The notes under the pieces: generated by a model
What the model saw: only the letters and a program-made list of their open reading frames with translations
Told to the model about the DNA's origin: nothing
Databases searched by the model: none
Source of the DNA: Azospirillum sp.
Lineage (GTDB): Bacteria > Pseudomonadota > Alphaproteobacteria > CACIAM-22H2
NCBI GenBank assembly: GCA_020249045.1
Contig: JADCGK010000142.1
Coordinates: 1-42,974, forward strand
DNA: 42,974 nt
Direction: 5' to 3'
Shown: in pieces, positions 1-42,974 of the stretch
Numbering within the stretch: position 1 is the stretch's first letter
Layout of the letters: each line of letters begins with the position of its first letter
Translations under genes and position numbers: made by a program

Positions 1-581
1 CGGTCGATTTCGGCGAGCGCGCGCTGGAAACCGGCCAGCGCGAAGGTATCGGTGGTTTCCGTCCCGCGCGCGGAGGTGGCGCGCACCACCGCGTTGGCGG
101 TCGCCGGCGCCGTGCGCAACGCGTTGACGATCTGCCGGTCGCCGTCGGCTTCGCGCGCCCAAACCATCTGGCTGTTGGCTTGCGCAAGCGTCGACAGCGT
201 GGCCTTGGTCCGGCCGATTTCGATTTCCCCGCCGTCGCGCGCGGGATACCCCAACCCCATCGTGAACTCGTCGTTGCGGCGGGGATTTTGGTGATGGGCG
301 ATCGTCAGCGCGATGTCGGCGCGCTGGGCGTTGGCAGGCCGGCTTTCCGAACGCGTCGGGCGGGCGGTCAGGTAGCAAATCTTGGCGTTGTTGGGGCCCG
401 CTTCGAAGGCGCGCCAGCCCTCGAAGGTGCCGAGGGCGCGTGGGGTCGCGGATTGGCCGGTCGGGGCTTGTTGATTGGCCGGTGCGGCGCGCTGCTGGGC
501 GGCGGCCGGCGAGGCCGCGAACGAAGCGACAACCGCGGCGAAAATCGCCGCCCGAACGCCGAATCGATGATCCGTTCCCAT
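1..581 (-). CDS. Invasion-associated locus B (IalB)-like secreted protein, truncated by window edge
   Basis: Reverse-strand reading from ATG at 581: MGTDHRFGVRAAIFAAVVASFAASPAAAQQ (signal peptide) ... FEGWRAFEAGPNNAKICYLTARPTRSE ... FALAGFQRALAEIDR, open to the window edge. Confidence 0.65.
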   Translation of the reverse strand, partial: MGTDHRFGVRAAIFAAVVASFAASPAAAQQRAAPANQQAPTGQSATPRALGTFEGWRAFEAGPNNAKICYLTARPTRSESRPANAQRADIALTIAHHQNPRRNDEFTMGLGYPARDGGEIEIGRTKATLSTLAQANSQMVWAREADGDRQIVNALRTAPATANAVVRATSARGTETTDTFALAGFQRALAEID

Positions 582-597
582 GGGTGGGCCGTATCGC
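568..597 (+). promoter_or_regulatory. Candidate ECF (RpoE/ECF11-like) promoter TGATCC-N18-TATCGC upstream of the sigma gene
   Basis: TGATCC at 568-573 and TATCGC at 592-597, about 110 nt ahead of the sigma ATG at 709. The -35 resembles the TGATCC element recalled for RpoE/ChrR systems; the -10 match is weak. Confidence 0.3.
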
Positions 598-708
598 ATT
601 CGAATGCTTTCCGTCAACCGCCCCGCCTTGCGCTTCCGCGACGAAACCGCCGGCCCCGTCGCCGCCGCTTCGCTTGCGCGCGCCGCGCGGGCCTCGCTAC
701 AAGGCCCC

Positions 709-1296
709 ATGCAGCCGACCGACGGGGCGACCCCGCACGACGCGCCGACCTCGCACGAGGCCCATATCCGCGACATTCTGGCGATCGCGCGGGCGCAAGA
801 CCGCGCGGCGTTCGCCCGCTTGTTCGGCTATTTCGGTCCGCGCGTGAAATCCTATCTGCTGCGGCTGGGCGCGGATCAGGCCCAAGCCGAGGATCTGACC
901 CAGGAAGTGATGCTGGCGGTGTGGCGCAAGGCGCCGGCCTACGATCCGCGCCTGGCGGGTCCGTCGACCTGGATCTTCGCGATCGCTCGCAACCGGCGCA
1001 TCGATGCGCTGCGCGCCGAACGGCGCGCCCAGCTCGACCCCGACGATCCCGGTTTGCTGCCCGAGGCGGACGCCCTGCCCGACCGCGTGCTCGATACCGG
1101 GCGCTGGGAATCGCGTCTTGCCCAGGCCTTGCGGGAATTGCCGCCCGAACAGGCCCAGATGCTCAAACTCGCCTATTACGAAGACCGCTCCCACGGCGAT
1201 ATCGCCCAATCCCTTCGTTTGCCACTCGGCACGGTCAAATCGCGCTTGCGACTTGCCGTCGGCCGTTTGCGAACCATGTTCGGTGACGACCAATGA
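709..1296 (+). CDS. ECF RNA polymerase sigma-70 factor (RpoE/ChrR-type)
   Basis: MQPTDGATPHDAPTSHEAHIRDILAIARAQDRAAFARLFGYFGPRVKSYLLRLGADQAQAEDLTQEVMLAVWRKA...PSTWIFAIARNRRIDALRAERR...LKLAYYEDRSHGDIAQSLRLPLGTVKSRLRLAVGRLR: sigma region 2 and region 4. Confidence 0.93.
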   Translation: MQPTDGATPHDAPTSHEAHIRDILAIARAQDRAAFARLFGYFGPRVKSYLLRLGADQAQAEDLTQEVMLAVWRKAPAYDPRLAGPSTWIFAIARNRRIDALRAERRAQLDPDDPGLLPEADALPDRVLDTGRWESRLAQALRELPPEQAQMLKLAYYEDRSHGDIAQSLRLPLGTVKSRLRLAVGRLRTMFGDDQ

Positions 1297-1973
1297 ATAT
1301 GCACGCCGCCCTTTCGCCCCGTCCCCTCGCCGACGAGTGGCTTCTCGACTACGCCGCCGGCTCGGCCCCCGAAGCCGTGTCGGTGCTGGTCGCAGCGCAT
1401 CTGGAGCTGTGCCCCGAGGCGCGCGCCACGCTCGCGCGGCTCGAAGCCGTGGGCGGCGCGATGCTCGAGGACCTGCCGCCCGCCGGGCTATCGCCCGCCA
1501 GCATCGAAGCGGTCTTCGCCAAGCTCGACGCGTTGGCGCAGGAATCGGCGGCCGCCCCGCAGCCCGCGCGCGGTGCCGCTGCGGCCCTGCCGCGCGCGCT
1601 GGCGCCCTATATTCCCGACGGCATCGATGCGCTGCCCTGGAAGAACGCGGGCCGCGGCTTCGAAGAAGCGGCGCTGGGCCGGCGCGGTCGGCATACGATG
1701 AGCCTGCTGCGCGCGCGCGACGGCGGCCGCGTGCCGACGCACACCCACACCGGAACCGAATTCCTGCTCGTGCTCGACGGCAGTTTCCGCGACGAGCGCG
1801 CGGCTTATGCGCGCGGCGAGGTGTGCGTGGGCGATGCGGAAACGCTGCATACGCCGACGGTCGATCGCGGCACCAGCTGCCTGTGCTTGTCGGTCAGCGA
1901 CGGGGCGGTGCGCTTGCCCGGCCTGATGGGGCGCTTGCTGAACCCGCTGCTGCGCTGGCAAGCGGGCCGCTGA
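1293..1973 (+). CDS. ChrR-family anti-sigma factor with C-terminal cupin domain
   Basis: Overlaps the sigma stop by 4 bp; N-terminal LLDYAAGSAPEAVSVLVAAHLELCPEARATLARLEAVGGAMLED; C-terminal cupin THTHTGTEFLLVLDGSF...GDAETLHTPTVD. Confidence 0.88.
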   Translation: MNMHAALSPRPLADEWLLDYAAGSAPEAVSVLVAAHLELCPEARATLARLEAVGGAMLEDLPPAGLSPASIEAVFAKLDALAQESAAAPQPARGAAAALPRALAPYIPDGIDALPWKNAGRGFEEAALGRRGRHTMSLLRARDGGRVPTHTHTGTEFLLVLDGSFRDERAAYARGEVCVGDAETLHTPTVDRGTSCLCLSVSDGAVRLPGLMGRLLNPLLRWQAGR

Positions 1974-1993
1974 GACGCGCGTCCGAACCCGGG

Positions 1994-2539
1994 TCACACC
2001 CGCCGCAGCGGGGGGCCCAAGCGGCGCTTTTCCACGACGAAGGATTTGGGTGCGGACGCGGCCCGCGGGGCGCGCGGCGGCGGTGCGAATAGCGGGCGCG
2101 GCGGCGCTTCGAAATCGCCCGCGTCGTCGCTTGCGGGCCGGCGCGCCGGCCGGACGAAAGCCGGATCGGACTCGGCGAAGCTCGGCGGCGCGAAATTTCC
2201 CGGCCCCATGATTTTGCGCGGACTCGGCTTGCGCCGCGCGCGCGGGGCTTTGGTCTTCGGCTTCACATCAGCAAGGCGCACTTCGATCTTGCGCTCGGAT
2301 ACGGTGGAGCCATCCAGCGCCTCGATCGCCGCCTTGCAGTGCTTTTCCGTCGCCATGGTCACGAAGCCATAGCCGATGGCCTTGCCCGAGGCGGGGTCGG
2401 TGGGCACCGAGGCTTCGATCACGATGCCGTGCGAATCGAACAGATCGGCAAGACGCTCCGCCGTGAAATCGAACGGCACGTTCCCGACGAAAAGCCGGGT
2501 GTTGTACACCTTGGGCTGAGGGGCGGCGGGCTTGTCCAT
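1994..2539 (-). CDS. RRM-domain RNA-binding protein with basic/proline-rich C-terminal tail
   Basis: MDKPAAPQPKVYNTRLFVGNVPFDFTAERLADLFDSHGIVIEASVPTDPASGKAIGYGFVTMATEKHCKAAIEALDG: RNP2 LFVGNV and RNP1 GYGFVTM-like motifs. Confidence 0.9.
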   Translation of the reverse strand: MDKPAAPQPKVYNTRLFVGNVPFDFTAERLADLFDSHGIVIEASVPTDPASGKAIGYGFVTMATEKHCKAAIEALDGSTVSERKIEVRLADVKPKTKAPRARRKPSPRKIMGPGNFAPPSFAESDPAFVRPARRPASDDAGDFEAPPRPLFAPPPRAPRAASAPKSFVVEKRRLGPPLRRV

Positions 2540-2566
2540 GACGACCGAGTTTTTCCTTCTATGGTA

Positions 2567-2580
2567 ACCGGTTAGCCGGT
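2567..2580 (-). promoter_or_regulatory. Leader hairpin ACCGG-(4 nt)-CCGGT in the 5' region of the RRM gene
   Basis: Perfect 5-bp inverted repeat 28 nt upstream of the RRM ATG. Confidence 0.35.
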
Positions 2581-2596
2581 CGGTTCGAGACTCGAC

Positions 2597-2620
2597 GAAT
2601 ATCTTCCGCCGACGATATTC
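2597..2620. repeat. Inverted repeat GAATATC-N10-GATATTC, possible operator or hairpin
   Basis: Perfect 7-bp arms 2597-2603 and 2614-2620 in the noncoding region upstream of the RRM gene. Confidence 0.5.
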
Positions 2621-2792
2621 CACCAAACGGGCGCATATTTCTCCCGCCAATCGCGCATGGCCGGCGCCGGATTTCCGCCGCCCGATGCAACCCCTGACGG
2701 CACGCTAGCCCCGAATTGTGCAAGGAACGTGACAGACCGGGCTGAAATTCCCGTGAAGGCCGATGCCCCGGGGATTCGACATCGGGGGTGCC

Positions 2793-3605
2793 ATGGCCTA
2801 CGCTAACCCAATGCGCAAGCTGTTGCCCATCCTACCCTTTCTGCTGTTGACGCTGGCCCCGGCCAGCGCGTCGGAGCGGCAGCGCGTGGTGCCCGCGATG
2901 GCCGGCAACGTCGAAAAAGTGGCGGCGCGCTGCGAAGTGCCGAGCGACATGCTGGCTCTGCGTCACCCGTTACCGCTCGTCGCCCGCCGCCTGACCGAGG
3001 GCCGACAATTGACCGTCGTGGCACTCGGCTCGTCCTCGACGCAAGGGGCCGGCGCCTCGACGCCGGGCAACGCCTATCCCGCGCGGCTGGAAAGCGAGTT
3101 GCACGCGCTGTTGCCGCATATGGCGATCACGGTCATCAACAAGGGCGTGGGCGGGGAGGATGCGGGCCAGATGCTCGCGCGCTTCGAGCGCGACGTGCTG
3201 TCGGTCGAACCGGATTTGGTGATCTGGCAAGCGGGCGTGAACGCGGCGATCCGCGGCACGTCGCTGGACGAGTTCGTCGAGCAGATGAACGAGGGCATCG
3301 AACGCATGCGCGCGCGCGGCATCGACGTGATGCTGATGGGCCCGCAAAACGCGCCGCGCTACCTCGAAGCGCCGCAACGGCGCGAATACGCCGATCATCT
3401 GATGCTGCTGTCGCGGCTGCACGACGCGCCGATCTTTCCGCGCTTCCGGATCATGTCGCATTGGCTGGCGACGGGCGCCTTCCGCGCGGAGGAGATCGTC
3501 GCCCCCGACAGGCTGCACATGACCGATGCGAGCTATTACTGCATCGCCCGGCTGCTGGCGCGCGCGATCGTTTCCGCCCGGCCGGCCGCGCAAGCCGCGC
3601 GCTGA
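2793..3605 (+). CDS. SGNH/GDSL-type hydrolase, secreted
   Basis: Signal-like MRKLLPILPFLLLTLAPASASE; VVALGSSSTQGAG (block I), GVGGEDA (block II), WQAGVNAA (block III), DRLHMT (block V). Start at 2793 or 2811 is ambiguous. Confidence 0.82.
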   Translation: MAYANPMRKLLPILPFLLLTLAPASASERQRVVPAMAGNVEKVAARCEVPSDMLALRHPLPLVARRLTEGRQLTVVALGSSSTQGAGASTPGNAYPARLESELHALLPHMAITVINKGVGGEDAGQMLARFERDVLSVEPDLVIWQAGVNAAIRGTSLDEFVEQMNEGIERMRARGIDVMLMGPQNAPRYLEAPQRREYADHLMLLSRLHDAPIFPRFRIMSHWLATGAFRAEEIVAPDRLHMTDASYYCIARLLARAIVSARPAAQAAR

Positions 3606-3611
3606 GCGCGC

Positions 3612-4682
3612 TCACGCCTCGTCGAAATCGAGCACGACCTCCTCGGTCGTCGGGTGCGCCTGACAGGCGAGCACAAAGCCCTTTTCGAGCTCCCACGGCG
3701 CCAAGGCGTAGTTGACGTCCATCTTGACCGCGCCCGCGCGCGTCAGACAGCGGCAGGTCGAACACACGCCGCCTTTGCAGCTGTGCGGAATCTCGAGGCC
3801 GCGCGCGAGCCCCGCATCGACGATCGACGGGCCGTCGAAGGGCACGTCGAACGCCTGACGGATGCCGTCGCGGATCACGGTGACGCGCGCGGCACCCGTG
3901 CGCGCCGCCGAAAGAACGGGCGCGCCCGCGGGCTGCGCCGAGTCCGGGGCCGCGAACAACTCCGTGTGGAGGGCCGCGGGTGCCGCACCCAATCGGACCA
4001 AGGCGGCCTTGGCCGTTTCGATCATCGCGAGCGGACCGCACAGATAGACCCCGTGCAGCGCCGCCGGATCGAACAGCGCAAGCGCCAAGCCTTCGAGCTT
4101 GGCTTCGTCCAAACGGCCGTCGAGCAGAAAGGTATCCTGCTTCTCGCGGCTCAAGACATGCGCGACCGAAAAACGCGTCATGTGCCGGTTCTTGAGGTCC
4201 TCGACCGCCTCGCGAAAGGCGATCGAATCGACCGTCTTGTTGGCGTAGATCATCGCCACGCGCGACCCGGGCTCCTCGGCCAGGATCGTCTTGGCGATCG
4301 ACAGGATCGGCGTGATCCCGCTGCCCGCCGCCACCAGCAGATAGGCCCGCGAGGCCGCCGGATCGAGTGCGGGCGTGAACCGCCCCTCGGGCGTGCCGAC
4401 GTCGACCACATCGCCCGGCTTCAGACTGTCGTTGGCCCAGGTCGAAACACGCCCGCCCGGCACGCGCTTGATGCCCACGCGCAGGACGCCTTCGTGGGGC
4501 GCCGCACAGATCGAATAGCTGCGCCGCTGCGCGACGCCGTCGATGGGCGTGCGAAGCGTCACGTATTGGCCCGCCCGAAAGCGATAGGCGTCGGCCAGCG
4601 CCGGAGGTACCGCGAAGGTCACCGCGACGCAGTCGCGGGTCTGGCGTTCGATCGCGGCGACGGAAAGAGCGTGGAATTCCAT
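3612..4682 (-). CDS. paaE: Phenylacetyl-CoA 1,2-epoxidase reductase subunit PaaE
   Basis: FAD/NAD(P) reductase motifs RAGQYVTLR, RSYSICAAP, YLLVAAGSGITPILSI, plus C-terminal 2Fe-2S ferredoxin SCKGGVCSTCRC...FVLACQAHP. Confidence 0.93.
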   Translation of the reverse strand: MEFHALSVAAIERQTRDCVAVTFAVPPALADAYRFRAGQYVTLRTPIDGVAQRRSYSICAAPHEGVLRVGIKRVPGGRVSTWANDSLKPGDVVDVGTPEGRFTPALDPAASRAYLLVAAGSGITPILSIAKTILAEEPGSRVAMIYANKTVDSIAFREAVEDLKNRHMTRFSVAHVLSREKQDTFLLDGRLDEAKLEGLALALFDPAALHGVYLCGPLAMIETAKAALVRLGAAPAALHTELFAAPDSAQPAGAPVLSAARTGAARVTVIRDGIRQAFDVPFDGPSIVDAGLARGLEIPHSCKGGVCSTCRCLTRAGAVKMDVNYALAPWELEKGFVLACQAHPTTEEVVLDFDEA

Positions 4683-5197
4683 CAGATGCACTTGAAGTAT
4701 TCGAAGGGTTCGCGGCAGGCGAGACAGCGATAGAGCGCCTTGCAGGCGGTCGAGCCGAACTCGCTGGTCTTTTCGACCCGGCCGCTGTCGCAGCGCGGAC
4801 AAGCGGGGCGGACGTCCTCGGCGAACAGGGCGCGCTTGCCCTTCGGCGCTTGGCCGATGGGCGGCGCTATTCCGTAGGCGCGGAGTTTCTCGCGCGCGGC
4901 CGGGCCGATCCAATCGGTCGTCCATGCGGGGTCGGTCACGGTCGCGATTCGCACCGGGCCCAGCCCCGCGCGTTCCAGCGCCAGGCGCGCATCGAGGGCG
5001 ATCGCGGCGGTCGCGGGACAGCCGGAATAGGTCGGAGTCAAATCGACCTCCAAACCTGCAGCGCCGTCGCGGACCGCCCGGACGACGCCGAGATCGACGA
5101 GCGACAAGGCGGGCACTTCCGGATCGGGCACGTGCGCGAGCACGTCCCACGCCCGGGCGACGCGATCGGATGCCGGTGAAGCGACGGCGTTCACCAT
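4682..5197 (-). CDS. paaD: Phenylacetate degradation protein PaaD (DUF59-like, C-terminal zinc ribbon)
   Basis: AWDVLAHVPDPEVPALSLVDLGVVRAV...PTYSGCPAT...CPRCDSGRVEKTSEFGSTACKALYRCLACREPFEYFKCI. Confidence 0.93.
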   Translation of the reverse strand: MVNAVASPASDRVARAWDVLAHVPDPEVPALSLVDLGVVRAVRDGAAGLEVDLTPTYSGCPATAAIALDARLALERAGLGPVRIATVTDPAWTTDWIGPAAREKLRAYGIAPPIGQAPKGKRALFAEDVRPACPRCDSGRVEKTSEFGSTACKALYRCLACREPFEYFKCI

Positions 5198-5943
5198 GTC
5201 GCGCCCGGATAGGCGCGCGGCAGGAACTGCATGGTCGCGAGCAGATGGCCGAGCGCTTCGGAATGGCGGCCGGCGTAACCGCCCGTCTGGGTCCAGCCGT
5301 CCTTCGGGCGGCGCAACGTCGCCGCGCGCAGCACTTCGTCGACCGTGGCGTTCCAAGCGGGCTTCAGCGCGGCCGGGTCCGGAACCGAATCGCCGAGCGC
5401 CGCCACGACCGCGTCGGTTTCGAAGAACTCGCCCGTGTATTCCCACAGCGCATCGACCGCGGCTTGCGCGCGCGCGTGGCTTTCGGCCGTACCGTCGCCC
5501 AAGCGCACGACCCATTCGCCCGAATGGCGCAAATGATAATGCGCTTCCTTGGCCGCCTTGGCGGCGATGCCCGCGAGCCGGGCGTCGCTTGCGCGCGCCA
5601 AGCCCGCGAAGGCTTCGACCTGCCAGGCGTCGAACAGGAATTGCCGGACCATCGTGTGGGCGAAATCGCCGTTGGGCCGCTCGCACAGCAGCGCGTTGCG
5701 GAAGTCCCAAGCGTCGCGCGAATAGGCGAGCGCGTCCGCATCGCGGCCTTTGCCTTCCAAGGTTCCGGCATAGGCGAGGAATTGTTCGGCCTGACCGGTC
5801 AGATCGAGGCCGATATTGGCGAGCGCGATATCCTCCTCGAGCTCGGGCGCATGGCCGCACCATTCCGCGACGCGATGGCCCAGGATCAGGCACGAATCCC
5901 CGTGCCGCAGCAGATACTCGAACAAGGCCGCCGCGCGTTCCAT
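5191..5943 (-). CDS. paaC: Phenylacetyl-CoA epoxidase structural subunit PaaC
   Basis: MERAAALFEYLLRHGDSCLILGHRVAEWCGHAPELEEDIALANIGLDLTGQAEQFLAYAG..., located between paaB and paaD. Confidence 0.93.
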   Translation of the reverse strand: MERAAALFEYLLRHGDSCLILGHRVAEWCGHAPELEEDIALANIGLDLTGQAEQFLAYAGTLEGKGRDADALAYSRDAWDFRNALLCERPNGDFAHTMVRQFLFDAWQVEAFAGLARASDARLAGIAAKAAKEAHYHLRHSGEWVVRLGDGTAESHARAQAAVDALWEYTGEFFETDAVVAALGDSVPDPAALKPAWNATVDEVLRAATLRRPKDGWTQTGGYAGRHSEALGHLLATMQFLPRAYPGATW

Positions 5944-5945
5944 CG

Positions 5946-6233
5946 TCAGATGTTCTTCACGCCGTCGGGGATGTTGTAGAAGGTCGGATGCCGGTAGACC
6001 TTGTCGGTCATCGGTTCGAACATCTCGTCCTTGCGCGCGGGATCGGACGCCACGATGTCCGCCGAACGCGCGACCCACACGCTGACGCCCTCGGCGCGCC
6101 GGCAATAGACGTCGCGCGCCATGTCGACCGCCATCGCGCCGTCCACCGCGTGCAGCGAGCCGACATGACGGTGCGCGAGCCCGCTGCGCGAGCGCACGAA
6201 AACCTCCCACAGCGGCCAATCCTTGCGTTCCAT
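5946..6233 (-). CDS. paaB: Phenylacetyl-CoA epoxidase subunit PaaB
   Basis: MERKDWPLWEVFVRSRSGLAHRHVGSLHAVDGAMAVDMARDVYCRRAEGVSVWVARSADI. Confidence 0.93.
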   Translation of the reverse strand: MERKDWPLWEVFVRSRSGLAHRHVGSLHAVDGAMAVDMARDVYCRRAEGVSVWVARSADIVASDPARKDEMFEPMTDKVYRHPTFYNIPDGVKNI

Positions 6234-6242
6234 GGGAACCGC

Positions 6243-7247
<1,005 letters not shown>

Positions 7248-7279
7248 GACCCGCGTTCCTCCCGGGAACCAGGGCCACA

Positions 7280-7325
7280 ATATGTCACGGTTTGGAACGC
7301 TTTTGAAGCCCAACTTGTGACATAT
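7280..7325. promoter_or_regulatory. 46-bp imperfect palindrome upstream of paaA, candidate PaaX operator
   Basis: ATATGTCAC ggt TTGG ... CCAA ctt GTGACATAT: 9-bp perfect outer arms and 4-bp inner arms. It overlaps the paaX stop codon and lies 33 nt upstream of the paaA ATG. Confidence 0.6.
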
Positions 7326-8184
7326 GACCGGCGGCGAAACGCCGCCGCAAGGACTTGTCCGCGCGCGGCAATTTCCCGTCCGGCCCGGCGCCGTGCGCGT
7401 CGAGCCACGCTTCCGAGGCCGCGAGCAGCGCCCGGTAACGGCCGGCGAGCCGCGCGCGCGCGCGCGTCCCCGGCCAGTCGCGCGGCAGAAGTCCCGCGGG
7501 CAGGCCCGGATCGCGCAGCGCCAGGCGGCGGAATTCGTGGATCAGGATCAATCGGGCACGCAAGCACCGTTCGGGATCGCGCGGACCCGGCCCGGCGGGC
7601 GCGAGACGCCGGGCGAGATCCGACCAAGCCCGGCCCAAGCCCGGCAGGTCCCATGCGCGGGCGATCAATGCGCGCGCGGGTCCTTCGGGCGCCGCCGGGC
7701 CCGCGACGATCGCCGGGCGCCGGTCGTCGGGCAGGCTTGCGAGCACGGAGGCAAGCGCGTCGGGGTCCGCATCGGGATGGATCATCGTCGTCGGGCCGGC
7801 GGAAGCAAAGCCGATCCATTCGAACGGTCGGCGCGCGGCAACGCGCGCCGGCATCGGCGGGAATATCGCCACCCGCCAAGGCCCGGCGCGCTTGGCTTCG
7901 GGGACGGCATAAATCCGCCGGGCCGCTTCGCGCGTGCGCGCGGCCCCTTCGGGCGCCAGAGCGTAGAAGGCGCGCTTGCCCGCGCGCCGCGGTTCGAGCC
8001 AGCCCTCGGCCACCAAGCGCGACAAGGCCGTGCGCAATTGGGAGTCGTTGACGCCCAGCATTCCGGCGATGGCCGCGAGCGTGGCGTAGGCCGCGACGCC
8101 CCCGCGTGGAACGATCAGATCGCCGAAGATCGTGACGACGAGAGAGCCCGCATTCGTCCCGTCGCGGCGCGCGCGTCGGCGCAT
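7285..8184 (-). CDS. paaX: PaaX-family transcriptional regulator of phenylacetate degradation
   Basis: [67 protein letters not shown]...[32 protein letters not shown], immediately upstream of paaA. Confidence 0.93.
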
Positions 8185-8185
8185 C

Positions 8186-8782
8186 TCAAGCGTAGAAGCG
8201 CGCGAGGCTCGCTTCGATCTGCCGGTGCAACTCGGCGTCGATGTCGCGCATCATTTCCTGGGTCATTTCGTACCAGACGCGCTCGCGGTCGTTGAGCGAG
8301 ATGTTCTCCAGCACCGAGCGCTGGCGCACGGCCGTGGCCGTGGCGATGCCGTCGCGGAAATTGCCGCGCTGCTGGCGGATTTCGACCGCGCATTCGATGC
8401 GCCCGTCGTAACGCTGGGCGGGTTCGGTCGTGAACGTGCCGCGGAAGCCTTGCGTGCGCGGCAGATCGGTTTCGGTCACGCGCGCGTCGAGCACCACGAA
8501 GCGCACGAAGCGTTCGCCGCGGCCCGACGCCGCGAGGCGTTCGGCCGCCCACAGACGCAATGTCGCCTCGGGCGTGCGCGCGAACAGATGTTCGACATGG
8601 GGCGGGGCGAGCGGCGCCTGATAGTCGAACGCGACCTCGACGCGCAAGGCCTCGAAGCGGAACGTGCCGCGCGGGGCGAAGCTGATCGGCGGGAATTGCG
8701 GGGGCGGCGGCAGGTCGGCGCAGGCGGCGAGCGCGGGCGCGGCCGCGGCGGCGGCGAGGAACGAGCGGCGGGACAGCGTCAT
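8186..8782 (-). CDS. Conserved putative lipoprotein of unknown function
   Basis: MTLSRRSFLAAAAAAPALAACADLPPPP: twin-arginine-like signal plus LAAC lipobox; about 198 aa; no recognised domain. Confidence 0.72.
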   Translation of the reverse strand: MTLSRRSFLAAAAAAPALAACADLPPPPQFPPISFAPRGTFRFEALRVEVAFDYQAPLAPPHVEHLFARTPEATLRLWAAERLAASGRGERFVRFVVLDARVTETDLPRTQGFRGTFTTEPAQRYDGRIECAVEIRQQRGNFRDGIATATAVRQRSVLENISLNDRERVWYEMTQEMMRDIDAELHRQIEASLARFYA

Positions 8783-8823
8783 CGGGGGTCTCCGTCTTCG
8801 GGGCGCGGGCGAGTGTGCCGCGA

Positions 8824-9786
8824 TCAATCGGCGGCGTAAACCGCGTCGAGATCCGCAAACGCGTGCGTGGTGTTGCAGAACTCGCATGTGAGACGCACCG
8901 CGCCGTCCGGATCGCGCAAGGTTTCGATTTCCGTGCGCGGGATCGCGCGCAACGCCCCGCGCATGCGTCCGGGGCTGCAGCGGCATTTGTGGACGAGCGC
9001 AAGCGGCCGGTAGATCGCCACCCCTTCGGCCAGAAACAGCCGGTCGACGAGCTTCCAGGGCGGCAGGTCGGGATCGACGAGTTCGGCGCCCGTCGCCGAC
9101 CCCATCAGGATCATCGCGCGGCGCCAACCCTCCTCCTCGGCGTCGCGCTTGGCGGCGTCGATGGCCTTGTCCATCCCTTCGGCCGAGCCTTGCGCGTCTT
9201 CGGGGGGCAAACGCTGGATCATCATGGCGCCCGCGCGCCAGTTCAGCACCGCCCCGTCGCCGGGCGCCGCCACGGCCGCCACGGCGACCTTGATGCCGGC
9301 CTCGAACTGCTCGGACTGGCGGAAGTAATGATGCGCGCATTCGGCCAGCGTCGAACCGTCGAGTTCGACGATGCCTTGATAGCGCTCGGCCGCCTCGCCC
9401 TGGTCGACCGTGAAGGCGAGATAACCGGCGCCGAACAGCTTCGGCACGGAAACCGGACCCTCGCCCAGCGCCTTGACGCGCGCCGCGTCGAACTGCGCGT
9501 AGCCGCGCAGATGGCCCGAGGAGGTCACGTCGGCCACGAGCATGCGCACCGGCCCGTCGCCTTTGGTCTGCAGCGTGAAAACGCCGTCGAATTTCAGCGT
9601 CGCGGCGAGCAGCGAAGCGATGGCGAGTGCCTCGGCCAGTGCCTCGGCCACGGGGCGCGGATAGGCGTGGCGGTGCAGGATCGTGTCGAGTGCCGCCCCC
9701 AGCCGCACCGCACGGCCGCGCAAAGCGGACGATTCGATCTGGAACGGCAGGACGACATCGTCTTCGGGAATGCCGGCGCGGTTCAC
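8824..9786 (-). CDS. hslO: Redox-regulated chaperone Hsp33
   Basis: C-terminal CKCSPGRMRGALRAI...LTCEFCNTTHAF (CxC...CxxC) and N-terminal Hsp33 fold sequence. Confidence 0.93.
   Translation of the reverse strand: MNRAGIPEDDVVLPFQIESSALRGRAVRLGAALDTILHRHAYPRPVAEALAEALAIASLLAATLKFDGVFTLQTKGDGPVRMLVADVTSSGHLRGYAQFDAARVKALGEGPVSVPKLFGAGYLAFTVDQGEAAERYQGIVELDGSTLAECAHHYFRQSEQFEAGIKVAVAAVAAPGDGAVLNWRAGAMMIQRLPPEDAQGSAEGMDKAIDAAKRDAEEEGWRRAMILMGSATGAELVDPDLPPWKLVDRLFLAEGVAIYRPLALVHKCRCSPGRMRGALRAIPRTEIETLRDPDGAVRLTCEFCNTTHAFADLDAVYAAD
9626..9649. repeat. Two perfect tandem copies of the 12-mer AGTGCCTCGGCC inside hslO
   Basis: 9626-9637 and 9638-9649 identical; encodes AEALAEAL on the minus strand. 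Confidence 0.85.
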
Positions 9787-9799
9787 GCGCGCTTCTCCG

Positions 9800-10735
9800 T
9801 CACGCCATGCACCAGGCGAGAATGCCCTTTTGCACGTGCAGGCGGTTTTCCGCCTCGTCCCACACGGCCGATTGCGGACCGTCGATGACGCCTTCGGTCA
9901 CCTCTTCGCCGCGATGGGCGGGCAGGCAGTGCAAGAACATCGCGTCGGCCTTGGCCATGCCCATCAGGCGTTCGTCGACGCGATAGGGAACGAGCATGTT
10001 GTGCCGCTTTTCGCGGTTTTCGCGCTCGCGCGCGTTGCCTTCCTGATCCATCGAGACCCACGTGTCGGTGACGACGGCGTCCGCACCGCGCACGGCGGCT
10101 TCGGGATCGGTCAGCAATTGGATGCGCGCGCCCTCGCGCCGCGCCCAGGCGAGCACGTCGTCGGACGGCCGCAACGGTTCGGGGCAGGCGAGGCGCAGCT
10201 CGAAGGCGAAGCGCTGGGCCGCATGGATCCAGGACGCGGCGACGTTGTTGCCGTCGCCCGCCCAAGCCACGACCTTGCCGGCGATCGAGCCCTTGCGCTC
10301 CTCGAACGTCATCACGTCGGCCATCACCTGGCACGGATGCGAACGTTCGGTCAGGCCGTTGATCACCGGCACCGAGGCATGGCGGACCATTTCGTCGAGA
10401 TGCGCGGATTTGTTGGTGCGCAGCATGATCGCGTCGCAATAGCGCGAGAGAACCCGCGCGGTGTCGGCGATGGTTTCGCCGCGGCCGAGCTGGGTGTCGT
10501 GATGGGTGAGGATCACCGCTTCGCCGCCGAGCTGGCGGATGCCGACTTCGAACGAGACCCGCGTGCGCGTCGAGGGCTTCTCGAAGATCATCGCCAGCGT
10601 CTTGCCGGCGAGCGGCTTGTCGCCGGCGCCGAGCCCGCGCTGGGCCTTGTACTTGGCGCCGAGGTCGAGGATCGCGCGCAACGCGCCGGTTTCCAGCGCG
10701 TCGAGATCCAGGAAGTGTTTGGGCGTTTTCGGCAT
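9800..10735 (-). CDS. argF: Ornithine carbamoyltransferase
   Basis: [30 protein letters not shown]...[21 protein letters not shown]...[14 protein letters not shown]...[14 protein letters not shown]. Alternative start at 10747. Confidence 0.95.
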
Positions 10736-10743
10736 GGGCGTCC

Positions 10744-11949
10744 TCATCCGGCCTTGCGCGCGGCGTTTTCGGCGCGCAGGGCGGCGCACGCTTTTTCGAC
10801 CGCGTCCACCGCTTCGGCGACGTGTTTGGGTTCGGCGACCAGCGGCGCCAGGATGCGCACGACGTTGTCGCCGGCACCCGCCGTCAACAGGCCCTGGCCG
10901 CGCAGCGCCTTGACCATGTCCTGGTTCGGCACCTTGCACTTGAGGCCGAGCAGCAGGCCCATGCCGCGCGAATCCTCGAACATGTCGGGATTGCGTTGCA
11001 CGAGGCCGTGCAGCTGTTGTTTGACGTGCGAAGCGAGGGCTTCGACCTTCTCGAAGAACCCGGGGGCGAGCATCACGTCGAGCACGGCGTTGCCCGCCGC
11101 CATGGCGAGCGGGTTGCCGCCGTAGGTCGACCCGTGCGTGCCCGCGACCATGCCAGCGGCCGCTTCGGCCGTGGCGAGGCACGCGCCCACCGGAAAGCCG
11201 TTGCCCAACGCCTTGGCGACCGACATCACGTCGGGCGTCACGCCGGACCATTCGTAGGCGAAAAGCTTGCCCGTGCGGCCCATGCCGGTTTGGATTTCGT
11301 CGAAGAACAGCAGCAGGCCGTGCTTGTCGCACAACGCGCGCAAACCCTTGAGGCATTGCGGCGGTACGGGGCGCACGCCGCCCTCGCCCTGCACGGGTTC
11401 GATCAGGATGCCGGCGGTTTGCGGACCGATCGCCTTTTCGATCGCCTCGTGATCGCCGAAGGGAACCTGATCGAAGCCGTCGACCGGCGGGCCGAACCCT
11501 TCGAGATATTTCTTCTGCCCGCCGGCGGCGAGCGTGGCGAGCGTCCGGCCGTGGAACGCGCCCTCGAACGTCAGGATCCGATAGCGTTCCGGTTGGCCGC
11601 GATGGGCGTGATACTTGCGGACGACCTTGATCGCGCACTCGTTCGCCTCGGCGCCGGAATTGGCGAAGAAAACCGTGTCGGCGAAGGTCGCGGCGACCAG
11701 GCGCTCGGCCAGCTTTTGCTGCTGGGCGATCGGGAAGATGTTCGAGGTGTGCCAGACCTTGTTCATCTGCGCGCTCACCTCGGCGACCAAATGCGGGTGC
11801 GCATGGCCCAAGCCCGTGACCGCGATGCCGCAAGCGAAGTCGAGATAACGTCGGCCGTCGGTGCCCCACAGATACGGGCCTTCGCCGCGCTCGAAACCGA
11901 TTTCGGCGCGCGCATAGGTCGGCATCACGGCGGGGAAAGCGGCGGTCAC
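10744..11949 (-). CDS. argD: Acetylornithine aminotransferase (GTG start)
   Basis: [45 protein letters not shown]...[22 protein letters not shown]...[17 protein letters not shown] at 11949 preceded by GAGGAGGAAGGAG. Confidence 0.94.
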
Positions 11950-11981
11950 GATGCTACTCCTTCCTCCTCGAAAACGAACAA

Positions 11982-12000
11982 GGCGCCTTCTTTCGGCGCC
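11982..12000 (-). promoter_or_regulatory. argD leader hairpin GGCGCC-GAAAGAA-GGCGCC followed by TTGTTCGTTTTC
   Basis: 6-bp GC stem with 7-nt loop and a U-rich tract on the argD sense strand, ending 33 nt before the GTG start. Confidence 0.5.
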
Positions 12001-12010
12001 GGAAACCCCC

Positions 12011-12039
12011 AGTATCCGGGCGCTTCCCCGAACTGTCAA
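12011..12039 (-). promoter_or_regulatory. Sigma-70 type promoter TTGACA-N17-GATACT for argD
   Basis: Perfect -35 (complement 12034-12039), 17-bp spacer, 4/6 -10 (complement 12011-12016). Confidence 0.65.
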
Positions 12040-12102
12040 ATACTGCGCCCGCCGCATAGCTGAAATCTAGCTTTTGCAACAATGCCTTAGAAAATTGGCG
12101 GT

Positions 12103-12564
12103 TTAGAGATACCGCCCGTCGAGGGCGATCACCTGAAAGCCCACCAGCAAATGGGTCAGGCGGTCCTCGGTCCCCATGGGCAAAATCGCCCGCCACCAGG
12201 ACACTTCGGGGTCACGCGGGTTGTAGCGGGATTTGGGATGATGGACGAAGACCGGGGCGCGGCGGGCGACGACGTCGCGGTATCCGGCCTCCCAGATCCG
12301 CGCCAACGGCTCCTGGATTTCGGAGAGCTTGAGGCCGGTGTATTCGCGCTTGATGAGTTCGGCCGTCCAAGAGCCGAAGACGGCGAAGCGGAAATCGCCG
12401 TCGAGGACTTCGACGAGGTGCAGCCGCCCGAGCCACGGCATGAATTCCTCGAACACGAAATCCGGCCGCGCCGGGTAGGGCCGCGCGCCGCGTTTGGCGT
12501 CCCACAACGCGTGCATGTCGCGCAACCAGCCGGGCAGCTCGTCGAGTGTGGCTTCGCGCATCAT
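12103..12564 (-). CDS. PAS-domain family protein (PAS_5-like)
   Basis: MMREATLDELPGWLRDMHALWDAKRGARPYPARPDFVFEEFMPWLGRLHLVEVLDGDFRFAVFGSWTAELIKREYTGLKLSEI...WWRAILPMGTEDRLTHLLVGFQVIALDGRYL. Confidence 0.75.
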   Translation of the reverse strand: MMREATLDELPGWLRDMHALWDAKRGARPYPARPDFVFEEFMPWLGRLHLVEVLDGDFRFAVFGSWTAELIKREYTGLKLSEIQEPLARIWEAGYRDVVARRAPVFVHHPKSRYNPRDPEVSWWRAILPMGTEDRLTHLLVGFQVIALDGRYL

Positions 12565-13370
12565 GCGCGCAGCTTGTACCCGCGCGCGAACATCCGCCAG
12601 CACAAAAGTCCCAAACCCGCGTTGACCGCGAGCATGACGCACGCGCCCAAGGCGAGACCCGTATCCGTATGCCCGATGAAGCCGTAGCGGAACCCGTCGA
12701 TCATGTAGAAGAACGGGTTGAGCTGCGCGGCGAGACGCCAAGTCTCGGGCAGGCGGTCGATCGTGTAGAACGTGCCCGACAGGAAGGCGAGCGGCGTCAC
12801 GACGAAGTTGGTGACCGCGGCGATGTGGTCGAATTTCTCCGACCACACGCCGCCCGCGATCCCGAGCAACGACAGCAGCATCGACGCCATCAGGCCGTGG
12901 AACGCGATCCAACCGAACGACGTCACGTGCAGTTCGACGAACGGCACGAGGCACGCGGCGACCACGCCGCCCACGACCAATCCGCGCACGACCCCGCCGG
13001 CCGCGAACCCGATCACGAGTTCGAGCGGCGACAGCGGCGGCATCAGCGAGTCGACGATGTTGCCCTGGACCTTCGCGATGACGATCGAGGACGAGGTGTT
13101 GGCGAAGGCGTTCTGGGCCATCGCCATCATGATCAGCCCCGGCGCCAGGAATTCGACGAACGGAACGCCGCCTTTTTCCTGAACGGCGCCGCCCAGCGCC
13201 AGCGCGAACACCGCCAAAAACAGCAGCGTCGTGACGACGGGGGCCCAGATGGTCTGGGTATGGACCTTCAAAAAGCGCCGGATTTCGCGCCAAGCGAGGG
13301 TTTTGAGGCCGAGCCAATTGACGGCGCCATAGGCGCGCGGGCGCGGCGGAACGGGGGTGGTGTCGGCCAT
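12561..13370 (-). CDS. ABC-2 type transporter permease
   Basis: TLAWREIRRFLKVHTQTIWAPVVTTLLFLAVFALALG...FLAPGLIMMAMAQNAFANTSSSIVIAKVQGNIVDSLMPPLSPLELVIGF...LSGTFYTIDRLPETWRLAAQLNPFFYMIDGFRYGFIG. Confidence 0.92.
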   Translation of the reverse strand: MADTTPVPPRPRAYGAVNWLGLKTLAWREIRRFLKVHTQTIWAPVVTTLLFLAVFALALGGAVQEKGGVPFVEFLAPGLIMMAMAQNAFANTSSSIVIAKVQGNIVDSLMPPLSPLELVIGFAAGGVVRGLVVGGVVAACLVPFVELHVTSFGWIAFHGLMASMLLSLLGIAGGVWSEKFDHIAAVTNFVVTPLAFLSGTFYTIDRLPETWRLAAQLNPFFYMIDGFRYGFIGHTDTGLALGACVMLAVNAGLGLLCWRMFARGYKLRA

Positions 13371-13434
13371 CGGGCCGGCACCATAAGTCGAAGCGGGGCT
13401 TCGCGCCACAAGGCTTCCATGGCATCTAGGGGCG

Positions 13435-13971
13435 ATGCGCAAAATCCCCAAACCGCCGACGCCCGAGCGCCTGGAAAAGGCGGCGCTGGCCTATCTGGAA
13501 CGGTACGCCGCCAGCCGCGAAGGGGTACGCCGGGTTTTGATGCGCCGGGTCGAACGCGCCGCGCGCGCGGGCGTCGCGGGCCGCGAGGAGGGGGCCGCGG
13601 CCGTCGAAACCGTGCTGGAAAGGCTCGCCGCCAAGCGGCTGCTGGACGACCGGCTTTACGCCGAAGGCTTGGCCGCGTCGTTGGCGCGGCGGGGTTTGGC
13701 GCGCGGGCGCATCGCCGAACGTCTGAAGCTGAAGGGGTTGGCGCGCGAGGAAATCGCCGCGGCACTCGGGGCGGTCGACGAGACCGGGGACGACGATGCC
13801 GCGCGCGCGGCGCGCTGGGCGAAGAAAAAACGTCTGGGCCCCTACGGCGATCCGGCCAAGCGCGCGGCGCGACGCCTGCGCGACATCGCCGCCCTGGCGC
13901 GCGCGGGCTTCGAACCCGAACTCGCGCGCCGGATCGTCGACGGTCCCGCCGAGGATCAAAGCGGCTTCTGA
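13435..13971 (+). CDS. recX: RecX-family regulatory protein
   Basis: AALAYLERYAASREGVRRVLMRRVERAA...VLERLAAKRLLDDRLYAEGLAASLARRGLARGRIAERLKLKGLAREEIAAAL. Confidence 0.86.
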   Translation: MRKIPKPPTPERLEKAALAYLERYAASREGVRRVLMRRVERAARAGVAGREEGAAAVETVLERLAAKRLLDDRLYAEGLAASLARRGLARGRIAERLKLKGLAREEIAAALGAVDETGDDDAARAARWAKKKRLGPYGDPAKRAARRLRDIAALARAGFEPELARRIVDGPAEDQSGF

Positions 13972-14405
13972 TAGCGGTAGAAGATCTCGTCGCGGACCCA
14001 GCCCGCGCGTTCGTAGACCGATTGGGCGGTCTTGTTGTCCCGCGCGGTGAAAAGATCGAGCCGCCCCGCCCCGGTCTCGCGCGCGAATTCCTCGACCCGT
14101 TTCATCAACGCGGCCCCCACGCCCGCCTTGCGCAACGACGGCTCGACGAAAATGTCGTTGAGCAGCCAAATGCGCTTCATGAATCCGGTCGAGAAGGTCG
14201 GCGACAGGATCGCGAAGCCGGCGGGCGCGCCGTCCACGCGCGCGAGGAACCCGACGTAATCGCCGGCGGCGAAGCGCGCGCGCAGATAGGCGCGGCTTTC
14301 CTCGGGCATCGGTTCGCGCTTGTAGAAAACGCGGTAGCCGACGATCAGCGGCATCAGCGCGTCGATGTCGTCGAGACCGATGGGCGAGAGGACGGGACCG
14401 GTCAT
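13956..14405 (-). CDS. GNAT family N-acetyltransferase
   Basis: [28 protein letters not shown]...RIWLLNDIFVEPSLRKAGVGAALMKRVEEFARETGAGRLDLFTARDNKTAQSVYERAGW. Confidence 0.92.
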   Translation of the reverse strand: MTGPVLSPIGLDDIDALMPLIVGYRVFYKREPMPEESRAYLRARFAAGDYVGFLARVDGAPAGFAILSPTFSTGFMKRIWLLNDIFVEPSLRKAGVGAALMKRVEEFARETGAGRLDLFTARDNKTAQSVYERAGWVRDEIFYRYQKPL

Positions 14406-14791
14406 CCGGGTTTGCGGGCCGTCTTGGGTTCGCGCGACAGGCCGCGCTTTTCGAGATTGGCGAGGTAGTCGGCCATCAACGCCGCGGCGTTCTCGCCCAA
14501 TTGGCGCAGATAGTCCCAGGAGTAGATCCCGCTGTCGTGCAGGTCGTCGAACAGGATGCGGATCGCGTAATTGCCCACGGGCTCGACGCCCATGATGCCG
14601 ACATGCCGACGGCCGGGAACGATCTGCTTCTGTCCCGGCCCGTGGCCCATCACTTCGGCCGACGGGCTCTCCACGCGCAGCAATTCCGCGGGCAGCGCGA
14701 AGGTCTTGCCGTCGTCATAGTCGATCTCGAGGATCTTCTCGGCCTTCTTCAGCCGGATCTCGACGGGGCGGTGGACAACGTCGAAGCTCAT
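14402..14791 (-). CDS. DUF971 (gamma-butyrobetaine hydroxylase-like N-terminal) domain protein
   Basis: [91 protein letters not shown]. Confidence 0.88.
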
Positions 14792-14979
14792 GGCGCGGCG
14801 TCGAGTTTGCGCGCCTCGTCCACCAGCATGATCGGAATGCCGTCGCGGATCGGAAAGGCGAGGCCCGCGCCATCGCTGACCAATTCGGCGCGCGCGCGAT
14901 CGTAGCGCAGCGGCCCCTTGGTCACGGGGCAGACCAGGATTTCGAGCAGTTTGGGATCGACCTCGGCGCCGTCGGTCAT
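14788..14979 (-). CDS. Trm112-family protein
   Basis: [53 protein letters not shown]. Confidence 0.93.
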
Positions 14980-15027
14980 GGTGGCTGTCTCCTCGCCCGC
15001 CGTTGTCGCGCGCGCGCCCTCATGCCG

Positions 15028-15696
15028 TCAATGCTTCAGGCCGCCGCCGCTTTCCGGCGCCAGGGTCCGCGCCTCGACGATGCCGATCATCGCCTTGGCG
15101 CGTTCGGCGAGCCCCGCGCTTTCCAGCAGCGTCTGCTTCTCCTCGGGCGCGAACGGGCACAGCATGGCGATGGTGTTGACCAAGCGCTCGTCGGGCGCCG
15201 TCTCGATGGTCGACCAATCCGCCTGCAACCCTTCCGCCGCGAAGAACCCGCGCAAGCCCGCGAGCAACCGTTTGCGGTCGAACCCGCCGTCCGCGGGGGT
15301 TTCGAAATCGCCTTCATAGGGCGCGAAATCCGCCTTCACGCGGCGATAGCCGCGCGCGGTCGCGATTTCCTCGCCGGCGGCGAAGCGGCACACCCCGGCG
15401 AGCGAGATCAGAAAGCGGCCGTCGTCGGTTTCCGACCACGACACGATGCGCCCCGCGCAACCGATGGGGTAGACCGGCTGGGCCGACGCGCGCGTCTCCT
15501 TGGCCAAAGGCTGGATCATGCCGATCAGCTTGTCGCGCGTGGCGAGCGCGTCTTCGACCATCGCGAGATAACGCGGCTCGAAGATGTTCAGCGGCAGCTT
15601 GCCGCGCGGCAGCAACAGCACGCCCTGAAGCGGGAAGATCGGCAGGGTGCCGGGCATATCCGCCGGCGCCAGCCGTCCGGAGACGCGTCCGGCCAT
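15028..15696 (-). CDS. LON peptidase substrate-binding (LON-N) domain protein
   Basis: LPIFPLQGVLLLPRGKLPLNIFEPRYLAMVEDALATRDKLIGMIQP...YPIGCAGRIVSWSETDDGRFLISLAGVCRF; stop/start overlap with the thioredoxin gene. Confidence 0.92.
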   Translation of the reverse strand: MAGRVSGRLAPADMPGTLPIFPLQGVLLLPRGKLPLNIFEPRYLAMVEDALATRDKLIGMIQPLAKETRASAQPVYPIGCAGRIVSWSETDDGRFLISLAGVCRFAAGEEIATARGYRRVKADFAPYEGDFETPADGGFDRKRLLAGLRGFFAAEGLQADWSTIETAPDERLVNTIAMLCPFAPEEKQTLLESAGLAERAKAMIGIVEARTLAPESGGGLKH

Positions 15697-16613
15697 CACG
15701 CGAACATCAGCGAGGACAGGCGCTTGCGGCCCTGCACCGTCAACGGATGGGTATGGCCCAGGGCGTCGAAGAACTTGACGAGCTGCGCGCGCGCGGCACC
15801 GTCGTTCCATTTGCGGTCGCGCTTGAACAACTCGAGCAGCTGGTCGATCGCCGCTTCCTGTTGGCCGCCCGCGAACAACGCCAGCGCAAGATCGAGCCGC
15901 GTTTGGTGGTCGCCGGGATCGTGGGCGAGTTTTTCGAGCATCGGCGCCACGTCGGCGCCTTGCGGGGCCTGGCGGGCGAGATCGAGCGCCGCCAACGCCG
16001 CCGCGACGTCGCCGTCGCGCTTGGCTTCGGCCGGCAACCCGTCCAGCAGCTTTTGCGCGGCATCGAGTTCGCCCAACGCCACGTAGGCCTTGGCAAGGCC
16101 GGCCGCGGCCTTCGCGTTGGCTTTGTCCTGGGCAAGGATTTGGCCGTAGAGGGCTTGCGCGGTCGGATAATCCTCGGCCGCCAACGCGGCCGCGGCCTGT
16201 TCGAGCGCCTGGTCGATCGGCGAGGGGCCCGCCGCCGCCCCGCCCAGCTTCTTCACGAAGGCGCGGATCTGGCTTTCGGGCAACGCGCCGAGAAACGCGT
16301 CGACCGGCCGGCCGCCCTTGAAGGCGAAAACCGCCGGGATCGACTGCACACGCAGCTGCGAGGCGAAATAAGGATGCTCGTCGATGTTGATCTTGACGAG
16401 TTTGACCGCCCCGTTGGCCTCCTTGACGACTTTTTCGATCGCCGGCCCGAGCTGTTTGCACGGCCCGCACCAAGGCGCCCAGAAATCGACGATGACGGGC
16501 GTCTGTTTGGACGCGACCAGGACGTCCTGCTCGAACGCGTCGTCGCTGGAATCCTTGATCAAATCGGCCGGGGCGGCGGCAGCGGCTTTACCGGCGCCGA
16601 TCAACTGGTCCAT
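15696..16613 (-). CDS. Thioredoxin with TPR-like C-terminal region (CnoX/YbbN-type)
   Basis: VIVDFWAPWCGPCKQLGPAIEKVVKEANGAVKLVKINIDEHPYFASQLRVQSIPAVFAFKGGRPVDAFLGALPESQI, then TPR-like repeats. Confidence 0.93.
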   Translation of the reverse strand: MDQLIGAGKAAAAAPADLIKDSSDDAFEQDVLVASKQTPVIVDFWAPWCGPCKQLGPAIEKVVKEANGAVKLVKINIDEHPYFASQLRVQSIPAVFAFKGGRPVDAFLGALPESQIRAFVKKLGGAAAGPSPIDQALEQAAAALAAEDYPTAQALYGQILAQDKANAKAAAGLAKAYVALGELDAAQKLLDGLPAEAKRDGDVAAALAALDLARQAPQGADVAPMLEKLAHDPGDHQTRLDLALALFAGGQQEAAIDQLLELFKRDRKWNDGAARAQLVKFFDALGHTHPLTVQGRKRLSSLMFA

Positions 16614-16683
16614 GGCGGCAACTCCTTTTTCGCCGAGGAAAATGGCGAGTCCGACGGGTCCTGGCAAGCCCCGCAGATATCCC

Positions 16684-16711
16684 TTGCTTTCGCGCGCGCC
16701 GTAACTATTAT
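16684..16711 (+). promoter_or_regulatory. Candidate tRNA-Gly promoter TTGCTT-N16-TATTAT with GC-rich discriminator
   Basis: Box positions 16684-16689 and 16706-16711; tRNA starts at 16754. Confidence 0.4.
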
Positions 16712-16753
16712 CCGCGCCCGTTTCGACGGCTGAGGCGTCCGCGACGCGAAAAC

Positions 16754-16828
16754 GCGGGAGTAGCTCAGTGGTAGAGCATCACGTTGCCAACGTGAGGGTC
16801 GAGGGTTCGAATCCCTTCTCCCGCTCCA
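16754..16828 (+). tRNA. tRNA-Gly (GCC anticodon), CCA encoded
   Basis: GCGGGAGTAGCTCAGTGGTAGAGCATCACGTTGCCAACGTGAGGGTCGAGGGTTCGAATCCCTTCTCCCGCTCCA folds as a cloverleaf; anticodon loop TTGCCAA. Confidence 0.97.
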
Positions 16829-16893
16829 GCCGCCCGAACGGTTCCCCAAATCCCGAGATTTTCTCGCGTGTTCGCGCGGGCGTCCGCGGCGCG

Positions 16894-17829
16894 CTACATC
16901 CGGTCCGGCACGGCCAGAAGCACTTGGCCCATCGGAATTTCGTCGGTGACCGGCAGCCGCGCGCCGAACTCGATCTTGTAGGTCATGTAGCCGCAATCCT
17001 TGAAGAAGCGCACCGCGTCCATCAGGCAGAGCGACTGGCGGGCCCAGTAGGACGGCTCCCACAGGAAGAAAATCTTCGGCTTGAAGCGCGCGATGGTCTT
17101 CTGCGCGCCCTGCAGGGCGTTCCACTCCTCGCCCTGCGCGAGCAGCTTGATCGCGTCCAGGCGCGGCACCGGGTTGGCCTCGACGTAGTCGTCGAGGCTC
17201 CAAACCTTCATGTCGATCGCCTTGGTCGACCGGCCCACATTGGCCGCTTGCAGCGACGCGTTGGCGAAGTTCCCGATCGTGTCGTCGTGCAGGAACAATT
17301 GGCGGGTTTCGGTCCGGCTGGAAACGGCCGCCTGGTTGAGCGTGACGTTGTCCAGGCCGTTCAAATGCATGTTGGCCTTGAGCCGGCCCAACGGATGCGG
17401 ATCGGGTTCGAAGACGTGCACGCGCCCCGTCGGCCCGACGCGGTTGGCCATGATCATCGCGTGCATGCCGATGTTCGAGCCGATGTCGAACGCGACCTGC
17501 CCCGGACGCAGCATCCGGTTCAACATCTTCGAAACGTTCGGCCGGAAAGCGCCGTAGAAATAGATGTACCATTCGAGGAAGGAATGCGTGTCGATGTTGA
17601 TCAGCATTCCGTCGTCGTAATCGATCACGGCCTTGACCGGCCGCGCGTTGCCCGGCGGGTGCAGCGCGCGCACCAATTTGTCCGTACCCTTGGGGTGGAA
17701 TCGCCGGGTGAGCCATGCGAGACCCGGCACCCAGAATGGCGGGGGGACACTGTCAACGGGCGGTGTTTTCGGGGAGTCGGCCAAAGCGGGAGTCTCGGCT
17801 AAAGGGGGGCGCATCAACGTGGAGGTCAT
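16894..17829 (-). CDS. FkbM-family methyltransferase
   Basis: VAFDIGSNIGMHAMIMANRVGPTGRVHVFEPDPHPLGRLKANMHLNGLDNVTLNQAAVSSRTETRQLF...IDMKVWSLDDYVEANPVPRLDAIKLLAQGEEWNALQGAQKTIARFKPKIFFLWEP. Alternative start 17871. Confidence 0.87.
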   Translation of the reverse strand: MTSTLMRPPLAETPALADSPKTPPVDSVPPPFWVPGLAWLTRRFHPKGTDKLVRALHPPGNARPVKAVIDYDDGMLINIDTHSFLEWYIYFYGAFRPNVSKMLNRMLRPGQVAFDIGSNIGMHAMIMANRVGPTGRVHVFEPDPHPLGRLKANMHLNGLDNVTLNQAAVSSRTETRQLFLHDDTIGNFANASLQAANVGRSTKAIDMKVWSLDDYVEANPVPRLDAIKLLAQGEEWNALQGAQKTIARFKPKIFFLWEPSYWARQSLCLMDAVRFFKDCGYMTYKIEFGARLPVTDEIPMGQVLLAVPDRM

Positions 17830-17923
17830 CGCGGGCTCCGGGACCGGGTCCGGCGGATAACGCGCCGGCAATGCCCCTATTCCACCCTCGATGGGCGAAG
17901 ACCTTTCGGTTTTGCCTCAGCTT

Positions 17924-17953
17924 TTGTCGATCCGCAACATTTCGCAGTAATAT
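17924..17953 (+). promoter_or_regulatory. Candidate promoter TTGTCG-N18-TAATAT for the NAD-GDH gene
   Basis: Located about 55-85 nt upstream of ATG 18009 in an AT-richer intergenic stretch. Confidence 0.35.
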
Positions 17954-17976
17954 GATGTCTGGGGCTGAATAAAAAC

Positions 17977-17994
17977 CGGACGCAAACGCGTCCG
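17977..17994 (+). promoter_or_regulatory. Leader hairpin CGGACGC-AAAC-GCGTCCG just upstream of the GDH ribosome-binding site
   Basis: Perfect 7-bp stem with 4-nt loop ending 14 nt before ATG 18009, directly 5' of GGGGA. Confidence 0.55.
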
Positions 17995-18008
17995 ATTGGG
18001 GACGTTTG

Positions 18009-21000
18009 ATGCCGAGCCATACCGAGACACGCAAAGCGGAAATCCTCGACCGGCTGTGCGCGATGGCGCGCCAACGCTTGCCGGCCGGCTCGGGCATCGC
18101 GTCCGCAGACGCGGCCGAGGACTTCATCCGGCGCTTCTACGCCGACGTCGCGGTCGACGATTTGACCGCGCGCGCGCCCGACGATCTTTACGGCGCCGCC
18201 ATCGCGTTGTTCGCCTTCGGGCGGACGCGGCCGCCGGGCAAGGCGAAGGTGCGGGTCTACAACCCGCGCCTGGCCGAACACGGCTGGGCGTCGACCCACA
18301 CGGTCGTCGAGATCGTCAACGACGACATGCCCTTCCTCGTCGATTCGGTCACGGCGGAGATCAACCGCCGCGAATTGTCGGTGCATCTGGTCATCCATCC
18401 GGTGGTGCCGTTCAAACGCGATGCGGGCGGAACCGCCCTCGCCCTCGACCCCCAGGGCGGCCGGGAAAGCTGCATGCACGTCGAAATCGACGCGCAAGGC
18501 GACCAAGCCCAACTCGATTCGATCCGCGCGGGCGTGGAAAGCGCGCTGGCCGACGTGCGCGCGTGCGTCGAGGATTGGCGGCCGATGCTCGCGCGCGCGC
18601 GCGAGGCGATCGACGGCCTCGCCAAGGACAAGCCGCCCCGCCCGGCCGAGGAGATCGCCGTCGCGCGCGATTTCCTGGAATGGCTGGTCGCCGACAATTT
18701 CACGTTCCTGGGCTATCGCGAATACGAGTACGCCGGCGACGGCACGGGCTTCCGGTCGACCGTCAAACCCGACCGCGGGCTGGGCCTCGCGCGCTCGGCG
18801 GATTTCGTCGTGTTCGACGTGCTCCGGCGCATCGCCGAATTGCCGGCGAAGCTGCAGCATTTCGTGCGCGCGCCCGAATTGCTGCGCGTGGCCAAGGCCA
18901 ACCGGCGCTCGACCGTCCACCGCAGCGCCTATCTCGACGCGATCGGCGTCAAGGTCTACGCCAAGGACGGATCGGTCGTCGGCGAAAAGGTGTTCCTGGG
19001 CCTGTTCACGTCGGCGGCGTACATGCAGCGCCCGCGCGAAATCCCGCTGCTGCGCGACAAGGTCGCCGCCGTGACCGCGCGCGCGGGCTTCGCCGCCTCG
19101 GGCCATTCGTCCAAGGCGCTGCAACACGTCCTCGAAACCCATCCGCGCGAGGAATTGTTCCAAGCCTCGGTCGACGAGCTTTACGAAACGGCGATCGGGG
19201 TCGTGCGTCTGCAGGAACGCCAGCGCATCGCGCTGTTCTTGCGCCGCGATCCATTCGACCGCTTCGTCTCCGCCCTCGTCTACGCGCCGCGCGACCGCTT
19301 CAACACCGAATTGCGCGAGCGCTTCCACGACATTCTCGCCAAGGCGTACAAAGGCCGCAAATCGGCCTTCTATGTGTTGATGGCGGACGATTCCGCGCTC
19401 GTGCGCTGCCACTTCATCGTCGGACTGACGCCCGGCGCGGTCCCCGAGGTGCGGCTGGACGAACTCGAAGCCCGGCTGGTCGAAGCGGGGCGCGGCTTCG
19501 CCGACCGGCTGAAGGACGCCCTGGTCGCGGCCGAGGGGGAGGAAAAGGGTCTCGCCAAACTCCGCCGCTATCAGGCCGCGTTCCCGGCCAGCTATCGCGA
19601 ACACTTCACGCCCGAACAGGCGGTCGCGGACATCGGCGCCGTCGAACGCGTGCTGGGCGGGGAAACGTCGCTCGCGCTCAACCTCTACCGTCCGGTCGAG
19701 GCGGCCGAAAACGAGCTCAAGCTGCGCATCTTCCACAAGGCGGCGCCCGTGCCGCTCTCCGACGTCATGCCGATGCTCGAATCCATGGGCTTGAAGGTGA
19801 TGACCGAGGACCCGTTCCGCATCCATCCGCTCGATGCGGCGGCGGCCGGCCCGGCGGGCGACGTCTACATGCACGACATCGCCATGGTCGCGCGCGAGGT
19901 GCGCGAGATCGACCTTGCGCGCGTCAAGCCGCTGTTCGAGGGCGCCTTCTCCGCCGTGTGGGCGGGCGATGCGGCGTCCGATGGGTTCAACCGCCTGGTC
20001 CTCGCCGCCGCGATGTCCGCGCGCGAAGTCACGGTCTTGCGCGCCTACGCCGCCTATCTGCGCCAGGCCGGCGCCGCGTTCAGCCAAAGCTATATGGAGG
20101 ATACGCTCGCCCGCCATCCCAGGATCGCGCGCAAGCTCGTCGATCTGTTCCTCGCCGCGCACGATCCCGCGCGGCCCAAGGACCGCGACGTCGCCATACG
20201 CGGCTTGGGCGTCGAAATCGGCCATCTGCTCGACGACGTCGCCAATCTCGACGAGGACCGGATCCTGCGCCGGTTCCTCAACCTGATCGGCTGCACGCTG
20301 CGCACCAACTGGTTCCAGGACAAGCCGTACCTGTCGATGAAGCTCGACAGCCGAAAGATCGACGATCTGCCGCTGCCCCGGCCGTTGGTGGAAATCTGGG
20401 TCTATTCGCCGCGGGTCGAAGCCGTGCACTTGCGCGGCGGCAAGGTCGCGCGCGGGGGTATCCGCTGGTCGGACCGGCGCGAGGATTTCCGGACCGAGAT
20501 CCTCGGCCTCATCAAGGCGCAGATGGTCAAGAACACCGTCATCGTGCCCGTGGGCTCGAAGGGCGGGTTCTTCGTCAAGCGCCCGCCGGCGCCCGAGGCC
20601 GGCCGCGAAGCGTTCCAGGCCGAAGGCATCGCCTGCTACCAGACGATGATGCGCGGGCTGCTCGACATCACCGACAACCTCGCCCCCGGCGGCATCGTGC
20701 CGCCCAAGAACGTCGTGCGTCACGACGGCGACGATCCCTATCTGGTCGTCGCGGCCGACAAGGGAACGGCGACGTTCTCGGACATCGCCAACGCCATCTC
20801 GATCGAATACGGGCACTGGCTGGGCGACGCGTTCGCCTCGGGCGGATCGGCCGGCTACGACCACAAGGGCATGGGCATCACCGCCCGGGGCGCGTGGGAG
20901 GCCGTCAAGCGCCACTTCCGCGAGTTGGGCCACGACACCCAAAGCGCCGATTTCACCGTGATGGGCGTGGGCGACATGTCGGGCGACGTGTTCGGCAACG

Positions 21001-22841
21001 GGATGCTGCGCTCCAAGCATATCCGCCTCGTCGGCGCCTTCGACCACCGCCACATCTTCGTCGATCCCGATCCCGATCCGGCCGCGTCCTTCGCCGAACG
21101 CGAGCGGATGTTCAAAATGCCGCGTTCGTCGTGGGCCGACTACGACGCCAAGCTGATATCGGCGGGCGGCGGCGTGTTCGACCGCAAGGCCAAGTCGATC
21201 AAGATCAGCCCGCAGATGAAGGCGCTGTTCGACATCGGCGCCGACCAGCTGACGCCGTTCGAACTGATGAAGGCGATGCTGAAGGCGCGCGTCGATCTTC
21301 TGTGGTTCGGGGGCATCGGCAACTACATCAAAGCGGGCGCCGAGACGAACGCCGACGCGGGCGACCGCGCCAACGACGCGATCCGCGTGAACGGGGCGGA
21401 CATCCGCGCGCGGGTGATCGGCGAAGGCGCCAATCTGGGCGCCACGCAGCGCGGGCGCATCGAATACGCCACCGCCGGCGCGGGCGGCGCCGGGGGCAAG
21501 ATCAACACCGATGCGATCGACAATTCGGCCGGCGTGGACACCTCCGACCACGAGGTCAACATCAAGGTCCTGCTGGGCGACGTGATCGCGCGCGGCGACA
21601 TGACGCTCAAACAGCGCGACGCGCTGCTCGCCAAAATGACCGACGAAGTCGGCGACGCGGTCCTGCGGAACAACTATCTGCAGACCCAGGCGCTCAGCGT
21701 GGCCGAACTCGAAGGACCGGCCGGCCTGGACCGGGCCGCCCGCTTGATGCGCGCGTTGGAGAAGACCGGGCGCCTCAACCGGGCGATCGAATTTCTGCCC
21801 GACGACGCGGCGCTGGCCGCGCGCGCGGCGGCGGGCAAGGGGCTGACCCGCCCGGAACTCGCCGTGGTCATGGCCTACGCGAAGATGGCGCTTTACGACG
21901 ATCTGTTGGCGAGCGACCTGCCCGACGACGAAGCGTTGGTCGACGACCTGATCAAGTATTTCCCCCGGCCGCTGCGCAAGGACCACAAGCCCGCGATCCT
22001 GCGCCATCGGCTGCGCCGCGAGATCATCGCGACCGTGGCGACGAATTCGATCGTCAATCGGGCGGGCTTCGCCTTCGTGCAGGAGTTGGGCGAAAGGCTG
22101 GGCGTCGCGCCGGCCGAGATCGGGCGCGCGTACATCGCCGTGCGCGAGATCTTCGGTTTGCGCGCCTATTGGGGCGAGATCGAAACCCTCGACAACGCCG
22201 TGCCCGCCGCGGCCCAGCTCGCCATGCTGGGCGCGTCGGTCGCATTGATCGAACGCGCGACGACGTGGCTGCTGCGCCACATTCCCGCCCCGTTGGGCGT
22301 TGCCGCGACCACACGCGATTTCGCGCCGGGTGTGGCCACGCTGGCGCGCGGGCTGGCCTCGGCGCTCGACCCCGCGCGGCTCGCCGCCGTGGAGGCGCGC
22401 GCGCGCGCCTTGGCCGATCAAGGCGTGCCCGAGGCGCTGGCGCGCAAGGCCGCCTCGCTCGAGGAACTGCAATCGGCCCTCGATCTCGTGCGTATCGCGC
22501 GCACGGCAAAGGCCGATATCGCCGCGGTGGCGAAGGCCTATTTCGCGGCCGGCGCCGTGCTCGGGTTCGATTGGCTGCACGACGCGGCACGGCGCACGGC
22601 TGCGCGCGACGCGCTCGCCAAGCGCGCGATCGCCGCGTCGGTCGACGATTTCTTCGCGCTGCAGGCGGAGATCGCGGCCGCCGCGCTCGCCGCCGGCGGC
22701 CTCGAAGCCTGGCTGGCCGCCCGCAAACCTTCGGTCGCGCGGTGGGAGGCGCTGGCCGCCGAACTGCGCGCGGCTTCCGCGCCGAGCCTTGCGGCGTTGA
22801 CGGTGGCGGGCCGCGAATTGCGCGCGCTCGCCCAAGGGTGA
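18009..22841 (+). CDS. NAD-specific glutamate dehydrogenase, large GDH-180 type
   Basis: 1610 aa; KVRVYNPRLAEHGWASTHTVVEIVNDDMPFLVDSVTAEINRR...RGGKVARGGIRWSDRREDFRTEILGLIKAQMVKNTVIVPVGSKGGFFVK...GDMSGDVFGNGMLRSKHIRLVGAFDHRHIFVDP. Confidence 0.97.
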   Translation: MPSHTETRKAEILDRLCAMARQRLPAGSGIASADAAEDFIRRFYADVAVDDLTARAPDDLYGAAIALFAFGRTRPPGKAKVRVYNPRLAEHGWASTHTVVEIVNDDMPFLVDSVTAEINRRELSVHLVIHPVVPFKRDAGGTALALDPQGGRESCMHVEIDAQGDQAQLDSIRAGVESALADVRACVEDWRPMLARAREAIDGLAKDKPPRPAEEIAVARDFLEWLVADNFTFLGYREYEYAGDGTGFRSTVKPDRGLGLARSADFVVFDVLRRIAELPAKLQHFVRAPELLRVAKANRRSTVHRSAYLDAIGVKVYAKDGSVVGEKVFLGLFTSAAYMQRPREIPLLRDKVAAVTARAGFAASGHSSKALQHVLETHPREELFQASVDELYETAIGVVRLQERQRIALFLRRDPFDRFVSALVYAPRDRFNTELRERFHDILAKAYKGRKSAFYVLMADDSALVRCHFIVGLTPGAVPEVRLDELEARLVEAGRGFADRLKDALVAAEGEEKGLAKLRRYQAAFPASYREHFTPEQAVADIGAVERVLGGETSLALNLYRPVEAAENELKLRIFHKAAPVPLSDVMPMLESMGLKVMTEDPFRIHPLDAAAAGPAGDVYMHDIAMVAREVREIDLARVKPLFEGAFSAVWAGDAASDGFNRLVLAAAMSAREVTVLRAYAAYLRQAGAAFSQSYMEDTLARHPRIARKLVDLFLAAHDPARPKDRDVAIRGLGVEIGHLLDDVANLDEDRILRRFLNLIGCTLRTNWFQDKPYLSMKLDSRKIDDLPLPRPLVEIWVYSPRVEAVHLRGGKVARGGIRWSDRREDFRTEILGLIKAQMVKNTVIVPVGSKGGFFVKRPPAPEAGREAFQAEGIACYQTMMRGLLDITDNLAPGGIVPPKNVVRHDGDDPYLVVAADKGTATFSDIANAISIEYGHWLGDAFASGGSAGYDHKGMGITARGAWEAVKRHFRELGHDTQSADFTVMGVGDMSGDVFGNGMLRSKHIRLVGAFDHRHIFVDPDPDPAASFAERERMFKMPRSSWADYDAKLISAGGGVFDRKAKSIKISPQMKALFDIGADQLTPFELMKAMLKARVDLLWFGGIGNYIKAGAETNADAGDRANDAIRVNGADIRARVIGEGANLGATQRGRIEYATAGAGGAGGKINTDAIDNSAGVDTSDHEVNIKVLLGDVIARGDMTLKQRDALLAKMTDEVGDAVLRNNYLQTQALSVAELEGPAGLDRAARLMRALEKTGRLNRAIEFLPDDAALAARAAAGKGLTRPELAVVMAYAKMALYDDLLASDLPDDEALVDDLIKYFPRPLRKDHKPAILRHRLRREIIATVATNSIVNRAGFAFVQELGERLGVAPAEIGRAYIAVREIFGLRAYWGEIETLDNAVPAAAQLAMLGASVALIERATTWLLRHIPAPLGVAATTRDFAPGVATLARGLASALDPARLAAVEARARALADQGVPEALARKAASLEELQSALDLVRIARTAKADIAAVAKAYFAAGAVLGFDWLHDAARRTAARDALAKRAIAASVDDFFALQAEIAAAALAAGGLEAWLAARKPSVARWEALAAELRAASAPSLAALTVAGRELRALAQG

Positions 22842-24085
22842 GCGCCCTGAACAGACGCGCCGTCGCCGCTTGGTGCCTTTACGATTGGGCGAACTCGGCC
22901 TTTCCGGCCGTGATCACCACCTTCGTTTTCGCGACCTACTTCACCCAAGCCGTCGCCCCGGACCCGGTGACGGGGACGGCGATGTGGGGGCATGCGACAT
23001 CCCTCGCGGGCTTGTGCATCGCCATTCTCGCGCCGCTGATGGGATCGATCGCCGATCGCGGCGGCCGGCAAAAGCCTTTCCTCGCCGCGTTCTCGGGGGT
23101 CGCGATCCTGGCCTGCGCGACGCTGTGGTTCGTCGGGCCGTCGCCCGAGTCCATCCCGCTTGCCCTGATCACTTTCGCGGTCGCGACCGTCGCCTTCGAA
23201 ATGGCGGCGGTCTTCTACAACGCGCTGCTGCCCAAAGTGGCCCCGCCGGCGCTGCTGGGGCGCGTGTCCGGCTGGGGCTGGGGGCTCGGCTATCTGGGCG
23301 GAATCGTCTGCCTGGGGCTCGTGCTCGTCGGCTTCGTGCAGAACCCGGCGCCGTGGTTCGGCCTTGCGCGCGAAGCGGCCGAACACGTGCGCGTCGTGGG
23401 TCCGTTCACGGCCGTGTGGTGGGCCTTGTTCGCGGTGCCCATCTTCCTGTTGGTGCGCGAAACCGGCACCGGCATCGGGGCGCGCGCGGCGGTGGCGCAA
23501 GGTCTGGCGGATCTCAAGACGACGCTCGCCTTCCTGCGCGCCCGCAAGGACATCGCCTGGTTCCTGGCCGCCAACATGATCTACACCGACGGTCTGACCA
23601 CGCTGTTCGCCTTCGGCGCCATCTACGCCGCGGGCACCTTCGGAATGGAACTGTCCGAGGTTATTCTCTTCGGCATCGCTCTCAATCTCAGCGCCGGTCT
23701 GGGCGCCTTCGCCTTCGCCTGGATCGACGATCGCATCGGCTCCAAACGCACGATCGCGATCGGCCTCGTGTGCCTGACGTTCGTCGGCTTCGCGCTTTTG
23801 CTGATCGAATCGAAAACGTGGTTCTGGATTCTGGGCGTGGCCATCGGCCCGTTTTTCGGGCCCGTCCAAGCGGCGAGCCGCAGTCTCGCCGCGCGGCTCG
23901 CCCCCGAGGAACACCGCGCGCGCGTCTTCGGCCTGTTCGCGCTGTCCGGTCGCATCACGGCCTTCCTGGGCCCGGCGATCCTGGGCTTCGTCACCCTCGC
24001 CTTCGAAAGCCAGCGCGCGGGCATGGCGACGATCCTGCCGTTCTTCGCGATCGGTCTTTTCCTTCTCTGGCGGAAGGTGCCATGA
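22838..24085 (+). CDS. MFS transporter, UMF1/Atg22-like (GTG start overlapping GDH stop)
   Basis: AAWCLYDWANSAFPAVITTFVFATYFTQAVAPDPVTGTAMWGHATSLAGLCIAILAPLMGSIADRGGRQKPFLAAFS...; multiple TM segments. Confidence 0.93.
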   Translation: MSALNRRAVAAWCLYDWANSAFPAVITTFVFATYFTQAVAPDPVTGTAMWGHATSLAGLCIAILAPLMGSIADRGGRQKPFLAAFSGVAILACATLWFVGPSPESIPLALITFAVATVAFEMAAVFYNALLPKVAPPALLGRVSGWGWGLGYLGGIVCLGLVLVGFVQNPAPWFGLAREAAEHVRVVGPFTAVWWALFAVPIFLLVRETGTGIGARAAVAQGLADLKTTLAFLRARKDIAWFLAANMIYTDGLTTLFAFGAIYAAGTFGMELSEVILFGIALNLSAGLGAFAFAWIDDRIGSKRTIAIGLVCLTFVGFALLLIESKTWFWILGVAIGPFFGPVQAASRSLAARLAPEEHRARVFGLFALSGRITAFLGPAILGFVTLAFESQRAGMATILPFFAIGLFLLWRKVP

Positions 24086-25026
24086 CCCAGACTTGCCGGA
24101 TCTGCGGCGGCGCGCCGGGAGCGCTGCACATCGCGCGGGAAATGATGTACGGCAGCCGCGAGGAATTCGCCTATTTCGAATGCGCCGCCTGCGGCTGTTT
24201 GCAGATCGAAACCGTGCCCGGCGATCTCGCGCGCCATTATCCCAAGGCCTATTACAGTCTCGCCGGCGGCCTGCCGAAGGCGCCGTCGTGGCGCCGGCGC
24301 TTGGCCGCCGATTGGGCCTACGACCGGTCGGGCGGCGTGCTGGGCTGGCTCGCCCACGCGTTGCGGCCCAACGCCGAAATGCGCCTGCTCGGCCAACTCG
24401 GGCTCGCCAAAACAGATCCGATCCTGGATGTGGGCTGCGGCAACGGCGCGCGCGTCGCTCGCTTGGTCCAGCACGGATTTGCGAACGCCGAGGGGATCGA
24501 CGCGCATCTCGCGGCCGATGTGACGCTCGACGGCAAGCGCATCGCGCGCCGGGCGACGCTCGATGCGATCGACGGGCGCTACCGGCTCGTGACCTTCCAT
24601 CACAGCTTTGAGCATCTGCCCGATCAGCACGCGGCGATGCGCGACGCGCGGCGGCTGACCCGGGCGGACGGCTTTGCGTTGCTGCGCGTGCCGACCCGGT
24701 CCTCCGCCGCATGGGACATCTACGGCGTCGATTGGGTGCAGCTCGACGCGCCGCGCCATCTTTACCTGCATTCGCGCGAGTCGCTCGCGCGCCTGGCCGA
24801 GGCGCACGGTTTCCGCGTGGTGCGGATCGACGATGATTCCGATGGCTTCCAATTCTGGGGATCCGAGCAATACAAACGCGGCATTCCCGCCAACGATCCG
24901 CGCGGCCATTCCAAGCGCAAGCCGATGTTCTCCGCCGCCGAGCTTGCGGATTTCGAGAACCGCGCGCGCCAACTCAACGCGCAAGGCCGCGGCGACCAAT
25001 TCCGCGCGATTTTGGCGCCGGTCTAA
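24082..25026 (+). CDS. Class I SAM-dependent methyltransferase with N-terminal Cys-rich motif
   Basis: MTQTCRICGGAPGALHIAREMMYGSREEFAYFECAACGCLQIE...DPILDVGCGNGARVARLVQHGFANAEGIDAHL...VTFHHSFEHLPDQHAAMRDARRLTRADGFALLRVP. Confidence 0.92.
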   Translation: MTQTCRICGGAPGALHIAREMMYGSREEFAYFECAACGCLQIETVPGDLARHYPKAYYSLAGGLPKAPSWRRRLAADWAYDRSGGVLGWLAHALRPNAEMRLLGQLGLAKTDPILDVGCGNGARVARLVQHGFANAEGIDAHLAADVTLDGKRIARRATLDAIDGRYRLVTFHHSFEHLPDQHAAMRDARRLTRADGFALLRVPTRSSAAWDIYGVDWVQLDAPRHLYLHSRESLARLAEAHGFRVVRIDDDSDGFQFWGSEQYKRGIPANDPRGHSKRKPMFSAAELADFENRARQLNAQGRGDQFRAILAPV

Positions 25027-26177
25027 AGCGTCCGATAGAACCGCGCATAGGCGGCGGCGCAGGAATCGAGGGCGAACTCCGCCTCGATCCGCGCGCGGCC
25101 CGCGGCTCCCATCGCGCGGCGCAAATCCGCATCGCCGACCAGCCGCGCCAAGGCCGCCCCCAAGGCCGGGGGGTCGCGCGGATCGACGAGCAAGCCGGTC
25201 GTACCGTCCACGACCGCCTCGGGGATGCCGCCCGCCCGCGTGGCCACGACGGGCAAGCGCGCCGCCATCGCTTCGAGCACCGCGTTGGGAAATCCCTCCT
25301 CGTGGCTCGCCAAAACGCCGATATCGGCCGCGGCCAGCAGATCGGGCACGTCCGCCCGGGCGCCGAGAAACGCGACCCGCGCGCTTTGGCCGGCCGCGGC
25401 AGCGCGCGCGCGCAACGCCTCGCCGATGCCGTCGTCCCGGCCCGCGCAAAGCAGCGTCCAGGGAAGATCGCGCGGCAACTGCGCGAGCGCGTCGACCAGA
25501 TCCGCATGACCCTTGTAGGGAATGAGATTGGCGACGCACAGAATGGCGATCGCTTCGGGCGCGAGGCCGAGACCCGCGCGCGCGCGTGCGCGCGCCGAAG
25601 GATCGGCGAAACGCGCGAGGTCGATCCCGTTATGGATCAACCGCACGCGGGCCGGATCTGCCCCCTCCGCGACCAGTTGCGCGACGACGGCCGCGCTGTT
25701 GCCGAGCAGCGCGTGCATGCGGCCGTGCAACGCGCGCTCGATGCGCGCGAGCAGCGGATGCTTGGCCTGATAGTCGTTCAGCGAACGGCGCGACATCGCG
25801 CGTTTGGCGCCCGAGAAGGCCAGGGCGAGGGGTGCGCCCACCAAATAGGATTCCGGCAGGAAGAAATGGACGATGTCGGGCTTCCATTCGCGCATGAAGC
25901 GCGCGAGTGCGAGGCCCGCGCGCAACGCCCGCGCGCCCCGGCCCAGGAAGCCGCCCGCCTTGGCGCCGGCGGCGCTGCCCGGCGGGGCGAGGACGCGCAC
26001 CCCGGCCGCGGCCAGCGGATCGGCCAAGGCGCCCCGGCCGGTCAGCGTGTGAACCGAGATCTCAAACCCATCGCGCGCCAGACGCGGCAAAACCTGGGCG
26101 AGATGGGATTCCGCCCCGCCCACGTCCAACGCGCCGATGACGATCAGAATACGGATGGCGGCGGCCCTCCTCGCCAA
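25023..26177 (-). CDS. Glycosyltransferase, GT4-like
   Basis: IRILIVIGALDVGGAESHLAQVLPRLARDGFEISVHTLTGRG...VRLIHNGIDLARFADP...LCVANLIPYKGHADLVDALAQLP...HEEGFPNAVLEAMAARLPVVATRAGGIPEAVVDGTTGLLV. Start codon uncertain (TTG at 26177). Confidence 0.93.
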   Translation of the reverse strand: MARRAAAIRILIVIGALDVGGAESHLAQVLPRLARDGFEISVHTLTGRGALADPLAAAGVRVLAPPGSAAGAKAGGFLGRGARALRAGLALARFMREWKPDIVHFFLPESYLVGAPLALAFSGAKRAMSRRSLNDYQAKHPLLARIERALHGRMHALLGNSAAVVAQLVAEGADPARVRLIHNGIDLARFADPSARARARAGLGLAPEAIAILCVANLIPYKGHADLVDALAQLPRDLPWTLLCAGRDDGIGEALRARAAAAGQSARVAFLGARADVPDLLAAADIGVLASHEEGFPNAVLEAMAARLPVVATRAGGIPEAVVDGTTGLLVDPRDPPALGAALARLVGDADLRRAMGAAGRARIEAEFALDSCAAAYARFYRTL

Positions 26178-26209
26178 GCTTCAGGTTCGGGGGTATATCG
26201 GGATTCGGA

Positions 26210-27346
26210 ATGAAAATCTGCCAGCTCTGCGCGGTCGACTTCACGCTCTACCACTTCCTGCTGCCGCTGATGCGCGCCCAGCGCGACGCGGGCCACGAGG
26301 TCGTGGGCGCGTGCGCGCGCGGGGCGTGGGCGGCGAAGATCGAGGCCGAAGGCTTCCGCGTCGTCGACGTGCCCGTGCGGCGTTCGCAGAATCCGCTGGC
26401 GCTGTGGCGCGCCTATCGGGCCTTGCGCGGCTTCTTCGCGCGCGAAGGCTTCGACATGGTCCACGCGCACACGCCGGTCGCGGCCTTGGCCGGCCGGCCC
26501 GCGGCCAAGGCCGCGGGCGTGGCGCGCGTCGTCTACACGGCGCATGGCTTCTACTTCCACGAAAACATGCCCGCCCCCAAACGCGCGCTGCACGTGGCGC
26601 TGGAATGGTTCGGCGGCCGCTTCACCGACGTGCTGATGACCCAGGCCGAAGAGGACGCGGCGACCGCGCGCGCGCTCGGCCTGTGCAAGGGCGGCGTCGT
26701 CGAGGCCATCGGCAACGGGTCGGACCCCGCGCGTTTCCGCCCGCCGGCGCCGGGCGAGGACACGCGCGCGCGCTTGCGAGAAGCGATCGGCACGGCCGCC
26801 GACACGCCCGTGTTCGCGATGATCGGCCGTTTGGTCGCCGAGAAAGGCTATCCCGAATTGCTGCGCGCGATGCGTCGCGCGCCCGGGGCCGAACTGTGGG
26901 TGGTCGGCGAGCGCCTGGCGTCCGACCATGCCGAATCGATCGCCGCGGATATCGCCGCGGTCGAAGCCGACCCCGATCTTGCGCGGCGCATCCGCTTTCT
27001 GGGCTATCGCGCGGACGTGCCCGACTTGCTGCGCGCGGCGGACGCGTTCGTCCTGCCCTCGCACCGCGAAGGCATGCCGCGCTCGATCATCGAAGCGATG
27101 CTGACCGGCTTGCCGGTCGTCGCCACCGACATCCGCGGCAGCCGCGAGGAGGTGGTGTCCGGCGAGACCGGCTTGCTGGTGCCGGTGCGCGACGAGCATG
27201 CGTTGGGGGCCGCGATCGCCGCACTCGCGGGCGATCCCGCCTTGCGCGCGCGGATGGGGCAAGCGGGCTTGGCGCGCGCGCGCTTGCTCTACGACGAACG
27301 GCGCGTCGTCGAACGACAGATGCGGCTTTTGGGGTTGGCGTCGTGA
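26210..27346 (+). CDS. Glycosyltransferase, GT4-like (CapM/PglA-like)
   Basis: MKICQLCAVDFTLYHFLLPLMRAQRDAGHEVVGAC...VHAHTPVAALAGRPAAKAAGVARVVYTAHGFYFHENMPAPKRALHVALEWFGGRFTDVLMTQAEEDAATA...HREGMPRSIIEAMLTGLPVVATDIRGSREEVV. Confidence 0.94.
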   Translation: MKICQLCAVDFTLYHFLLPLMRAQRDAGHEVVGACARGAWAAKIEAEGFRVVDVPVRRSQNPLALWRAYRALRGFFAREGFDMVHAHTPVAALAGRPAAKAAGVARVVYTAHGFYFHENMPAPKRALHVALEWFGGRFTDVLMTQAEEDAATARALGLCKGGVVEAIGNGSDPARFRPPAPGEDTRARLREAIGTAADTPVFAMIGRLVAEKGYPELLRAMRRAPGAELWVVGERLASDHAESIAADIAAVEADPDLARRIRFLGYRADVPDLLRAADAFVLPSHREGMPRSIIEAMLTGLPVVATDIRGSREEVVSGETGLLVPVRDEHALGAAIAALAGDPALRARMGQAGLARARLLYDERRVVERQMRLLGLAS

Positions 27347-28209
27347 AGGTCGCGGTCGTCGGCGCCACGGGGATGACCGGACGGCGCGTCGTGGGCGCGC
27401 TGGTCGCGCGCGGGCATGCGGTCGTCGCGACCGGCCGCGATCCGGCCAAGCTTGCGGCGCTGGGCGACGGGATCGAATGGCGCATCGGCGATTTCGACCG
27501 GCCCGAAACCCTGCCCAAAGCGCTGGCGGGTGCGGATGCCGTCGCCTATGTCGCGCACGCCAAACACACCAAGCTCGTTCTCGACGCGATGGAGCCGGGG
27601 GTGCGACTGGTCGTCACCGGGTCGACGCGCGTCTTCTCGAAGCTCGAGGATCCGGCGGCACAAGCGGTGCGCGAGGGCTTGGCCGCGTTCGCCGCGACGG
27701 GCCGCAAAGGCCAAGTTTTGCTGCCCGCGATGATCTACGGCGCCAAGGAGGACCGCAATGTCGGCCGCGTGCTGCGCTTCCTCGCGCGGTTTCCGCGCTG
27801 GTGCCCGATCCCCGCGCCGCTGCCCGACGGCGGCCGGCACACGGTCCAACCTATCCATGTCGAGGACGTCGCGGCGTGCGTCGCCGCCGCACTCGAACGG
27901 CCCGAAAACGATGGCCCGCCCATCGTGCTCGCCGGGCCCGAACCGATCGCCTACGCGCGCATGGTGCGCGAGTGCGCGGCGGCCCTGCGCCGGCGCGTCC
28001 TCGTGATCCCCGTACCGGTGCGCGCACTCGCCTTGCTCGCGCGCGCGATGGCAAGATTGGGTCTGAAGCCGCCGTTCGACGCCAAGGAACTGACGCGCGC
28101 GGCCGAGGACAAGGCCTTCGACATCGCCCCGATGCGCGAACGATTGGGCGTGATCCCGCGCCCCTTCGCCGACGGCGTCGCCGCCAAAGTCATCCGCGGC
28201 GATTTCTGA
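27343..28209 (+). CDS. NAD(P)-binding NmrA/atypical SDR family protein (GTG start)
   Basis: KVAVVGATGMTGRRVVGALVARGHAVVATGRDPAKLAALGDGIEWRIGDFDRPETL...RHTVQPIHVEDVAACVAAAL; GTGA overlap with the upstream glycosyltransferase. Confidence 0.9.
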   Translation: MKVAVVGATGMTGRRVVGALVARGHAVVATGRDPAKLAALGDGIEWRIGDFDRPETLPKALAGADAVAYVAHAKHTKLVLDAMEPGVRLVVTGSTRVFSKLEDPAAQAVREGLAAFAATGRKGQVLLPAMIYGAKEDRNVGRVLRFLARFPRWCPIPAPLPDGGRHTVQPIHVEDVAACVAAALERPENDGPPIVLAGPEPIAYARMVRECAAALRRRVLVIPVPVRALALLARAMARLGLKPPFDAKELTRAAEDKAFDIAPMRERLGVIPRPFADGVAAKVIRGDF

Positions 28210-28926
28210 TCATTCCCCGCCGGCGACGGTCAGGATGGCGCCGGTCGTGTAGGAACTGCGCGGCCCCGCGAGGAAGACGATCGCCGCGGCGATCTCGGAA
28301 GGCGCGGCGGCACGGCCCATCGGCACGCGCGCGGCACGCGCTTGGAAGGCGGTGCGGTCCGGATCGTCGGCCCAACGGTTCAGATCGGTATCGACGAAGC
28401 CCGGCCGGACGGCGTTGACCCGGATGCCGAACGGAGCACCCGCCTTCGCGAAATTGCGCGTGGCTTGTTCGAGGCCCGCTTTGGCGACCGCGTAGACGGC
28501 CAAGCGCGGCGAGGCGGCGCGCGCGGTCACGTAGCTCGACACGTTGACGATCGACCCTGCTTTCGCCGCCGTCATCGCGGGCCATGCGGCGCGGATCAAC
28601 GCGACCGGCGCGTCGAGATTGAGCGCCATCGTCGCTTCGCGGATGGCGGGATCGTAGGGATCCCCGCCGCGCCCCGGCACGCCGCCCGCGTTGTTGACCA
28701 GCACGTCGATGCCGCCCGCCCAATCGAGGAAACGGGCCATCAGATCGCCGGGCCCGCGCGCGAGATCGGCCGCGAACGTCTTCGCATCGCCGCAGCGCGC
28801 GGCGACGGCCCGCGCCGCGGCCTCGTCGGCGTTGTAGTGGATGCCCACGCGCGCGCCCTGGGCCGCGAACAGCGCCGCGCACGCCGCCCCGATCCCGCGC
28901 GAAGCGCCGGTCACCAGCACCTTCAT
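28210..28926 (-). CDS. Short-chain dehydrogenase/reductase
   Basis: MKVLVTGASRGIGAACAALFAAQGARVGIHYN...IDVLVNNAGG...GSIVNVSSYVTARAASPRLAVYAVAKAGLEQATRNFA...RVNAVRPGFVDTD: intact S-YxxxK. Confidence 0.94.
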   Translation of the reverse strand: MKVLVTGASRGIGAACAALFAAQGARVGIHYNADEAAARAVAARCGDAKTFAADLARGPGDLMARFLDWAGGIDVLVNNAGGVPGRGGDPYDPAIREATMALNLDAPVALIRAAWPAMTAAKAGSIVNVSSYVTARAASPRLAVYAVAKAGLEQATRNFAKAGAPFGIRVNAVRPGFVDTDLNRWADDPDRTAFQARAARVPMGRAAAPSEIAAAIVFLAGPRSSYTTGAILTVAGGE

Positions 28927-29867
28927 GCCGGCCGCCTGACCCGGCCGCCCGCGCGGTAGATCGCCAGCGTGGCCTCGATCCATTCCTCGTGCCGCCACAA
29001 AACGCCCGCCTTGGCCTGAAGGTAAGCCGCGTGCGCGGCCGAGATCGGCCCCACGCCGAACAGCTTGCGCCCGCGCTTCCACGCGCGATCCGCGCAGCAC
29101 CGGAACGCCGCCAGCCGCGCTGCGCGCGCCAATTCCGGATGATCGCGCAAGAACAGCAACGCCGTCAAAGTCTCGTCGTGGAGGATTTGCGCTTGGTTCT
29201 TCATCAAGCGGCCGGGTTCGTCGGCGGGCCCGAGGCACACGACGTGATCGAACACGCCGATGCGCGCGCCCGGCACGGCCGCAACGCGCGGGCAAATCCC
29301 CTGGTCCTGGATGAACACCCGCTCGTCGCAGCCGCCCGCGGCGAGGAACAGCGCGCGCGCGACGAGCAGGTTCGAAGCGCCCGATTGGCACGTCGCCAAC
29401 GCGTCGGTCACCGGATCGGCGAAGACGCGCGTGCGCAACTCCGCAGGCGGCGGGGCGAAGCGCGGACCTTCCGGCCCGTACCAATCCATGCCGCCATAGA
29501 CGAGGCCGAGATCGTGCCGTGCGGCTTCGCCGGCCAGCACGCGAAGGGCGAAGGGCGCCAGAATATCGTCCGCATCGACGAGCTTGAGCCACGGCTGGGT
29601 GGCTTCGCGCGCCCCGCGATTGGTCGCGGGGCCCGGGCCGGCATTGGCTTGCGAGACGATTTTGGCGGTCGTCAGCCCCCGCTCGGCGATCAAGCGGCGC
29701 AGCAACTCGCCCGACCCGTCGGTCGAACCGTCGTCGACGAACACGATTTCGGCCGGCGGCCCCCCTTCCTGGGCCAGCAATGCGTCCAGACAGGCGGCCA
29801 GATACGGCGCCTTGTTGAAGACCGTGACGACGCAAGCGACCGGGAATTCGCGGGACGTTCGGTCCAT
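28923..29867 (-). CDS. Glycosyltransferase family 2 protein
   Basis: VACVVTVFNKAPYLAACLDALLAQEGGPPAEIVFVDDGSTDGSGELLRRLI...VSQANAGPGPATNRGAREATQPWLKLVDADDILAP. Confidence 0.93.
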   Translation of the reverse strand: MDRTSREFPVACVVTVFNKAPYLAACLDALLAQEGGPPAEIVFVDDGSTDGSGELLRRLIAERGLTTAKIVSQANAGPGPATNRGAREATQPWLKLVDADDILAPFALRVLAGEAARHDLGLVYGGMDWYGPEGPRFAPPPAELRTRVFADPVTDALATCQSGASNLLVARALFLAAGGCDERVFIQDQGICPRVAAVPGARIGVFDHVVCLGPADEPGRLMKNQAQILHDETLTALLFLRDHPELARAARLAAFRCCADRAWKRGRKLFGVGPISAAHAAYLQAKAGVLWRHEEWIEATLAIYRAGGRVRRPA

Positions 29868-30009
29868 GGGCGATCCTTAAGCGGGACCCGGCCACCCCGC
29901 AAGCCCCTCGAAAACAAAGCCGTTCTGGACTGCGACCCGGCGGCGGATTAGATAGGGGCATTCCCGCGTTGATCGGGGGTCCCCTTTTCGTATCCGGGAA
30001 CCCTGGTCC

Positions 30010-31536
30010 ATGCCCTTCGATCCGCCGCCCAATCTCCGTGAAGATCTCCGAAAGGTCGCGTCCGTGCCGTTCGTTTCGCCCATCGCCGACCTTCTGGTGA
30101 AAGACAGCGAATCTTTGGCCGACGCCCTCGCCCGGCTCGACGCCGGCGGTGCGGCCGCGCTGTTCGTCGTGGACGCCGAGGACCGGCTGCAAGGGCGCAT
30201 CGGCCCCGCGGAAATCGCCGCCGCGCTCGCGCGCGGCCAGGGCACCGAATTGCGCGTGGGTGCCGCGATGATCCCGGACGCGGGCGGTCTCGCCGCCGAC
30301 CTGCCCGAAGACGAACTCGCCCGGCGCGCCAAGGAAGGCACCATCGCGCTGGTCGACGAAGAGCGCCGGCCCGTCGGCGTGCGCTCGCCCGCCACCGCCC
30401 GGCGCGTGCCGATCGCCGAACCGCAACTCGGGGGCAAGGAACTCGAATACGTCACCGAATGCGTGACCACGAATTGGATCTCCAGCCAAGGGTCCTTCGT
30501 GCGCCGCTTCGAGGCGGATTTCGCCAAGCTGCTGGGCGTGCCCCACGCGCTGGCGGTTTCCAACGGCACGGTCGCGTTGCATTTGGCGCTGGCCGCCTAC
30601 GGCATCGGGCCGGGCGACGAAGTCATCGTACCCGATCTGACCTTCGCCGCGACGCTGAACGCCGTGCTCTACACCGGGGCGACGCCCGTGATCGTCGACG
30701 TCGCGGCCGACACCTGGAACATCGATCCGGCGGCGCTGTCCGAGGCGATCACGCCGCGCACCAAGGCGATCATGCCGGTGCATCTTTACGGCCAGCCGGC
30801 GGCGATGGACCCGATCCTGGCGTTGGCGCGCAAGCACAAGCTGATCGTCGTCGAAGACGCGGCCGAGGCCGTCGGCGCCGCCCACAAAGGCGTGCCGTGC
30901 GGCGCCATCGGCGATTGCGGCACGTTCAGCTTCTTTTCCAACAAGCTGATCACGACCGGCGAAGGCGGCATGGTCGTGTTCAAGGACGACGCGATCGCCG
31001 CGCGGGCGCGCAAGCTGCGCGACCACGGCATGAACCCGCAGAAGCGCTATTGGCACGACGAAGTCGGCTTCAATTACCGCCTGACGAATCTGCAGGCCGC
31101 GATCGGCTGCGCGCAACTCGAACAGCTCGACGGCTTCCTTGCCCGCAAGAAGGAAATCGCCGCGCATTACTCGCGCCGCTTCGAGGGCGTCGTCGAAATC
31201 GAAACGCCGTCGGTCCTGCCCGGCTTCGACAACTCCTATTGGGTCTATTCGGTGATCCTGGATTGCGCGGGGCTCGGCCTCGCGCGCGACGAGGTCATGG
31301 CGCGGCTGGCGAAGATGGGCGTGGACACGCGCCCGCTGTTCTACTGCATGCACGAAATGCCGCCCTACAAGGCCTACGCCGGCAACCGGGCCTTCCCGGT
31401 GGCAAGCCGCCTGTCGGAGAACGGCCTGTCGCTGCCCTCCTCCACGGCCATCACCGCGGCCGAGCTCGACCACGTCGCCGACGCGTTGCTGTCGCTCGTG
31501 CGCACGCGCAAGCTGGCGCGCGCCCTGGTTTCGTGA
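30010..31536 (+). CDS. DegT/DnrJ/EryC1-type aminotransferase (perosamine-synthase-like) with N-terminal CBS-like region
   Basis: N-terminal ~130 aa: ADLLVKDSESLADALARLDAGGAAALFVVDAEDRLQGRIGPAEIAAAL...LARRAKEGTIALVDEERRPVGV (CBS-like); then IAEPQLGGKELEYVTECVTTNWISSQGSFVRRFEADFAKLLGVPHALAVSNGTVALHLAL...GTFSFFSNKLITTGEGGMVV (PLP lysine motif). Confidence 0.9.
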   Translation: MPFDPPPNLREDLRKVASVPFVSPIADLLVKDSESLADALARLDAGGAAALFVVDAEDRLQGRIGPAEIAAALARGQGTELRVGAAMIPDAGGLAADLPEDELARRAKEGTIALVDEERRPVGVRSPATARRVPIAEPQLGGKELEYVTECVTTNWISSQGSFVRRFEADFAKLLGVPHALAVSNGTVALHLALAAYGIGPGDEVIVPDLTFAATLNAVLYTGATPVIVDVAADTWNIDPAALSEAITPRTKAIMPVHLYGQPAAMDPILALARKHKLIVVEDAAEAVGAAHKGVPCGAIGDCGTFSFFSNKLITTGEGGMVVFKDDAIAARARKLRDHGMNPQKRYWHDEVGFNYRLTNLQAAIGCAQLEQLDGFLARKKEIAAHYSRRFEGVVEIETPSVLPGFDNSYWVYSVILDCAGLGLARDEVMARLAKMGVDTRPLFYCMHEMPPYKAYAGNRAFPVASRLSENGLSLPSSTAITAAELDHVADALLSLVRTRKLARALVS

Positions 31537-32693
31537 GGGCGCGGGCCGGCTTCCTGGCCTTGGCGCTCGCGGGCGGTTTCGCCGCCCCGATCGCCGTCGT
31601 CGCCCCCAACGGCCTTGCGCCGCTGCTGATCGTTTGCGGCGCGTTCGCGCTGTTCGCGCGCGCGTGGCCCGGCGGACGCTGGGTCGCGGGTGTCGCGGCC
31701 TTCCTCGCCTACGCGCTGCTGTCGCTCGTTTGGGCCATCGACCGGGGCGAGGCGCTCGACGGCTGGCTGCGCATCGCGGGCTCGGCCGTGTTGGGCCTCG
31801 CGCTGGTCGGTGCCGCGCGCGATCTGGACGATGCCGCGCGCGCGCGTCTGGAAACCTGGTTGATCGGCGGCACCCTCGCCGCACTCGTCCTGCTCGGCGC
31901 GCAACTGGCCAGCGAACGGATCTGGACGCGCGAAACCTCCTTCGCCGCCGCATGGCATGGGCCGGAAACGAATTTCTGGGCGCTGTTCAACCGATCCGTC
32001 GCCGTACTCGCGGCGTTGCTGCCGCTGGCCGCCCTGGCCGCGTGGCGCCGGCGCGGCGCGGGTGCTGCGGCGGTTCTGTTCGCGGCCGGGCTTTATCTGA
32101 TCTTCAATTTCAACAGCCGGGGTGCGGAACTCGCCATTCTCGCGGGCCTCGCGGGCGGCGGCTTCGCGGCCCTATGGGCGCGCGGGCGCACGGTGCTCGC
32201 CGCCGGGTTCGCGGCCCTCGTGCTGGCCGCACCGTTGATCGCCGCGTTGCCGGTATTCGACGAATGGGCGCAAGACCGCGCGCTGGGCTCGTCGGTGTTC
32301 CACCGCGCCGCGATCTGGAGCTTCGCCGCCGACCGGATCGCCGAGCATCCGCTTTTGGGTTGGGGCTTGCACGCCGCGCGCGCGATCCCGGGCGCCAAAC
32401 ATCAATTCGTCCCGGGCGCCGAGTTGATGCCGCTGCATCCGCATAACTTCGCGCTGCAGCTTTGGCTCGAATTGGGACTGATCGGCGCGCTGGCCGGAGC
32501 GGCCGCCTCGGCCGGCTTGGCGCGCGCCATCGCCGGAGACGCGATCACGCGCGCGGCACTCGCCGCATGCCTATGCGCGGCGTTCGCGGTCGCCAGCGTC
32601 GGCTACGGCCTATGGCAAGGCTGGTGGATGGGCGCTTTGTGGCTGTTCGCGGCCCTCGCTGCCGCGCTGGCGCCGAAACCCGGCGGATGCTAG
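31533..32693 (+). CDS. O-antigen ligase / Wzy-like polytopic membrane protein (GTG start)
   Basis: Repeated TM segments, ESS-like FNFNSRGAELAILAGLAG, HPLLGWGLHAARAIPGAKHQFVPGAELMPLHPHNFALQLWLELGLIGAL typical of the O-antigen ligase family. Confidence 0.88.
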   Translation: MRARAGFLALALAGGFAAPIAVVAPNGLAPLLIVCGAFALFARAWPGGRWVAGVAAFLAYALLSLVWAIDRGEALDGWLRIAGSAVLGLALVGAARDLDDAARARLETWLIGGTLAALVLLGAQLASERIWTRETSFAAAWHGPETNFWALFNRSVAVLAALLPLAALAAWRRRGAGAAAVLFAAGLYLIFNFNSRGAELAILAGLAGGGFAALWARGRTVLAAGFAALVLAAPLIAALPVFDEWAQDRALGSSVFHRAAIWSFAADRIAEHPLLGWGLHAARAIPGAKHQFVPGAELMPLHPHNFALQLWLELGLIGALAGAAASAGLARAIAGDAITRAALAACLCAAFAVASVGYGLWQGWWMGALWLFAALAAALAPKPGGC

Positions 32694-32698
32694 ACGCC

Positions 32699-32724
32699 TC
32701 GGCGAAGGGGAGGGACTTCGCCGA
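32699..32724 (+). promoter_or_regulatory. purH leader hairpin TCGGCGAAG-GGGAGGGA-CTTCGCCGA with the SD in the loop
   Basis: Perfect 9-bp stem; loop GGGAGGGA (32708-32715) carries the SD-like sequence; the 3' arm ends on the A of ATG 32724. Confidence 0.65.
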
Positions 32725-34301
32725 TGCCGTCCGTCAAAATCCGCCGCGCCGTTCTATCCGTTTCCGACAAAACCGGTCTGGTCGATTTCGCCCGCGCGCT
32801 GGCGCGCCACGGCGTCGAATTGCTGTCCACGGGCGGAACCGCGAAGGCGCTGGCCGAGGCGGGGCTGACGGTGATCGACGTCGGCACGCATACCGGCTTC
32901 CCCGAGATGATGGACGGCCGGGTCAAGACGCTGCACCCGACGATCCATGGCGGCATCCTCGCGCGGCGGGACGTGGCCGACCACGTCGCCGCGATGGCCG
33001 CGCACCAGATCGCCCCCATCGATCTGGTGGTCGTGAACCTTTACCCCTTCGAAGCGACGGTCGCCAAAGGATCGAGCGAAGCGGATTGCGTCGAGAACAT
33101 CGACATCGGCGGGCCGGCGATGATCCGGTCGGCGGCGAAGAATCATGAATCGGTCGTCGTGGTGGTGGACGCGGCGCAATACGCCGATCTGATCGCGGCG
33201 ATGGACGCGCAAGACGGGGCGACCGACCTTGCGCTGCGCAAGCGCTTCGCGGCGGCGGCATACGCGCGCACCGCCGCCTACGACACGGCGATTGCGACAT
33301 GGTTCGCGGGGCGTCTGGGCACGGCGTTCCCCGCGCGGCTGGGCGTTGCGGGCACGCGGCGGCAGGAATTGCGCTACGGCGAGAACCCGCACCAAGCGGC
33401 GGCGTTCTACACGGACGGATCGAACCGCCCCGGAATCGCGACCGCCGCGCAGATCCAGGGCAAGGAACTCTCCTACAACAACCTCAACGACACCGACGCC
33501 GCCTTCGAAGCCGCGGCCGAATTCGACGGGCCCGCGTGCGTGATCGTCAAGCACGCCAATCCGTGCGGCGTGGCGCTGGGTGCCGATCCGCACGCGGCCT
33601 ATCTGAAGGCGCTGGCGTGCGATCCGGTGTCCGCCTTCGGCGGGATCGTCGCCTTCAACCGGGCGCTGACGGCCGCCGCCGCCGCCGAGATCGCCAAGAT
33701 CTTCGTCGAAGTGATCGTCGCCCCCGACGCCGAACCCAAGGCGCGCGAGATCCTCGCGGGCAAAAAGAATCTGCGCTTGCTGCTGACCGGCGGCGTGCCC
33801 GATCCGGCGGCACCCGGCCTGTCGGTCAAGACGCTGGCGGGCGGCTTCCTCGCGCAATCGCGCGACGCGGGCCGCGTGGGCCTCGCCGACCTCAAGGTCG
33901 TGACCAAGCGCGCCCCCACGCCCGCCGAACTCGAAGACATGCTGTTCGCCTTTCGCGTCGCCAAACACGTGAAGTCGAACGCGATCGTCTACGCGAAGGG
34001 CGGCGCCACCGTGGGCATCGGCGCCGGCCAGATGAGCCGCGTCGATTCCTCGCGCATCGCCGCGTGGAAGGCGGCCGAAGCGGCCAAGGCCGCGGGCGAA
34101 GCGGCGACCCGCGCGATGGGCTCCGTGGTCGCGTCGGACGCGTTCTTTCCGTTCGCCGACGGCTTGCTGGCGGCGGCCGAGGCCGGCGCCACCGCCGTGA
34201 TCCAGCCCGGCGGTTCGATGCGCGACGCCGAGGTGATCGCCGCGGCCGACGAGAAGGGCCTGGCGATGGTCTTCACCGGGATGCGCCACTTCCGGCATTG
34301 A
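32724..34301 (+). CDS. purH: Bifunctional AICAR formyltransferase / IMP cyclohydrolase
   Basis: [78 protein letters not shown]...[14 protein letters not shown]...[11 protein letters not shown]. Confidence 0.97.
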
Positions 34302-34332
34302 GGCCGGGGACGATTGTAAGCGTGCGCGCGCG

Positions 34333-34373
34333 GGCGAATCGGTCTATGCCTTTTTCACGATGACCAATTCGCC
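34333..34373. repeat. Inverted repeat GGCGAATCGGTC-N17-GACCAATTCGCC upstream of the PhyH gene
   Basis: 12-bp arms with one mismatch (C34340 opposite A34366), 17-nt spacer, ending 17 nt before ATG 34391. Confidence 0.7.
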
Positions 34374-34390
34374 GCGTTCGCGCTGAAGCC

Positions 34391-35203
34391 ATGGAATTCG
34401 CCGCCGCCGAGCCGGAAAAAATCGCCGCGGAGATCCGCCGGACAGGCTCGGCCGTCGTCCGCGGCGCGTGGCGGCCTGAATCCCTGACGCCGTTCCGGAC
34501 GGCCATCGCCAATTACGTCCAGGTCCGGCGCGCGCGCGCGCGCACGGCCGATGCGCGCCCGCTGGACCGCATGCTCGACACGCATGGCGCCGGGACTGCG
34601 CGGATGATGGCCAACGAAAGATACTGGACGGACGAAGACTTCAAGAATCTCTTCGTGGGCAGCATCTATTCGCGGATTTGCGCGGCCTATTTCGACGGCA
34701 GCGAGCTGCGCATGTCCATGGATCGGAACGGTTTCCGGATTCACGATCCGGCGGTGTCGGAGAAATCCTTCATCCCCTACCATCAGGACAGCTACACCCA
34801 GGATCATCGGGTCAAGTCGGTGCTGAATTGCTGGACGCCGCTCGATCCCGCGGGCGTCGACGCGCCGGGGCTCGAGGTCGTCCGCAATCCCTGCCGGCCC
34901 GACTTTCCCCGCAAGGAATGGGGCCTGGCCAGCGCCAACGCCGCCTACGACCGGATCACGATCGAGCGCGAGCGGATCGTGGCCGAATACGGGGAATGCT
35001 TCGCCGCGCCCGCGCTGGCGGTCGGCGATTGCCTGATCTTCTCCGAGCACGTCATCCATCGGACCTACGTCACGCCGGGCATGACGAAACCCCGGATCAA
35101 CCTCGAGTTCCGCGTCTTCGCCCGCAACGTGTGCGTGGCCGTACCGGGTCTGCCGCCGATCGAGGCCGATACGGTTTCCCTCAGCGAGGAGCAACGTCCA
35201 TGA
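34391..35203 (+). CDS. Phytanoyl-CoA dioxygenase (PhyH)-family Fe(II)/2-oxoglutarate oxygenase
   Basis: Candidate 2-His-1-carboxylate: SFIPYHQDSYTQDHR (HxD) and IFSEHVIHRTYVTPGMTKPRINLEFRVF (distal H and R). Confidence 0.85.
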   Translation: MEFAAAEPEKIAAEIRRTGSAVVRGAWRPESLTPFRTAIANYVQVRRARARTADARPLDRMLDTHGAGTARMMANERYWTDEDFKNLFVGSIYSRICAAYFDGSELRMSMDRNGFRIHDPAVSEKSFIPYHQDSYTQDHRVKSVLNCWTPLDPAGVDAPGLEVVRNPCRPDFPRKEWGLASANAAYDRITIERERIVAEYGECFAAPALAVGDCLIFSEHVIHRTYVTPGMTKPRINLEFRVFARNVCVAVPGLPPIEADTVSLSEEQRP

Positions 35204-35922
35204 CCGATCCCACCGACGCCCTCGTGCAGAAGATCGCGCTCGCCGTGATGCAGACGCAGTGGCAGAACGACCGCGACCTCGCCCATCAGATGTACGCTTT
35301 GGCCGTCCGCGAAAGCGCCGTCTACGCGAACGCCAAAATGCCGACCGCGACGGCCGTTCGCCCCTCCAAATATCCCGGGCCGGGACGCCTCGAGATGCTC
35401 GAACGCGCCTTGGCGATGGTGACCGTCAAGGACGGAAACTACGCCGAGTTCGGCGTCTACAAGGGCGAAACCCTGGCCTTCATCGCCGATCGGATCGACG
35501 CCGTCGCGTACGGCTTCGACTCGTTCCGGGGTCTGTCGGAGGATTGGTTCGTCGACGTCAAGAAGGGCCATTTCGATCTGGGCGGGCACGCGCCGGCGAT
35601 CCGCACGACCCAAGGAAACATCCGATTGGTCAACGGCTACTTCGCCGACACGATTCCGGAGTTCAAGCGCGCCGTCCCCGGCCCGCTCGCCTTCATGCAC
35701 ATCGATTGCGATCTGTACGAGAGCACCAAGGCGATCTTCGAGGGCCTCGGCGACCGCATCGTGCCCGGCACCGTCATCGTTTTCGACGAGTATCTGAACT
35801 ACCCGGGCTGGCAGAACCACGAATACAAGGCGTTCCAGGAATTCTGCGCGGCGAACGGGCGCAGCTACGAATACAAATCGTTCTGTCCGCTGTGGTTCTC
35901 CGTCGCATTGGTGATGACGTGA
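35200..35922 (+). CDS. TylF/MycF-family (macrocin O-methyltransferase-like) SAM methyltransferase
   Basis: RLEMLERALAMVTVKDGNYAEFGVYKGETLAFIADRIDAVAYGFDSFRGLSEDW...GPLAFMHIDCDLYESTKAIFEGLGDRIVPGTVIVFDEYLNYPGWQNHEYKAFQEFC. Confidence 0.9.
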   Translation: MTDPTDALVQKIALAVMQTQWQNDRDLAHQMYALAVRESAVYANAKMPTATAVRPSKYPGPGRLEMLERALAMVTVKDGNYAEFGVYKGETLAFIADRIDAVAYGFDSFRGLSEDWFVDVKKGHFDLGGHAPAIRTTQGNIRLVNGYFADTIPEFKRAVPGPLAFMHIDCDLYESTKAIFEGLGDRIVPGTVIVFDEYLNYPGWQNHEYKAFQEFCAANGRSYEYKSFCPLWFSVALVMT

Positions 35923-35950
35923 GCCGGCCGCGGGCGCCGGGCGCAGCGGT

Positions 35951-36241
35951 CTAGCGCAGCAGCGCTTCGGCGATCCGGGCCCATTCTTCGTCGAGCGATC
36001 CGGTCGCGGCCGGCTTCTTCGCGCGGGCGTACCAGTAGCGCGCGTTGCCCGAATCGCCTTCGACACGGTGCAGATAGGCGTGGACCCAATCGTGGTCCGC
36101 CTCGCCTTCATCCATCTGCGCGAGCTTGTGCGCCGCGTCCCATTGCCCGCGCGCCGCGTGCCACAGCGCTTCGAGCGGGCGCGCCACCCCGCGCGGCGGG
36201 GTGGCGTCGGCGAGCGTCGCGCGGAACTCGGCGAGGGTCAC
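35951..36241 (-). CDS. Small conserved protein of unknown function
   Basis: 96 aa MTLAEFRATLADATPPRGVARPLEALWHAARGQWDAAHKLAQMDEGEADHDWVHAYLHRVEGDSGNARYWYARAKK..., 4 nt after the maeB stop on the same strand. Confidence 0.75.
   Translation of the reverse strand: MTLAEFRATLADATPPRGVARPLEALWHAARGQWDAAHKLAQMDEGEADHDWVHAYLHRVEGDSGNARYWYARAKKPAATGSLDEEWARIAEALLR
36182..36206 (-). repeat. Perfect 11-bp inverted repeat CGCCACCCCGC-GCG-GCGGGGTGGCG in the 5' part of the small ORF downstream of maeB
   Basis: Arms 36182-36192 and 36196-36206, 3-nt loop. Confidence 0.85.
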
Positions 36242-36245
36242 GCGG

Positions 36246-38543
36246 TCACTTGGCGATGGCTTGGAACGCGCCCAGCGCGGCCATGTTGACGATGTCGGAG
36301 ACCGACGCGCCGATCTGCACGATCTGCGCGGGTTGGGACAGGCCGACCAGGATCGGCCCCAACACCGTGCCGCCGGCCATCATCTGCACGAGCTTGGAGG
36401 CGATGTTGGCCGAATGCAGGCCCGGCATGACCAGCACGTTGGCGGGCCCCGACAGGCGGCTGAACGGATAGAGGTTCTTCATCAGCGCGTAGTCGAGCGC
36501 CACGTCCGGGCTCATGTCGCCCTCGAACTCGAAATCGATCGCGCGGCCCGCATCGTTCATGCGCTCCAATTCCTGCACGGCCTCGCGGACCTGGGCGGCC
36601 TTTTCGCGATGCGGATTGCCGAAATTGGTGAACGAGGTCAGCGCCACGCGCGGCTCGTGGCCGAGCTTGCGCGCGGCGGCCGCGGCGGCGATGGCGATTT
36701 CGGCCATGTCGCGCGCGTCGGGAAGTTCCGTCACGGTCGCGTCGGCGACGAAGACCGTGCGTTCCTTGGTCATCATCACCGAAAGCCCGATGAAGCGCTT
36801 GCCCTTCTCCACGTCGATCACGCGCCGGACGTCGTCGAGCGCCTGGTAGTACGAGCGCGTCGCCCCCGTCACCATCGCGTCGGCGTCGCCGGTCGCGACC
36901 ATCACGGCGGCGAACACGTTGCGGTCCTGGTTGACCATGCGCTGGCAATCGCGCTGGAGGGCGCCGTGCCGGCGCAACCGCGCGTAAAGATGGTCGGCGT
37001 AGCGCCTGTTGTCCTTCGAAAGCCGCGCGTTGTGGATTTCGAGGCCGAGCTGGGCGGGCGTTTGGGTGATGCCGGCGGCGCGCATCGTCTCCTCGACGCG
37101 CTCCTCGCGGCCGATCAGCACGGGCGTGCCGTAGCCCGAATTGCGGTAGGCGATGGCCGCACGGATCATCTTCTCGTCCTCGCCTTCGGCGAAGACCACA
37201 CGGCGCGGATTGGCGCGCACGGTTTCGAAGATGCGGTCGAGCATGGCGCCGGTCGGGTCGCGGCGCAGCGTCAGGGCGTGCTGATAGGCCTTCATGTCGG
37301 CGATGGGCTTGCGCGCGACGCCCGAGTCCATCGCCGCCTTGGCGACGGCGGCGGGCACGACCGAAATCAGCCGCGGATCGAACGGCACCGGAATGATGTA
37401 GTCGGGCCCGTAGCGCAGCTTGCGGCCCGAATAGGCGGCGTCGAGTCCGTCGGGCACTTCCTGGCGCGCGAGTTCGGCGATCGCGTGCGCGGCGGCGATC
37501 TTCATCTCCTCGTTGATCGTGCGCGCGCGCACGTCCAGCGCGCCGCGGAAGATGAACGGGAAGCCGAGCACGTTGTTGACCTGGTTCGGATAGTCCGAAC
37601 GGCCCGTGGCGACGATCACGTCGGCGCGGGCTTCCTTCGCCTCCTCCGGCGTGATTTCCGGATCGGGATTGGCCATCGCGAAGATGATCGGCTTGGGCGC
37701 CATCGAGCGCACCATGTCCTTCGTCAACGCACCCTTGACCGACAGGCCGAAGAACACGTCGCAGCCCTCCAGCGCGTCCTTCAGACTGCGCGCCTTGGTC
37801 GGCACGGCATGCGCGGATTTCCACTGGTTCATGGACTCCGTGCGGCCCTGGTAGATGACGCCCTTGGTGTCGGCCAGGATCACGTTCTCGTGGCGCATGC
37901 CCATCGCCTTGACGAGTTCGGCGCACGCGATGCCCGCCGAACCCGCGCCGTTGATCACCATCTTAGCCGTCTTGATGTCGCGGCCCGTCAGATGCAGCGC
38001 GTTGATCAGGCCCGCGGCGGCGACGATCGCGGTGCCATGCTGATCGTCGTGGAACACCGGGATGTCGAGCAATTCGCGCAGGCGCTGCTCGATCACGAAG
38101 CATTCGGGGGCCTTGATGTCCTCGAGATTGATGCCCCCGAACGTGACGCCCAAATAGCGCACGCAATTGACGAATTGATCGACGTCCTTGGTGTCGACCT
38201 CGAGGTCGATCGAATCGACGTCGGCGAAGCGCTTGAACAGGACCGCCTTGCCCTCCATCACCGGCTTGCCGCCCAGCGCGCCCAAATCGCCGAGACCCAG
38301 CACCGCCGTGCCGTTGGAGATCACGGCCACGAGATTGCCCTTGGACGTGTAGTCGTAGGCCGCGTCGGGGTTCTTGGCGATGTGCAGGCAGGGCCACGCC
38401 ACGCCGGGCGAATAGGCGAGCGAGAGGTCGCGCGCGGTCGTCAGCGGCTTGGTCGCGACGACTTCGATCTTGCCCGCCTTCCCGCCTTGCTGGTGGAAGA
38501 GCAGCGCATCCTGTTCGGTCACCGGCGCCGAGTCGTTGGCCAT
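36246..38543 (-). CDS. maeB: NADP-dependent malic enzyme with C-terminal phosphotransacetylase-like domain
   Basis: [24 protein letters not shown]...[52 protein letters not shown]...[19 protein letters not shown]-terminal [16 protein letters not shown]...[18 protein letters not shown]. Confidence 0.95.
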
Positions 38544-38612
38544 CTCTGTTTCGCCTTTTCTTCTGTCGCGTTTCCCGGAGGGATTACGATGCCCCTCGAT
38601 TTTAAGGCGTGC

Positions 38613-38642
38613 ATGGTACGGGGTTCGCGGGGCCGGCGTCAA
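38613..38642 (-). promoter_or_regulatory. Candidate maeB promoter TTGACG-N18-TACCAT
   Basis: Complement of CGTCAA (38637-38642) and ATGGTA (38613-38618) in the maeB/mutS divergent intergenic region. Confidence 0.4.
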
Positions 38643-38706
38643 AAAAACGCGCGCGGACGAATTGCTGCATTGCACCCGGCGCGGCCTAATTTATTCTCCG
38701 CCTCCC

Positions 38707-41397
38707 ATGGCCGACCCCCTGCCCACGCCGCCGCGCGATTCGGATAGCGCTATCACTCCGATGATGGCGCAGTATCTGGACCTCAAGCGCCAATATCCGA
38801 ACGCGCTGCTGTTCTATCGGATGGGCGATTTCTACGAGATGTTCTTCGACGACGCCGTAGCCGCGGCCAAGGCGCTGGACCTGACGCTGACCAAACGCGG
38901 CGTGCATCTGGGCCAGGAAATTCCGATGTGCGGCGTGCCCTGGCACGCGCATGAGGCCTATCTCGCGCGATTGATCCGCCAGGGCTTCCGGGTGGCGATT
39001 TGCGAGCAGCTCGAAGCGCCCGAGGAGGCCAAGAAGCGCGGCGCCAAATCGGTCGTGCGCCGCGATGTGGTGCGCGTGGTCACGCCGGGCACGCTGGTCG
39101 AGGACACGCTGCTCGATGCGCGGGCCAACAACTATCTCGCCTGCCTGGCCGAGGCGGCCGGGGCGATGGGGCTTGCGTGGCTCGACATGTCCACCGGCGA
39201 TTTCCGGCTGGAGACGACCGACGCGGCCCGTTTGGGTGCAGCCCTCGCGCGGATCTCGCCGGGCGAATTGCTGCTGTCCGAACGGCTTGCGGGTGCGTCC
39301 GAGCTGGCCGCGGCGATCGAGCCCTTCAAAGCGCGCCTGACGCCGCTGCCCGGCGCGCGCTTCGACAGCGAAAACGGCCGTCGGCGGCTCGAAACGCTCT
39401 ACGGCGTCAAATCGCTGGACGGATTCGGCAGTTTCGGGCGCGCGGAGATCGCCGCGGGCGGCGCGCTGGTGGACTACGTCGAACTCACCCAGAAAGGCCG
39501 TCTGCCCAAGCTCGCACCGCCCGCGCGCGCGGCGGCCGCCGGCACGATGGAGATCGATCCCGCCACGCGCCGCTCGCTCGAACTCACCGAAACCCAAAAC
39601 GGCGAGAAGCGCGGCTCGCTGCTCGCCACGATCGACCGCACCAAAACGGCGGCGGGCGCCCGATTGCTCGCCCAACGGCTGGCGGCGCCGCTGACCGATC
39701 CCGGGGCGATCGCATCGCGCCTGGACATGGTCGCGTTTTTCGTCGCCGCGGCGCGCGCGCGCGAAGGTTTGCGCGAAACCCTGGGCGGCTTTCCCGATCT
39801 GGAACGCGCGCTGCAGCGTTTGGCGTTGGGCCGGGGCGGACCGCGCGACCTGGTCGGCATCGGACAGGGCTTGCGCCGCCTGCCCCAAGCGCGCGCGGAA
39901 TTGCGCGCGGCGGCGGGCGAAGCCGCCATGCCGGACGGCATCCTCGCCGCCCTCGACGATCTGGGCGAGCACGGCGAACTCGCCGACAAGCTGGCCGCGG
40001 CGCTGGTCCCCGATCCGCCGCTGGACGCGCGCGACGGCGGTTTCATCGCTAAAGGCTACGCCCCGGAACTCGACGCGGCGCTGGAGGCGCGCGACGAAGC
40101 CCGGCGCCTGATCGCCGATCTTCAGCGCAAATACGCCGAGCAAACCGGCATCGCGGCGCTGAAGGTCCGCCACAACAACGTCATCGGCTATTTCGTCGAG
40201 GTCACGGCGGCGCACGGCGACAAGCTGCTGAAACCGGGCGGCGCCTTCATCCATCGCCAGACGATGGCCGGCGCCGTGCGCTTCACGACGGTCGAGCTTT
40301 CCGAACTCGAAAGCCGGATTTCGGGCGCGCGGGACAAGGCGCTCGCCCTCGAACTCGCGGCGTTCGCCGAGCTGTCGCGCGACACGCTGGCGCGGGCCGA
40401 GGCGATCGCCCGTGCGGCGAAGGCGCTGGCTGCCCTCGACGTCGCCGCCGCGTCGGCCGATTTGGCCGTCGACGGCGATTGGCGCCGGCCCACCGTCGAT
40501 TCCTCGCGCGCGTTCGAGGTCGAAGCGGGCCGCCATCCGGTCGTCGAGGCCGCACTGCGCGCGCGCGACGCGGCGGGCTTCGTCGCCAACGATTGCACGC
40601 TCGACGCGGAATCGGGCCAGTTCGTCTGGCTCGTGACCGGCCCCAACATGGCGGGCAAATCGACCTTCCTGCGCCAGAACGCATTGATCGCCGTGCTCGC
40701 GCAAGCCGGGCTTTACGTGCCCGCCAAGCGCGCGCGCATCGGGGCCGTCGACCGGCTGTTCAGCCGCGTCGGCGCGGCCGACGATCTGGCGCGCGGCCGA
40801 TCGACCTTCATGGTCGAGATGGTCGAAACGGCCGCGATCCTCAACCTTGCGGGTCCGCGCGCGCTGGTGATCCTCGACGAAATCGGGCGCGGGACCGCGA
40901 CGTGGGACGGGTTGTCGATCGCGTGGGCGTGCGTGGAGCATCTGCACGCCGCCAACAAGTGCCGCGCCTTGTTCGCCACGCATTATCACGAGCTGACCGC
41001 GCTCGCCGCCAAGCTGCCGGGCCTCGCGTGCCGGTCCATGCGGGTGAAGGAATGGAAGGGCGACGTCGTGTTCCTGCACGAAGTCGCGGCCGGCAGCGCC
41101 GATCGGTCCTACGGCATTCACGTCGCCAAACTGGCGGGGTTGCCGCAGGCGGCCGTGGCGCGCGCCGAGGAAGTGCTGAAGGCCTTGGAAGGCGGGGCGG
41201 AGGCGCAGAATCTCGCCAAGCTCGCCGAGGATCTGCCGCTGTTCTCGGCCCGGCCGCAAGGCGGGCTGCCCAAGGCGGCGGGCAATCCCGAACTCGAAGC
41301 GGCGCTCGACGCGATCCTGCCCGACGAACTCACGCCCAAACAGGCGCTCGAAGCGCTTTACGAATTGAAGCGCGTTCGCGCCAAAGGAGGAGAGTGA
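38707..41397 (+). CDS. mutS: DNA mismatch repair protein MutS
   Basis: [49 protein letters not shown]...[28 protein letters not shown]...[28 protein letters not shown]. Confidence 0.97.
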
Positions 41398-42095
41398 TGG
41401 AGAAGGTTGCGGTTCTGACCGGCGCGGGCAAGGGCATGGGCGGGGCGTGCGCGCGCGAACTGGCCGCGCGCGGCTGGAAGGTCGCGCTGTTGTCCCCGTC
41501 GGGCAACGCGGAAAAGCTCGCGGGCGAACTGGGCGGCGTGGGCGTGACGGGATCGGTCGTCGAAACCACCGATCTGCAACGCCTCGTCGACGCGGCGATG
41601 GGCAAGTGGGGCCGCATCGACGGCGTCGTCACCTCGACGGGCCATCCGCCCAAGGGCGATCTGCTCGCCCTCGACGACGCGGCGTGGAAGGCCGGGCTCG
41701 ACCTCGTGATCCTCGACGTCGTCAAACTCGCGCGCCTGGTCACGCCGATCATGGAAAAGCAGGGCAAAGGCGCTTGGGTGAACATCTCCACCTTCGCGGC
41801 CTACGAACCCGATCTCGCCTTTCCGATTTCCTGCGCGATGCGCGCGGGGCTCGGCGCCTTCGCCAAGCTCTACGCCGACCGTTACGCCAAAGCGGGCATC
41901 CGGATGAACAATCTGCTGCCCGGCTTCATCGACTCGCTGCCGGTGAAAGAGGCGCTGCTGCCCAGAATTCCGATGGGCCGCTACGGCAAAACCGCCGAAA
42001 TCGCCAAGACCGCGGCGTTCCTGCTGTCGGACGACGCGGGCTACATCACCGGGCAGAATTTGCGCGTCGACGGCGGGATCACGCGCGGCGTTTGA
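41397..42095 (+). CDS. SDR-family protein lacking the canonical YxxxK catalytic motif
   Basis: VAVLTGAGKGMGGACARELAARGWKVALLS (Rossmann TGxxxGxG) ... VNISTFAAYEPDLAFPISCAMRAGLGAFAKLYADRYAKAGIRMNNLLPGFIDS...ITGQNLRVDGGITRGV; starts in the TGATG overlap with mutS. Confidence 0.92.
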   Translation: MEKVAVLTGAGKGMGGACARELAARGWKVALLSPSGNAEKLAGELGGVGVTGSVVETTDLQRLVDAAMGKWGRIDGVVTSTGHPPKGDLLALDDAAWKAGLDLVILDVVKLARLVTPIMEKQGKGAWVNISTFAAYEPDLAFPISCAMRAGLGAFAKLYADRYAKAGIRMNNLLPGFIDSLPVKEALLPRIPMGRYGKTAEIAKTAAFLLSDDAGYITGQNLRVDGGITRGV

Positions 42096-42124
42096 GCGCG
42101 GACGTCGTCGCCGAGGCTTTCGCC

Positions 42125-42589
42125 TCAGCGCGCGCCGAGCAGCTCGACGTCGAACACCAGCGTCGCGTTGGGCGGGATCACGTTGCCCGCGCCGCGCGCG
42201 CCGTAGCCCAGATCCGGCGGGATGATCAGCGTGCGCTGGCCGCCGGGCTTCATCGACGCCACGCCTTCGTCCCAGCCGCGGATCACCCGGCCCGCGCCGA
42301 GCGGAAATTCGAAGGGCTGGTTGCGGTCGCGCGAGGAATCGAATTTGCGCCCGCGCTGGCCGTTTTCGAGCAGCCAGCCGGTGTAGTGCACACGCACGGT
42401 TTGGCCCACGACCGGGGAATCCCCCGTCCCTTCGCGCGTGTCGAGAATGCCGAGGCCCGAACGCGTGCGTCGCGCGGTCGAAAGATCGGGGGTTTGCGCG
42501 TCGGCGGGATCGGTCATGGCGAGGAGGGCTCCTGGGACGAGGGCCCCGACGGCAAGGGCCAGGGCGGCGCGGCGAGGGATATGGGTCAT
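42125..42589 (-). CDS. FKBP-type peptidyl-prolyl cis-trans isomerase with export signal
   Basis: [120 protein letters not shown]. Confidence 0.95.
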
Positions 42590-42603
42590 GGCCGGGCCTT
42601 CTA

Positions 42604-42974
42604 TCAGGGGGCGGGCAGATCGACAATCCGGCGTTCAGCCCCGTCGGGCGTCGCGAACGTCACGCGCACGACGCCTTGCGCGGCATGCGCGCGGTAGGCG
42701 CCGACGTCCGGGATTTCGATCCGCGCCACCGAGCGGGCGAGACGCGGACGGGTTTCGCCGCGCGCGACCGGAACCCGGAACAAGACCCCCACATCCATCC
42801 CCGAGGACGATCCGCCCGATCCGCCCACGCCCACGCCCGGCCGTTCGGGGGGCAAGTCGGGGGCCGGCGGGGTCACGTGCAACGCGGCCGCGGCCACCGG
42901 CGCATGACCGGGCAAGCGCAATTCGGCCGCGGCGATCGCCAGCCGGTCGTCGGCGCGGATTTCGATGGTGCGTC
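42604..42974 (-). CDS. Hypothetical protein, C-terminal part only (truncated by window edge)
   Basis: Minus-strand frame open to the window edge, ending ...[41 protein letters not shown]. Confidence 0.5.

Follow-up and report, generated by a model that had tools for sequence, protein, structure and literature searches.

The closest described systems are the PaaX boxes of E. coli and Pseudomonas and the PaaR operator of Burkholderia cenocepacia. The E. coli PaaX site is TGATTC(N27)GAATCA (review PMC9493321, crediting Kim et al., 2004), and the E. coli Pa genome carries TGATTC-N27-GAATCG before paaA. In Pseudomonas sp. Y2, the PaaX box of the styrene and paa genes is described as similar to that of E. 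coli (PMC9493321). The B. cenocepacia operator, ACCGACCGGTCGGT, is bound by PaaR, a TetR-type repressor (PMC2770484). For PaaX operators of Alphaproteobacteria, we found no description in the open-licence papers searched.

We analyzed a whole stretch of 42,974 nt (contig JADCGK010000142.1), here called the window, in which the genes of interest lie on the minus strand. A candidate PaaX operator occupies positions 7280 to 7325 (minus), with TGTCAC-N28-GTGACA half-sites set within 9-bp perfect arms, so that the whole dyad reads ATATGTCAC-N28-GTGACATAT. Laid out from 7280 to 7325, it consists of ATATGTCAC, GGTTTGG, AACGCTTTTGAAGC, CCAACTT, and GTGACATAT; on the minus strand, it is ATATGTCAC AAGTTGGGCTTCAAAAGCGTTCCAAACC GTGACATAT. 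The outer arms pair at nine of nine positions and the inner TTGG/CCAA arms at four of four, about a common center at 7302.5. The distal arm, on the paaX side (7317 to 7325; minus-strand letters ATATGTCAC), lies within the paaX coding sequence, while the proximal arm, nearer paaA (7280 to 7288; minus-strand letters GTGACATAT), holds the paaX stop codon (TGA, 7287 to 7285) and most of the presumed -10 hexamer. The original prediction of a 46-bp palindrome with 9-bp outer and 4-bp inner arms, spanning the paaX stop, thus matches the sequence exactly in letters and coordinates.

The layout of this dyad is the same as that of the E. coli box: ahead of paaA stand two inverted TG...C hexamers with about 27 to 28 bp between them, and a PaaX-family repressor is encoded in the genome. 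The spacer is 28 bp here, 27 bp in E. coli, and 25 to 28 bp among relatives, and the dyad sits beside paaX with 32 nt between it and the paaA ATG (7247). The hexamers themselves differ, as TGTCAC has only T, G, and the final C in common with TGATTC (three of six letters). Gene order differs as well: the E. coli cluster has paaX at its opposite end, beside paaY, whereas here the dyad overlaps both the paaX 3' end and the presumed promoter hexamers. Pseudomonas sp. Y2 shares the repressor family and, as the review reports, the effector. The B. cenocepacia PaaR operator is also an inverted repeat in the paaA core promoter, with repression relieved by phenylacetyl-CoA, but it is a contiguous 14- to 15-bp palindrome of unrelated letters bound by an unrelated repressor.

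The paaX gene (7285 to 8184, minus; ATG at 8184 or 8163) encodes a predicted PaaX-family repressor with both PF07848 (2.3e-19) and PF08223 (3.9e-17) domains above the gathering score, and its final codons (13 residues and the stop) fall within the dyad. The predicted protein aligns end to end with the E. coli PaaX structure 8a39 (E value of 7e-32, over 6 to 285). It also matches the NCBIfam equivalog TIGR02277 over its full length at 203.2 bits, below the cut-off of 264.55, and is thus read as a diverged PaaX. Past the dyad is paaA (6243 to 7247, minus), which opens the presumed target operon and is identified unambiguously by profile (TIGR02156, 536.6 bits against a cut-off of 280) and is preceded by a Shine-Dalgarno-like GGGAGGAA at 7256 to 7263 (minus). 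Downstream of paaA, the open frames at 3612 to 6242 (minus) correspond to paaB (5946 to 6233), paaC (ending at 5191), paaD (ending at 4682), and paaE (ending at 3612), names that come from reading the translations rather than from a profile search. In the other direction, the minus strand of 7285 to 12057 also carries argD, argF, an Hsp33 chaperone gene, and, directly upstream of paaX, a short gene without a name whose end nearly touches the start of paaX. With the same strand and hardly any gap, paaX may be cotranscribed with the arginine genes.

As a bare palindrome, the dyad is at chance level and unexceptional: this GC-rich window contains 25 dyads whose arms are 9 bp and whose loops span 3 to 40 nt, compared with 22 to 41 (about 30) in ten simulations under a first-order Markov model. 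What sets it apart is its specific sequence, and we count it as real because that sequence is conserved. With up to three mismatches allowed, TRTGTYAC-N28-GTRACAYA had a single match in the window, with no mismatches, against 0.08 expected. The exact TGTCAC-N25-29-GTGACA occurs once in the 3.87-Mb genome, and of the 385 genomes of the class, 3 contain the strict pattern TATGTYAC-N25-28-GTRACATA and 1 contains the reversed control.

To follow the dyad across species, we collected loci via PaaA, both from relatives and from named genomes, and called a dyad where TRTGWYWC-N25-28-GWRWCAYA matched at 14 or more of 16 positions with a Markov p of 0.05 or less. Among Pseudomonadota with paaX nearby, 41 of 46 loci carried the dyad upstream of paaA, as judged with a degenerate consensus derived partly from the same loci. 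Where PaaX is encoded away from the locus, 6 of 11 loci had the dyad, and among loci from genomes with no detected PaaX_C domain, 2 of 20 did. Dyad presence was thereby tied to PaaX presence, with a Fisher p of 1e-8, a value uncorrected for relatedness among the loci. This tally leaves aside 16 further loci from genomes unchecked for PaaX, three of which carry the dyad.

All four paaX-paaA loci of the genus (the one in the window and those of G007, G008, and G009) have a dyad of the form RTRTCAC-like-N28-GTGACATA, located 28 to 33 nt before paaA, even though their PaaX proteins share only 51 to 54% identity; genus members without paaA also have no PaaX. In Beta- and Gammaproteobacteria, divergently arranged paaX-paaA loci retain the dyad. 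Within the genus, the paaX 3' end and the dyad overlap; at most other loci the dyad starts 0 to 56 nt past the paaX stop, a distance that is blurred where frames run beyond paaX (e.g., L047 and L068). Two MAG loci, L041 and L051, have a good dyad before paaA although their genomes yielded no PaaX_C domain; either incomplete bins or a diverged repressor may account for this. At two other loci, L162 and L174, TGATAC-type dyads (TATGATAC-N25-26-GTATCAT[AT]) lie upstream of paaX itself, which suggests autoregulation or another target there.

The half-site letters vary with the lineage of PaaX. This locus has TGTCAC half-sites, most other Alphaproteobacteria have TGTTAC, and Beta- and Gammaproteobacteria have TGATAC or TGATTC. 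We compared these letters with the predicted recognition helix at 46 loci with a scorable dyad, excluding loci with weak dyads and judging the half-site on the left arm. At position 4 of the helix (the F-G-E-R-F-V stretch of E. coli), Arg accompanied TGA in 18 of 18 cases and a residue other than Arg accompanied TGT in 28 of 28; counted per arm, this rule had 5 exceptions in 92. Within the non-Arg set, a Ser-Gln helix went with TCAC in both arms in six of seven cases. Seven of 23 held-out loci had a significant dyad, and all six with a readable helix obeyed the Arg rule. On a PaaX tree built with the helix columns removed, two label changes suffice, so the covariation is a clade-level correlation rather than repeated independent evidence; we dropped it as independent proof and kept it as a correlation. 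TGTCAC is best read as the half-site variant of a PaaX lineage with an N-[DG]-S-Q recognition helix. Since the letters vary by PaaX clade, TGATTC defines the E. coli type and not the whole family.

The original prediction placed a promoter, TTCAAA-N17-CATATT, across the dyad; its hexamers are in the stated positions, but it is weak by consensus. The presumed -35 hexamer (TTCAAA, 7302 to 7307, minus) lies between the arms, 19 nt from the proximal arm, and the presumed -10 hexamer (CATATT, 7279 to 7284, minus) lies on the proximal arm. Together they match the consensus at 8 of 12 positions, and a consensus promoter scan with a threshold of 9 of 12 accordingly listed nothing at the dyad. Across 42 aligned loci, the proximal arm leads into a hexamer that is CATATT-like in most relatives, and there are 27 TTG trinucleotides 16 to 19 nt before that arm, a tally to which one locus can contribute more than once. 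The window's 19-nt offset is within this range. This register fits a sigma-70 promoter with its -35 between the arms and its -10 on the proximal arm. The distal arm, lying outside any -35 or -10 element, is conserved in relatives nonetheless, as would be expected of a site bound by protein. Relatives do not keep the inner TTGG/CCAA arms, which are probably incidental.

A palindrome at chance frequency in a GC-rich genome could be fortuitous, with the proximal arm alone functional as a -10 element, and the count of 25 dyads against about 30 expected is what this would produce. Conservation already contradicts this explanation, as both arms, including the non-promoter distal arm, are strongly conserved in dozens of loci, and the strict pattern is nearly absent elsewhere (3 of 385 class genomes); we find it barely credible. 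The inverted repeat could instead act as RNA, as a hairpin between paaX and paaA serving as an attenuator, processing element, or mRNA stability element. The RNA does fold with all nine plus four arm pairs (minimum free energy of -35.5 kcal/mol over 101 nt), but the fold z-score is only -1.56, and 7200 to 7400 contains neither a G+C stem followed by a T run nor any terminator-like T run. Relatives also retain the letters of each arm yet break the pairing (e.g., TATGTTAC opposite GTTACATA), and their inner arms are gone; divergent paaX-paaA loci, which have no common transcript, still keep the dyad. We rejected an intrinsic terminator on these grounds and regard an RNA hairpin as extremely unlikely.

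If the dyad is bound by a protein, that protein might be another paa regulator, such as PaaR of the TetR type or some global factor, with the closeness of paaX incidental. Many bacteria, Alphaproteobacteria among them, have their paa genes under PaaR control (PMC13186573), and the two dyad-bearing MAG loci without a detected PaaX would be compatible with such a regulator. However, dyad presence tracks PaaX presence, and the dyad letters track the PaaX helix. The PaaR operator ACCGACCGGTCGGT has no match near paaA in the window with up to three mismatches allowed, and we rejected a PaaR operator at 7280 for want of any such palindrome. Another regulator at this site is therefore very unlikely.

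The dyad is very probably the operator of the adjacent PaaX, overlapping the paaABCDE promoter and carrying a lineage-specific half-site. We favor this reading because the dyad is conserved, is tied to PaaX presence, has an E. coli-like layout, has a half-site that tracks the recognition helix, and fits a strict pattern that is rare. The original prediction had proposed such an operator for paaABCDE, with a half-site unlike the E. coli motif. It had also called for a search of relatives with the same paaX-paaA order, and in that search the palindrome proved conserved (the 41 of 46 paaX-linked loci above). The proposed operator and its distinct half-site are thus supported at the sequence level by this conservation, the E. 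coli-like spacing, and a TGTCAC half-site that differs from TGATTC in step with the PaaX helix.

The PaaX proteins of E. coli and Pseudomonas provide the model for binding, dimer geometry, effector, and repression at this site. By that analogy, a PaaX dimer would place one winged helix on each half-site, TGTCAC and GTGACA, the centers of which are about 34 bp apart, just above three helical turns. Bound PaaX would cover the -35 and -10 hexamers of the phenylacetate-degradation genes paaABCDE and exclude RNA polymerase. Accumulating phenylacetyl-CoA would then bind PaaX and release it from the DNA, allowing transcription of paaABCDE, which encodes the phenylacetyl-CoA epoxidase.

A new detail is that, in this genus, the putative operator is built into the closing codons of paaX. 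With the operator inside paaX itself, a roadblock on paaX transcripts is conceivable. In the fuller version of this idea, which we consider speculative and on balance unlikely, bound PaaX would shut the paaABCDE promoter and at the same time roadblock read-through of paaX, limiting its own full mRNA (3'-end autoregulation), with a Ser-Gln helix reading TGTCAC where an Arg helix reads TGATWC.

We looked for a wider PaaX regulon and rejected it at the stringency used. The exact hexamers TGTCAC-N25-29-GTGACA do not occur elsewhere in the genome, and with up to three mismatches, there is one other match, on contig C35. The paaK gene lies on a separate contig near a thiolase gene (C24 of G000, 6372 to 7631), and the first 16 kb of that contig contain no PaaX-type dyad. 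No fused PaaZ scored above the cut-off in this genome. With no further site detected at this stringency, paaABCDE may be the sole target of PaaX in this genome. An apparent second paaX at the end of the 4.1-kb contig C20 of G000 is a 104-bp piece (3991 to 4094; L034 1544 to 1647) that is 98% identical to window positions 7528 to 7631, within paaX; a truncated gene for an aldehyde dehydrogenase adjoins it. This fragment is most likely an assembly chimera, and we set it aside.

For the PaaX family, these comparisons name the recognition helix residues that most likely set specificity. They also yield operators resolved by clade, with TGATTC or TGATAC, TGTTAC, and TGTCAC half-sites and spacers of 25 to 28 bp, which would allow PaaX targets to be predicted in Alphaproteobacteria.
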